Source: Auricularia sp. M13 (Eukaryota; Basidiomycota; Agaricomycetes; Auriculariales; Auriculariaceae). From it: a DNA stretch of 64,000 nucleotides. Below are positions 1 through 64,000 of the stretch, piece after piece (position 1 is the first letter of the stretch; every line of letters starts with the position of its first letter). The stretch lies in the NCBI GenBank assembly GCA_037042915.1, contig CM073193.1, positions 7,564,001-7,628,000 on the forward strand. The letters are read 5' to 3'. The position numbers were made by a program, and so were the translations under genes. A model generated the notes under the pieces. That model was not told the origin of the DNA. It saw only the letters and a list, made by a program, of their open reading frames with translations, and did not search any database.

Positions 1-1452
1 ACGCTCCCTCTCCAGAGAGAATGCCTCAGGGTGAAGTCCCCAGATGTCTTCGGACCTGTGTAGATGGAAAGATGGCATGAGGACGTGTGCACCGGCGTAG
101 AGCGTGTTTCCTGAGAACTGGGTGTCCTGCGAGACGAGACGCGCAGAGGTCGAGGATGAGCAGAGGCGGAGCATCTCGTCTATGGCGATGTTGAGACGGG
201 GACATGCTTCAGTAAGCGATCCTAGAGATGGAAGATCTGGTGCAGGCCAGTCCGAGAAGCAGGCATCGATCTCGCAGCCGATCTCGTCGCGGATCGCGCT
301 AGGAGTGGAATCTGCGAAGAGGAATTGGAGGAGATAGCAGGATGTCTTCATGGAGTTGGTGTGAAGCCTGAGATAGGATGATCAGTATCAATTTTAGCAA
401 GATAGCAGATCAGGAAGTCCAGGGACATACGCTGAGAAGAAGGCTGTCATTGACCTAGCGCGGTCGTCAAGAGAGAGGCCAGCGTCCATCAGCCTAGCGT
501 CGCTCTTCCACACGACATCCATTGCCTCAGACCTCAACCTATCTCCGTCTCGCAGTTCATCGAGGAAGGCCTTGACCAATCGCTCTCTCGCCGCGCGTAC
601 ATCCTTTGTGCGGAAGGACGGAAAACGATATGCCAGTTGGTACAATCCATCGTCAAAGGTTGCGTGGTCCTCGAAGAGCCTTGGATGCCTCTCCATGAAT
701 CCCGCACCGAAAAGCGCGACCGTAACAGCGTCGAACATCAGCCTGCTCGCCCATTCCCACAAGGGGATACTACGGGACTCAAAAAGCTGAGGCTGGATTC
801 GTGCGCCTAACTCGCGGAGGATTTCCCCAGATACGATAGCGAGTTCCTGCGTCTGCATGAGGAGCTGATGATAAAATAGGCCGTTGCTCCGCAGGATGAT
901 CCCGACGCCTGGCACGTCCCTGTGCAGCATGATGTCGCCGCCGTCGCGTGATATGCCAAATGCCTCGAGGAGGATGCCATGTACATTCTCGGCCCAGGTG
1001 AGAGTCTGCGTCATTCGGAGGGCAGCTTTCACGTCTGCCGGATCGCTAAGGATGTAGAGCCGGCTGCCCGCTACATAGAGGCTGAAGGCCGCAAGGGAGC
1101 CGAAATGTGCGCTGCGCCCGAAGTTGCAAAATCAAATCCAGAAAGCTACAGGCAGAGCACCTACCGCGCAGCAATGAATAGCCCTTGTGTGTCTGATATA
1201 AGGGAGTATCCATGGCCTATGTATGAGGATGAGGATTAATTGCAGAATGCAGTGTGAAGCGCTGCACCCAGCCCTGTTTGAGTGAAAGATCAGATACGGC
1301 CAGTGAAGATTGCAATTGCAGAAACGCGTACATGGAACGTGATATGGATATAAAGGAGGTTCGCCTTTGCGCCGCAAGATACGGGATATGAAAGACGCAA
1401 CGAGCGTGCTAGCTAGCACAGCGAGGAGGACCTTGACTCCGTTGTGCTCCAT
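1..1452 (-). CDS. Cytochrome P450 (3' end outside window)
   Basis: Haem-thiolate monooxygenase, anchored in the ER membrane by its N-terminus. The ATG at 1452 opens a hydrophobic signal anchor (VLLAVLASTLVASFI) followed by basic residues and a PPLYPYHVP hinge, as in microsomal P450s. Introns interrupt the region 1340-1120; the main exon (about 1120-394) holds the helix B to I part (SRSIPLWEWASRLMFDAV), and the next exon (about 360-1) carries an ExxR motif, EMLR in IDEMLRL, near 165. The haem-binding FxxGxxxC motif would lie beyond position 1, so the gene is cut by the window edge. The proline hinge and overall style recall the CYP7/CYP8-like fungal groups, but substrate and family cannot be assigned. 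The three glycosyltransferase genes alongside do not by themselves indicate a biosynthetic cluster. Confidence 0.85.
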
Positions 1453-1851
1453 GTCTACTTCGCAGAAGGTAGCGATGGCTCGGTTGCTAGAGGGCTAAAT
1501 ACAGCCGGCTAAAGCCATTTGTGCATGTGGAATTTGACAGTGACGGCCAAGTGACGGCTTGCTGACTGGGACGAAGTGCGGGGCAGTTTCCAAACATCGT
1601 TCGACGGCATCTGATTCGAGATTACAGCTCGACGGTGACCAAAACCTCGACCCGCAGGCTCTTCACGTAGTATATAAATACAGCATAAAGTTGCCATTTA
1701 GCTCATTGTCGTCGAGCACACAGTTTTGGGATATTAGCAGCGTCATGCCAACAAACGCGGCGATGTCTGGAATAGAAAGCCGGTTGTAGCTTGGACAATA
1801 ACGGTGTACGAGAGCAGCCCATCCCATGGCGAGACTTGAGTTATGTGTCCA
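1453..1851. other. Intergenic, P450 promoter side
   Basis: No coding frame is supported. An AT-rich TATATAAATA stretch at 1671-1680 could serve as a TATA element for the minus-strand P450, about 220 bases upstream of its ATG. Convincing signals beyond that are absent. Confidence 0.4.
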
Positions 1852-3218
1852 TCACGAGAATTCCGGTGTCGGGGAGCGCGGCTCCGGTAGCCACTCATCC
1901 TTGAACTGGGGCAATGCGCGCAAGTGTTGCATCTCGTCGAGGTTCAGATGGTGTATCAATACTGTGCTGTATTCAATCTGCCATTGAAAGTTAACAGGTT
2001 TGACACGCAGGCGACAGATCACGGGCAACTTACAGGGAACGGTTGTTTTCCGTGCAGTGGGGGTCGTGGAAGCCTCCACGGTCACCTGACGCGGTTGGGT
2101 TTACCAAAAGACCACCGAAAAACGATTGAGCATGCGTACTGATTATAAAGGTCTCTGGTACGTGCTCTGCTATCCACGAGCCGACGAGGATGTCGTCTGA
2201 ATAGTAGGCGACATTATGTGGGAGGGCGTTGACACGTGGTTCAATCTTGTCGCAAGGGCGGAGCTGCGGAGAGAGTGCTGAAGATATACTTGAATCATGC
2301 GGCAGCGAAGCTAACGCGCATACCTCATGAGATACCCGATTCCATTCGGAAATTGGTACCATTCTCCGGCATACTGTTCAATGAGTTGAACGGTGAAGAG
2401 ATATGTGCGGGCCACTCACCTCCACATCGGGTTGTGAAGGGTCCTGAGACTTGTGCCAATGTCTACGCTTGTGCAGCGTGTCGCCCCACAAGCTGGGCAC
2501 GTTGCGCGGATCAAGGAGGTCCGGCCTGAGAAAACGCATTCTCCTCGCGAGCGCCACAAGGCGCACGAAAGAGTCAGAGTCCACTGTGAAGAAGAAGTCG
2601 TACTCGGGCTGCGGGGACATTGCAGCCTGTTAATGGGAAGAGAATATTAGCAGGATACAATGGCGAGCGTTCGAGGCCGCACTAACATACCCACTGCAGT
2701 GCTGCAAAGCGCTTTGGCGCCATAGCCCACTTCCCGTCATCCACGTTCAATAGTTCAACGTCTGCATATCGCGCATGCTCTTCATGGACACGTCTGTTCA
2801 CCTCGAGCGCTGTATCCCTCCCGAGCCGAAATGAACGTCGCTGGCGACCAACAAAGAAACGCACGTCAAACTGCACTTCGTCGCCTGGGATCTGTGCGCG
2901 GTTATACACGCGCTCCCGCAGAAAGGCGCGCACATCCAACTCATCGGCTGCGCTGAGGACAGCAATGCGAAGAATCAGCGGCGACGAGGCGTTCGCAGGT
3001 CTTGTAAGCCATCGCGGCGGGCCGTGTGGGTCAAAATCGAACGAGGACGGTGTGAAGCCTCTCCACTGTGCGTAAGAGCGCGTAGCACGCCAGTAGACGG
3101 CGGTCCATCCCCGGTAGCCCGTGGACAAAGACCAGACGGTGTGCAGGGCCAGCAGAATGCAGCCGTATACGATCGCGTGACAGATGAGGCGCCGCCTTCT
3201 TGTCGTCAATGAGAGCAT
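1852..3218 (-). CDS. GT31-like glycosyltransferase, copy 1 (frame-broken)
   Basis: Type II membrane glycosyltransferase of the beta-1,3-galactosyltransferase (GT31) type, expected in the Golgi. ATG at 3218 precedes a basic stretch and a transmembrane anchor (IVYGCILLALHTVW). Exon 1 (3218-2691) ends in the conserved block RYADVELLNVDDGKW; exon 2 (2626-2420) has the DxD-bearing VDSDSF; exon 3 (2373-2324) has the acceptor-site block EWYQFPNGIGYLM; later exons carry AYYSDDILVGSWI and the last ends at 1852. Exons 2 and 3 match copy 2 (4642-5992) in length (207 and 50 bases), but exon 4 (2263-2140) is 124 rather than 125 bases and exon 5 about 52 rather than 53, so each lacks one base. The gene is therefore a recent pseudogene or is affected by sequence error. 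A 35-base intron before exon 4 would rescue the first shift but is shorter than any other intron here. Confidence 0.75.
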
Positions 3219-4641
3219 GTTGCTGAGTGCGGGGAGTGGAGGAGAGGATGGGGGCTTGGGTCGTGTGAGGCTCTTCAATCACGTTACTTATGATCGGAAT
3301 TCTTCAAACCAAACTGCGGGCCAGTGACTGCGTGCGCGTCTTTCACCGGAATATACCAGTTTTAGGACGCAGTTGAAACGTACTGCAAGTATGCCACATC
3401 AGGATCATCTGCAGCGAATATCCAAATCTAGAAAACGACAGGCAGCGCATAAGGACGACGTGCAGGGACAAACAGGAGGATCCATGTATGCCGTGCGGCA
3501 GCGTCGAGGCGCTATTGAAAGGTGGGAAGCGCTCTGGGCCATCCCGTTTGATCAGCGCGCCGCGCTCGTCGTGCATGTCACCAAAAGATCATACGCACCG
3601 GCAATGTGAAGCTCGGCCAAACAAGGGCAAAAGTAACTGTGCGCAACAGCCTTTCTTGTCCGTACAACTGTCTGAAGCAATCACAAACAACTCAGTGCAT
3701 CGGTCCCTTGTCGATCAACTTACTCACAGGTAAACGAATCTGCGAACTAGACCTCGGCTTTGATGTCTGCTTGTTCTTCACGCCGGCGGCGCACACATGC
3801 ACTCGAGATGTTGGGACCGCAATTGACTGTGCATCCTAGCTGCTGTTCAGCGAGCAACAACGACGCTGTGTAAGGGTTGCTTGGCCGATATGCGACATTC
3901 TGTCGTTCGTGCAGCCCCTGACGAATTGCGGGCAATATCTGCACGAAATGCTGCGGATTATGTCTTTATCTGCCCCGAGAAAAATTCTTGACGAAATAGC
4001 GCCCGTTCGCGCAGCTCGAGCGCCCAGCTGTGGGTCAGAACTTGACGAATGAAGCACTGGCAGGGCAAAGAAAGCCTGATGCTGCCTGCGCACCGCGACT
4101 TTTTCCGCCCAATCCTGCAGAATTACCGCGTTTTTCACATTCCTTTCACCAAGATGGGTGGTATGCCAACCTGGAAATGTTTTGCACCCTGAAGGTGCAT
4201 TGCGGAAGTCAGCGGAGATGAGCGGACTTGGATACAACTTGAACTTCCCGATGAAACGTTTCGCCGGTGTCGGTAGCGAGAGCACGTCAGTCCTGCTTCA
4301 GCCGCTGATATTAGGCGTATATATGCTTTTTGCTCATCTCTCCGACGCCACGCTATGGCGGTGCAAACATTTGGCTCCATGCGCCACCACACCATCGGCC
4401 ATTCCCAAACTTGCATCGAAGCTACTATACGGAGCATTCGTATAGTAACGGGCGCTGCGCACATCGCCTCCTGACACATGGGGCCTCGCCGTAACTCCCA
4501 GCGTGAGACTGCGCGACGGTTCCTGCGGAGGATGCTCGCGCTGATATTGCCGTGCGCACCTCGGTTCCGATATATATTCTGTCAAATCAGGCTCAAAAAT
4601 GCTGCGCACTATCTCTTTTCCTTGTACGTTACCTCGACAGC
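3219..4641. other. Intergenic between head-to-head GT31-like genes
   Basis: These 1.4 kb separate two divergently transcribed paralogs and must hold both promoters. Several short frames exist but none has family resemblance, splice-consistent structure or extended length. I see no repeat or mobile element. Confidence 0.5.
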
Positions 4642-5992
4642 ATGCCTCCACGACCCTCGAAGCGCCGCCGTAGGATTTGGCAGGGCATTCTGTTTCTCCT
4701 GGTGCTGCTGGTGCTGCATTCTGTTTGGCTAGTCTCTTCGAGCTATCGAGGCTGGACAGCACCTTTTGCACGTATCTGCCGCACATACGCTCGATGGCGC
4801 GGCTTTACGCCCACGTCGTTCAGATTTGCACCCGAGGGCCCGCCAGACTGGTTACAGCGGACTCATGCGCCGGATCGTTCCCCGGTAGTCCTACGCATCG
4901 CAGTCATCAGTGTCGCCAACGAGTTCGCCGTGCGCTCTTTCCTGCGCGAGAATGTGTACAACAGTTCACAGATCCCGGCCGACGAAGTGCGGTTTGAGCT
5001 CAAGTTTGTTGTTGGCCGGCAGCCGTCAGGCCGATGGTTCAGTACGCGGGCGGATGTCGACATCAGAATACATCAGGAACACGCTCGCTACGGGGACATT
5101 GAGTTCGTAGATGTCTACGAGGGCAAGTGGGCGCTCGCGCGCAAGCGTTTTATAGCGCTCAAGTGGGTTCGTATTTCTGGCCTGCTCCTCCGCATATCAT
5201 TTCTTACAACACGAAGGCAGCAACTGTGTCGCCTAGCGAATACGATTTCTTCTTCACAGTTGACTCGGATTCGTTCGTGCGCCTCGCGGCACTCGCTCGC
5301 AAGATACGACATCTGCGACCTAATCTGCTCGACCCTCGGAACACGCCCAGCTTGTGGGGCGACATGATGCAAAGCTGGAGACACTGGCGCAAGTCTCCCG
5401 ATCCAAGCCTTCCGGACAAACAGGTGGGCACTCTGCACTCCACATATCGACCGTTCTCACGCAAAACAGTATGCGGGAGATTGGTATCAATTCCCAATTG
5501 GGATCGGATACCTCATGAGGTTCGTCAATTATTCAGCTGAAGACGTTGCAGCAATGTCGAAACTGATATTTTGTGACTCGTATTAGCTCTGCGCTCACGG
5601 CGCGCCTGAACGACGTGTCGCATCTGCTTCCGCACCACGTGCCCTACTATCGAGACGATGTGGTGGTCGGGTCGTGGATCTCTGAATATGTACCAGAAAC
5701 GCTCTTCATCAGTGCGTCAGTCCTACTGCTTCCCGCGGTCCTGCTCATGCACATCGTAGACGATCGCGGCGGGTTCCACGATCCTCCCCTGCACGGACAA
5801 CGGCCGTACCCCGTAAGCCACTTCTTGCACTCAAATACAACCGTCAAGCTCACCTTCGTCCGCTTTCAGATAGAATACGGCACAGTGCTGATTCATCATG
5901 TCAACCTCGAGGAAATGCGCTTCTTGCGTGGTATGCGACAATGGGAAGGCGAATGGCATTCCACAACGGCAGTGCAATCGAGGTTTGAATGA
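4642..5992 (+). CDS. GT31-like glycosyltransferase, copy 2 (intact)
   Basis: Golgi-type glycosyltransferase resembling beta-1,3-galactosyltransferases of family GT31. Six exons (4642-5166, 5217-5423, 5470-5519, 5587-5711, 5760-5812, 5870-5992) join in frame to 360 residues. ATG 4642 gives MPPRPSKRRRR, then a transmembrane anchor (ILFLLVLLVLHSVWLV) and a short stem. The catalytic part shows RYGDIEFVDVYEGKW, the DxD-type YDFFFTVDSDSF (metal/nucleotide-sugar binding), DWYQFPIGIGYLM and YYRDDVVVGSWI, which correspond in order to the GT31 blocks. Introns are 50, 46, 67, 48 and 57 bases. It lies head-to-head with copy 1 and is the only one of the three local paralogs whose frame is continuous. Donor and acceptor sugars cannot be read from sequence. 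Confidence 0.85.
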
Positions 5993-6623
5993 TCTCATGG
6001 CATTGCTCATTGCGTGCCGCATGATAAACAGATTGTGAGACACTAAGGAATGACAAACGGTACTGTCTTTGCCAGTGGAATGCCCACTCTAATCGCACAT
6101 CAGTTGGCTTACAAGTACCTCAGATTTGAGACGTGTATCCTATGTACTGTATTCTGCGTAGTTCTGACGCCGCCCAGTTACGTATCGATATCTGGCATGG
6201 GATGAAATTGGATTGGTCACATCGTTCGACCCTCACTGCATGCGACTCCTTGCTCAGGGGTCTTATCTCCGTGGGTTTTGCTTCGCGCGCGCGCGTCAGG
6301 TCGAACGCCGATTGTCCCCGCTGAGCTACAGCTCACTGAGAAATGTTCACGTGCTTCAGGCACGATACCCTTTTTCTATGTATTTTGTGCCCACAAGAAA
6401 TAGCGGGAAATACCAGTGCAGTGCTCATCCTCAGTTCCTGAGTCCAGAACGTGTGCCATGTCCCGCGCTGGCACAGCGCCGCCCGGCGGAGGCACACGGC
6501 ACGACAGATTTCCGGAGTTGTTTGCCCCTGTCGTGTCGAGTGTTCAGAATCCGTGAGCACAATACACATCGTACTCCTACACAGATACTACGCACCCGAG
6601 CTGTGCTAAAGCATGTTGTGCAC
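5993..6623. other. Intergenic
   Basis: Region between the convergent ends of GT31-like copies 2 and 3. No supported coding frame, RNA gene or repeat was seen; short frames on both strands lack any recognisable motif. Confidence 0.4.
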
Positions 6624-7374
6624 TCAATCCCGTGAAATCGCAGGCCCAGACGCATCGAAGGCTTCTTCGCGGCGTTGCGGGTCGTATAATGCGCCTGACG
6701 GGTGGCGTGGATCGAGCACCCTGGGAAGTAAATGGCGTGTCCTGCGTCCGAGCGCCAGTAAACGCGTCAGAGATGCGGCGTCCAATATGAAGGAGTATTC
6801 GTCCTCGTTCTGAGTGAACCGTGAGACCTGCAGGCATATGACTGAGCAAAGGAAATAATGACGCGCTCGCCATACTCATGCTCACCCATTTCTGCGCCTT
6901 CTTGCGCTTCATGTCGGCCGACTCATCGCCCTCGAGGCCGTCAACGATCTCCATGTCCCGATTCTGTCCTTGTTCCTCCAGGACGCGACGATTGACGGTT
7001 GCAGCGTCTGCTTGCCACAGAACGGAGAAGCGGGAAGGGGGCTGGCGTGCGACGAAGAATCTGAGCTGGAAGCTGAGCTCGCCAGGCGGAAACAGGCCGT
7101 TGTTGCGTAATGTCTGACGCAGGAAGTCGCGCACAGGGAACTCGTCTGCGACGCTTGGAATGGCGACGCGCACCACCAGCGGTGAGCGCCTTTCTTGCGT
7201 CTGTTGCCTTGACAAGAGTGTGCCAAGGTCGTTCTCCGCGAGCCTGCACAAATGCAAGTACGAGCATAGAGTTTCCGGGGCCCAACTTTCTGGGGATGAG
7301 AGAACAAGAAGGATAGCGCAGAGGGCGAGTAAGGCTGAGACGAGCTGGAGACCTCTCCATACAGCGCGCTGCAT
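6624..7374 (-). pseudogene. GT31-like copy 3, truncated and lacking DxD
   Basis: Third member of the local glycosyltransferase family. Exon 1 (7374-6886) begins with ATG, a transmembrane anchor (LVSALLALCAILLVL) and the family block VVRVAIPSVADEFPVRDFLR seen in copies 1 and 2. A 76-base intron (6885-6810) leads to exon 2 (6809-6624), whose DEYSFILDAASLTRLL aligns with YDFFFTVDSDSFVRLA of copy 2: the DxD acidic residues are replaced by DAA. The frame stops at 6624, before the acceptor-site and DDVVVG blocks, leaving about 220 residues instead of 360. Most likely a pseudogene or a catalytically dead remnant; expression as a short membrane protein cannot be excluded. Confidence 0.7.
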
Positions 7375-8044
7375 TGGGGACTAGCCTTGCCAGTGTTGAG
7401 CTCGAGAAATGTACGAGTGAGAAAGAGCGCTCAGCGCTCATTTCCCTGGTAGCTGTCCGGAGGTCGGAGCTGTCAATGCCTGCCGGACATATGTACAGGT
7501 TCACGCTGCGGATCCGGACTTTCCGGGAGCAGCCCGCTTTCCCTCTCGTTCGCGCCCTTCAGGATACGACTTTGCTGGCCCATGTGCCGCGGCAGCTCAT
7601 CTTAGCATTGGATCTCCTAAGACCTCACATATGGAAGGCAAAGCAAGCCAACCTGAAGAAATGTGACACTTGAAACGCGAAGTGCAGAAAAACCTAGAGA
7701 TGCTTCGGAGGGAGCTCAGGACATCGCTGTACCTATCGCGCAGCAATTGCAGTGGGCAACGCACACCAGCGACAGAGCTCTCTTGGAGCGCCCGCAGATT
7801 GAGACCATGGCAGAACTTATGGGACGGCCAGGTGGCCACAACCGTCTGACCTCGAAGTTCGAACGTCAATGTTCACTTCATATCGGCTCGCGGCTTCCCA
7901 GTTGTCATGGCCAGAGTCTCAAGAACCATGTACTGACTTGTCCGTAGATGTACTTGCAAGTCAGCGCGCGGACAAAATCAGACCGCGACGAGCCCGGAGA
8001 CTGTCACCGCCGTTACAACCCGGGCCGTGTCCAAGAGCATTTTC
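7375..8044. other. Intergenic
   Basis: About 670 bases upstream of GT31-like copy 3 and downstream of the membrane-protein gene. Only short unsupported frames; no repeat or structured RNA recognised. Confidence 0.4.
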
Positions 8045-9197
8045 CTATAGTGAATAGTGAAACGTCCCATACATGATCGAGGAAAGACGAGCAGGAGGTC
8101 GGAGGCGCGAAAGTTCATCGCGTCTTCTGGTCCTCAGATAGGTCGGGTTTATTGGCGTTGACGAGTTTCTGCTCGCGACGCAGCCAGTAGATGCAATAGC
8201 AGCGCCGGGAGAGAAGACAGCAGAGACCAGAGGTGCGAGGACAAGAAGGGCCATAGCCTCGAGGAGCGAATCCGCCATGAACGCGGCTGCGAAAAATGAG
8301 GAGGTATGCCAGACGATTGATTCCCATTGCAAAAAGGAAGGTACGGCCGCTTGGTAATTAGCTGCTTTCACGATGGAACTCTGAGCGATGACCACCACCG
8401 GACGAACGCATCAAGTGAGTGGTTGCGATATAGGATGTCGAGATGCGGGACGGCGGATATCACGGCCGCCGTCACGAGCGCCGCGCGCACAACAGGCAGT
8501 CCCGACTTCGAGCTCGCGGCGTTGCGCATGCTGCCGTGCCGCTCAAGCCATAGATATTGGACGATCCAGATGTACGCAGGGAAGATCTGCCAGTACGCCG
8601 TGAGGTATGGGTTCTGCAGCTTGACCATGGCCAGCGTCGGAAGAACGTAGCCCAAGAGCACGCCGAGGGATACCGATTCAGCCTGCGCGCGCGTCAGCGG
8701 CTTCTGCGTGTACTTTGCGCGCCCAGCGAAGGATCAGGCTCGCGACAGCCACATCGGTGGCAGGTTGGCCCCGGCGTTGAGCAGTGAGTTGCCGAATGCG
8801 ACGAAGAGAAGGAGCTGGAGCAGCAGGGAGTTGACGCGCGCGCTTTCGATGAGGTACACCAGTAGGACGGGCGTGAATCCAGCGAGGAAGTGCAAGGTAA
8901 CGGCCGCGTTACTCGGTAGTAAGCTGATTTGGAAGAACGCGACAAGATTGCAGAGCTTAGCGTCGAGCATCGCAAGGCCTGTGTAGCGAAGTTGCGGAAA
9001 TTGCTTATACGTGAGCGGTTGGGGGCACACGGCTTGGAGAAGAGGGTCCGCCTTCCAGGCAGATATTTGCTGGACCTTCCAGGCCGCGATGTACGAGAGG
9101 GAAAGGAAGATTATCACGGCACCTAAACAGAAGATAAATAAGAGGTCAATGTCGACGATAATTGCCGCTTACTCGCGCGGTAGAGCGTAGGCTGCAT
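8045..9197 (-). CDS. Polytopic membrane protein of unknown function
   Basis: Family not recognised. ATG at 9197 gives MQPTLYRA, an intron at 9172-9123 follows (GTAAGC donor, TTTAG acceptor), and exon 2 encodes hydrophobic segments: VIIFLSLSYIAAW, LCNLVAFFQISLL, AAVTLHFLAGFTPVLLVYLI, LLLQLLLFVAFGNSLL. A further exon (about 8700-8400) has VLLGYVLPTLAMV, YWQIFPAYIWIVQYLWL and AALVTAAVISAV, and the last has FLQWESIVWHTSSFFAAAF. Six or more transmembrane helices and about 350-380 residues. An in-frame TGA at 8734-8736 lies between exon 2 and the next hydrophobic part with no clean intron around it. Near the C-terminus two frames compete: a charged end, REQKLVNANKPDLSEDQKTR (stop at 8115), looks more natural than the one running to 8045. 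Some fungal terpenoid-cluster membrane proteins have a similar layout, but I do not assign this one. Confidence 0.55.
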
Positions 9198-10189
9198 GGT
9201 CGAGACGACTCAGGGTGAGAAGCAGAGCTGGGGTCAAGCTGCATGGAACAATGGAGTGTTGAACTGGCTATTTAAGGGCAACCTGAGGTTTGGGCGCCAG
9301 ATGCACAATGGCAATCAAACTTTGTCCAAATATATCTACTCGCCAGACGAGAATAAGCTGCAGCCTGGAGGACAAAACACTTATAGTAGCTTATCATCGT
9401 GTTAAGGACATTGGTTAGCTACAGGCCCTGAGAACACGCGCAAAAGACCCAGGAGCAATTGCAAGTGATCGGAAGGCCCTTGCATTTCTTGCGTGCATCC
9501 TCATCGCAGCCAGAACTCCTAGGGGATCGATGTTAGTTTTGAGATTATATCTGTGTTGAAAAAAAGTATTCAGGCCGACTGTGAGTGCATGGCAAGTTAC
9601 AGGCGGTGAGTTGGGAGAAGGCACGCGATACTGCGAGTTCAGCACGCGTTTTCCCCATGGTCAGTTCGCGACACGAGGTCGAAGGATCGTCATGACGCGA
9701 GGCCGGCACGCTGAAGCCACGTCGAGGACATCTTCACGTGCAGGGTTGGACACCGAGGACTCGAATGAAGAATCATGCCAGGGATCGCAAAAAGTCATAG
9801 CGCATCGGAGTCGCCAAAGTTCAGTGGCAATGATAACCCGGATTCCACTAAGCAAGTAGGGAAGGAGAGATGCAAGTCTTTTGACTGGGACTGAGCGAGA
9901 TCAGTGGGCGTGAATGTCGTTGATGCTGGTCCAGGGTGATGTAAGGTGCTGGCTGAGCGATAAATAATTTGAAAAAATTGGGAAACCCCCGCTGCAAAGG
10001 CTGGATAACTCAGTCTGAGCGGAGATAACTGCGATTAAGACCTGGGTGAGGGTAGGAGGCAGCGATGGGCGCAGGACATCATACTCCGCTCGGCCGCCCG
10101 TTGGTCTTGTTCTCGTCCCTCGTCGGAACCGTTGCCGCTCTCTGCCCCGTCCGTTCGTCCTCTTTTTTGCTCTTTTTCACTCTTCTGCC
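9198..10189. other. Intergenic, upstream of phosphatase
   Basis: Nearly 1 kb holding the divergent promoters of the membrane-protein gene and the phosphatase gene. A 92-codon frame at 9581-9859 has no motif and no splice support. The last 60 bases before the phosphatase ATG are pyrimidine-rich (TCTTTTTTGCTCTTTTTCAC), typical of a fungal transcription-start region. Confidence 0.4.
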
Positions 10190-12000
10190 ATGACGGACGA
10201 CGCCAAGAACCATACTGAGCATAATGCCGGCGCCAGCAGCCAGCCAGACGGCACATCAGCCCACCCAGACCCGGCCGCCCACCAGTCCCACCATGAGCCT
10301 GCACCCGCCGCTGACCACGACGGTGCAGCCCAGGATCCTTCTGCGGCATCTGCGCCGGCGCCGGCGTCGCCAGAGCCCGGGGTAAATGTGAGTGCCAAAT
10401 ATATGAGCTACGGCCCAGCTGACGCTCCTGCGCGCAGGAAAAGAGTACCCGCACCAGCAAGAAGCCAGCGAGCGTCAACACGGCCGCGGCCAACGGGAAC
10501 GGCGACAGTCCCAAGCGCGAGGCGTCGGCGACGGGCGCGGAGACGCCGACCAAGATCAAGCGGCGCAAGGGCTTCTGGGCGTCGTTCGTGGCCGTCTGCG
10601 TGCCTTGCATCACGCACTCCGACGCCCATGACACGTCCCCGGACCCGGCCGGCAGAAAGGCCCACCAGCTGGTGCCATCAGAGGTCTCCTCCGTCGACCC
10701 AGACCTCAAGGACAAGGAAAAGCACAGGCGCTCCAGCGTCCTGCCCCAGGACGCCTCCATTTCCACCACTCTCGACGCTGCCAACGTCAACGGCCCCGTC
10801 GCAGATGAGGTCGCCGTCGACGCCAGAGAGCCCACGCCCGAGCCGAGCGACGTCGACATGGACGGCGAGGCCGACGTCGTCGTGCCCCCGCACCCCTCGC
10901 ACCATACGCTCCCTGAGTCGGAAACCGGGGGCGTAACAGCGGGTGCCGTCCAGGCGCCCGGCCAAACAGGTAAGCGTCGGCATCATCGCGTTCTTCACAA
11001 CGTGCTCTCTCTGCGCGTGCCGTCCGTGCTGTTACCCCGATTTTGACTCGCTTTCGTCTGTTCCATCCACAGAGACCGATATAGCGGATGAAATGGACGA
11101 CGAGGAAGACAGACTCATCCTCCAGGGCGGCATGGGCATCCCCATCGGCCCCGTGCGTACTCTTTGATGTCTCTTGCTCTTTGGCCAAGATCTGACTACT
11201 GATACCCCGTTCCCCTCGTCCAGGATGGCGAGCCTATGCCTCTGTTGCCGCCGTTAGCAGCACACCACGCTGGTCGGAAATGTCTCGTGCTGGACCTGGA
11301 TGAAACTTTGGTCCATAGTAGTTTCAAGGCATGTCCGTCACGTAGTTTCGATTTTCTTCCTGACTTTTGTTTGTAGATGATCCCCCAGGCCGGTCAGTGC
11401 AAAACCAGGCCTGCCAGCCGAATCATGAACCTCCTGACGCTTTGCAATTAGACTACATAATTCCGGTACTAATTGAGCACCAGCTGCATAACGTCTACGT
11501 CGTAAAGCGGCCTGGCGTGGACACATTCCTGGAAAAGATGGGCGAACTTTATGAAGTCGTCGTCTTCACCGCCAGTTTGAGCATGGTATGCCCGAATGTC
11601 TGCTGGGCGGTTTGGGCTCTGACTATCTATATTACATGCAGTATGCCGACCCGGTGCTCGATAAACTGGATATCCACAGGGCTGTCAGCCACAGACTGTT
11701 CCGCGAGCACTGCTACAACCACAAGGGCGTCTACGTCAAGGTACGTGGACAATTGTTCAGTATTTTTGTTTCTAAGGGGCTTTTGGCGTGCAGGATCTGT
11801 CGCAACTTGGGCGCCCGATTGAGGGCACGATCATCCTCGACAACTCGCCGGCGTCGTACATATTCCACCCGAACAACGCTGTGCCGGTTTCGTCGTGGTT
11901 CAGCGACCCGCACGACACGGAGCTGACGGACATGTGCCCTTTCCTTGATGACTTGCGCAGCGTCGACGATGTGCGCGGCGTGCTTGATGGCGGACTGTAA
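10190..12000 (+). CDS. SCP/Psr1-type phosphatase (HAD, FCP1 homology)
   Basis: Serine/threonine phosphatase of the CTD small-phosphatase (NLI-interacting factor) family; yeast Psr1/Psr2 act at the plasma membrane in salt stress, metazoan SCPs on the RNA polymerase II CTD. Eight exons: 10190-10387, 10438-10969, 11073-11152, 11224-11328, 11377-11392, 11452-11585, 11642-11740, 11794-12000. The N-terminal half is Ala/Pro/Ser-rich and disordered, with a [14 protein letters not shown] segment whose two cysteines could be lipidated as in Psr1. The catalytic domain starts [14 protein letters not shown] (DxDxT, first Asp nucleophile) and runs through [42 protein letters not shown] and [20 protein letters not shown] to [12 protein letters not shown], closely following human SCP1. 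Exon 5 is only 16 bases, and the intron before it starts with GC instead of GT. Confidence 0.93.
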
Positions 12001-12737
12001 ATAGCACACCCCTCTGCCGCCCACAGACTCGACGCGCGTAGCTGCGTTTTCCCTCCCGGATCCTGCTCCGTCTCCCACCACCCATATTCTGATCTCTCTC
12101 GCCATCCAACTTTACTTCTGTTGCACCATATCTCTTGTTGCCTTGCCCGCCCTGCATTTTACCATCGCCTTGCCTCGCCCAGCTTCTCTCTCCTCGCTTG
12201 CATCATCTCTGCTTGCCGCTTGCTGCTGTTTGCTGTCCCCCCATCCTCCTGCCCCGGCCCACCTTCCAGTGCGCCCCGCCGCGCTGCGTTATCCCGTCTG
12301 TCACCCGATTGTCCGGTCTCTACACTTGAAGCGTCCAGTCCTAGGCTCTTATACATGCTAACGGGAACGCGGCTGCCCGTGTGTGCGCGCCGGCATCCGT
12401 GGTGTCTCATGCTATGCATACTCTGCCCCCTCTGCCCCACGCTCATTGTCTCGAGTTTCCACATTTCGCATTGCGCAAACTGGCTTTTGGCTTATCCTGT
12501 GCGGTTTTGAAGCATTTCAGATTGAAGCCAGGTGGTGAACGCTGCAAGAGAAACCGCCATCTGGCATCGGCATTCAAAAATGAGAAATGTCTGTCCCTTG
12601 AACGTGGCGGCTGCCGGCCTCGATCTGGTTGTTCCCTCCGCGGCGGGCAGGCCGTAATATAATGGGCATGGATTATGGCACCAGCGCGCTGACTGAGGTT
12701 GCCCTCTGCCTTCGTCGTTTTGCCATCGATATCTGCG
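12001..12737. other. Intergenic, pyrimidine-rich
   Basis: Downstream of the phosphatase, 12110-12300 is strongly C/T-rich on the plus strand, which opens several long but low-complexity frames (Pro, Ser, Leu, Cys); none has motifs. The remainder is the promoter region of the GNAT gene. Nothing else supported. Confidence 0.45.
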
Positions 12738-13561
12738 ATGCCTCTGCCAGCGCCACTGTATATCATTGAGCGCGTCGAAACTCCCGAAGCGCTTCAGGAG
12801 CTGCTCGATCTCCGCGTTCTCGTGTACGCAAAGTTATTTGCGTTGCTGGATGGTTGAATAGAGCATGCCTTTTTTTTTTTTCGCAGGTTTGTAAAAGAGC
12901 AGGGCTTTGCGCTCGAGCTGGAGAAGGACGCGCACGATCAGCTCGACGAGACGACGGCGCACTTCGTCCTCCGCCTGCTCGAGCCGGGCCCAGGGCGCCC
13001 TGTTGTGGGCACCGTGCGCGTGCACCGCTATACTGAGGGGGCGTATAAGATCGGCCGCATATGCGTGCGTGCGGACTGGTGCGTATCGAATCATGGCCTG
13101 CTAGCGCTGCTTCCAGCTTAACTCAATTCTCCGTGGCACGGCCAGCCGCAAGTACGGCTTCGGGTCTGTACTTGTGCGGCGCGCTGAGCAGTGGGCCCTC
13201 GAAGACGCGCGCCGTGCCGCTGAGGCCGACCCGAACTCTGCTGGCGCGGTCAAGGTCACAGTGCGGGCGGTCATCGAATCGCAGGAGCAGGCGATGCCGT
13301 TCTATAATCGGTAAGATTTGCAAGATTAAGTAGATGCTATCGTGAGGATCTTGACCGTCCCTCACAGCCTGGGATATGAAGGCGAGGTTCGCGTGCTTTA
13401 TTGCAGTGCGCTCGTTTAGTACATGCTCACTGCTTGCGATCTAGGGAGAGATGTTCCTGGACGAGGTGAGCTGACTCTGGTCAGGTGGATGAATGAAGGC
13501 CGGCACTCAGCTTTCTTAGCACGTACTGCACCGCAAGATGGTCAAACAGCTCGAGGGTTAG
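12738..13561 (+). CDS. GNAT-family N-acetyltransferase
   Basis: Transfers an acetyl group from acetyl-CoA to an unidentified amine; cytosolic by lack of signals. Six short exons (12738-12823, 12887-13078, 13146-13310, 13368-13386, 13445-13465, 13520-13561) join in frame to about 174 residues. The protein opens MPLPAPLYIIERVETPEAL, continues LRVLVFVKEQGF (the IRxxVFVxEQG block of ElaA/YjcF-like GNATs), VVGTVRVHRYTEGAYKIGRICVRADCRKYGFGSVLV with the acetyl-CoA pyrophosphate loop R-K-Y-G-F-G, then AMPFYNRLGYEGEGEMFLDE and a C-terminal HVLHRKMVKQLEG. The FYxxLGY and final His-containing block fit the family. Introns are 63, 67, 57, 58 and 54 bases; exons 4 and 5 are only 19 and 21 bases. Confidence 0.9.
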
Positions 13562-13910
13562 CTTTCCTGGACGTGAGGTCGAATGAGAGTATGTACATAA
13601 GGAGACAGGCTGTGCTGAGTTGCTGGTCTGGTCGTGGTTCTTTGATATCGTCCCGAAGGAGATTTTGTCTATGTGAACCCCCACTATTTGGTTTCGCTGA
13701 CGCTTCATACCTACTGAACGCCATGTGGGATTGACTTACTTAGTACCGGAACTGTGTAGTAGTAGTAGTGTGTCTGCGCCGTCTGCGGTGCACAACGGAT
13801 GACGATGCCCGCATGCTAAACTTATCGCAGCACATGATAATGCTTCGTTGATCATCTCAACTATGGGCGCTCCGCTTGTTGTATTCCTTCCCCCTTCTAG
13901 TAGCTGTTGA
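13562..13910. other. Intergenic
   Basis: About 350 bases between two plus-strand genes. No coding or repeat signal beyond a small TAGTAGTAG run near 13759. Confidence 0.4.
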
Positions 13911-14843
13911 ATGCGCCGCAGTCGACTTGCTACTGCGTTGGTGGCGACGTCGGCGGTCACCGCGCGCCAGGTGTTCCTGGACGACGCGAATTCGCGCATC
14001 GTGTACAAAAATGGCGACGAGCGCCGGGACGGCGACGATTTCTACAACGTCTGGAGACTATTCCACGCCGATGGGAAGGAGCTGGACAGCGCATCCTTTC
14101 CGCCAGACGAAATCTATAACCAGACGCTGCATTCGACCGAGGGCCCAGACACCTCGTGCGAGCTGGTATTCCAGGGCGCGTCGCTAGCGGTGTTCGCCAT
14201 TCTGCAACCAGGCCAGCTAGGCTGCCTTGCCTTTGTATCTGTCGACGATGCAAAGGAGGAACTGGTCAATTTCACGTCGCCCAGCGCGGACAGTCTGCCT
14301 GGTGCGCGCATCTACTCCAAAGACGGACTGGACGCCGCAAAGAATCATACCTTCCGTCTGCGGTATGCTTTCAACGAAAGTCTGCAGGCACACCTCGCCG
14401 GTGCGCTTGCACTGGATTACTTCGTAATTGACGACGGCACGGACCTCGTTGGTAATACGGCATCTAGTACGGACCCAGGAACGTCGACCTCGCCCGCCTC
14501 AACTTCTAATCCCCATTCCCCTGGGTCGAGCTCGTCGCCGCCTTCGTCTGCCTCTACTCAGCAGGGGCCGGGTGGTGGTAATGGGACTGCGTTTAAGGAC
14601 AGCCCGGCCGCTATCTTTGGTGCTGTCGCGGGCTCGCTCGCGCTTGTGGCTCTCTGTGCGTTCCTTGGCTGGCGATGGTGGAAACGCCGGCGCGCGTCGC
14701 ATCTCTCGCCCTTCCCGCCTGCGCCCGCGTCCTTCGCCACGCCGAGCGTGGTCAGCGTGCAGCCCACTGGCAGCAGCCTCGGTAGCTCCCCACGCAACCC
14801 ATTCAGCGCACAAGCGCGACGCGCCGCCGCCGGCATACTCTGA
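13911..14843 (+). CDS. Single-pass membrane protein with signal peptide and Ser-rich stem
   Basis: Intronless frame of 310 residues from ATG 13911. Residues 1-20 (MRRSRLATALVATSAVTARQ) look like a signal peptide. An extracellular domain of about 170 residues with N-glycosylation sites (NQT, NFT, NHT, NES) follows, then a Ser/Thr/Pro/Gly linker, one transmembrane helix (AAIFGAVAGSLALVALCAFLGW) started by Asp-Ser-Pro and closed by WWKRRRASH, and a Pro/Ser-rich cytoplasmic tail. This architecture is common in basidiomycete surface proteins that resemble cell-wall sensors, but no named domain is recognised in the ectodomain. Topology is inferred as outside N-terminus, inside tail. Confidence 0.75.
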   Translation: MRRSRLATALVATSAVTARQVFLDDANSRIVYKNGDERRDGDDFYNVWRLFHADGKELDSASFPPDEIYNQTLHSTEGPDTSCELVFQGASLAVFAILQPGQLGCLAFVSVDDAKEELVNFTSPSADSLPGARIYSKDGLDAAKNHTFRLRYAFNESLQAHLAGALALDYFVIDDGTDLVGNTASSTDPGTSTSPASTSNPHSPGSSSSPPSSASTQQGPGGGNGTAFKDSPAAIFGAVAGSLALVALCAFLGWRWWKRRRASHLSPFPPAPASFATPSVVSVQPTGSSLGSSPRNPFSAQARRAAAGIL

Positions 14844-15482
14844 AGGCGGGTTTACCTAGGACGCTCCCTTACTGCTGTAGGCTGGCTCAATCAGATGTCT
14901 GTCGTTACGACCTTCGCATGCTGGAATTAATATGTGATACCTTCCTCTTCGTCGACTGCGTGTTTTCCACACACATTGGTACTGCTTCGTGGTTCTAAGG
15001 AAAGGACATACATTCCTCCACTTCGAGTCGCGGCGGACTCTGTGTCAAGGCTTGCCATATTGACATGCCTCACCAATTTAGGAAGTTTGCACTCTGTAAA
15101 TTGACGCTGGGCATGCTCAGCACGACCGGAGGTTTCTCGGACTTCGTTAACCACGAAGGCAGAGGGTTACGCGGGTCTTTTCATCTAAATTGAGCATGTC
15201 CGAGTCGTCTGACTTTCGGCTCCTCGATCACTGATGTTTTCCTCGCAGGGACAGCGCCGTGCAGTTCATCTCACCGCAAGCACACTAAGTATGTTCCTCG
15301 CCACTCTGCGATACAACGGGCCCAGCTGACGCGCAACTCACGAGAAGGCGTGGCCAGCCGTTGGAGATGGCCGGCAGTCGGCGACGCAAGAGATACCGGG
15401 TCCACTTCCCTTTCCAGCAAACCCTTCTGGGGGGAGCATTACGGCTTTTAAGCTCCATTCCACCTCCTTGTCATCGTTCATC
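14844..15482. other. Intergenic
   Basis: About 640 bases with only short frames. It contains the promoter of the transporter gene. No repeats or RNA genes recognised. Confidence 0.4.
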
Positions 15483-17822
15483 ATGCTGTCGTCGCCACCG
15501 TATGAGCCGCGGCACCCCGACCGCGCATCTGCGGCGCGGCCGCTCCCAACCCTGGCGCAGCGAGATTCGGATCTTAGCTCCCAATGCAAGGCGTTCCCCG
15601 CGCTTGACGATATTGAACCCGCGAAGATCGAGGCCTCTCAAGGATCGAATGGCACCCCTTCATCCGTCATCACCGTTTATGCTGAGCAAGGAGAAGAGCG
15701 CGTCTCCTGGATGTTATGGTCCCTCGTGCTGTGTACTGCTTTGTCTGGAATTCTCGTTGGTGGGAAGCTTTGGTCATTTGTGGAGACCGCACTCACACGT
15801 CACAACAGGATATGACACAGGCGTGATAACAGACGCTCTCGAACACATAGGAATAGATATGAAAATGGGGACACAGTTGAGTGTATCACAGCGGGTGAGC
15901 GCTCGACGGTAGTATTCTCTTCTAAAGAGGTTGAACTCACTCGGCCAGGAACTGGTAATATCCTCGGCAATTCTGGGCTCGCTCATTGGCGCACTCTTCA
16001 CCGGCTTATTTGAGTCCAAAAAGGCATTGCTGGGGATTGCAGACTTCGTGTTTATCGCCGGCGCGATCACGCAGGCCATGGCAGGAACCGTCTGGTCGCT
16101 TGTCGGTGGGCGCTTCGTCGTTGGCCTAGCCATAGGGATTTCGTTCTGCGTTGCTCCGACGTACATACAGGAACTCGCGCCGACTCAGCTGAGAGGGAGG
16201 CTGGTGCGTAGGATTGACGCGACTTCCTGGGGTTTGCACGACCGCTCATTCCGCCAACCTTCAGGCTCTTTTTATTATTGCCTCAGTCAGCGTTGGCCAG
16301 CTCCTCGGTTTGGCGTCTCAGCAGGGCTCGATAGGGTTTCCCATGGTTGGAGATGGCTCTTCGGTCTCGGAGCCGTGCCAGCTGCTATTCAGTTATATTT
16401 TCTTGCCTATCTCCCAGAGCCTCGTACGTGATACCCACCACATGAGTCTTCTCTAATGAATTGCTAGCACGGCACCTGATTCGAAGAGGTGAAATCGCGT
16501 CAGCTGAAACCGTCATTGCGCGTCTGCACCCCGATTGCAGCGCGGATGAGATTCTGTTGAAGGTTCGTCCAAAGAAGCTTGAAAATAAACGCTGTGGCCC
16601 ATGATGCGGTTTAGGTCAAGGCTATTCAAGCCTCCTGTGAACATGAGGAACGCGTGGAACCAGGGTCGTTATGGTCTCGCATTTGTTTGCTTGCGACGAT
16701 TGCCTCTAACCGAAGGGCATTGAGTGCGTACCCAATTGTGTTCTCTCATAGTAACAACCCTTGCCTCACCATTCAAACAGCCGTTGCTTGTGGTCTACAA
16801 GCTTTACAACAACTCTGCGGATTCAACTCCTTTGTATGCAAATAGTTGCAGCCCTGAGGGAAGAAGCTCACAAGCACACCGCGCTTATAGATGTACTACG
16901 GGTAAAGAAGACGGCTACGGAAAAATACCCAGCATCTCACAATCCTCTAGATCGGCGCTGTTTGAGGCTGTAGGGCTCTCCACCCCTGCCTATGTGGGCC
17001 TCGTGATCTCAGGGACGAGTCTCCTCTTCACACTCCTCGCCATGCGCTTCATCGATAGCTTCGGGAGAAGGCGCATTCTGCTGTGGTCAGTCCCGGTCAT
17101 GTGCCTCGGGCTCGTCCTTGCAGCGGTGGCGTTTCATTGTACGTTCAAAATACCATTGGCTCTTGGCAGCTCGGACGAGGCTAAAGCTTTCTACGTAGTC
17201 TTGAAAGCACAAGTCTTCCTGATTAACGGAACTGACTGGTACCCGCCGGCTTGGTCGGGTACGGTCCTGCTGGCGATGCTCATGTATATCGCGGCATATG
17301 CTGTAGGGCTGGGAAATATCCCTTGGCAGCAGGGCGAATTGTTCCACAACGAAGGTATGCACGTGACAAGATAGATGTTACCCCACATTTCTCAGCGAAT
17401 TCGAATCCAGTGCGGGGACCGGGCGTGGCGATCGCATCTGCGACAAACTGGGCGGCCAGTCTTCTCGTTGGTGCCAGTCCGTCATCCGTCACCTCATGAT
17501 GCGAGGATAGAACTCATGTGCCTTGCTTTCCAGCATATGTGCCCTTGAATCGAGCCATCTCGGCATCTGGCACCTATGCAATTTACGCAGGCGAGTAGTC
17601 ATGCATAAGCGGCGGCGAGGCATGCTAACGTCGAACGTAGGTGTTGTCGTCCCGGGATACATTTTCTGCGGCCTCTGCTACCCGGAGACCGCCGGGCTCA
17701 GTCTGGAAGAAGTACAGCGCGTGTTCCAGGACGACTTCGGAGTGCTGGTGGCGGCGCGGTTGCGAGAGGAAAAACGGACGCTGCACGCCATGGCTTGCAA
17801 TGAACGCCATAGGGCGGTGTAA
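15483..17822 (+). CDS. MFS sugar/myo-inositol transporter (probable frame break)
   Basis: Major-facilitator proton symporter of the sugar-transporter family, closest in motifs to yeast Itr1/Itr2 myo-inositol transporters; plasma membrane. True ATG at 15483. Recognisable blocks in order: GYDTGVITDAL (TM1), GGRFVVGLAIGISFCVAPTYIQELAP, QLRGRL, SHGWRWLFGLGAVPAAIQL, LPEPRHLIRRGE, VACGLQALQQLCGFNSF, MYYGSALFEAVGL, RFIDSFGRRRILL, AVGLGNIPWQQGELF, ASATNWAASLL and YPETAGLSLEEVQ. There are at least ten introns, one creating an 11-base exon (16891-16901) that supplies the MYY residues. The intron after TYAIYAG begins with GC (about 17591). Near 16310 the frame shifts by one base between GQLLG and VSAGLDRVSHGWRW, and the stretch after ATNWAASLLVGA is also unclear, so this may be a decaying gene or contain sequence error. 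Confidence 0.8.
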
Positions 17823-17898
17823 TTGGTTAATCTATAATGTACTTTTATCAGATTCACATCTGGCACCCGAATAGAATGTCCCGTCTCAAACGAAAGGA
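17823..17898. other. Convergent gene junction
   Basis: Only 76 bases separate the stop of the transporter from the stop of NAF1 on the opposite strand, so the two 3' untranslated regions almost certainly overlap. An AATAGA-type signal occurs at 17869. Confidence 0.4.
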
Positions 17899-20084
17899 TT
17901 ATCCGCTGCCATGCTCGGGATTTGTGGGAGGCTGCGCGGGCGCTTGCTGCACAAACGCACTTCCCACAGCGGGTTGCGGGGCCTGCGCGGCCTGGAAGGG
18001 TCCAGGAGGTGCTCCAGAAAACCCGTGCGGTGCGGCGGTGGCGAAGTTCTGCGGGGCGCCGCCGTAAGCCATCGGCGGCGGTTGCTGGAACCCATATTGT
18101 GCTGCAAATCGAGGGTTGATATGAGGCGCCACGAAAGGGTACGGCTGCTGGTGTTGCGGGTTGAAAGCATACTGAGCCGGTGGAGCGTGCTGGGTGGGTA
18201 AAAACCCGTCAGCGGTGCTGCAGGGTTGTACGCAGGGCTGTATGGGGCGTTATTGAACACCGGCCTGGACGCGGGCAGCGAAGGGTTGAACTCGGATCCC
18301 CAATGGCCTGTGGCATTCGCGATGGCCAGGGCTATCGCATCTGGCGCCCGCGGCGTGCGCTGTTGGGGTTCCGCGTGGCCGGGTGGTCGTCGGGCATAAG
18401 GTGCATGTTGCTCGCGATTATTTTGTCGTGCGGCACCCCGGCCTCGTCCGCGGGCAAAGTCGCCCCCGCCCCGACCGCGTCCGCGCCCGCGGCCTCGTCC
18501 TCTGCCTCGGCTTTGGTCGGGTTCCGGGCGCAGTGATAATAACGGACGGTCATCGTCGCGTAACGACGACAGGTCCGGTTCCACGATAGCATATGGGTCA
18601 TCGTCGTAGGGTAAGGGTTGCGCCCTCGAAGGTTCTGCCTGTTCCTGGTCTGCGCTAGCAGAAGCTCCAGGGCGAATGGATTGCTGGTCTCGCCGCCTGC
18701 GTCCGCGTGAGTGTCAGGCCCGTTGGAGGAAGACCGCATACCCACCGACCAGCCTTGATAGCGCGGCGATGCGCCGCTTCCTGCTCGTCGTCAGAGAATT
18801 CCAGCTCGTCATCGCCGGGTTCTTCATCGTAATAGTTGCTGGCGTCACTGCCCTTCGCATGCAGCGCTTTGGGCTCCACGTAGTAGCTTCGGCGCGGGAC
18901 ATGATACACCGCGCGTGCCACCGTCACCTTGTTGAGGTCCACCGACTTGGAATCCGGAAAGCGTACGGAATACAGTGGTTGTTTGAGCGGGCCGAATGTT
19001 TCGAAGACCTGAAGTTTGTGGGTCGAGTGAGCGCTGACGTCTAGCGCGAGGAGGTAACAACAGTAACACCCAACACACCTGACCGAGAACCTTGCGATCC
19101 TCGAACACAAGCAGCGTGTCCGTATCTAGAACCGCGCCGAGTGCGTCAAAGTCGGACCGTGGAATGCCCTTGATGACGACGACCGAGTCGATGACACTCA
19201 TGACCTCGCCGATGCGCACGAGCTCCTCGTCAGGCCCCACTTCGGAAATGTCTGGCATTTTGACGGTGGGCTGGGTGATCTCGTGAGCAGTTGCCGCGGC
19301 CGCGAGTCCTGCAGTCGGCTCGTCTTCATCGTCCGACTGCGGGGGCGGACGCCGTTGGTTCTGACGCTGGGGAACGACGGAAAGATCGCTGCTACTGTCT
19401 GAATCGGATGAAGATGAATCAGAATCGACTGAACGGTGTACGTCGCCGTCGGGTACGGTGCTGGCACTGCTGCCACGACATTTTAGGTCGCAATTTGCCT
19501 AGACGCATTGTAAACACGTACTCGCTGTCACTATTATCGTCTGCGTCGTTCGGAAGGCTACTCTGACCGGGCAGCGCTGTAGAAACAGAGACAGGTTGAC
19601 CTGCGCCGGTCGCAACAGAACTTGGGTTGCTGGAAGAAACAATTTCCAGAATGAGCGATATATCGGCGGGCGTGTCGGTAGAAGATACGTCGGGAGCGCT
19701 GCCTTTATCTGGAACAGAGGAGCCATCCAAGCTGGGGGACTGGGCGGCATCGACGGTGGCTTCGCTGGATGCAAGTGGTTCTGCCTTTACAATACTAGGA
19801 ACGCCTGCAATGGCAGGAATTCCAAGCCCTGGGATCGAATCCGGCAAAGTCGTGTCCATAGACTCCTCAGTCTTCGCGACGCGCAGGGCTGTGCGAGGCG
19901 ACGAGCCGGTCAAGGGAGCGGTCGGTGCGTCAGTCGTGACTGCAACGTCGGGCCCAGTCTTCGGAGGCTCAGCACGCTGGGCCTGGGCCACATTGGCGTC
20001 CTGTGCGTCAGCGGGCGGTGGTGGAAGGCCGTTTGGATCATGTCTGGACTCGGGCGCGACGTCGGAAAAGTTCTGGTCAGCCAT
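17899..20084 (-). CDS. NAF1: H/ACA snoRNP assembly factor Naf1
   Basis: Nuclear assembly factor that binds dyskerin/Cbf5 and is later replaced by Gar1 during H/ACA snoRNP maturation. ATG at 20084. Exons: 20084-19522 (long disordered acidic/Pro region), 19469-19079, 19008-18746, 18696 to about 17899; phases agree at all three junctions. The Gar1-like core is clear: PDEELVRIGEVMSVIDSVVVIKG, LDTDTLLVFEDRKVLGQ, VFETFGPLKQPLYSVRF, then RAVYHVPRRSYYV and the Naf1 signature GSDASNYYDEEP. The C-terminus has an RG-rich box (RGRGRGRGRGRGRGGGDF) and a Pro/Gln/Ala tail. Around 18205 the frame changes by one base at a TTTTT run; the tail resumes as QYAFNPQHQQPYPFVAPH in another frame, and no intron that fits the phase is convincing. 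The core is intact. Confidence 0.92.
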
Positions 20085-20871
20085 CCCGAATCGGAGGCAA
20101 ATGCAGCTCAAATCGCTCAGCGAACTATTTTACGACCGAGGCCGCGGAGCGCTGTATTCAGTGGCATCCCAATGTCAAGACGGAAACTGTACAAACTTTA
20201 CAGTTCTGGACCTTTGTGTGTGGCGGCTGTCAGTGCTTGGTCAACATTGGCCAGCCCTGAAATAGTGACCGTTCAAACAACATGACAGAAGTTACCTCCG
20301 GACATCGACAGCGAGCCTTTTGTCTTTCGACTGGACGGGCTCTAGCAGCTCGGTCAAAGCAGTGCTTTGAGAATCGCACGTGAGTTGCCGCTGGATCTCG
20401 GAAGGTATCACAGGTCACCCGTTCTGCGTCCGCCCTGGTGAAAAGATGCACACCACGAGAATTTAGATTCGAGTCACACCATGCGAGGTATTTACAATTG
20501 AGCACCGGAAAGTTGACACCGCAAGCAAACTCTACGCCGACCCTGCGCGACAATGCAAGGCTCGACTGGCCAACTTGCGTGCATGCACAGAGGGGGCGCG
20601 TGGGGGTATGTATCACCAAGGAGGCGGCCCCCGCGTCGCACTCACACTGAGGCACAGCAGCGGGCAGAGATCCACTGGACAAAGGGAGAGACACCGTAGG
20701 AAGATCCACCGCGAGCTCCAGATATCGTTACACCGGCCGAGGCACTGCTAAACTGCACATCAAGGGTCGCGGTTAATCCACACAATCCTTGGAACGGAGG
20801 ATGACCGTGAACGTACGCGCTCGCCGTTTTGTCACCAGAGAAAGAGAAAAAATGCCAGATTTTTGGGGGGG
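20085..20871. other. Intergenic
   Basis: About 790 bases. A 159-codon minus-strand frame (20230-20709) is Cys- and Arg-rich with no motif and no conserved splice structure; I treat it as chance. A run of Gs occurs near 20866. Confidence 0.4.
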
Positions 20872-21412
20872 CTATGAGTCCGTCGAGCTTCGCGCAGCAC
20901 GGAGCAGCGCCTGGGCGCGTTCTTGCATGTCCTGGCGCAGTTGATCTTCGACCTGCTGGCGGCGCCGTTCCTCGGCCTGTTGTTCGCGCAGTTTTTCCTC
21001 CTCAATGGCGCGCCAGTGTCTGTGCATTATCATGATTACGATCGGGTCCGAGGACGGGCATGCTTCTCGAAACAACGCACTGGAAAACATGGTCTTCTGC
21101 TTCGCGATAGTCGAGGAATTCGCGGCGACAGGCCTTGCAGCACCAGATGCGCTTGTCGCGGCACTGGGCGTGGTGGGCCTGGACGACTGCGTACGACGGG
21201 TGGCTGAAGCGGCCGCAAGCTGCCGCGTCCGAAAGAGTGGCGTCAGACAGGGCAAACAAACAGCGAATCAGGTCGGAGCCGCACTCAGACAAAAGTATTC
21301 GTCGGGCTCGGTCGTGCTGGGCGGGTACGGCTGTGGAGGGCGTGAGACAAGGGTCGTAGGGGGGGGGCGCGGGGCGCGGGGCGGGCAGACAGACCAGCGT
21401 GCTCGAGGACAT
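20872..21412 (-). CDS. Small C2H2 zinc-finger protein with C-terminal coiled coil
   Basis: Two exons: 21412-21081 and 21019-20872, with a 61-base intron (GTGCGT donor, CACAG acceptor) in phase 2, giving about 159 residues. Near the exon junction lies WCCKACRREFLDYREAEDHVFQ followed by H from exon 2, which makes a classical C-x2-C-x12-H-x3-H finger; the last His exists only after splicing. A looser Cys/His group (AACGRFSHPSY, QAHHAQC) precedes it. Exon 2 is a charged amphipathic helix (AIEEEKLREQQAEERRRQQ) that should form a coiled coil, suggesting a dimeric nucleic-acid-binding or scaffold protein. The specific family is unknown. Confidence 0.7.
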
Positions 21413-24400
21413 TGTGGGCGGCGGGGCGGGGACGGAGAGTCAGAGAAGGGCTGGGATGCAGCCAGCTTTAAGCGAATCGCGAGTGCAGCCGATTTGCGAG
21501 TCTGCGGCTGCCTTCATTCATCCGCCGTGTGTTGGGGCCGGAAAGAAAGAGGGTCAGGCTCAAACACGGACGTAATGGACTGCGATCGCCAGCGCAGGCC
21601 TCAGAGCAGAGCGGGCCCTCCGTGACCGTGAGCCGCAATTACGCCAGACTGGGTGCGATAACCCGCGATAGGCAGCGCCTGCGGCTCGTGCGCCAGCCAA
21701 GATGGAAAGAATCCCCCTCCCCCGTGAGCACGCGAGTTCCCGTACGGCATGGCTGTGAAGGGCGCAAGAGGCTGCCAGTATTAGTTGTTTGCTGTTTGAT
21801 GACTTTCCCAACATCCTTCCCGTCCCGCGCGTGCCGCCATCCACTGATCCACCGTGTCAATCTTGCTGCCGTACCCAGCGCTCCATGTGCGTGCTTCCCT
21901 CTAACAACAATGAGCTTCTGGACCAGAGCTACCCGCAGAGCATATACTTGTCCCAGCACTCCAGCCCCCATTGAACCCTACGAAATAAATCCGTCCAGGG
22001 AATCAAAGCCCCCAGCACTACCACTGTAACCAGCACCTAGCACTCGACATCCCAGCACCCTCTGCTCGCTGCAAAGCCGGTCCCAATCGCTTGTGCTGGC
22101 GGCCAAAAGATGCTCTCGGTGTCTGTCACACTGGTAAAGATACGACCGTGGCTCAGAGACCCCCCTATATGCACGCGAGGTGCCATACAGGCGGTGCTGT
22201 GGGCAACGATCGAAGGGAGCGGGTGGCAAAAGTCGCGGCGCATATCTGGCAACGTTCGTGGCGAGTTCTCGCGGTCCATGGAGTCGCACGCGCCAGGCTG
22301 GGAATACCTCAACTGTAGCCATGGTTCGCTGGAGCCTAGCCTTCTCGCATGCTTTCTTCGCGGGCTGTGACGGGGCAGCGGCGGTACCTGGAAGAACAAT
22401 GTACTGGGTACGCTGTGGGCAGCGGTTCTTCGCCTTGCAGTCCTGAGCGAAGCGGTCCCCGGGCGCGTCATCCGTTGCGTGCTCCTACGTGGCGTGCCCG
22501 AAGGTTCGACCGCTTCTCGCCCCGGGAATGATTGAGGCTCGCACGTCGTTTGGCGATGTCAAACATTTCCGAGAGTTTGCTCCATTTTTGTGGCGCATGT
22601 TCCGTGCCCCGACCCGTTGGCGCGTCCATGGCACACGACAGATTGGCGTACCGAGGTTGCCTTCTCACAGTCAGCCCGCGTTGTTTCGAAGCAGCAATAT
22701 GGTTGGTGCACGCACCAAGACCCAGTTGCGACCGCTGTTTTGCTGAGAGCGACCCTTGCGCTGTGCAACCTCCATCACTGGGAGCGGCGTAGGCTATCCT
22801 TTGGTCTGTAGATGACGATGTGTGCGGTATGGCTGGGATCGGACGTGGGTGCCGTTATGTCCTAGTCGATGATCAGTAAATTCCGCGATTGAAGGGAATG
22901 CCCAAGCCATCTCTTGGTCCACTACCTGTCATTCCAGACCTCGAGCTTGGATAAGACGTGGTGGTACGGTGAAAGTCATGGGAAGAGCAGGTGTCGCTGG
23001 TGACCGTAGCTATGAGAGCTGGAACCGCTGGTGTTTGTTTGTTTGCGCTACGTCCACCTTCCGCTCTTTATCCCACCCTCTCCCCTTCTGCCACTTCCAG
23101 GACTGCTGTATGCATACTTCGGTCTGATTTACCACACTTTTTCCTGCTTCGGACGGGGTTTTCTCGAGGGGACTCTGCACGCTTGTCGCGCCCGTCAGAC
23201 GGCTCGAAGGTTCGACGACGGTCACTGGGTCTCCGTCCAAGCTACCCCGAGCGTATATCTGAAAGCTCATGCAGTTATATCTTGAGACGCATGGCGCCCG
23301 CGGTTTTTTACTGATGGGTCATGAGGTGAGCGGCTGGAGGCGCGACAACACATGCCGACGGCCATACACCCGACAGCAACACCGCGCATGGATACGCGCG
23401 TCTCGTAAGCCTGAGCACCCGTATTTTACTCCCTGCTGACTCTAGATCCGCCCCGCAGTGACGCTGCAAGCACCATCCGAAGTGCAATGAGGGCGCAACG
23501 CCCGTCCCCGGGGCGGGGCGCGAAAGACGTTCGACGCCGGCGAGCCCGTGCCAGCAACTCGTCAGCAGCTCCCAGAACGTGCTGCCACTCTCGCGGCCGC
23601 AGCGCGGGGAGGAGATGTCCGACGGGCGGGAGGCGCGGCGTGCAGGCGCACCCGGAGCCCAACAAGTTCTGCCATGCAGAAGCCCGCCCCCGCACAACCC
23701 CTCCCGCTGCGGGCTGCTTTCGGCCACGATGAATGGTCTCGCGAGGCTCCGACTGCAGAGCGAGCGCAGGAACCCGCGCGCCGGGCCCTGGACCTCTTTG
23801 CGGTCGCGTTCTGGAAGGACCGCAGAGGGGGTGTTTGCCTTCGGGCGGCGCGTCGGAGGGCTCGCTGTGCGGGTGGCTGCCCTCTCACGGTTCCCGCGGG
23901 CGGGCCTCCCAATGGGATCTCAGGTGGCCGTCGTCCTGCAGCGGTCGCGGCCGACACCGCATGGATAGCGGGCGAGAAACCATTGGCCAGCTGCTGTCAG
24001 GCGGCTGGCTTTTTATGCGCAGGCCTTGGGGCAGTGATAGCCTTGCTTTAACTGAATGAGATAATGTCTTTGCGATTGTCTCCAAGGAAGGCCGGTCCTC
24101 CGTGCTGCTCCGCACGGCCAATCGTTGCAGGTCGGATCTTGCGACAGGCTCCTTCCGACCATTTTCGGAGTCTCCGTAGGCGCGCAGGCGAATCATGTCG
24201 GATCTTGCGAGACGACCGACCCCTTCCGGTACGACCACTTCCCGGTGTGACTTGAAAGCCTGATTCTTCTGGAAGTTCGCCTGAGACGCAAGGACAGAGT
24301 CTAGATCTCTCGAAATCTGTTCGACTGTGGTCATGATCATGATCTCAGACCGGTGCTCAAGCTTCCAGCCGAACCGGGAGTGTGGCGAACTCCGTTTTCT

Positions 24401-24778
24401 CGTCCAATTCGTTCCTTCAGACCAATCCATGCCTCGCTACACTTGAGCTGTATTTCTGAGTCGGTTTGTGGAGAGAAAAGCATCGTGATATATCGTTACA
24501 GTCAGGTCGTACATCGATCAAAAACTGTACATAAATGTGGCAAGATGTCCGAAATATCATCAAAAAATCATGAGCATCATTGTAAATTCGTCTGATAGCA
24601 CCAATGCAGCGTTGAACCAAGTCTGAGGGATACAGGTCGTGCTAGAAAATTACGTAAGACCTGATCTGAAGGAACATACTGCGGAACGGCCAACTCACTC
24701 GGGTATGAGGTATGAGTATGTAAGTAAAAGAATCATGATGCATACATCTGGTATGCAGCCGCGCTTACGCGGACTTGC
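21413..24778. other. Gene-poor 3.4 kb region
   Basis: No gene with family resemblance was found. 23440-24050 is markedly GC-rich, so all six frames stay open for long stretches (up to 167 codons) without motifs, as expected by chance. 24300-24700 is the opposite, AT-rich with TATATCG and TACATAAATG. The only frame with an ordinary ATG and a plausible composition is listed separately (23885-24430). No terminal repeats or poly(A) tail mark an old element here. Confidence 0.45.
23885..24430 (-). CDS. Doubtful hypothetical protein
   Basis: 181-codon frame from an ATG at 24430. The first half (TTVEQISRDLDSVLASQANFQ) looks helical and protein-like, while the second half runs into GC-rich low-complexity sequence (RCRPRPLQDD). 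No domain, signal peptide or intron evidence. It could be a real short gene or a chance frame; transcript data are needed to decide. Confidence 0.2.
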   Translation of the reverse strand: MDWSEGTNWTRKRSSPHSRFGWKLEHRSEIMIMTTVEQISRDLDSVLASQANFQKNQAFKSHREVVVPEGVGRLARSDMIRLRAYGDSENGRKEPVARSDLQRLAVRSSTEDRPSLETIAKTLSHSVKARLSLPQGLRIKSQPPDSSWPMVSRPLSMRCRPRPLQDDGHLRSHWEARPREP

Positions 24779-26107
24779 CTAGAACGGGCGTCTGAGGGCG
24801 GCGGCGGACAAGGGCAGGATGCCAAACTTGTATTCGACGGTGAAGCGGTCCTCGCCTTCCCGAATGCAGAGGCTTCTGCAGACACGCACCGCGATGATGC
24901 GTCAGAATGCGTCACGGCACACGCAGATTGGAAGCGGAAGCGACTAACAAGTCTGCAAAGCAATGCAGAGATTAGCCTACGAAGTGCGAAGAGCGGGTGC
25001 GGGCGGCCGCCAGCGCATCGGTGCTGCGAAGAATGGAATGAATACTGACATGTGATACCGACGAGCATGGCGTAGGTCCCCGTGGCCTGCAGGGGCGACG
25101 CATGCAGTAAGCGGGCGTTTTGGGGCAGGGGCACAATGGAAATCGGGAAGGGACGCACTGTGAGCACGTGCCAGGCGGCATGACCTGCCAGCGCAATCGA
25201 TAAGCGACCGAGCCGATGTAATAGTGCGATAGACGTAAGCAGCGCATACCTTCGAGGAGGAAGGCACACGGCCAGCCCACGATATGCTTCCACCTGTTTG
25301 CAGGCATGAGCGACAATTGGATCCGGTGGCGCCGGGCCGGGGCGATCATGACGCCACGGCGCAACGGGTTAGTCAGTGGCAAGGCTTACCGCGTCAGTGT
25401 GCGGCAGAGGAGGTTGTCGACGTTCCAGCAGATGAAGCCGAGCACAAAGGTGCATGCGCCGACCCAGAGCATGAGGCTGCACGACGTCCGGGTCTTCGGC
25501 GAGAGCGTGCGCTCGGGGCTGAAGCGCAGGAGCTGCAGCGAGCGCGCGGCGGTGACGACCATGAGAATGCCAAAGACGATCTGGTGGAAGACCGGGTTCG
25601 GGTACGCGACGCTGCGATAATGATGATAAGCTTAGTAGACGCTGTCGGGCGGCAAATGGGGCGCGCACTAGGCGGAGACAAAGATAACATCGAACAGGGC
25701 AATGAGGGCCGTGAGCACTCGCCGGCGAACGGCACGGTGTCTAGGTGCGGGAGAAAGCTCGAGCAGAATGTATGCGGATTGCGAGACGCATAGAATCATC
25801 GGGACTTCGTCCAGGAGCTGCGGGCCGTACTTGAGACTGGCGTGAAAGGCCATCGAACCGAGGCCGACGACCGCAAACAGCTGTATTGCGTTACTCAGCA
25901 CGGCAGCAAGCTAGCGCGGCTTGGGCGCACCGCGAAGCAGGCCAGGTAGCGCAGCGGCAGGCCCTCGCTGACCGCAAACTGGCACCCGTACGCGGCCAGC
26001 GCGATGCCGAGCAGGTTCGAGTACGTATTGGAGAGCTCGGCGACAATGCCCGAGAACCGATAATTCTCCTCGCACCAGTCTATCGTCGCCGGTCCCCAGA
26101 GTGCCAT
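24779..26107 (-). CDS. Alkaline ceramidase (YPC1/YDC1/ACER family)
   Basis: Seven-helix ER/Golgi zinc amidase that splits ceramide into sphingoid base and fatty acid. ATG at 26107 gives MALWGPATIDWCEENYRFS, the invariant N-terminal signature with acidic calcium-site residues. Exon 2 (from 25880) has GLGSMAFHASLKYGPQLLDEVPM, matching the ACER catalytic Ser-x3-His and the Asp in DEVPM; a later exon carries GHAAWHVLT, the H-x3-H pair that completes the zinc site (ACER3 H81, H217, H221, S77 and D92 by homology). Between them lie YPNPVFHQIVFGILM and LGFICWNVDNLLCR. The last exon encodes SLCIREGEDRFTVEYKFGILPL and stops at 24779. At least six introns; the junction before the last exon could not be made to fit in phase. 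All catalytic residues are present. Confidence 0.88.
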
Positions 26108-26232
26108 GGTGTGAGAGCGAGCGAGCGCGGCGGGAGCGGGCTGAGCGAGCTATGTATGTATGTGGCCACAGGCGGCTGGATACGGACGATGGTGACAACA
26201 ACACCCGGGCTTTGGTCTTGTTGACAAAAGTC
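26108..26232. promoter_or_regulatory. Short bidirectional promoter
   Basis: Only 125 bases separate the ATG of the ceramidase (minus strand) from the ATG of the next gene (plus strand), so both must share a compact promoter and may be co-regulated. A short TATGTATGTATG run lies at 26152-26163. Confidence 0.5.
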
Positions 26233-28651
26233 ATGTACCGGCGCGTCGCGGTCGTCGGGCGCGGCGCGCTCGCCGTACCGCGCATCCAGTATGCCCATAG
26301 GCCGTACTCGCAACGGCCCAGCCCAGACGAAGACGCCGGTAAGTCTCGAAATATTCTAAAATTCGAGCTCTGGGCTCATTCGGCGCTGCAGGCGAAGAGA
26401 TCGAACGTCCCAAGTCCAGGCGCACCATCAATACGGACCTCTTGTCGACCTTAGGGGCCAAGTCTGCGGGTGCGACGACGCGTGTCGCGGCGCGCAAAGC
26501 AATAGCTAATAAGCGAGTTTTGCACAGAGGCGCCAAACCCGACCCATCCGCCAGAGAAAGCTCAGCCTGCTCGTACAGAAGGACGCGTCGTACCGCAGCA
26601 AAACGCGCAGCCTGCTCAGCAGCAGCCGGCGCAGGCAAAGCCAGCCAATGTTGCTCAAGCAGCGACGCCAACGCCTTCCGCCGCCCAGCCTCGTGCGTGT
26701 CCATGATTGGGCTCCATAAACCGGGCTGACCATATTGCAGGGCAACAGCCGCAGAAGTTGAGCACAGGCGCGAAGAGTTTGTCGGATAGACTGGCCGCAG
26801 CGCAAAAAGGCGCGAACGACCTGCTCTTCCCTCCGCGCCTTGTCTTGACCTTGCCATAGCCTCGCAATCTGCATCCAAGCAGACTCCCCAATCGGCCCGG
26901 GGTAAGTTGTCTCCTCTTTTTGCCTGCTTTGGTGTCTTATATCTTGCTTCAGCTCAGCAAACGCCTGCTTCCCGTATTTTTATTTCTTACAAGCGAGGGA
27001 TGAATCGCGCTCACGCTGGCCGTAGGTACACCCCAGAAACCGGATAGCAAGACGGCACTGCCACCAAGGCAGCAGGCTGGAACCGCGAAAGTGTGGACGC
27101 CTCAGCAGGGTGAACGAGCGCAGGAGAAGCCCGCTCAACCAAAGCAGGCACCAGTTGCGGCCAAACCTCCCGCTCAGCGACAAGGAACGGCAAAAGTCTG
27201 GACGCCTCAGCAGGGCAAACAGGCGCAGGAGAAGCCAACTCAACCACAGCAGGCACCGGCTGCAGCCAAGCCTCCCGCTCAGCAGCGAGAGATGTTCAAA
27301 GTGTGGACTCCTCAGCAGGCCGAAAGCCCGCGGGAGAAGTCTGCTCAACCGAAGGAGGCGGCAAAGTCTTCCTCCCAGCAGGCGCAGCAGAAGCCGTCGG
27401 CCAAGTCTCCTCCGCAGCAGGCTCAGCCAAAGCAAGCGCCGGCGGCAAAGACTGCTACCCCTCTGGAGGTGTCATCTTCTTCGCCAGCCAAGGCAGAGCA
27501 ACAGACGAAGGCTCCTGCCTCTGAACCTGAGTCCAAGGCAGAGGCGCCATTGTCCACTGCAGAAACGTCATCTGCTCCTCAGGATGCTCAGGCTCAACGT
27601 AGGCCACCGTCCAACAAAATGTCATCGTTTATTGATCAACTATCGGTTGCAGAAGCTGCGGCAGTGGAGGCAGATGCGCCCACTTCCTCGACGGAGGCCA
27701 ACCCAGCTGACGAGCAAGCAGCGGTGGACCCGAAGAGCTTGGGGCCCCCGCCACTCCCGCCGTCGCGCGCCGTGTTCGAGAGCTTTCATGGCGTCCTACG
27801 ACGGTCCCAAGATCCTCGTCGAGGACCTGCAGCTGGGCGACCCGGACGTGCGCGACCCGATGACCGAGCTCACGCTCGATGCACTGAGCGACAGCGTCAA
27901 GCGCGACGTGATCAACGCGGGCTGGTCGCCGACGCTCGCGCACCTGCAGCCGGCGGTGATCCGCAAGATCGCGCTGCGCGCCGCCGAGCGCGCCGGGTTC
28001 ACGCCGCCCAAGTACCTGCAGCGCATGAGCGGCTTCCTGCACATGTCCGGCGCGCGGCACGCGCCGCGGTACCCGGACGGGGCGCCCAAGCCGCAGCGCA
28101 CGGCGGCGAGCGCGCGCGACAAGCTGTGGCGCGCGCAGGTGCGCCGGCCGGACGGCTGGCGGCTCAAGGCGGAGACCGTCGCGGCCATCGCGCTGCCGGC
28201 GAACCGCGTGAAGCTGCGGAAGCAGGGCGAGCTCGAGACGGACATGCTCGGCTACCTGCGCATGCGCCGCACGCGCGGCGAGTGGCGCTCGGAGGTTGCG
28301 GGCGGCGACTACAAGCGCTTCAGCGCACACGTGCCTGTGCCCAAGGGCCTCGATGTGCACAGCGAGCACGGCCAGATCCAACTATCCGTGCGCAACACGT
28401 TCCTCGCGCTGCAGCACAACACGACGGTCAACCTGAAGAAGAAGCGGGAGGTGCACGACGCGTACTTCAAGCTCGTCCGCGGCGAGAAGGGCGCGAACAA
28501 GATCAGGCTGCCCAAGCTGAAGACCGCGCCCTCGCGGCTCAACATCGACGCCGTCCCCGACATCGTCGCGCCGTTCACTGCGCTGGAGCTCCCGGAGACA
28601 GTACAAGAATTTTCCGAGGATTCGGATTCCAGTTACATTGATAGGCACTAG
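26233..28651 (+). CDS. Repeat-rich protein, probably mitochondrial, unknown function
   Basis: ATG 26233 opens MYRRVAVVGRGALAVPRIQY, Arg-rich and amphipathic like a mitochondrial presequence. After an intron (26340-26391) comes EEIERPKSRRTINTDLLS, followed by a long Ala/Gln/Pro/Lys-rich low-complexity part (26500-27700) with several likely introns and a 35-residue tandem repeat. The C-terminal 280 residues (27790-28651) are well-composed sequence: KILVEDLQLGD, DPMTELTLDALSDSVKRDVI, GWSPTLAHLQPAVIRKIA, GQIQLSVRNTFLALQHN and KIRLPKLKTAPSRLNIDAVP. This part begins at an ATG (27788) and lies one base out of frame with the upstream Q/P-rich frame near AVFESF. It is therefore either one gene with a single-base break or two genes. 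No family recognised. Confidence 0.6.
27085..27345 (+). repeat. 105-bp in-frame tandem repeat
   Basis: Two full units and one partial (27085-27189, 27190-27294, 27295 to about 27345) encode 35-residue repeats starting KVWTPQQG, followed by AQEKPAQPKQAPVAAKPPA. Units 1 and 2 differ at only a few residues; unit 3 diverges after KVWTPQQAESPREKSAQPK. The preserved 105-base period keeps the frame open. Confidence 0.9.
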
Positions 28652-28665
28652 AGGCGTTTTTATTC

Positions 28666-28671
28666 AATAAA
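28666..28671 (+). terminator. Poly(A) signal AATAAA
   Basis: Canonical AATAAA 15 bases after the stop of the preceding gene, followed by a T-rich stretch. Confidence 0.6.
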
Positions 28672-28750
28672 TCTGTGTTTTCCCCGCTCTTCCAGGCATG
28701 CTGTGCGGCGGACTCCCGGGATCATCAACTCTTGCACTGTACACCATCTC

Positions 28751-30222
28751 ATGCCACAAATAAAACGGGCGCGAACGCTGATTGCGTTCTCCGTCTTTGC
28801 CGTCGTAGTCATCTTTACGCTCTCGTACAGGTGCGCTCGCGAGGTGCTGACTTGGCGAAACCGGCGCTTAATGCGCCTGCGCAGTTACCAGCTCAAGAAC
28901 TTGGTCTCGTACGCGTCGCGGCCGCTCTGGGACCACCCAGACGGGCCGTCGACAATACTACCGCACTACCACGCAGATGGGCTGCTCCCCGACGCCGAGC
29001 TGTGTGCAACGCATGGCTGGGAGCCGCGGCAGTATGAGGCGGAGGTCTGGGACGCGGTGCTGTTCACGACCGAGCTCGACCTGCTCGACATCCGCTGGCA
29101 CGAGCTGGACGCCGTCGTCGACAAAGTTCTTCATCGCCGAGAACAACGGTGCGCAGCCCTGCCCGCTCTGCTACAGCTGAATTGCACTGAGACCGTTGGC
29201 TGGCTGCAGTCACGTTCACCGGGCGCGCCAAGCGCCAGGACTTTGCGCTGCACCGGGCGCGTTTCGCCAAGTTCGAGCACAAGATCGTGTACAAGTCGCT
29301 CGCGGGGCTCATCCCGCCGTCGCGCGAGCCGTTCGACGTCGAGAACCGGCACCGGCACGAGATGACGCGCCTGCTGCAGGCGCACCTGCCGTCGGCGGGC
29401 GGGACGCGCAACCCGCTCGTCATCTTCAGCGACGTCGACGAGATCCCCGCGGCGCACACCATCCGCCTGCTCAGGCGCTGCGCGTTCCCCAGCCCGCTGC
29501 ACCTCCGCATGCGCACGTTCATGTACTCGTTCGAGTGGCCGTACGGCGACACCAGCTGGCGCGCACAGGTGCACGACTGGGCCATCCGCCTCACCCATTA
29601 CGCGCATTCCATGCAGAGCAACGTCGCCCTGGCGGACGCGGGCTGGCATTGCACGTTCGTGTTTCTCCTGTCGCGGGCAAGACGAAATGCTGACAACAAT
29701 GCGCAGGTTCTGTTTCCGATACCTCGACGAGTTCGTGACCAAGATGCAAGGTACGTCTCAGCGTGGGCACGCATGAGGACGATTCTGATTCCCTGCACAG
29801 GATACTCGCATGCGGATCGCATAGGTGGCGTCAAGAGTATCTTAAAACCATCGCGAATACAGGAGGTCATCTGCACCGGGAAAGACATGTTTAACATGCT
29901 CCCCGAAGTAAGCTCCTCGCTAACTTACCACGCATGACGACTCACCTATTGATGCAGGCCTACACTGTACGGCTCCCCATGTGTTCGTGAATTGCTGTAC
30001 TCACCCTCTTTCACAGTACAAAGATCTCATCTCACTCATGAATCTCGAACCGTAGGCTCTGTCCAATGTTTCACAAAACTTTCATAATAACACTGATGCT
30101 CTGTCAGCTCACGCTCGATGGTTGGCCTACCGGGCTACCTCATCCAGAACGCGAAGAAGTTCAAGTTCCTCTTACCCGGCGGATGCAAGCGCGAGACGCG
30201 ACCCGCGGACGATCTCGAGTAG
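28751..30222 (+). CDS. GT17 beta-1,4-N-acetylglucosaminyltransferase (MGAT3-like)
   Basis: Type II Golgi transferase of family GT17, whose animal member adds the bisecting GlcNAc to N-glycans. ATG 28751 is followed by an anchor ([17 protein letters not shown]). Family blocks in order: [69 protein letters not shown] (acidic metal site), [60 protein letters not shown], stop at 30222. Introns occur after FFIAENN, after GWHC and several times near the 3' end. At about 29125 one extra base separates AVVDK from FFIAENN, so the frame is broken there by a single G (GACAAAGTTC). Confidence 0.85.
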
Positions 30223-30382
30223 CAGCGCCACGCCTCTCACTCCCCAGTACTGCCAGCTGTATCACTAGGACTCGGACATATTTATCGTTATGGGACTTTC
30301 GCAAGGAGCGCGCGAGCGTGTATTGGGCTGGGCGAGGTACAGGTCGTTCGTGAAGTACAAAGCAATCCGGGATGTGTGGGAC

Positions 30383-31146
<764 letters not shown>

Positions 31147-31654
31147 CGTCGGGTGCTTGCTGTGGCGAGGGGGTGACTGTGCGGGCGCCGAGTGAGCAGA
31201 GACGCAAATGCTGAGTAATTGACTAACGTTTTGGCTGTGGACTTGACTGGAAGGTCTGAGAGAGAGAGAAAGGAGGGCGGCGGAGGTCTAAATACGAGGG
31301 GGCGTTTTATTCATTCGTGGAAGGCTTTTGCCGGTGGCGTGTTACCAGCGCGCGCCACGGCGCTGAGCGGCTCCCACCACCACCACGGCTAACCCTGGAC
31401 AATTGAATTGTAAATTGAATGGGAGAGTTGTGAAAGTTATTGTGAGACGCGGCTCGGGTCGCTGTAGAGCGCTCGAACTTTTCTGTCAAGCCATTGGTTG
31501 CTGAACCGTGTCACTGCCAACAGGTACTCATTACTGCATGACTGTGGCCGGTGATAACGGCACACTGCGTCTGACTGACACTGACAGCGGAGAAGACGCG
31601 TTTCCTTTGGGAGTCACGTGCCGTGCGATAGCGTTTAAGGGTTTCCCTTTCCCT
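31147..31654. other. Intergenic, histone H3 promoter side
   Basis: About 500 bases upstream of H3. GA-rich tract (GAGAGAGAGAAAGGAGGG) near 31258 on the plus strand and a strong hairpin at its far end. No coding frame supported. Confidence 0.4.
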
Positions 31655-31661
31655 TAAACGC
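31631..31661. repeat. Perfect 11-bp inverted repeat (hairpin) at the LINE target
   Basis: GCGTTTAAGGG (31631-31641), a 9-base loop TTTCCCTTT, and its exact complement CCCTTAAACGC (31651-31661). The right arm overlaps the LINE target duplication, so the LINE entered at the edge of this palindrome. Confidence 0.85.
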
Positions 31662-31666
31662 CTCTT

Positions 31667-31668
<2 letters not shown>
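31655..31668. repeat. Target-site duplication, LINE 3' side
   Basis: TAAACGCCTCTTTC, directly adjoining the T33 tract (the LINE poly(A) tail read on the plus strand). An identical 14-mer is at 57340-57353. Confidence 0.8.

Positions 31669-31701
<33 letters not shown>
31669..31701 (-). other. LINE poly(A) tail
   Basis: Uninterrupted run of 33 Ts on the plus strand, i.e. a 33-nt poly(A) tail at the LINE 3' end. A pure run of this length suggests a recent insertion. Confidence 0.9.
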
Positions 31702-31702
<1 letters not shown>

Positions 31703-31861
31703 AAGCTTCGACAGGTTCTAGTTTACCAAGTAATCCGTTTTTCTGCCTACTCCCAGGGGGAGACTGAGTTGTGCGACTTTTGCCACTATTGTAAGATTGC
31801 TTCACCCGGAGGAACAGCCTTTAGCGCACCCACTTAGGGTAGTGTGGGGGTCGACCATAGG

Positions 31862-33232
31862 TTAGCCTATACCAGCTTCCTGACGTTGGCCCATACCCAC
31901 AAAAACTCCGGGGTTGGCTTTCCGTTGTCGCTTTGAGGCAGCGATGTTGAGCGGGAGTTTCCATGTTTTCTCGACGAGGTCGCGGTCGAAGGCCCACTTG
32001 CCATACCTGTATCTGTCCGTAAGGCGATGATCTTGATTAACGCGTGTACGTAGCATGTTCATCCAACGTGAGGTCACTGCGTCGTCCGGAATGGACCAGT
32101 TCGGCTCATCTGCGTGCCCGATGCGGCATTCGCATCTTATCTTCCAGATTAAGAAGGCCGATTCCGAGATTATGATCCTCACCGCTCGCCTTGCACTTTT
32201 GCCCGTTTGTTGGCCCTTCAATTTTATACTCGTACAGCCCCAGACTGCATCCATTGACAACGTCACGTCTATAGCTTTCTTTGCGAAGAAACCCTTTGCC
32301 AGTCGCCATATCACCTTTTGGCCCGTGCTCGGGCACTTGAACAGTATATGTTCCATCGATTCAGTCACACCACATGTCGGGCATAGAGCTCTGGAGAGCC
32401 ATGGTTCTGGCATCTTACTAAAGTATTCGCCCACTTTGTGCGCGTCATGGATTCCTTTCCATATGAAGACACGCGCATTCCTGGACAGGCATTTATCCTG
32501 CAAGTCTGACCATATCTGCCTATCTGTCGGTTCATAGCCTGCCGTGGATTTGACGTACGCACGAATTTTGGCCAGGTTTCGTTTCGTGGCCCGCCTCTGT
32601 TCATTGCGAACTTCGAAAGCTAGCTTGATCGCCCTGTGCGCATCGCTTTGTTTGATACCTTGGATACTCATTCCTGGTCTGTCGAAAGACGCGAAGCGAT
32701 CCAGGTCTACTGAGAAGGTCTCTCCACTCATGGCAGCCTCTCGAGCTTTGGTTTCCCCTCCACGTAGTTCAGGCCAGGCATCGGCACGTTTCTTGCTGAT
32801 GTACGTAATCGTCGTTACGGCGCTACGGGACCGAAGTGCGGCTACAGCGGCTCTCATCTCCGTTGCCACATCCGGCACGGATGACCAGCCACGTCTTTCC
32901 ATCTCGCCCGTTCGCGTTGATAACGCGCTCGCGACGAACTTGTGCGAGAGCACCAAGTGGATCGTTTTGTTTGCTGGGATCCTTGCTGCGGCCGCGTATA
33001 CTGCCACTGCTGTGCTGCGTGCTACCAAGTGCATCCCTTCGTCGCACGCGTAACTGAAGTCGCCAAACTCATGATCCGGGAATTGCACCGAGAAACCGCC
33101 ACGCTTTTCACCGTTCTCGCTCGCTATTACAGTACCACACAGGTGGACCTGGATATGCTCGCTGTTCGCTTGGGCCGGCCCTCTGACTCCTACCGCTCTA
33201 CGCATCAGCTCGCTTGCTGTCGCTGGCTTCAA
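31862..33232 (-). CDS. LINE ORF2 C-terminal part: RNase H-like domain and zinc finger
   Basis: About 456 residues following the RT. The first 200 follow the RNase H fold in layout (EGMHLVARSTAVAVYAAAARIP, then KTIHLVLSHKFVASALSTRTGEMERRGW, then ALRSRSAVTTITYISKKRADAW), but the acidic catalytic positions expected in TDGS, the RxEL-type Glu and the SDSK block are replaced (VHLCGTV, VARSTAV, LSHKF). The region thus looks like an RNase H domain that has lost its active site. Downstream, CPTCGVTESMEHILFKCP is the Cys2-His-Cys finger (zf-RVT type) usual at LINE ends. The stop at 31862 is followed by 160 bases of 3' untranslated sequence and the poly(A) tail. One frame change separates it from the RT part. 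Confidence 0.75.
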   Translation of the reverse strand: MKPATASELMRRAVGVRGPAQANSEHIQVHLCGTVIASENGEKRGGFSVQFPDHEFGDFSYACDEGMHLVARSTAVAVYAAAARIPANKTIHLVLSHKFVASALSTRTGEMERRGWSSVPDVATEMRAAVAALRSRSAVTTITYISKKRADAWPELRGGETKAREAAMSGETFSVDLDRFASFDRPGMSIQGIKQSDAHRAIKLAFEVRNEQRRATKRNLAKIRAYVKSTAGYEPTDRQIWSDLQDKCLSRNARVFIWKGIHDAHKVGEYFSKMPEPWLSRALCPTCGVTESMEHILFKCPSTGQKVIWRLAKGFFAKKAIDVTLSMDAVWGCTSIKLKGQQTGKSARRAVRIIISESAFLIWKIRCECRIGHADEPNWSIPDDAVTSRWMNMLRTRVNQDHRLTDRYRYGKWAFDRDLVEKTWKLPLNIAASKRQRKANPGVFVGMGQRQEAGIG

Positions 33233-33234
33233 GG

Positions 33235-35653
33235 CTAGGCTGTCGACCAGTACTCTACAGATGTCGCCGGGTTTACGGAGCTTGGGAAACGCTGATCGAA
33301 GACCGCGGCTTCGCCCTGTTCAATGGCATGCTCTCGCGAGTCTTCCAATGCTATCCAAAGCGACTGGTCCACTGGTTCATGATACGTGGCCGTATTCCAG
33401 CGTTCGGCTATGTTGCTGAGAATGTCCGCTGCCACTCGCTGGCATTTAAATGGTGCTTTGCAGCCTGCCTGTCTGTCGTCCGTGCAATTGCTGCACCAGC
33501 AGAGTCTCACGTCCTCGTGGTCCAGATCGTCGGGCTCCGCCAGCTCTTCCAAGTCTTCGACCGTTACGACTTCATGTCGCGTACGCAGGCACTTGAAAAT
33601 CTTTCTTTTGTCCTGAAGAGCGTCCTGGTGTAGTAGCGCTGGATGAGACCACACCATGACCGACTCTCTCATCTTGAGAGGTATAAAGGGGTCATCGGCG
33701 ACGACGTTGTACTTGCGCGCTGTGACTATCATCTGATGGAGGATAAAGGGCAGTCTGTCCTTGTTCGGTCTCCAGTCCTGGTAGAAGGGGTTTATTCGCT
33801 GGCCTCTCGCAATACGAATCTTGTGTTCATTGATCGTACGTGCGCGAAATATTCCGTCACTCAGGAAGGCCCAGATCGGTCTCGATTCCGAGGGTGCCAT
33901 GTATGCGCTGATCCAAGCGAGGTACTGTGCCTCGTTGCGCGCACCGACGTGTATGAGGTTCATGCCCCCGTCCTGTCTCGCTCGCCGCAGCGTGGCCATG
34001 TTAACTGGGTGGCGCTTCGCGTGGTTCCAGAAGAAAGAGAGGACAAGCTTGTCAAGCTGTTCCTCTATCCGCTTGGGCATTCCCTGCGCCGCCATGAGGT
34101 ACTGCGTCAGGCCGCCGACAACTACTTGTGCTATCCTCGCCCTCCCGCTCAGTGTTGGTGTGGATTTTTCCCATCTTTCCAGGGACGACTCTATCTTATC
34201 AATTATTAGCGACCACGTGTTCACATTTACCACCTTGTTCCCTGGCCAGGATCCCAGAATTCTGGTTGGTTCCCCATCCTTTGCTATTCGGATCTGTTGC
34301 GGGAATGCCGGAGCATCCTCATTCAGACGTCTCGTCGCGCACAGCTTCCCGCGGAAGGTCTCACTTCCCAGAGGGATTATTTCAGTCTTCTTGACGTTGA
34401 ACTTGGCGCCGGAGGCTAAGCACCAGGTCTCAGTGATTCCCCACAGAACCGCTGGCGAGTCTAATGCGCTCATGTAGACCGTAGTGTCGTCTGCATACAG
34501 TGTAGCGATTAATTTTTCTCGCAGTCCTTCGATCTCATACCCCTTGAGCGTTGAGTTTCTTAGCATTGCCGAGAGCGGCTCTATTGCTAGGTTGAAGAGG
34601 AGACACGAGAGCGGGTCCCCCTGACGTACGCCGCGTGTCACCGTAAAGCTGCGGCTCATGTGTCCATTGACCATGACGCTGGTCTTAGCGTTCCTGTACA
34701 GGTGGCCAACAACCTGGATGAACCTCTCTGGGAATCCGAAGGTACGTAGCACTTTGTGCATGTAATCGTGTCTGATTCGGTCGTAGGCCTTTTCTTGGTC
34801 TAGGGCTATGATCGCGCCGTTAGTCTCCATCGCTTCAGCATAGTCCATGATCAGAGACGAAATCTTCGTGTGGTCGGTGATGCTACGGCCCCGTACAAAA
34901 CCTGCTTGTGAGTCGTGTATAAGTCCCGGGCGAGTACTGCTAAACGAGAGGCTAGAGCTTTCGTGTAGACCTTGTAGTCCGTATTCAAAAGTGTTATTGG
35001 CCTATAGTTTGCGATATCTGATCTTTCACCTTTCTTATACAATGGGCAGAGCCAGCCTTCTGCGAAATCCGTGTGTGGGGCAATACCGTGTTCTTCTATG
35101 TCCGCGAAAGCCGCTGTCATCAATCTGATGATGTCGAACCATGGATCATGCGATTTTGACGACGTAGTATATTTGCGGTGGAGCTCTTTCCATAGTTCGT
35201 AGGTGAGACCATCATTCCCGGCTGCCTTCTCATTCTTCGAGACCCTCAGGGCATCCTCCACCTCGGAGTATTGGATTTCCTTCCCCATAGTGGCTTTCCC
35301 CTCGCGATCCACGCGCGGTACTATGTGGTCGAGTGTTTTCGCGATCGCCTCTGCGCGGTCCTGTTCCGCCACGTCTAGATCACGTAGCTGTATCTTCTCG
35401 TGGTAGTTCCTCGCTAATTCAGCCATTTGTTTGGAGTTCGTCACCTGCACATGTGGGTTGGCATCTGGATTCTGTAAATACGGAATGACTTCTCGTGGTT
35501 TTGGCTCCTTTACCCACCGGAACCAAGATTTACTCATGGTCTCGCCTTCCAGCCAGGACCTTGTCGCTCTATTTCGGAAGATCTTCAGGAAGTTCATCTC
35601 GTGGTCATACGCAATCCGGCGCTCTGCCTGGGTTAATTTGGCGCGTGCTGTGA
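33235..35653 (-). CDS. LINE ORF2 reverse transcriptase part
   Basis: Target-primed reverse transcriptase. Blocks in order: AAGNDGLTYELWKEL, CPLYKKGERSDIANYRPITLLN, SQAGFVRGRSI, IALDQEKAYDRI, TRGVRQGDPLSCLLFN, LYADDTTVYMS (YADD catalytic box) and a thumb region. One single-base frame change lies near 34925, just before the QAGFVRGRS block. The upstream end at 35653 is the target duplication of the KDZ transposon; the endonuclease half continues in the same codon phase at 49647. No catalytic residue is missing. Confidence 0.85.
35642..35653. repeat. 12-bp target duplication, left of KDZ element
   Basis: CGCGTGCTGTGA, identical to 49647-49658. Both copies fall in the LINE ORF2 frame at the same codon position. 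Confidence 0.85.
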
Positions 35654-35680
35654 TGTAGCCTAAGGCATCACTTTCTGGGG
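35654..35680 (+). repeat. KDZ left terminal inverted repeat
   Basis: 27-bp end beginning TGTAGCCTAAGG and finishing CACTTTCTGGGG; pairs with 49620-49646. Confidence 0.75.
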
Positions 35681-35962
35681 AGAGGCCCCTCACTACTCGG
35701 TGGCCCCTTCAAGCTGGGGCCCACATATGAGGGTACCCGATATTGAGGGCCCCAAGTACAAGGTGTACCCAATACTTGGGGGGCCCCACATTCGCGCACC
35801 TCACTGTCGTGAAGCCCCATCTTGAGCCCGCCGGACGCGGAACCAGAGCCCTTGTACTTACATGCCGGAACCAAGACAACGCCCCCCCCCCCCCCCGCGC
35901 AAAGTCTACTGAAAAAAGTACCTATCGTAAATACATTTTCTGGTAGGATCGGAAAACTAAGT
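35681..35962. repeat. KDZ left subterminal repeats
   Basis: Short repeated G/C blocks in both orientations (AGGCCCC, GGGGCCC, GAGGGTACCC, GGGCCCCAAGTAC, ACTTGGGGGGCCCC) and a run of 18 Cs near 35880-35897. Such arrays next to terminal repeats typically bind transposase. The matching array is at 49520-49619. Confidence 0.6.
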
Positions 35963-38900
35963 CTAAGAGCCCGATTTTCGTTCGGCAGAGAGACGGCACT
36001 CCCGGTTCCAAATTGCAAAGTAGGACTGCGTAAACAAGATTGCGTGGCGCTGAGTCATATAGCTGAGCGGGCGACGGATTCTGAGGAGACCTCGATTACC
36101 ACACTCTGCGGCGCTGGAGTTCACCCGGGCGAGTTCGGGGTCGTTCCTGTAGCTGCTGATCTTGCAACACTTCGAACAACGAGTATGGCCCTTGCCGTGA
36201 AATCCGTCGATAACAAATCGGGTGTTCTTGAAGAACTTCGGCTCGCGGAGCATGCAGTAATGAGCCAATGCGCACGCGAAATCGTAGACAACGGTCTTCG
36301 GTGGAGTAGCCCATCGAGTAAAGAGCGCCGAGAACACGTCGTTGCGCCCTTCGCCGGATGGAATGCAGTGGAACCCGAGGCATACGAGGTGCGGACACCA
36401 CGCGGCCATGATGCCGCCAGTCTGGCCCTCGATGCCGTACGCGCCGAAATACTTGGAGCACCCTATACCGCCCGCGCCAGTGTCCGTGATAACAGACCTG
36501 TCGACCTTCTTGTCGCCAGGTAGATGAGGATACTCTGGGCGAAGGCGAACCTGCGGACGGCCATAGAAGCAGCCTGTCTACGACGAATGAGTGTCATTCT
36601 CGTGACCGAGAGCACGAACGTACCTCCTCCCAACAATCTTCCCCCTCGACAGGTACGGCCGATTCGAAATCATGATCGCTGAGGCTGGCAGATACACGCA
36701 TTGCCCGTCCGCGAACAAATTGAACAAGGCCACGAAGAGACGCGGAATACGAGCCCGATTCCCGCCACTCCTGCTGGGCGACGGCACCGAGCGCGGGCAC
36801 AGCGCGACAAAGAACATCGGCGGCGATGGCCTCATTCTTCTCGAGACTCAGCAAGGCAACCCACGTCGGCGCGGGGGCAAACAGTAACACAGATTCGTAC
36901 GCAAGGACCTGCGCCCCGTGTTAGACGCAGACCGTAGGAGCAAAATACGACATACGACATACCTGATTCAACAACTCGAGATACGGCTTGCGACGGTCCT
37001 CGTCTGGTTCGTAATTCGGCGTTACGAAAACCTCGAACAGTGCACCCAACGACCAGTGGACGAGGCTCAACTCCTTCGCGATAGCAGGCAGACTCGCGCG
37101 CATCGCGCGATCCGCCAAATCGCGTTTCGAGACCCGCACATCAGTTGCACGGGCAGCGCCAACACCGTCCGCATCCGCATCGGGGACAGCCCGCCCACTG
37201 TCGTCGTCGTCGGGATCGTATGCTATCCCGTCCATGGCCGAGGAGTTGGTCTTGGTCAGGCCCTGGCGCCAGCGTACCGCCCTCTGGCCGCGCTGGCGAG
37301 CGAGACCCCACACAGCTGATACAGACTCGATTGGCGGTCTAACAGTATGACGAACAGGTGCTCCGGGGAGAATGGTCGTCGGCGGCGTCATCGTCACTGT
37401 GCAATGTTTCTTGTTGAAGCCTGCAGTGACACCATCGAAGATGACCGTCGCGGGATCGGGACCACACGTTGTACAGAGGAAGCTGTCCCCTAGTTGCTGG
37501 ATGCGGCGGAAAGAGAACCACGCCTTACGGAAAGAGTCGTCAGAAACGAATGCCACCGGGCTCTGCTGCTCGATGTAGGAACGCGCGATGACAGTGGCGT
37601 GCGCATGGAACGGAAACTCGTGAGCCGTGAACGACGATGTGAAGCCGTTCAGCAGTTCGTGAGTATAGATGCTGTGGTTGTTGAAGTTGAACAAGCCCAG
37701 CTCCTGCAAGTCGGGACCAGCAAAGACACGAGTGCGCGGACAAGACGAACAGTCCTGAACCTCTATGCGAGTCTTCCAGGCACGTTGAGATCCATATACC
37801 GTGCACGGCATGGTGCGCACAGACGCACTCCTCGGACCAACAGATCCACAGCAACATCGCGCCTCGCCCGTGATGACGAGGATATCCGGTATAGGAGACA
37901 CCAGAGCAAAGGTCGGCGCGGTGTCGCTCGGTAGTCGACACCAAGCAGGGGGACCGACAGGCAAGCCCGAGACGCTGCGTTCCTCGAGCTTCTCTTCGCC
38001 ACTGCGCGCATTGACTGCGCTCGTCGTCAACACTTTGATGCCCAGACAAAGATAAGACGTACTTTTCTGACGCTCAGCCTGGATCGACTGCTCGACAACC
38101 TGCTCCTCCGTGAGCGGTGCTTCGCCCACTCCAGCCGGTGTTCCTGGGATTTCATCTGCGGCGTGGGCCTGCTCTCCAGCTCGAACCCAACGGCGAATCC
38201 TGCCAATATGTTGGCAATTGGTGGACCGGTCGCGGCTACACGCCCAAGCACCTGAATCGCAAGATGGACCGACGAGCGTAACGATCGCCGGAGGTCCGTC
38301 CTTTGATATCATAGCGAAGGTTCTTTGAGGTTGACCGCTGTCCGACTCGGCACAGGTCTCGAGCGGCACGAAGTCACAATCATCTGCGTCGAAACTATTT
38401 AGCATGAACACCTCTCGATCAACTCCAGGACGCTCACGTTGTTCGCACAGCACCGCGAATGGTGGAGGCTCCGAGTCCGTTACGACACGGGTATGCACGC
38501 ACGCACTTCCGGCTTTGAAGTCAGGGCAGGTGCAGTAGTGCTTGACGGTACCGTCCAGCTCTCGTTCGGCTTGTACGACGACCCAGCCATGTATGCCGGG
38601 ATGGACGTGACATTTATTGAAGTCGTAAATTTGAGCCACCCAGAATTTCCGGTCCAGCTGCACGAAGACCACAGCTTGCTCGTCTACCAAGTCACGATAC
38701 ATGGGATAGAGATCGTTGTGGTAGGCACGGAGTGAACGGGGTCAAGAGATGGAATAAGCCGAATACATCCGGTGAGTACATGGATCCGAAACCAGCCTGC
38801 CACATCGTTGACGGGCACACGCGACGCGGACGGGACCACTCTGCGCACAGTGGGACGTGGCGATCCCTGAGGAGCAGCGTCGTGTAGCATTCCCATAGCA

Positions 38901-39124
38901 CGACCTTTAACGGGAGACGTTGGCACCTCCTGCGCATGGTCCACTCCAGCTGCCGCCGTCAGCGGCACCTGAGATGGCCTGCTCGACCCTGCTGCAGGTG
39001 CCCGAGCCTTCTTACTGGCACTCTGTGCCAGCAAAATTTCATTCTCTTCGTCTTCTTCTATCACACGTCTTTTTTTTCCACGACCTCTGGGCGGCAGGGC
39101 GTCACGGAACATGGGGCCCAGCAC
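35963..39124 (-). CDS. KDZ transposase with SWIM finger and Cys cluster
   Basis: Nuclear DDE-type transposase. ATG at 39124 starts MLGPMFRDALPPRGRGKKRR (basic, nuclear-localisation-like) and a disordered acidic stretch. The next exon (about 38690-36921) holds a SWIM zinc finger (CTCPDFKAGSACVH, CxCxnCxH), then a Cys-rich cluster (ARCCCGSVG, VQDCSSCP) and the family block LGLFNFNNHSIYTHELLNGF, FVSDDSFRKAWFSF, CTTCGPDPATVIFDGVT. Further exons give GCFYGRPQVRLRPEYPHLPG, VITDTGAGGIGC, KTVVYDFACALAHYCMLREP, FFKNTRFVIDGFHGKGHTRCSKC and NSSAAECGNRGLLRIRRPL followed by YMTQRHAILF. The Asp residues in the TDTG and YDFAC blocks and the Glu of SSAAE are the likely catalytic triad. Stop at 35963. Exon joins are approximate. 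Confidence 0.83.
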
Positions 39125-39200
39125 TACACGGTCACAATCGTGAAAGCGTGTTGGCCAAGCTCCAGTGCCCGACGGTCACAATCGTGAAAGCGTCGGGCAG
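39125..39200. promoter_or_regulatory. Paired operator-like repeats upstream of transposase
   Basis: Two identical 20-mers, CGGTCACAATCGTGAAAGCG, at 39129-39148 and 39173-39192, immediately upstream of the transposase ATG (39124). The core TCACAATCGTGA is nearly palindromic. The second copy is framed by GCCCGAC and GTCGGGC, giving a hairpin. Inverted diverged copies lie at 39572-39590 and near 39617-39630. They may be transposase binding sites for autoregulation. Confidence 0.65.
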
Positions 39201-40336
39201 CGAGTGGAGGACGCGGGACAGAAGCGCGGCTAGAAAAAAAAATAGTCAATGAGCAAGTCCGGGCGCGACGACGCGCCCGGACGTCAACGAGTGGACTCAC
39301 CTGGAGGCCACGGCGGTCTAGACGACCAGCCAGTCAGCGCGCACGAACAGAAATAAAAGGAAAAGAAAAAGAAAACGCACTTGGTGGTCGTCGTCGTCGA
39401 CGACGATGACGTGCGGCCCTGCGCTGGCGGAAGCGCGCGGTGTGGGAAGAAGGAAAGAGTGTGGCGGGACTTGGAACACCGCTCGCGCTCAAGTCCGTTT
39501 CAAAGTCCGCAGCAGGCAATAGCCGGCGGCGGGGTTCCAAATGCCCCCCACCTCTCTCTCTCCGCCGCCCGCCTTCACGACTGTGACCGGGCAGCAGCGA
39601 GTACCGCGCCGCGCATTTGCACGATTGTGCCTGCGTGGTAGGTGCTCGTGAGGGGGAGGGGTCACACCTAATGATTTTGTAAAGCGCGGCTCCGGCCCAG
39701 CGCCCATCTCTAGATACGTCGTCGCCCACAGTGTGCTCAGTGTTCGTGTGTTTTTTTTGCCCGGTGCATATCTTGGTCAGTGTGTTTCTTGTCGTCAAAT
39801 CCTGCCTGCCAGTGTTCTTCCCTCCTCTCCTCGCCGTCCACGCCAACTCTCTGTCGCCTTCCTCTCTCGCTCGTCGTCCTGCTCGTCGCACCCTCTCATC
39901 CGCCGCTCTCCACCGCTCTTCTTCGCTTTGCTAACTATTTGTATCCTGTGTTTTGTTGTCTGCGCTTGAACGTTGGTTTTTTTCTCTGGGTCTTGAACTT
40001 CGTCTGGTGTGATAAAAACAATTACCCAAAGGTGAGGTCGCGTGAGAAAAATGAGAAAATCTTTTTTTAAGTTGTATCTGTTTCAGTGTCTATCTCCTGC
40101 TGGGCGTTACAGGCCGTGCTCGCCGCCTCAAGTAAGGGGCGTCGAGGACGGTCGTGACGAATGCACGTCGCCGTGAACCCGAAAGGTGTGTACTTCGTCT
40201 TCTGCGTTGAAGTGAATTAAGGAGTCGAGCACAGCAGTAGTCTAAATTATTGGCCGCGCTCGTCGCCCAGAACCGTGGCGCCGTGGACGGCCGTGACAAA
40301 GACGAGGCCCGAACTACAATGAAGACCAGTACTGCT
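39201..40336. other. KDZ internal non-coding region
   Basis: 1.1 kb between the transposase and accessory gene A. It contains the inverted operator-like copies (39572-39590, 39617-39630), pyrimidine-rich stretches (39680-40000) and T runs. A 185-codon minus-strand frame (39334-39891) is Arg-rich and motif-free and I do not call it a gene. Confidence 0.45.
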
Positions 40337-41633
40337 CTACTTTCCAGGCACGTACTTCGCCTCCATCATGTGGAGCCGCGCGCGAAGCATCACATTCGCC
40401 TCGTTCAACTTCTCGTTCCTCTCCTTGACGTCGGCGTTCTCCTTGCGCAGCGCGTGCACCTCCTCCTCGTAGGCCTTGTTTTTCTTCTCCACCTCCTTCG
40501 TGTATTGCTCACGGAATGGCCTCAGTTTCTCCATGATGGTCGTCCTCACCTCTCCAATCAGCTCCGGCACGTCACTCTCAACCTGCTCGGAGTGCCACGT
40601 GCGCATAATACCAGAGCCTGTGCGTGGAAGGAAAACGCAAATTGCCCAGCCGTTGGCACGAGAGGCGAGCGTATCGGCCTTCTGCGCCACGGCCTGGAAC
40701 ATACGAGGGATGCGCTTCGCCTTCTCTGCTTGTGTCGGGTATTCGGCCTTGCGAAGGATGTTGCGCTCGAGATCTGGCCCATGTGAGTGAGGGAAGTACA
40801 AAAGTCAGGATTAATACTCACCGAGGGGCAGAATGCCGCGCGAAGTTGCCTTCCACCCGTTCTTCAGGCGATACGTTGGACGCTTGGGCTTGCTCACGGG
40901 CTTCTTGGACTTGTCGGTGTCGGCTTTGATCGTCGCAGTGTCGGGCTCCGTTGGTGTGCCGTTCGTCGCGTCGTGGGAAATGTCGACATCCATGTCTTGC
41001 GTGTCGCATCCGTGAGGTGCCTCGGTGGCCGTGGCGGGCGCGTTGTCCTGCTCGTCGGCGACCTTCAGGCCCTCCTCGTCCTCGTCATCACTGTCGTGGG
41101 CAATGTCGGCGGGCAGAAAGTCTTGAAGAGTCTTGCCGTCGGGGAGCTCGAGGCCGGCGGCTTCGAGTGCGGCCATGATTTGCTCGGCATCGACCTCACC
41201 GTCGTTCTCGTCGATGGCGAGTCCGACTTCGCGATCGATGCGCTGTGACTGGATGTCGGTATGGGCAGCGAGCACCGTCTCCTCAATCGCAGCCGCCTTG
41301 GCAGCGAGGGCCGATGGCCCGTTCTTTCCGTTCTGCGACTTGTCAGCTCGCGTTTCATACGTCTTCAACGTTCGGGAACGTACTGCACATGCCGTGGCTG
41401 CGTGTCCCTTCATGGGCGCGCCGCAACTCTTGCACTTGGGTGATTTGCGGACAGACGGCGGCTTTGTGGGAGCGGTCGTGTCGGTCGTGCCAGTCGAGGT
41501 GCGCGTGCTGCGCGTGCCGTGCGCTTTGTGCGACGGCTGCGGCGGAGCATTCTCCTCTGAGACCCAGGTGAGCAGGCACGGCGTTCACAGACGAACGAGA
41601 CGACGACTGACTGTTCTTCTTGCTGCGGGCCAT
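40337..41633 (-). CDS. KDZ accessory protein A: zinc knuckle plus coiled coil
   Basis: ATG at 41633 (MARSKKNSQSSSRSSV). After a short intron, exon 2 is Thr/Ser/Pro-rich and then carries KCKSCGAPMKGHAATAC, a zinc-knuckle-like C-x2-C-x6-H-x4-C. An acidic, Asp-rich middle (EVDAEQIMAALEAAGLELPD, HDSDDEDEEG) precedes a basic stretch (KSKKPVSKPKRPTYRLKNGW). The last exon (about 40775-40337) has ANGWAICVFLPRTGSGIM and ends in a strong coiled coil (EVEKKNKAYEEEVHALRKEN). About 400 residues. The mixture of knuckle, NLS and coiled coil suggests a DNA- or chromatin-associated partner of the transposase, but no family is recognised. Confidence 0.65.
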
Positions 41634-42413
41634 GCGGTTGCAGTCGAAGCCGAGGGAATTGGGAAGACTGTTGAGGGCGTTCCAGAGAGTATTCCGGGGC
41701 CCCTTATAATGCACTGGGCCATGTAGACGCCCGTCGGCGTAGTGTCTGGCCCCGTTCGGGCAGAAGTTGGCATGAGTCTTCTGCGAGTGATTGGCGTCGA
41801 GGCTTCTCGAGTGATAGGCGTTAGAGATTCTGCTTGAAGACTTGGCGCTTCGAGAGCCTGGCCGTCATGCTCCTGTTCCAATGTGCAATGGGAACTTCAG
41901 CTGATCCACGCACCGGCGCAGGGTCTGCAGTTATGTGTCTGCATAAACTGGCCACCTGGAGGACATTGAGTTAATGCCCATGTAAGCTAAGTCTGTTCCC
42001 AAGTGGTGATGGGCACTTACGTTGTGTTGTACAGCCCTCGTCTGACAGCCGTGTGAATTCTTCGCATGATGCGGGTGGCAAGCGCACAGACTGGAGGACT
42101 GCTCACCCAGGCGTTTGAGCTGGACTGTGCCCTCGCTATTCGTAGTCTGTTGTCGCGCCGATGCATTGTCCTCGTTGTGTCAGACTTGGTATGCATGTTC
42201 CGTATCGAGGTGTGGCAATTGTCGACTGACACCTTCGCAGTCATTTGATCATGGCTGTGTTCTTCGCTCGCGTGCTGAACCACTTTCACACATGCACATG
42301 GTCAGCATGTCTGACGATGCGCAATCCCGGATTATACGGATATCCTATTGTCTCGTAGGCAGGAACGCGTCTCGTCTGTCGAATCCTCTCAGCCCAGTCT
42401 CGTCAAGCCTCCA
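41634..42413. other. KDZ divergent intergenic region
   Basis: 780 bases between accessory genes A (minus) and B (plus). Short frames only. An upstream coding exon of gene B starting at ATG 42307 and joined at the TCGTAG acceptor (about 42359) is possible but unproven. Confidence 0.4.
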
Positions 42414-43949
42414 ATGTTCGCAAACCGCCGCACCGTGTCGTCTCCGCTGGCTCGCAAGGCCATGTCCTCGTCGCGTCAAACAGCACAGAAGCCCAAGACA
42501 CGCTCTGTTTCAGCTCGCGGCAAGAACGCCGTTCCCAGTCCCTCGGAGCAGCTCGACATGGCCGACATCGCGCATCAGCACTCCCTCCGTGACTGCATGA
42601 CTGCGTATATCGAGCTCAGGCGTTCGACTCACCCCGAGGAGTTCGCGAAGGATCCTACTCATCAGCCGACATACATCTGTGGCCCTTGGGAGCCCAAGCT
42701 CGTCTTGCGCAATGTTCGGCCGCCAATTTGGGAGCAACTCATGTGCCCGCAGTGCGGCAGCACTTCGCCCTCACTATACACGTTCACTGGGCGTCAAGAT
42801 CCGGGCTGCACTTGGGTGAAGGTGCGTATCGCTGTTGCGCCGTCGTCTCGTCCGAGATTGAGCATGTTGCAGTGCTCGCAGTGCAACCAGGTCGAGAATA
42901 CTCCAGGCACCGCGAAGTCCTCGGGCGACATTACGAAGACCCCGCGAAGCGTCGACTCTCATGGGCCATTTGCCGTATACGATAGCAACAAGTGTGAGTT
43001 GCGTGTATGGGTGACTAGGCTGGCCTCAGAGCGCGAGGCCGAAGTAGGTGCGCGCGCTTCCTTTCCATTGGTGCATAGTACTCATTATTTGACAGAGGCT
43101 GTCAAAGCCCGCGGGTCACGCACACCGTCAGGATCCAATCCAGCGACGATCCGCAGAGCAAGCGCTGCGCGCGCGCCGCGCACTCCATTGCGTCGTCCCC
43201 GCAAGCCTTCCTCGGCGGCTACCAGCGGCTTCTTCTCTGACGACGCGGACGATGACGGCAAAAGCGCGGACAAGGACGGCAACGACTCCGAGTTCACCGA
43301 CACCGAGTCAGACGCATTCCGCCAGTTGATGGCGCGCTCTCGTGGCCCACTCGCGGACCCTCCTCGCAACAACAAGCAGCGCCGCAGCAATGCAGCGGGA
43401 AAACGCGCGGTGTGCGGCCTCGTCGAAGACTCCATCGCCGCCGCCACAGTCTGACACGCAGGCCCAGCAGCGCGTCGTTGCCAACGTTCCACTATCTCGC
43501 ACCTTCGCGTTCAAAACTCGCGAGGTACAGGTCTCAGTTGAACTCATGGTGAGTTGCCGTTAAGCATCTCTGCATCGGCTCGAGTTCAAACGTCGCAGAA
43601 TCGCTCGTATCGCACGGTCAAGGTTGCTATCACCGACAACAAGTTGACGTGGGCCGTTCTCAAGTGCTCTCTCTCCAGTCTCTTCGTCGACGATTCCGTT
43701 GGTCTTGAAGTCTTTGACACCGTCGGCAACCAGTGGCGCCGGTTTGGCCTTGGCACCCAGCTTGGTGTGCACGTCTCGTCGAATACCATCGTTGCACGCG
43801 TCGTGCATGGTTGGGCTCTCTCACTGGAAGTCATCGAGATCCCCTCCACAACGGAGGATGAGAAACCTTCCAAGGTCGGGGATAAACGCTATTACCCCAA
43901 GCCGCTGACTTTCATCACCAAGTCCAATAAGCGGGCAAAGCACCTTTAA
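42414..43949 (+). CDS. KDZ accessory protein B: zinc-ribbon protein
   Basis: First ordinary ATG at 42414 (MFANRRTVSSPLARK). A disordered basic N-terminus leads to a domain with YICGPWEPKLVLRNVRPPIW, then paired cysteines LMCPQCGSTSPSLYTFTGR and LQCSQCNQV spaced like a zinc ribbon. A Ser/Arg/Asp-rich linker follows, and a C-terminal domain (TREVQVSVELM, then after a 44-base intron NRSYRTVKVAITDNKLTWAVLK, SLFVDDSVGLEVFDTVGNQW) ends with KSNKRAKHL at 43949. Near 43410 the frame must shift between the linker and SKTPSPPPQSDTQAQ, by a small intron or a single-base break. No known family; position inside the KDZ element and its Cys pairs suggest nucleic-acid binding. Confidence 0.6.
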
Positions 43950-45130
43950 TTCCTTTTCCTATTCCCGAGTTTTTGTTTCTTGATAGAGTTCGCGTCCTCG
44001 AGTTATTCGCATAGTCTGAATTGGATTCTCGTATTCGCCCGTTTTGGCTTTGTCACATCAACCGGCTGCACTCAGGACAATCCCGGATAGTCTAATCGCG
44101 AGATCCGACGATCCAAGATATCGGATCGCCGGATCCTGCGATCTATCCTGCCGGATTATCGTTTGCGCAGCGTCGTCCGCAGCCGTCACCACTGGCCAAT
44201 TTCATTGCTTATGCGTTGCACCGGACTCCACTTCACTCCTGCGTCACTTTCGCGGTGCTCTTGCTTCAGAGTCTCAAGGCGCTCTATCCCGTTGCATGAG
44301 ATCTTTACGGGCTCTTCATATCTGGCTATTTGATTACGTCGAAGAACAGCCTGCACTATGTCCGAACTGTACAATTTCATCATGAAACGGTCTACATTGT
44401 GAGTATTCTTTGTGAGGTTTACGCTCAGAGCTAACCTGCACCCCGGTCGAAAGGTCTATTGCACTATGTCTGAACTGTACAATTCCATCCTGAAACGTCA
44501 AATTTGTGAGTATGCACCTGATAGTTCTGCGCTCAAAGTACTCACGTCTTTGAATTCGACGACCTGATTATCCGTCTCAGGAGCAGCACCTCGCGCACCG
44601 CAATGCTCACTGACGACTCGCGCTATTCGATTCTGCAATCGCGCCAAGTTCCTGGTCGCACGCCGAGTAGCCGGTTCGTAACTGTGCAGGTGTCGGAGCA
44701 CCGGCGTCAGATCGATCAACCGGCCAATCCCGCGTCCGTCTTGCATCTTGTCTTCCGACCGCGACCACCCAATTCTCTCCCCCATTCCCATCCACCAGCT
44801 TCGTGGCGGAGGGACTCTGCGATTGCAGCTCCCTCTGGACGTCGTTGGATCTTGGTGGCGCCGCTATTGTACGATTGTACCTAGTGGTGGACCAGCTCTC
44901 CTGATCGCCCGCTTATACTCCCCTGATCGCCCGCCTATCGTCGACGGATCACGATGTCGGCCAAGGCGTGCGTGTCGTCAGGCTGATCGTGCAAGATCGC
45001 TGTGCTGATCATGCATTACCAGTGCCACGTCCCGCGCCAACGCGACCCGCAAGCAGACTCGCGGCGCTCGCGCGCGTCTGCCATTGCAGCGCGAGCATCA
45101 AAGCCAGTGCGTAGTCGTCGATGCCATACC
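43950..45130. other. KDZ internal region with tandem duplication
   Basis: About 1.2 kb between accessory genes B and C. It holds the near-duplicate segments listed separately and several short frames that may include unresolved 5' exons of gene C (a donor-like GTGAGT occurs in both duplicate copies). Confidence 0.4.
44354..44515 (+). repeat. Diverged direct duplication, 107-bp period
   Basis: GCACTATGTCCGAACTGTAC with TTCATC(A)TGAAACG downstream occurs at about 44355-44405 and again at about 44462-44512 as GCACTATGTCTGAACTGTAC, each followed by TTGTGAGTAT, a splice-donor-like sequence. Identity is about 85-90% over 50 bases. Confidence 0.7.
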
Positions 45131-48100
45131 ATGATGCTTACAGTAGACAGTACTACATCGGACACTGTGGACGAAGCACCCCGCGGCCGGCCTCTAGTCG
45201 ATTGGCACGAATTCCCCGACGCTTGGAAGAAAGTCTACGAAGACGCTCGTCTTGGACCGTGAGTCCGCGCTCTGTTGTTGGGTCCAGCGCGTGTCTGATT
45301 CTCTCCAGTGCAGAATACTGGGCCCATTCCCCCCTTCTCCTCCCCCGACGGTTCAAGAACCGTAAGTCACTGGCTCCCAGCCAAGATATGAACTCACTGA
45401 TGAGTCTAGATTCAACGCCTCTCAGCTTCTCTTCCGATCGGAGGACCCGGATGCCTCGCCGGCGTACGAACAGGTTGAGCTCTGGGTCGACTTCTTCATC
45501 GAGTGTCTGCACCTCGAACGGGACATGGCGGCAGAGCGGAAGCACATGCGCGCACCACATTCTGTGCGCGGTCGATTCTACCTCGGTTATCATCCCTCTC
45601 CTCCACGACCGAAGTTGCCTGTGAACAATGAGTTCCGCGAATGGATCCTGCCAGTCCTCCGCGAACAATCGCCCAACCCGCTCACGAGGATCGTGCCTGA
45701 TCAGACGGACGACGAGGAGGCATGGTTCGCATCCTTGAAACTCTGGCACAAGCAGGCCGTCCAGTGGCTCACGCTGCGCAAGAACGAGGACCTCTACGTT
45801 CGATTGTTCGATAAGCACAACCGCGACGAGTTCTTGCAGAACTTCCCACATTCGCACAACATACTGGATGTCGTTATGCCTCAGCGTCTCAGCAGAGAGC
45901 TCTATGCCGCTGACCCCACGGCCCCGAAACTCATGCGCCACCATCGCTGGTGGTGGAAGTACGCGGACCTGGATCCACCGCCAGGCTATGCGGCTGCGAT
46001 ACGTGTCGTGACGAATGTCAATTACATCCCCCCTTTGCCGCCAGTCACTAAACCCGTCATGCGCATTGACGGCCGCTACGGCGTGCAAGAAGAATCATGC
46101 TTCCCGACGTGGCACGCTATTGGGAAGTGGCACATGGCGTTCATCTCGACTGAATTGCATGGTCATGTAGAAGAACTCGAGCACAGCTCCATCCACAAGC
46201 CGATGCAGTTCTATATTCCCGACTTTGAGCGCGATTTCTGCTCATATGACTTCGACATCTCCTTCGCGCCGAAACCTGCCCTTAAAGCTGCAATGCAGAA
46301 AACCTGGGAGGAAGTCTTCAAGTCCATCGAGGACCTGGGACTCGGGCCGTCTCATCTGGTGCATCGGCCTTTCGAAGCAGAACAGCGCGGACGTGCTGCA
46401 ATGCGGTTCTTTTTCAACCAGCAACTGTCCAAGCGGGACTTGCGCGAGACTCTGGCTTCGTGGCAGCGGGCCGTAGCGGAGATCAAGGGCTGGATCGACT
46501 ACATGAAGTTCAACAATTGGCTTACCAAGTGGTCGCAGAGGTCCAGCAGCCGAATTTTCCCGTTGCCATGCGATCTGCGTATGAAACAAAATCGCCAGCC
46601 CGCCCGCGGTGTCTTCACAGACGACGAAGCTGTCGCTGCTCATTACGCCCAGTTCGGTGTTCCTGTATGGTTGGTGCGCCCGCGCGACGACTTGGGCAAC
46701 GTCTGGCTTGCGGGAGGCGACGAGGACCGTATCGACATCACGCCGTTTGTCTGCGAAACTCGTGCATACAACGAGGAGCCAGGACATCGCCCGGCTTACC
46801 TATCTTCGACGTATGAGACGCGCTCGTTCCCCACCAACAATTTCGACTTCAACGAACAGGACAACGACTTCGGCGCACAGGACATTCCTTACCATGCGTC
46901 AGGTGCGAGTCTGGCTCGGTTTATCGTGTGTATGCTGATTTTTTGTAGGCGCAAGCGAATCGGCTGTCCGTCTGCCAGATAATCCTCGGAAACGCGCAGG
47001 TGCGATCTTCAAATTCTGACCTGGCGCCGTGACTTACCCATAGTAGTTGATCATGGACACAAGGACCAGCCGGCGGCAAAGAAGTCCAAGCAGGCCAGCA
47101 GCAGGGCTGAGGCGCTCAAACTGCCGAGGTTCCCAATGCAGCGGCTGTTGAAGACTTATCCCTCATGGTGGCCGAAGCATTGGAAGGTCGCCTTGGACGT
47201 CGTCTCGTCGATCAAACTCGATCCGACTCGCGTCCGGGAACTGAGGACGGCCGCACAATATCCAGTGCCAGGCGTCGAGCATCTAACCGGGTACTTTGCT
47301 TCGCCCGTCGCTGCCCATTTCGCTGGGGAGGGGTCCAAAGTCCCGATGAATCTCACAACCATTTTCGCTTCGTATGTCATGCTGCGCCCACGTTTGCTCT
47401 ATGCTTTGAGCAGCTGTGCTCCCGGCGACTTTCAGACTTTCTCCGCGGTTCACTGGAAGAGAATTCTTACCAACCACCTCGACGAGAAAGACCAGGTTCT
47501 CTTCGCCCGGCAACTCGGCCTATCTGCTGTGTCGCTTCCAGAGGTCATGGAAGTCGACAATTCCACGCTTCGATGTCCTTCATGACAGCGTTCCCGCAAG
47601 CCTTGCACCGCGAGTAACGGGCGATGCAGCGAACTCGTCAGCCCAGTCCGCTGTGTCTACTTCAACGACTCCCAGCTCGCTTGCGTCGCGACTTCCTCCT
47701 ACTGCGCCGCCTTCTACCGCGCCGACTTCGCGTAACGCGTCGCCATTCGAGGACGTCATGTCGGACGATGACATTGACATGACTCCCGTTCACGGCAACG
47801 CTCAGGACGAGAGCCTCAAGCATCGCTGTTTCGTGCCAGAGACTGAGCCACTTGAACCGCCTCTCGCACGTGAAGAGCAGCGTTACCTCTATGAGCCCTC
47901 CGCGTGGCGTAATACGGCTCGCAACAAGCTGCGCGCCCTCAGCAAGTTCACCTGGTTCGTCGAGACCGATACCGAACCCAACGAACCACTGCATTTTGTT
48001 GTTGCGGGCGAGAAGAAGCGCAAGGAGTACTTTGAGGATAACGAGGATGCAGATGTGTGGTGGGATTATGACCGCGGCTGGTGTATCGTCTTCCAGGAAT

Positions 48101-49172
48101 CTCCAGCGGTGTCCGAAGGCAGCCTGCATGGTCAACGACTGACGCAGCCCTTGCGTTTGTTTGAGTGGGGTGGGCAACGAAGCGTGCAGAAGTATATCCA
48201 TGGTACGCAGGATGGGAATACCATCCAGCTGCGGCTCTGGCACCGTCAGTCGTTCAACCACAGGTGAGTTATATCGATTGTCTGTTGGGTGTCAGCTCGC
48301 TAATTCTTCTCAGAGTGCAGGTTCCTATGGAGCCGCTCGGCCCTGTGGGGTGTTTGTCAAAACTGAGGTGGGATCTTGACGAGGAGGATTATAACTTCTT
48401 CTTCCCCACCGCGCCGCGTCGGCTTCCAGTTCCTCGAGCAGATCAGCTCGTGCCGCCGCCACCGCCGCCCTCCCAATCAAATCCTACGCAGGCGCAGGTG
48501 CCGGTCATGAACACCATCGTCACTGCGTCTTCCTCGACAGCGCAAGCGTCATCCGGGTCATCGAGTGTGTCATCTGCGCCTTTGGGTTCCGTACCGCGCT
48601 CGTCGTCATCTCTTGTGTCGACGGTGCGCGACGCGCTCAAGCCGCAGCGCATCATGATGTTCAACGACAAGGAGCTCACGCCATACGATCCGCCGGACGA
48701 TGTGGAAGCCAGTCGTGCATATTGCTGGCCGTCCGACAAGGAGCGTGCCCTCATTGCCTGGGACGTAACGGAGCTGTCGTTCCGGCTGGAGCTCGCCCTG
48801 CTTGACGACAAGCTGCGTTTACTTTATCGCGACGACGTCAAGCTCAACGCACAGTCGAACATGGAGCGCCAGGAGATGATCTTCAAGATCTGGGGCTCAA
48901 ATAGTTTTGTGCCAACGACGGCGAGCCCGCTGACCGCGCCGGAGTGGACTCTCCGCATCGACTCGTTGCTTGCATTCCATGCTTTGGTTTCCACCTGGCC
49001 CCGCGTCTCAATCACGTCGCCGCCCGCTGTTTTCCCCGGTGAAGCCGAGTTCCTCGCGTTTGAGAAGGAAGTCTGGCGGGCTTACGCGCAGACTCATGTG
49101 GACTACCTGTTTCGTCAGGCCATGGTGCCACTAGAGCATCCTGAACACTCCGAAGATGTCGAAATGTCTTGA
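45131..49172 (+). CDS. KDZ accessory protein C: large protein of unknown family
   Basis: ATG at 45131 (MMLTVDSTTSDTVDEAP); exons 45131-45258, 45314-45361, 45410 to about 46906, then short exons around 46950-47000, 47048 onward and 48311-49172. More than 1,100 residues. Parts include GRPLVDWHEFPDAWKKVYED, FRSEDPDASPAYEQVELWVD, MRAPHSVRGRFYLGYHPSP, HHRWWWKYADLDPPPGYA, YAQFGVPVWLVRPRDDLG, a basic HKDQPAAKKSKQ stretch, LKTYPSWWPKHWKVALDVV, KYIHGTQDGNTIQLRLWH and a C-terminal helical domain (RIMMFNDKELTPYDPPDD). There is one single-base frame change near 47570. Tryptophan-rich and conserved-looking, it matches no enzyme motif I know; in particular no HxD...H dioxygenase signature of TET/JBP. Similar long orphan proteins are abundant in mushroom genomes, which would fit transposon cargo. 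Confidence 0.65.
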
Positions 49173-49619
49173 TCTCGCTTGCACCTGTAATACTTTGATA
49201 TGTTCTCGACCTGATTGTTTGAAGGTAGTTTGAACTCTTCCCCGCTCAGTCAATGGTACGTCTTTACACTTAAGTCTTGCCAGTAAGTCTTGAAAGGTGT
49301 GCAAACTCTTAACTTAAGTTCAAGTCATCCCATGGATGAGCTATGCCAAGTGGCAAAGCAAACGACTTAGCTCGGTGTGCTCAGTGGTACTCATGACTTG
49401 GCGGGTTCCGACGCTGTTCCGCAGTTTGCTTCCGGGATTCTTGCACTGAGGCTTCTTGCACCACCTCCGGGCTTCTCGCACTAGCTCCGGGCTTCTTGCA
49501 CAGCTGTCCGCTGTTGCCCGCTCAGCACCAATAGTGGTATCACATGGGCACCAGTAGAACTGGGCACCCTCAAGCATGGGGTACCTCTTTACAGGGGCCC
49601 CTCTTACTTGGGGGGGTTG
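49173..49619. repeat. KDZ right subterminal region
   Basis: Short direct repeats (CTTAAGT, AAGTCTTG) at 49260-49330, CTCCGGGCTTCTTGCAC-like repeats at 49430-49510 (three copies of the CGGGCTTCTTGCAC or CGGGATTCTTGCAC type) and G/C blocks (GGGCACC, GGGGTACC, GGGGCCCCT, CTTGGGGGGG) matching the left end in inverted orientation. Expected transposase contact region. Confidence 0.65.
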
Positions 49620-49646
49620 CCCCAGAAAGTGCATCCTTAGGATATC
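49620..49646 (-). repeat. KDZ right terminal inverted repeat
   Basis: Reading inward on the minus strand: GATATCCTAAGG then CACTTTCTGGGG; pairs with 35654-35680 at 21 of 27 positions. Confidence 0.75.
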
Positions 49647-49658
49647 CGCGTGCTGTGA
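49647..49658. repeat. 12-bp target duplication, right of KDZ element
   Basis: CGCGTGCTGTGA, identical to 35642-35653. Confidence 0.85.
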
Positions 49659-51248
49659 CTGCTTCTTCCTCCGTGGTTGCCTCTTTGAGACTGCATGCCG
49701 CAGCTTCTCGTGACGTAATCAGAGCTTTCATCCTGGAGTCACGTTTGCAGTTTATTTCTCTGGTTCTAGACTTTGCTACCGCTGCAATGTTCTTCTTTAA
49801 CGTTTTCCAGATTGTCTGCGCATTAGTCTCCGTTGATCTGCCTCGCGCCTGCACGTGATTCAAGTCTTGTATTGCTTGACGTCCGAGTGATTTTACTTCG
49901 TTCATAAAGGTCGAATTACTTATGATCGAGCTGTGCATCGCCCATCGTCCCGGGCCCATTTCCGGGGCATTCACCAGCACGATGTCTGTTTGTATCCTGC
50001 TATGATCATCCCTCGTGATCCCAGTTTGGTAAATTTCCCAACTCTTACTCGTGTGAAGATGCTGGCGAGTGAGGTATATCCTATCTAGGCGTGACATTTG
50101 TGATCTGCTTGCATTCCTCCAGGTCCATTCTACCTGACCCGGGAAAGTCGTACGCCATCCATCATTTAGTTTGCAGAGCGACTTGAGTTTCGAAACGTAG
50201 CGGGAGCGTCGATGCGGCCAAGCTTCGCTGGGAACCTATCAACCTCGTCCTCTACGAAATTGAAATCCCCTAGAAGTACTTCGGGCCTCTTTCCTGCCAG
50301 CGGCCCCCTTTTAAACTTCTTGTAAAGGATCTCCCACATATCATGATTATCTGATCTATCTGTCGGCGCGTAGACAGCGAGGATGTTGAGCCATTTGTCA
50401 CGATGGCAGAGTATCCGTGCTAGAAGAGCTCTTCCTGGTATTAGCACTTCAAATTCAGATTCTTTCGTCTTGAGCAAGAGCTTGTTGAAGACGAAGGCAA
50501 CCCCTCCGGCGCCAGTTGGGTTCTCCGGTAGAGCTGTGTTGACGACGTGTATATGCTTATGGAAGTCGTTCAGGTCTGCAACATGCGAGTTATCCATATG
50601 TGTCTCCTGGACAGCTAGGACTGCTATTTTCCTATTCCTCATGTCCTCTACAATTCTCTTCCACCTATCATTCCCTCTCATTGTTTGAGAGCCACGGCCT
50701 CGTATATTCTCCGAGGCTATACGCAGCGTGGCCTTGGTGTGCTTCCTCCCGAGATTCGCATCCACGCTCGCCGTCGGTCTCGGCGATGTATCTATAAACG
50801 CCGGCTCCACGTTGTCCGTGCGTGGGCTCTCTGGTGGCGACGACTCCGGATAGAAGATCGATGGTGTCCTAATGTATTCAGAGCTCATGGGCGACCTGCC
50901 ATGATTCTGCTCTTCATTTCCAAATCCCTCCGTTTGCATTGGAGGGGGCTGAGTAGCCTGAGACTGTCGTGTCTGGGCGGGCGCCATGCCCTGTTGGGTG
51001 AACGTGCACACAGGCTCGGGTGTCGCCTGACTCACGCGCGCGATGTAGGGCGCATGGTCATTGCCATGCGACATTCCTGGCCTGTGTGCATCGTCCGGGT
51101 ATATTTGCCCGCCTGCATAGACCTCTCCTCCTTCATCCGCTGCGCGCGTGGCGGACACGCCGTGCGCAGGTCCAGATTGAGAGGCCGTGTGAGCCTGCCG
51201 TTCATCCGAGACCGTATGTGGTGATCGTTGCTGTGAGATTGGTTGCAC
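49647..51248 (-). CDS. LINE ORF2 N-terminal part: APE-type endonuclease
   Basis: Nicks target DNA to prime reverse transcription. A Pro/Ser/Gln-rich leader (first ATG uncertain) precedes LRIASENIRGRG, IAVLAVQETHM (catalytic Glu), ILAVYAPTD, VLLGDFNFVEDEVDR (GDFN) and, after a single-base frame change near 50170, SRLDRIYL and TRDDHSRI (the DH pair). These are the expected active-site blocks of Exo_endo_phos nucleases. The part ends at the KDZ insertion and continues in phase at 35653. Confidence 0.85.
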
Positions 51249-51717
51249 TGTGAGGATTCACGACTGCAGGGCAGTGCCCCTACGCCGCTAGCTGTCTGAC
51301 CGGCCAGCACGGTGGGCTATGCGAACTTCGCATACGCGTTATCCGCGTACGCTCGGAACGCTTAAGCGTCTCCGCACGGCTTGCCCCTGGTCTGAATAGA
51401 CCTCCGTTTGAATAAATAGCCCGCGGTCTTTCCTGTTCAAGCAGTAAATTTGGGACACACGGGGCACTGGCTTTAGTTTGTGCGTAGCTAGGTAGTCGTC
51501 CTTGATGCTGTCAGCCTTGGCGGCGCGGGGATCATGTCGCAGGAAAACCAGCTGGGCTGGCACTCTATTCTTGTCGGGTAATATCGACACCAGGTCTGCG
51601 GGTCCGGCGCGAGAGAGAGGGGGAGTAGGCGAGGGCAGAGGGATCGGGGAGGGCTAGGACAGGTTGGGATAAACTCGGGGGTAGACTACTCGGGACGCGA
51701 CGCGTATGGTCTTGTAT
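51249..51717. other. LINE inter-ORF region
   Basis: About 470 bases between ORF1 and ORF2. An 83-codon frame (51339-51590, minus) may be a spacer peptide or an N-terminal extension of ORF2, but has no motif. Confidence 0.4.
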
Positions 51718-53562
51718 CTACCAGCGGCTGTTAGTCTTTCTCGGAGGGGCGCTCTTTGCCTTCGGAGCAGCCTTGGGGCCCGGCGCCTTGCTCGCTGCTC
51801 CACCACCGCCGCGCTGCTTCTTCTGCGTGGCCGTGTACTTGTCCCGACCGTCTACGGCGAGGGCGCGACAGAGCTCGGTAGGGTGCGAGGTTGCCCTGCA
51901 GATCGAGCAGTTGAAGTCGTCCAGTGGGACCACGCGTCCGTGTGCTTCATCCTCGATGACAATGTTACTGAAGGCCTTGCGTAGCTGCTCGTACAAATCC
52001 CGCGGTAGATCCTGTGGCACGGCGTCGACGTCGGGGATGATGCCCTTGGTGCATGCGAAAACGTTGTATGCGGTGACTTCAATGCCGCCTTCTCCGTCCG
52101 GCGTGACGGCGAAGCGGGTAATCGAGATGGAGTTGATAAAGGTCTTGAAGCCGCGTGCGCCATGGCCCGGCCATATCATCTCGATGGTCCTGAATACGTC
52201 GTGTACGTCTGCCAGATCCGATGCGGCGTTCCTGATCGCGTTCGCGAGCTTCACCTTTGGGAAACGGCTACCTTCGAAGTTGGCCATGTGCTCGGAATTG
52301 CCGTGGTTGAAGTCGAAGACGATCATGCGTAAACGGCCCGCCAAGATGACCTCGAGTTTCACCATCTCCTCCTCGACCATCTTGGGAACTCCTGATACGT
52401 AGAAGGTGCCGGGCACTGCGTCCGAGCCGGCGCGTGCATCCCATGCTTGCGCAACAGTCGGGAGCGGAGCGTCCGGTATCATGAGCGCGAAGGTGTCGCG
52501 AACCTCGATAAGAAGTCGCGTCTTGTTCATGCCTGCGATGCGCTTGTCGCCGTCAACGCTGTGAACTCGGACGCCGAAACCGCCCTGCGTGTCGCGCTTC
52601 GCCTTCCACGCCGCCAGCTTCGCGGGCTCAGTATTCCTCCAGTGCCATCCGGCTGGGCGTCCCTCTGTTCCAGGGCAGCGGCGTCTAGTGGCTCGGACGC
52701 GCGTCTTTGTGTGCTCGAAGAGACTTGAGTACGTCGACGCAATGGCCCTGTCGCCGTCCGTGGCTGGGACTGGGTTAAAAAGCTTCGGCGGCTGCGGCGA
52801 GAAGTCCTCTGCGTCGTCGCTGTCCACGTCGAACGTGCTGCGGGGCGCGGCTGGGCCAGCCAGGAAGGCCGCGTCAAGCCGTTCGTCTTGTTCGAGCTTG
52901 ATGCGCGGGAACGGCGGCTGGACGGCTGCGTGTCCCGCTTCATCCTCGTCCTCCGAGAGGAGGCTGTGGACCTGCGGTGCTCGCCCTGGTGGGCTTGTCG
53001 GGCCGACGCTCCTTGTCTGCAGCTCTCGCTGCGGCTGTTTGTCGCCTCCAGCGTGTGCCACTGTCGGCGAGTCGACGTCCATCGTCTCGAGCGCGGCTTC
53101 AGATATTCCCGTGCGTGCTGCGAAAGCCTCTTCCGACTCGAGGCTGAGCGGGACTTTGGGTTGCGACGCGACTTTGGTCGACAGCTGGGCGGCTGCAGCA
53201 CGGTGTTCCTCTTCCAGTTCGTCCATCGCGGCCTTGACATGGCGGTAGAGTTCGAACGTACGCGTCTGCTTGGCTGCTGAGAGGGCGGTTATGAAGCTTG
53301 CGTCCAGCTGGCCCGATGGATGGCTCGTGCTCGCGCGGCGCCTCGAGGAGATGGCGCGCGACGTCGGGTTGGACTGGGCGAGCTGGCTCTGCGGTATCTT
53401 GGGCAGACCAGTGGTCACGATGGGTGGGAGCTTCGGCTTCGCCTTACCCGCCACCTGCGGCTTGGCGGTTTTGGTCTTCCCCGCCGGCGGTGGGGTCGGA
53501 GTGCGCGCCTTCGCTGTGCCTTGGGCGGCTTCAGCAGGCTGTGAGCGCGGCGTGAGCGTCAT
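51718..53562 (-). CDS. LINE ORF1 gag-like protein with CCHC knuckle
   Basis: 614 residues from ATG 53562. Disordered Pro/Lys/Ala N-terminus, acidic centre (LLSEDEDEAGHAA, VDSDDAEDF), a globular nucleic-acid-binding part (VRVHSVDGDKRIAGMNKTRL, LRMIVFDFNHGNSEHMANF, SISITRFAVTPDGEGGIEVT) and a zinc knuckle near the end, CSICRATSHPTELC (C-x2-C-x4-H-x4-C), followed by a basic tail. This is the usual layout of fungal LINE ORF1 proteins that coat the RNA. Confidence 0.8.
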   Translation of the reverse strand: MTLTPRSQPAEAAQGTAKARTPTPPPAGKTKTAKPQVAGKAKPKLPPIVTTGLPKIPQSQLAQSNPTSRAISSRRRASTSHPSGQLDASFITALSAAKQTRTFELYRHVKAAMDELEEEHRAAAAQLSTKVASQPKVPLSLESEEAFAARTGISEAALETMDVDSPTVAHAGGDKQPQRELQTRSVGPTSPPGRAPQVHSLLSEDEDEAGHAAVQPPFPRIKLEQDERLDAAFLAGPAAPRSTFDVDSDDAEDFSPQPPKLFNPVPATDGDRAIASTYSSLFEHTKTRVRATRRRCPGTEGRPAGWHWRNTEPAKLAAWKAKRDTQGGFGVRVHSVDGDKRIAGMNKTRLLIEVRDTFALMIPDAPLPTVAQAWDARAGSDAVPGTFYVSGVPKMVEEEMVKLEVILAGRLRMIVFDFNHGNSEHMANFEGSRFPKVKLANAIRNAASDLADVHDVFRTIEMIWPGHGARGFKTFINSISITRFAVTPDGEGGIEVTAYNVFACTKGIIPDVDAVPQDLPRDLYEQLRKAFSNIVIEDEAHGRVVPLDDFNCSICRATSHPTELCRALAVDGRDKYTATQKKQRGGGGAASKAPGPKAAPKAKSAPPRKTNSRW

Positions 53563-53578
53563 GATTCGTTTTCCGGCT

Positions 53579-54043
53579 TCATCTACTCACGGTGGGCCAG
53601 AGGGGGATGCCGGCGATGATCTTGGTCGGCGACAACGCTGCCATCTGCGAGACCTGCGGCGCTGCGTCTGCTGGGGCACTGGTGACCTTGTCGCCGCGAG
53701 CTTCCATATTGGCCCTCGCGGCGTTCTTTCGATCCGCCCACGTCGCTGGGTCCCTCGGCGTGTTGCGGAAAGATGTTTCGTCCAGCTTTCTAGTCGTACC
53801 AGCGCGCGACGGAGACTCAGTCGGCTTGTCGACCTGAGTGACGAGGTTTTCGGTGGCGTCCGGAGCCGCTGGGAGGCTCTGGAGCTTTACGGCTGGCTCG
53901 GTGAGCTCAGCCGCTTTTGGGAGGGTGGCGGGCGACGTTGCGGTCGGGTTTTGGGTAAAGGGCGCCGCGAAGTCTTCAGCACTACTGTCGGACGAGTACT
54001 GGATGTTGGGGAGCGAGAAAGCTTTCTGCGAGTGGGCGGCCAT
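53579..54043 (-). CDS. LINE ORF1 upstream frame
   Basis: 154 residues from ATG 54043 (MAAHSQKAFSLPNIQYSSDS), low complexity with Pro, Thr and Ala, ending WPTVSR just 17 bases before the next ORF1 ATG in a different frame. Probably the N-terminal part of ORF1 separated by a frame change, or a separate leader ORF. A GTGAGT at the stop could also be a splice donor. Confidence 0.55.
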   Translation of the reverse strand: MAAHSQKAFSLPNIQYSSDSSAEDFAAPFTQNPTATSPATLPKAAELTEPAVKLQSLPAAPDATENLVTQVDKPTESPSRAGTTRKLDETSFRNTPRDPATWADRKNAARANMEARGDKVTSAPADAAPQVSQMAALSPTKIIAGIPLWPTVSR

Positions 54044-57000
54044 TCGAGCAGTGAGGCTGGAGAACGGTAGAGCAGTCAGAAGATGGTGGGGGGTACCAAA
54101 AGAGAAGAGGGAGGCCGCGGCATTTAACTGCGTGTGCTCACCGCTGTCCAAGAGCTGCCAATGCCAGACTTTGAATGCGGACAATGCGCAGGGAGACGCC
54201 CGTCAGTGTCTGGCGGTCCATCGGTCGCCGTTTCCGACTTCTGCAATATACGCGAGGATGCGCGACATTCAGGCGTCTGACCAGCCCTAGCCATTAGTCT
54301 CGACACGTCCCTTGAAGGCGGCGCCGCGTACTTCATCGTGGTGCCCGATTGCGTAGTCCAGCGCGCCATGCGCATGTCGTGTCTGGGTGAGAGGCTTCAA
54401 GCGGAGTTCGGATGCGCCGGGCCGCGTTCGCGCAAGCCTGGACACGTTGTCCAAGACCTGCCAGCGTCGACCACGCATGCAGGGCAATCCCATTCACTGA
54501 AAAACTCGCCACACTCTCGTATCATGCATAGGGCTATACCGTGCAGGGAACGGTCGCTCTCTAGCGGTACAATGTTGCAGCACTGTATGTATTCTCGATT
54601 TAATCAAGGGACACTTGCGTATGGACGGTATTTCCTTTTCGGAGCTGCTGCTGCACGCTCCCGCCTCTCCAGAAATTGCTTGTAGCCTATTCCTTCAGGC
54701 ATACCCTGCGCGAGTTTCTCATGTTCTTTGCCGCAGTCCGGGTTTCTTGACCAGTGCTGATCCCGCGAGGAGACACGCGTCCATGTACGACCACAGCCTC
54801 CAAAGCACTTGAATGGTGAAATCTCGGCCGATTTGGGGGGCTTGTAATATCCATAGGGGAAGTACCAGATCTTGGGCTGTCTCTGCTGCTGCTCAGGGGC
54901 AGGGTTGTGCGGCTGGGCTTCTATGCCCTATGAGCACGGCGCGTGCATGTTCTGCGCGTGATACTGACTGCCTTTGGGTACACTCTTCACCGAGGGCATA
55001 TTTTTTAGCAGCGTTAATGCTTGGGCTGCAGCTAATGTTTCGGGGGAGGCAGGCCTCTTCGGTGTCTGGCGCACTCGGTCAGTGGCGGCGCAGGTATATC
55101 CTGGGATCTTACTAAATCCAGGCGCGTCATCTGGACTCTCTTGAGCGAGCTGATATCTCTCCAGTCGGGGGGAAGTGCTGAGGTGTATTATTCAAGCGGC
55201 GCGACCCGAGTGTGTCCTAGGGTTTTGCAAGGGTCACCCATGGGTAAATTAGAGCTGACCCTTACCCTTACCCTTGTGGGTCTAACCCATGATATTACTA
55301 CCCATGGGTCACCCCTGGGTCACCCCTGGGTGTGACCCACGGTGGGTAATCATATGAAATGGACTCCCAGTGACTGTCATCTTGTTCTGCCATGTGCCCA
55401 TGACACATATCCTTAATTGTACACTCCTGTAAGCATTCCCCTTGCCTCCAGATATATGAGAACCAGTTCTTACAGGTGGATTGTAGTGTGCCGATGGACC
55501 AAAAGGTTCACAGGCCCATGGGTTGAAGGGTCATGGGTCACAAATCTCTGACCCTTACCCTTACCCACAAGGGTTGGGTCAGCGACCCACAAAGGGTCAC
55601 CCAACCCTTGCAAATCCCTAGTGTGTCCCCTCTCCCATCCCTATTAACCAGCCAATAGGCGTCGTCGACGATCAACGGGCGCCAAGATTACTCTTGGGTA
55701 TCAAAGTGTGTGAACCTCGCATTCATATTCCTTGGATCTGCAGTCTCTATAGTCAGCGGGTGTTTCCATAGCAGAATATGGGGGCGGGGTCCATATACTT
55801 TTATACCACTAATAATCACTGCCCTAGCTCTCAAAGCCTGGATTGGCTTGCAGCGCGTTGGCCATGCTCATCGGTTCCGGCCGTCAGTTTGGTCTAGAGC
55901 GGGGGGGAGCAGAAAAGACAAGTTGAGGGTAACCGCAGCGTCTTATGGATCATTATCTGATCCGGAGCCAGCGTGCACGTGTTTTTTTTTGCGTGCGATA
56001 CATCATATCAAGGAATTTGCCGACACGGCACGGCTCGGCCGCTCGGACAGGAGCTATTCCTGTTTGGGTGGATCCGCCGTTTTGCACGCGGAAGATTGCC
56101 GTGACGCACGTCAGTGCTGTTTAGGCTTCGAGCGGATCAGGTGATTGATCGACCCGTTTGTTATCATGTGGCGCTGCTTCTGGGATTGTCTCGATTTCCA
56201 GATGACGGTAAAAAAACGCGTATCTCGTTGACGCCATGCTGCGTGCGCTTGAAAAAATTATCAGAGTTCCAAGTGCGTTGACGGAGGTCAAATAATTTTT
56301 AAAAAACGCCGGGAGGTCGAAATCCGGGCGAGTTTGGGCAAAAGCGCAAAATCCGGAGCCAAATCTGCTTAAGAGGTCGGAGTCGGAACGAGCCTGGCTC
56401 TTCCCTCTTGCCTCCACCCACCAGCATTCGATGCGCTTCAACACCCTGCGCCGCCTCTTTTTGTGAGTCGAGTTCCAGCTTGTGCCGGACGTCACTCACG
56501 CGCGCAGGCTCGTCGTTCAGGCCTTCCGGCCGGTGCGCGTCGCGCTCGCGTATCGACACGTCACTCACCGTCTCCAGCTCGCGCCTGCCCATCCGCGCGC
56601 CGAGGACCTTCTCCCAGCTCTCCCGCCGTCTTGCACGGTCGCCGCGGACGATCGCGAGGGCTGCACTTGTGGCGCCTGTGTCATGGTGCGCCTGCTCACT
56701 CGTTTTATTTTCTTCGCTGATATCCGCCATAGTGCAGCGCGTTCCCGCGCCGCAGCACTTTCTGCGCCGCATGCGGGGCTCACAGCAGCAGCGCGGACCT
56801 CCAGGGAACCGGGTGCGGCTGCAGCGGCTTCCAAGGCCGTTAAGTGCGCATCCGGCACTCCGTTCCGTTTCCGCAAGGTGCGTGCAGATTTTCTCGGCCG
56901 TCGTGCCCGCTCTGCTTGACGAGCTTCGCGCTGACCACGTCCGCCCGTAGTGAACAAGCCTGGGCGTGTGCTCTCTGACAAGGTGCGTCATCTTTATTTT

Positions 57001-57339
57001 CGCGCGCAGGTGCTCACTTTTCGCGCAGACTCGAACATCTGCTAATGCGCCATGAGCGCCATCTCCATTTTCTTGCACCCGCGTGTACTCTATGTCGTCT
57101 ACCACCTCCCCCTCGAATTTAACGGTGATTTTCTTGGATTTTTTGCGCAGCGTGAGCGCTGCAAAACGTTCTCGGATTCTCTGGCTACGAGGCGCTCACG
57201 GCTCCGCGTTCCAGGCGGCAGAGCAGCCAACAGCTTCTATTTTCTGAAGCACACTCTGCGCGTGCGTCGTGGAGGGCGTCGTCATGTCTTACGCGCGTTC
57301 CTGCGCTCGAACCATCATGGTTCGGGTAAGACCGCCCCC
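54044..57339 (-). other. LINE 5' region, largely unexplained
   Basis: 3.3 kb between the first ORF1 ATG and the inferred 5' end. It contains the 403-bp MITE (55218-55620). 56299-57105 has a 268-codon minus-strand frame starting with a non-ATG codon and overlapping plus-strand frames; its charged part (RELETVSDVSIRERDAHRPE) looks protein-like but no family is recognised. 56260-56330 is A/T-rich. Either the LINE has an unusually long 5' untranslated region or extra ORF, or another nested element with undetected ends lies here. Confidence 0.4.
55218..55620. mobile_element. hAT-like MITE, 403 bp, telomere-like internal repeats
   Basis: Non-autonomous DNA element. Terminal inverted repeats start TAGGGTTTTGCAAGGGT on the left and TAGGGATTTGCAAGGGT on the right (one mismatch in 17). 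A perfect 8-bp duplication GTGTGTCC flanks it (55210-55217 and 55621-55628), as in the hAT superfamily. Both arms contain ACCCTTACCCTTACCC-like stretches resembling telomere units, and CACCCCTGGGT repeats. No coding frame. Confidence 0.85.
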
Positions 57340-57353
57340 TAAACGCCTCTTTC
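57340..57353. repeat. Target-site duplication, LINE 5' side
   Basis: TAAACGCCTCTTTC, identical to 31655-31668; the LINE 5' end (GGGGGCGG on the minus strand) abuts it. Confidence 0.75.
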
Positions 57354-57372
57354 ACCAACCAAGCCACTATTA

Positions 57373-58395
57373 TTATAAGTTTGGTCGATCCTGCGCTGCG
57401 CGCCTCAGTGTATTTGGCCTTGAGCTCGAAGTATGATGGCCCCGGAACCCCTTGCCTCCCCGCCGTAGAACGCGGGCAATTGCCCTGTCGATAACCTTTC
57501 CCAGTTCCTTACCAATTGTGGCGGCCCCGGTCCCGACAACAGTTGTAACCGTAGAGTATTCATGGCTGGGCATGACCATCCGGAAGAAACGGGAGCCCAA
57601 ATCCACCCACTTCGGAAGACCAACCAAGTAAAACCGATGGACAAGCATAGGGTACTGGGAGTCCCAGATTTTTGATTATTCAGAGGACGCTGCCCATGTT
57701 TCCGTCATGTCCATCAAGTTAGGAATGCCAGTGTGATCTGTTGCACAAAGAGAATCATAGCGCTCAGCGATTGAGAAAGCGAGGCATACCGTGACCCTGG
57801 ATGATTTGGTCGACGTTCTCAGTCTAGCAAGCGATGATACGTTAGCGAAATTGTACGCCCAATCTCATCAGGCGCTTGGAATCGCCCAAGACAGCTTTGG
57901 GATCGCGAAAGTTGCCATAGAGGATGTAGGAGACTGGGCGACCCTCCTTGTCCCGCCCGAAAGTGCCGACTGGGTCGACGACGTCCGCTGGGATCTGCTC
58001 CTGCATGATCGGTGGGATGTCCATCTTGTCCCGCCAGCGAAGAGTGGTGATCAGCATTTCCTTCGCCGCGGCTCCGTTCATATTGCGAGCCGCAAGGAAC
58101 TTGTAGAGCACTCCTTCGTCGATCCCGCTTGGGACGGGTCGAGTGTGACGCCCCATATGACGGCCATAGGGGGGAGGCGCTTTGGAGGATAGGCTTTGCT
58201 GAACATTTCGGGCAACTGCCCGCGCAGCTCTCGGATCGCGTTCTTGTCGCTGGCGGATAGCTTATCGACCAGCGCGCTGCCAGGCTCAGATCCGGCGTCA
58301 AGTGCACATAGGGCTAGTTGGAATAAGGCAGAGGGAGACGGGGAGATTTCTGTGTAAGCCGGTGGGTGTTCGTGTCCAGGAGCAGGTACGCTCAT
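57373..58395 (-). pseudogene. SFH5: Sec14/CRAL-TRIO protein, Sfh5-like, decayed
   Basis: Phosphatidylinositol-transfer protein family. ATG at 58395 (MSVPAPGHEHPPAYTE), then VDKLSASDKNAIRELRGQLP, AVIWGVTLDP, SGIDEGVLYKFLAARNMNG, EMLITTLRWRDKMDIPP and GTFGRDKEGRPVSYILYGNF; later exons give NVDQIIQGHG, SKIWDSQYPMLVHRFYLVG and TTVVGTGAATIGKELGKVI followed by QLPAFYGGEA. These match the Sfh5 order. Frame changes of one base lie near 58137 (CCGTCCC) and near 57478 (AGGGCAATTG), and an in-frame TAA precedes SKIWDSQYP near 57680. The 3' end is about 20 bases from the LINE target site. Probably a pseudogene; the one-base breaks could partly be sequence errors, but the stop is harder to explain that way. 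Confidence 0.7.
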
Positions 58396-58751
58396 GCTGA
58401 TAGCTAAAGCAAGTGGAGCAAACAGCGACAAATGCGTGATCGCAAGTACTGGCAGGGTCCCTTCAGGCGGATAATACTTATCAATGCGATACCGATGTAA
58501 GCAGAGGTGCAGCCATGAGCGCATTGAGGACGCCAGGAGCGTCGGAATGGAGAAAGAGGAAAACCAAGGAGTGTGGATAACACGACACAACAATCTACAT
58601 GATGAGTCCCTCGCCTGCCGCGGCCTCCGTCGTCTACCTCCGTGGCACTGCCTCCGGCACTGCCACCGCATGAGATGATGAGGACCGCAATGTTCGAGTC
58701 GGACATCACCGACATGCGAGTCTTCCTCAAAAGTCCGACTCGCGCTTTGCT
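58396..58751. other. Intergenic, Sfh5 promoter side
   Basis: About 350 bases upstream of the Sfh5-like ATG, ending at the target duplication of the MITE. No supported gene. Confidence 0.4.
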
Positions 58752-59035
58752 AGGCCCCCGGAAAGCTCCGATAAAGGTCCGATCCGCTAGGCCCACACAT
58801 CAGAGGCGATTTTGAGGGCACTTTTTTCAGAACCGCTGGCCTGGCTGGAATTGTTTTACTGTAGCTGTATGTGAAATGAATGGATCATGACATTCCTGCA
58901 CTTTAGAGGCAAAAGCTCAAAAACAGGCTGAGATATGCAATCACACCTTCCTTATAAGGCAATTTCCGGCGGAGATTAGGCCCACATATCGGCCGATTTT
59001 GGGATCGGACCTCAGATGGACCTTTCCGGGGGCCT
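58752..59035. mobile_element. MITE, 284 bp, 8-bp target duplication
   Basis: Ends are AGGCCCCCGGAAAGCTCC on the left and AGGCCCCCGGAAAGGTCC on the right (inverted), with further matching GGTCCGATCC and TAGGCCCACA blocks inside each arm. GCTTTGCT is duplicated at 58744-58751 and 59036-59043. No coding capacity. The 8-bp duplication fits hAT or KDZ-type mobilisation. Confidence 0.85.
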
Positions 59036-59043
59036 GCTTTGCT

Positions 59044-60183
59044 CTCGACCCGCACTGTTACGTTTCACCACGCTGCATACTTGCGCTTGCATCCTCTCTC
59101 GAGAATATCACCTACCTCGCGGAACGTTGCTGAAGACCAGGCCGTTGGGCTGTCTGCCCGTCTTCATCTCGCTGTTTCTTTGCGCCTCGTTCGAGATCAT
59201 CGCTTCCTCGCAGACACGCCGCTGGCCCTGACTTGGCTACCCAAATGCAATATCTGGTTTGCAGAGCGGCCACTGGCTCATTCGCCTTCAATGGAACACT
59301 CAAAATGGTTCGGGCAGCACGGCCTTGCGGGCCACATTCCTTCTATCATCCGTCAACAGTGCTCAGTGCGCGCCGGATGCGCACGGGCTAGCTAGCCATG
59401 ATACCATCCATCGACGCTGACTCTGATGACTTGATCTTTGTGCCTCCTGCTCTTCATATCGGCGACTGTCCTTGCCACGTTTAGCCGGAGCTTTTACACG
59501 AGCTCACATTCCTGGCGCTGGGAAACGAGTCCCAGATCGCAGTAGAGATGTCGATCTCCGGGCCGTCTGGATTCAGAAAATGATTGGAGATTCTCGATGG
59601 GAGGGCTGAATGCTGAGCGTCGATGTTAATCCTCTCCTCTCCGACGTCACGTTGGTCGCTCCCTTGGCACACCACAAGCTGCTGCGGGACGCCAGATCTA
59701 TATTTCCATTCTGTCCGGCGCGACACACTGGGATTTATTATTATTATTTTCGAATTGGACATGGGACTATATGCAAAATCCGAGCTATCCAAAATTTGGC
59801 TGCATAGACCCCAAAATCTGCAAGACCTGCTACGTTTCCAAACATCTTGACCATGACCTACATCTGTCCCCATGCTGCCAGAATGTTGCGTCCCACGGAT
59901 ATCGGCAAATGACTATATCTGGATGCTGTGGACTCGGTTTCCCGCTGCTGCTGCGGAGCCTGGAGATCATGGGTCCGCTGTCAGTTGCTTCCTCTGACTC
60001 TCATTGGGAAATTCGACAGAATTGAATTTCGGCACATCAACAGGACGCCCAGGATCATAGAAGCAGCCTCAGCGCAGCACTTCTCACCGCATATAAAGTC
60101 TGAGACGTTCAGTACAATTATTTTCCATCCTCTCCTTTGCTGTCCGCACTCACGCTTATCCCTCTCCATCGCCCTCTATCGAC
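59044..60183. other. Intergenic
   Basis: 1.1 kb with short frames only. TTATTATTATTTTCG at 59737 is a simple AT-rich tract. The last 100 bases are the CFEM gene promoter. Confidence 0.4.
60093..60098 (+). promoter_or_regulatory. TATA box of CFEM gene
   Basis: TATAAA 86 bases before the ATG, followed by a pyrimidine-rich leader (CCATCCTCTCCTTTGCTGTC). Confidence 0.6.
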
Positions 60184-60802
60184 ATGCGTTTCTCCTTGTT
60201 CGCCCTTGCGGTCATCGCTGGCGTCGCCACTGCGCAGGACTCTTCGGAAAGCGACGCGGCCCTCCAGACTTGCATCGATGGCTGCACCAAGTCGTCCCTG
60301 GACGCCTACCCCGACGCCGCCAGGAAGTGCCTCGCCACTGACGAGTACGTTTCACTCAGTTTTCCTGCTGTCTCAGAACTATTACGATAGTGACATATAT
60401 CTTGCAGCCAGCAGAAGCGGGCGGCGTGCATTTGCCAGGAGACGGCGCTGTTGACCGCGATGCAGGATTGCATCACGAAGACCTGCCCTCACTTGAGCGG
60501 CGACGTCGACCTTGTTGCCTCCTGCAGTGAGTTATTCTAATCCCTCGTTTGCGAAGCGTCGCAGTGTCTAATTCATCCCTGCGCTGCGGGTAGAGACCGA
60601 CAGCGACGACAGCACCACCAAGCCTGGCGACAACGGCACTAAGCCCGATGACAGCGCCACTGAGCCGAGCGACAATGCGCCCACTACGCCCAACGAGACA
60701 GAGACTCCCGCTGAAGATCCCTCGGGAGCGGCTTCGCACACGGGCGCAGGGTTGCTTCCAGTCCTCGCAGCGTCTGGGGCTCTCGGCGCGCTGTTTATTT
60801 GA
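60184..60802 (+). CDS. CFEM-domain GPI-anchored secreted protein
   Basis: Three exons (60184-60344, 60408-60526, 60594-60802) in frame, about 162 residues. Signal peptide MRFSLFALAVIAGVATAQ; the mature part has eight cysteines in CFEM order (TCIDGCTKSS, AARKC, AACICQE, QDCITKTCPHL, LVASC), a fold known from fungal surface proteins that bind haem or act in host contact. An Asp/Thr/Pro-rich stem with N-sites (DNGTKPDD, PNETETP) follows, and a C-terminal GPI signal (GAGLLPVLAASGALGALFI). Expected at the plasma membrane or wall. The Asp that often coordinates haem iron in CFEM domains cannot be identified with certainty. Confidence 0.88.
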
Positions 60803-61184
60803 TTCTTGAATATTTTCTGATACTTGGTATCTTATGCCAAGGGGCCCTTGTTTCCCCCCTTAACGGACGCTGCCTGTTGCAATGATATATGGCTTCCTCC
60901 TCATCGTTGAGGGACGCAACCTGAACCGCGGAAATTTCACGGTCCGACCGATGTCCTTGTGACCGACGGCTGAATTTCTTGTACAAGCACCGACATCGTT
61001 TTCGCGCTATAGGCTTTCAGATACGCATCCGAGTGCGGATCCCGATTAAGTGGTGTAACGGAACCACATGCAGGTGACATTCTGCTTTGCGAACCTGCTG
61101 TGGCCCCTGGCTTTTCCGTATTTGGCGGGCTTCGACGCATTATTCAGGACTGACTGACGCGTCGGGGCGCCAAATCGACTGCAG
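60803..61184. other. Intergenic; start of duplicated segment
   Basis: From about 60930 this stretch resembles 62690-62970 (ATTTTCACG/ATTTCACGGTCCGAC-type matches, CTGCTTTGCGAACC/CTCTGCAAACC, CGGCGCCAAATCG), showing that the upstream flank of the BTB genes was duplicated with them. Confidence 0.5.
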
Positions 61185-62480
61185 ATGTCTTCGTCACCAC
61201 CCGCGTTGCTCACACCCCCAGAGGTGCGCCGGGCAAGCATGGTATCCACGCAGCTGATTGTCAACGTAGACACCGAACGACGCGCTGCCCAGCCCGCTCT
61301 CTACCCTGGCAACGGCTGTTTCGCCTACTTTCCATCCAGATGCTCATCTGGACCCGTCATCCGCGCCCGATCTTGTCGTTATCTCGTCCGACGGCACGCT
61401 GTTCTACGTACACTCGAAACTATTGCTTCAGGTCTCGAGAAACGCGTTCTCCGGCCTGCTGCCCGCTTCGGAGCGCGGGGAAGCAGGCCCTAGTATTCTG
61501 CAATTCGAGTGCAAAGCGATGCCACGTTGCTCGACCTCGTCCTGCGCATTATCTACGGCCTTGATATCACTGCGTGCAACCCGCCCCTGACCCTGCTGTC
61601 CCTCGTCGTCGATGAGCTGCTAGAGCGCTTCGCCGTCCCACCACTCTTCGTGCTCTGGCCCGGGCGACCACTGTTCGCAGCTATCCTCGCGCACGCCGTC
61701 GTGCACCCGCTGCATGTCTATAGTCTCGCTGCGAGGCGCGACCTCGAGACACTCGCCGTTGCCGCGAGCGCGCACATGCTCTCATTCCCGCTCGCGCTGC
61801 TGACGGACGACGACGCACGTGTCATAGGGCCCGTGTACCTCCGCCGGCTGTTTTTCCTACATCTCGGCCGCGTCGAGGCGCTCAAGCGGATCCTCGTTGT
61901 GCAGCCCGCCGCGCATGCGCCGACCGCGCAGTGTGATGCGCTGAGCCAGCAACAAAAGATGCAGCGCGCGTGGAAGCTTGCAACCGCCGGCATTGCTCTC
62001 GATGCCAGACCCGACTTGTCCCCCCATGCCATCGAGGCCGCCCTTGGGCCTCTGCAGACCCATATCTGGTGCATGGACTGCCGCCGTATGCTCAGTGACC
62101 GCACGCAGAAGCTCGTCGCTGAATGGTCCGCCGTTAAAGTGTGTGCTTCGCGTCTCGTCGCGATCCTACTCATCCTGCGATTGCTAGCGAACTATTTGAA
62201 GGAGTTGTCCCTGCCAGAGCTCCATACAAGATTGAGCGTATCTCGCCAGGATCCCACAATTACGCTTTTTTGCCAGGACCCCACTGATGAATTTCCTGCA
62301 GCCAGCCTGCACCACCAATTACTGAGCCCCTTCGGCATTCGCAAAGCTAGACTTACCACTAGGTTTCTCGTGCCCCACAGGCCGAGTGTCGTGGCAAACA
62401 CAGTAAGAAATCCTGAAAATATTTCTAGGAAGACTACCGTTCGGTCGATGTCCCTTATAGAGTTGCAACAATACACGTAA
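61185..62480 (+). CDS. BTB/POZ-domain protein, copy 1 (frame-broken)
   Basis: BTB protein of the type expanded in Agaricomycetes; such proteins act in protein-protein contacts, often with cullin-3. ATG 61185 (MSSSPPALLTPPEVRR). The BTB core is SAPDLVVISSDGTLFYVHSKLL, QVSRNAFSGLLPAS, IRVQSDATLLDLVLRIIYGLD; the C-terminal part has LHVYSLAARRDLETLAVAAS, HMLSFPLALLTDDDA, YLRRLFFLHLGRVEALKRIL and HIWCMDCRRMLSDRTQKLV followed by AEWSAVK and a GTGTGT donor at 62139. Frame changes of one base occur near 61310 (before PTFHPDAHLDP) and near 61503 (before IRVQSDAT). The 3' end is uncertain: either splicing at 62139 or read-through to 62480. Copy 2 lies 1.8 kb downstream. Confidence 0.65.
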
Positions 62481-63061
62481 GCACTCAGGATGCACTCATC
62501 CATCTCTCAGTGGGCACATCCAGGCACATCCCTAGTGGAGCAGGTTTTTAAACCTTCCTCTGCGGGCAGTGAGGAGTATTTGGTTTAACCTGTTGATCCA
62601 TAGCGTTCTGGAAGCTGGAAGGCCAGAAAAATGGCAGCGGGGCATTCCACTCCGAGGAGAGTTGTTTCCTTCAAGTGTGGATGCACCGCGGAAATATTTT
62701 CACGCTCCGACACTCATCCTTACCACAGCTGAGTTTCTCCTGTTCATCAACAAGCGCCTGCGTCGTATTTCGTGCCGTAGGCCAGCAGATACGTACTGTA
62801 ACCACCGTAAGTGCAGAGCCCTACCGAACAATCGTGCCATGCTGCGACGTAGGCGTTGCGCTCTGCAAACCCGCTGTGGCCACTAGGCCCTGGCTTCCGG
62901 GATCAGCAGGCTTCTACGCCATACATAGGTCTGGCCGACGTGTCCGGCGCCAAATCGTCTTCACATGCCGTCACCATCGAGGGCATTGCTCACACCCCCA
63001 GAGGTGTGCGAGCCATTGCGTGTGTGCTGCAGCGTCTGACAACGAGCGCAGACTCCCACCC
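62481..63061. other. Intergenic between BTB copies
   Basis: About 580 bases, of which 62690-63010 repeats the flank upstream of copy 1. No independent gene. Confidence 0.45.
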
Positions 63062-64000
63062 ATGAACTGCCCAGCGCGTTCGGCGTGCCCGTCGTGGGCA
63101 TTTCGCCCGTGTTCAAACCTGATGCTCGGCTCGACCCCTCTTGCGCGCCCGATCTCGTCGTTATCTCGTCCGACCGCGTACTATTCTACGTTCATTCGAA
63201 ACTCTTGCTTTATGTCTCCATGAACGCGTTCTCCGGTCTGCTGTCCGCGTCTGAGTGCAAAAATTTGGGCGTGATTCGAGTGCAGAGCGATGCTACGGTG
63301 TTCAACCTCGTCCTGCACGCAATCTACGGCCTCGACATGGCCGTGCACAACCCATCGCTGGATCTGCTGACCCTAGCTCTCAAGGCGCTGCTGGTGGACT
63401 ACTCAGTTCCGCCGGACTTCGTGCTTTCTCCCGGTCGGCCCCTATTCGAGGCTGTTCTAGCGTACGCTGGTGCCGCCCGCTGTACGTCTACAGCCTCGCA
63501 GCTCACTACAACATCGAACCTCTCGCGGTCGCCGCGAGCGCGCACATGCTGTCCTTCCCGCTCGCGGCACTGACAGAGGATGACGCACACGCGATGGGCG
63601 CAGTGTATCTCCGCCGATTATTCTTCCTGCATCTCGGCCGCGTCGAAGCCCTCAAGCGCCTCCTCGTCGCGCCGCCCGCAATACACCCGCCGACCGTGAA
63701 GTGCGATGCGTCGGGCCAGCAACAGAAGATGCGGCGCGTGTGGGAGCTTGCCATTTCGGCCATTGCCCTCGACGCCAGGCCCGACACATCCTCCCAAGCC
63801 TTAGAGACCGCGCTCGGGTCCCTGCTGACCCGTATCTGGTGCATCGATTGTCACCGTATGCTCAATGACCGTATGCAGACGCTCGTCGCCGAATGGTCTG
63901 CCGTCAAAGTGCGTTATTCTCGTCCCTTCGCGATTTTGCTGACCCCGCGATCCTCAGAGGACCATCTAATCATTTTTGGTAACAACAGTTCAGTTGAGGG
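63062..64000 (+). CDS. BTB/POZ-domain protein, copy 2 (3' end outside window)
   Basis: Tandem paralog of copy 1. It shows THELPSAFGVPVVGISPVF, CAPDLVVISSDRVLFYVHSKLL, VSMNAFSGLLSASE, IRVQSDATVFNLVLHAIYGLD, then, after a one-base frame change near 63482 (GCCCGCTGTACG), LYVYSLAAHYNIEPLAVAAS, YLRRLFFLHLGRVEALKRLL and RIWCIDCHRMLNDRMQTLV, ending AEWSAVK with a GTGCGT donor at 63910. The start is unresolved: the frame is open upstream of 63062 without an in-frame ATG, so a 5' exon is likely. The remaining exons lie beyond the window. Copy 2 keeps the frame at one place where copy 1 is broken and vice versa. Confidence 0.65.

Follow-up and report, generated by a model that had tools for sequence, protein, structure and literature searches.

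KDZ transposons are noted for their association with genes of the DNA-demethylation type, TET/JBP, and in fungi they reportedly travel with accessory genes. The element described here, which lies within a 64,000-nucleotide stretch of the Auricularia sp. M13 genome (the window), was singled out by a first-pass annotation because its transposase is accompanied by three genes that match no family known to it, raising the question of whether such genes are a cargo system of their own, occasional passengers, or working parts of the transposon. The reading we favor, with a probability of about 0.7, is that this is a CxC4-type KDZ transposon with a conserved multigene core, in which TET is an extra and the accessory proteins are inferred to be DNA- or chromatin-binding partners of the transposase.

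The element has moved as a unit with 8-bp duplications

The element spans positions 35652-49648 (about 14 kb; contig coordinates C1:7599652-7613648). The 12-bp direct repeat CGCGTGCTGTGA by which it was originally delimited is found on both sides, but because alignment with seven other elements having the same ends (flanks read by eye) fixes the borders, with consensus ends GRTGTAGCC...GGATATCCG, the target site duplication itself is 8 bp, CGTGCTGT, its left copy at 35644..35651 and its right copy at 49649..49656. A 12-bp duplication was rejected, as the longer repeat consists of the 8-bp duplication extended by bases that happen to match the ends of the element. The terminal inverted repeats, beginning GATGTAGCCTAAGG... 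on the left (35652..35680, plus strand) and CGGATATCCTAAGG... on the right (49620..49648, minus strand), are short and, as first described, imperfect: 21 of the first 30 bases agree, identity is 84% over 25 bp, and similarity beyond that is scattered. A 25-bp end pattern allowing up to 3 mismatches has 18 matches in the 52.1-Mb genome, compared to 0 for a reversed control. Perfect 8-bp duplications flank six of the eight elements having both ends, while the remaining two, which are mutually inverted and 46 kb apart, have their duplication halves swapped, as an inversion would leave them.

The insertion interrupts a LINE, the downstream part of which (33235..35651, minus strand) matches the reverse transcriptase model RVT_1 (Pfam, E 2.3e-25) and the upstream part of which (49657..51257, minus strand) matches the endonuclease model Exo_endo_phos (E 2.3e-6). 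When the flanks are joined without the element, a single open LINE frame of 459 aa spans the site, bearing out the same codon phase noticed earlier on both sides. Shared ends, an 8-bp duplication, and an in-frame joined LINE uphold the original reading of a single KDZ element with defined ends; it has moved as one piece, generating 8-bp duplications.

A probably Zisupton-like transposon with three orphan genes

The transposase gene (35963..39112, minus strand) was recognized by Pfam matches across several frames, with putative exon borders and a putative start; its N-terminal part begins at a presumed ATG (39110-39112). The catalytic part (35964-36577) matches PF18758 (E 8.8e-7, 29.3 bits against a cut-off of 26.6, profile positions 75-217 of 217), also rises above the cut-off in a genome-wide profile search, and contains visible candidate catalytic acidic residues in translation. 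A second part (36922-38741) holds the KDZ-associated cysteine cluster CxC4 (PF18717, E 6e-40) and a SWIM-like finger (E 0.007) that, at 16.3 bits, falls below the Pfam cut-off of 19.6. The fish Zisupton of Bohne et al. (2012) reportedly has a SWIM finger. It also makes 8-bp duplications (as cited in PMC12730594), in common with the window element, but by description its cysteine cluster is of the CxC7 type, with an F-box link (PMC12062965), versus CxC4 here.

An 8-bp duplication, as reported for Zisupton (PMC12730594), together with short, imperfect terminal inverted repeats, leads us to place the window element as a Zisupton-like, CxC4-type KDZ DNA transposon, a placement made by duplication length and inverted repeats. 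The features described for Kyakuja, a member of the same KDZ superfamily from Laccaria and other mushrooms (7-bp duplications, 5'-CA..TG-3' ends, and no terminal inverted repeats; PMC12730594), are absent from the window element, which has 8 bp and inverted repeats. KDZ1-KDZ3 of Cryptococcus neoformans, whose mobility has been demonstrated, are likewise large (9-11 kb) and flanked by duplications (8-bp or 4-8-bp), but they have a CxC1 cluster and terminal inverted repeats of 139-241 bp, and the passages describing them do not mention accessory genes of this kind (PMC12810828), in contrast to the CxC4 cluster, short inverted repeats, and accessory genes found here. In size, extra genes, and nested insertions, the window element resembles the giant KDZ elements described from brown algae (PMC12477816). 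A nested insertion is present in another copy.

Gene order and orientation are KDZ (minus), knuckle/coil (minus), ribbon (plus), and Trp-rich (plus). Apart from the transposase and the LINE, no open reading frame in the window matches Pfam above a curated cut-off, in agreement with the earlier description of the three genes as orphans, and no fold or family match assigns an activity to any of the three proteins. The knuckle/coil gene (40340..41584, minus strand) comprises two frames that we infer to be one gene from their position and from the lack of any knuckle-bearing relative with single frames; it encodes a C-x2-C-x6-H-x4-C knuckle (about 41387-41434) and a conserved coil domain with a coiled coil (40340-40804). 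A match of the coil frame to a Pfam coiled-coil model (E 0.0006, under the cut-off) looks compositional, and the best E in a profile search of the coil domain against the PDB was 0.14. The zinc-ribbon gene (42315..43946, plus strand) encodes one Cys4 ribbon, a low-complexity middle, and a conserved C-terminal domain (43596-43946) that found no match in a PDB profile search. In this tail, VIEI followed by acidic and serine residues (43830..43841) forms what we take to be a SUMO-interaction-like motif, its V, I, and I being invariant in all nine aligned rows (about five distinct families). The large Trp-rich gene (45366..49169, plus strand) covers open reading frames 45366-46979, 46983-47582, 47410-48264, and 48165-49169. 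Profile searches of the PDB gave no match for the first part of its protein and a best E of 1.7 for the second, and a fold search with the Trp structure model likewise found no PDB match (best E 3.4); both structure models obtained were weak (pLDDT 60 and 41). The decapeptide-repeat model PF25296 is matched by one of 23 Trp-family members (E 2.8e-5), a match that also looks compositional.

Directly upstream of the presumed transposase start lies an internal block (39117..39202) with two identical 22-bp repeats (39128-39149 and 39172-39193), and a third, degenerate copy with 3 mismatches is placed in inverted orientation at 39570..39590 (minus strand). Allowing up to 4 mismatches, the repeat has 12 matches in the window and examined loci and the reversed pattern none. 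The repeats are preserved in non-autonomous elements that otherwise share only the element ends, but as these three elements are mutually related, their conservation counts once, and preservation by independent elements was rejected. A captured nucleoporin gene considered in a 4.7-kb element was dropped, having no match in Pfam (E 0.1) or the PDB (E 1).

Accessory genes and their transposase across the genome

The check proposed in the first-pass annotation came out positive within this genome, where five elements contain all four genes between ends of this type. Three non-autonomous elements, along with two solitary left ends, have the same ends but lack the accessory genes, which are thus missing from some copies but not everywhere. 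A census of KDZ genes gave 41 CxC4-type places, and 149 PF18758 matches, typed with neighboring fragments merged, gave 87 strong places of other types. The coil domain occurs in 33 places, 32 of which lie within 10 kb of a CxC4-type KDZ (chance about 1.6% each), and it occurs within 10 kb of none of the 87 others; nine of the 41 CxC4-type places have no coil within that distance, which we count against our preferred explanation. Ribbon and knuckle are found together in 16 clusters, all with KDZ; for each gene, 15 of 15 clusters are near a CxC4-type KDZ and a Trp gene, and the sixteenth was found by HMM. The order KDZ (minus), coil (minus), optional knuckle (minus), optional ribbon or slot gene (plus), optional TET (minus), and Trp (plus) holds in 30 of 30 clusters containing KDZ, coil, and Trp, all of them from one genome, where clusters of the same family are not independent counts.

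The concern that accessory genes might occur mainly outside KDZ elements does not apply to ribbon, knuckle, or coil. It does touch the Trp gene, which stands without the others in 23 of 60 clusters genome-wide and to that extent counts against a conserved core. One copy of a Trp-only family, family E, has an integrase core downstream (PF24764, E 5.6e-34), but the second copy, at a like offset, shows no BLAST similarity to that locus, and with the integrase in one of two copies examined, we rejected the idea that family E belongs to an integrase element. A frame at the like offset in the second copy appears F-box-like by eye.

All 19 places listed for PF12851 in the genome fall outside the window element, which agrees with the initial statement that it carries no TET/JBP, although a very divergent TET could escape the model. 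Eleven TET-bearing clusters share the coil-domain gene, and in ten of these (KDZ clusters or broken remnants) TET lies between coil and Trp in the order seen in the window. Coil and Trp are retained in most TET/JBP-bearing relatives, where KDZ, coil, the slot gene if present, TET, and Trp follow one order. TET is found in 0 of 16 clusters with ribbon and knuckle versus 11 of the 17 remaining clusters with coil (Fisher P 9e-5). In other families TET/JBP sits as an additional gene between the middle gene and Trp; it shares no cluster with ribbon and knuckle, and it looks optional in these elements. The proposal of a cargo system separate from that of TET elements survives in part for ribbon and knuckle but fails for coil, Trp, and gene order; because TET-bearing relatives keep coil and Trp while ribbon and knuckle exclude TET, we favor the view that a conserved core is combined with an exchangeable module. 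As ribbon and knuckle never cluster with TET, they may be an alternative to it. Two findings count against this explanation: similarity between the relatives' slot gene and the ribbon gene is not detectable by HMM in three rounds, even with the ribbon C terminus, and five TET-bearing clusters with KDZ and Trp have no slot gene.

TET/JBP-bearing Zisupton families occur in Agaricomycetes (Kojima 2025, PMC12730594) and are like the window element in their KDZ transposase and 8-bp duplications. The passages describing them name the transposase and TET and no conserved coil or Trp gene (PMC12730594); compared by description, the window element differs by having ribbon and knuckle and no TET. In this genome, coil and Trp, plus the plus-strand gene between them where detected, stay with the transposase across diverged families, and the accessory genes look like core genes of such elements rather than occasional cargo.

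Selection, CpG mutation, and possible roles

In comparisons of the window copy with two relatives, dN/dS was 0.23-0.25 for the ribbon gene (0.09 for its C terminus), 0.21 for the first part of Trp, and 0.35-0.36 for the knuckle, where dS was low (0.40, versus 1.1-1.8 in most other parts); catalytic KDZ gave 0.045 against one relative. Judging by these ratios, the measured stretches are under purifying selection. Single-base differences separate the window ribbon and Trp genes from two near-identical copies, so the window copy may be inactive, which weighs against our preferred explanation. In one stretch, the two youngest comparisons each had 12 of 15 transitions at CpG, which makes up 20% of sites, a substitution pattern by which element copies in this host show the signature of CpG mutation. 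TET-bearing copies had a lower share of transitions at CpG (38 of 81) than the youngest TET-free pairs, but relative to transversions the difference is not clear (38 to 49 in the TET-bearing pair, 23 to 36 in a TET-free pair of like divergence), and we make no claim of a weaker mark in TET-bearing copies.

Under our preferred reading, the accessory proteins would assist the transposase as partners that bind DNA and chromatin. With its zinc knuckle and coiled coil, the coil protein would act on the element, as would the ribbon protein with its zinc ribbon and SUMO-interaction-like tail, probably at the element's termini and at the repeats that lie upstream of where the transposase starts; there they may help assemble the transposition complex, keep the element expressed despite host CpG methylation, or both. 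TET would be another route to such expression.

It is quite possible, if not what we expect, that the accessory genes work only in transposition itself, binding the ends, choosing targets, or assembling the complex, as in multiprotein transposons, with no silencing role. The presence of coil and Trp in elements with and without TET, the strict association of coil with a single KDZ type, and internal repeats adjoining the transposase gene all point this way, but solitary Trp genes do not, and the exclusion between TET and ribbon plus knuckle is not predicted, though descent of two lineages would predict it. Somewhat doubtful is a TET-independent counter-silencing module made of ribbon and knuckle, with a role like that of the self-regulating proteins in plant VANDAL elements. 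While the exclusion of TET from otherwise similar clusters, the excess of CpG transitions, and the conserved SUMO-interaction-like tail are consistent with such a module, it has no catalytic domain, simple descent could explain the exclusion, and CpG transitions per transversion do not clearly differ with TET. Less likely still is that a shared core of transposase, coil, and Trp is joined to a swappable counter-silencing slot, filled either by TET/JBP, often with the slot protein, or by a knuckle/ribbon/SUMO-binding pair that would provide a demethylase-free escape from methylation; no description of such an escape was found in the literature searched, the scope of which did not extend to the 2014 paper naming KDZ.

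We regard as very improbable that host-derived genes are carried as passengers, by chance or to benefit the host. Additional genes are described in giant brown-algal KDZ elements (PMC12477816), and the accessory genes here lack similarity to known transposition proteins, but their order and orientation are fixed, and they are under selection, in families sharing as little as about 30% protein identity. Chance neighbors or a composite of nested elements, conceivable in a repeat-rich region with a nested insertion in another copy, are in our view refuted by five four-gene elements between the same ends, 8-bp duplications, and an empty site in frame.

For one KDZ type in this genome, orphan families are more constant partners of the transposase than TET/JBP, which raises the questions of what a complete KDZ element needs for moving and what answers transposons have to DNA methylation besides TET.

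Recurrence of the gene set with one type of KDZ transposase

Against the genome that contains the window (52.1 Mb in 14 contigs), protein queries from the KDZ element at 35652-49648 returned 41 clusters for the CxC4-type KDZ transposase, 15 for the ribbon gene, 15 for the knuckle, and 46 for the Trp gene, counts that are lower bounds for the large families. Every ribbon cluster (15/15) and every knuckle cluster (15/15) lies near both KDZ and Trp, and 28 of the 46 Trp clusters lie within 14 kb of KDZ, against a chance expectation of 2.4%. HMM searches of DNA added knuckle, coil, and ribbon at L078 (C9:247k), a KDZ and Trp locus, bringing the clusters with both ribbon and knuckle to 16. A coil-domain query from a relative carrying TET/JBP (PF12851; TET+) gave 34 matches at 33 places, and a Trp query from a TET+ locus found further Trp genes in TET+ loci. 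When all searches were merged into 72 clusters, KDZ, coil, and Trp occurred together in 30, and all 30 share one gene order: KDZ (-), coil (-), knuckle where present (-), ribbon or another orphan gene in its place, termed slot, where present (+), TET where present (-), and Trp (+).

The coil gene follows this transposase type closely. At 32 of 33 coil places a CxC4-type KDZ lies within 10 kb; conversely, 32 of the 41 CxC4-type KDZ places have a coil within that distance and 9 do not. Strong PF18758 matches, which mark other KDZ types, have a coil within 10 kb in 0 of 87 cases, and weak PF18758 matches of the CxC4 type in 7 of 8. In 23 of 60 clusters, some represented by short or weak matches, Trp occurs without the other genes, and these lone clusters count against a uniform picture. 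Seven such copies (L022-L026, L031, and L032) form a repeat family with ~82 to 99.7% DNA identity over the main pieces; no KDZ, coil, or TET match was found nearby, nor was a carrier. Upstream of a Trp-only locus is a DEDDh_C domain (L081:1660-2148; E = 4.9e-7, above the cut-off).

Of the window frames, the transposase matches PF18758 and CxC4 in Pfam, and none of the remaining frames scores above the curated cut-off. Among relatives, 1 of 23 Trp members matches a decapeptide-repeat model (E = 2.8e-5), other Pfam matches (thresholds of E = 0.1 or 1) being weak; PDB profile searches with the orphan proteins gave nothing better than E = 0.14, and both structure predictions were weak. A C-x2-C-x6-H-x4-C motif lies in one frame of the knuckle/coil gene, and a second frame encodes a conserved domain of ~67 amino acids that precedes a coiled coil. 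The ribbon gene encodes a single Cys4 ribbon and, at its C-terminus, a conserved domain ending in VIEI plus acidic residues, an ending that resembles a SUMO-interaction motif; the V and both I residues do not vary among nine aligned rows from about five distinct families. In the large Trp gene, His273 and Pro335 of the first part are invariant across 23 rows.

TET/JBP, the slot gene, and published elements

The first-pass annotation noted the lack of TET/JBP in this element. Among the 19 places listed by a PF12851 search of the genome, 14 have a CxC4-type KDZ within 13 kb. TET was present in 0 of 16 clusters with ribbon and knuckle versus 11 of the remaining 17 coil clusters (Fisher P = 9e-5, a descriptive value because clusters of the same family are not independent); C8:3313k is a twelfth coil cluster with TET, which sits just beyond the cluster-gap limit used. 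In clusters with TET and Trp, TET always adjoins Trp and lies on the transposase strand, and where slot is also present TET sits between slot and Trp. The slot gene occupies the ribbon place in 12 clusters, 9 of them with TET, a thirteenth match being an isolated fragment; HMM comparison detected no similarity between slot and ribbon. In two TET+ loci (9 to 10 kb of each analysed), the coil gene is a single frame of 581 or 437 amino acids without a clear knuckle, one locus giving a weak HMM knuckle match (E = 0.02). Five coil clusters have neither TET nor ribbon and knuckle, and two of these, C1:1983k and C5:677k, partly analysed, resemble L078. TET/JBP matches at C2:20444, C4:4292374, and C9:3236951 lie more than 50 kb from any CxC4-type KDZ match.

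PMC12730594, PMC12810828, PMC7641404, PMC12477816, and PMC12062965 treat KDZ, TET/JBP, cysteine clusters, and accessory genes in general terms, and the window's orphan genes were not found in the parts consulted. The 2014 paper that named KDZ lay outside this comparison, and we do not claim the gene set as undescribed.

Element ends, target duplication, and non-autonomous relatives

Queries of 107 bp from each end located 10 left ends and 7 right ends in the genome, and a 25-bp end pattern, allowing up to 3 mismatches, occurred at 18 places (reversed control, 0). The end matches resolve into eight elements bounded on both sides and two left ends without a partner. Printed flanks aligned by eye give a boundary consensus of GRTGTAGCC...GGATATCCG and a duplication of 8 bp. 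The 12-bp direct repeat described in the first-pass annotation is present in the sequence, but the target duplication is the 8-bp CGTGCTGT (35644-35651 and 49649-49656); the element's own ends supply the other four matching bases. Insertion into a LINE was borne out, as removing the element and one duplication restores a single LINE frame of 459 amino acids. The duplication is perfect in six elements (the window copy, C3:2159580, C4:180577, C10:295139, C10:3614059, and C1:7909192). At C8:2918608-2992622 (L001, L002, L064, and L065), two copies lie 46 kb apart in inverted orientation, and each copy (C8:2918608 and C8:2978707) has on its left the 8 bp found to the right of its counterpart, which suggests that recombination inverted the segment between two inverted insertions.

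Elements of 15.4, 5.4, and 4.7 kb are bounded by these ends, and protein searches detected none of the four genes in them; the three form one related family. The 15.4-kb element (C10:295139-310518; L073 and L074) is the 5.4-kb type plus an insertion of ~9 kb, in which three scanned frames matched no Pfam family at E = 0.1. The only DNA that these elements share with the window copy is the ends and an 86-bp block with two 22-bp repeats, located at 39117-39202, directly upstream of the presumed transposase start, and at L074:2621-2708, L075:91-178, and L076:2972-3045. This block is a putative cis-acting region. The 22-bp repeat was not found in L077-L080, and the corresponding interval of L079, a TET+ relative, has different tandem and palindromic repeats.

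Selection and CpG mutation

Compared with its relatives C4:180k and C3:2159k, to which protein identity is 48 to 90% depending on the stretch, the window copy has dN/dS below 0.4 in every stretch that yielded a value; the coil stretch provided 0 codons, the catalytic KDZ was compared with one relative only, the SWIM/CxC4 stretch yielded 102 codons with a single relative, and saturation affected one of the Trp comparisons. The knuckle region (40979-41638) has 82% DNA identity to L043 and L062 (dS = 0.40), and the ribbon and Trp genes 66 to 69%. This higher likeness between families looks as if recombination had exchanged the knuckle region.

The two C8 copies are nearly identical to the window copy, with 6 to 19 substitutions per compared locus and several short indels, some inside the ribbon and Trp genes, for which decay and assembly error are indistinguishable as causes. 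Although CpG makes up ~20% of sites, it accounts for 12/15 and 12/15 transitions on the ribbon side and 5/6, 4/4, and 5/5 on the Trp side, small numbers from overlapping loci. The proportion is 38/81 in a TET+ pair and 23/37, 22/47, 33/71, 3/4, 4/4, 43/122, 73/204, and 1/5 in further pairs. Except in the 1/5 pair, this pattern fits the tendency expected of methylated CpG.
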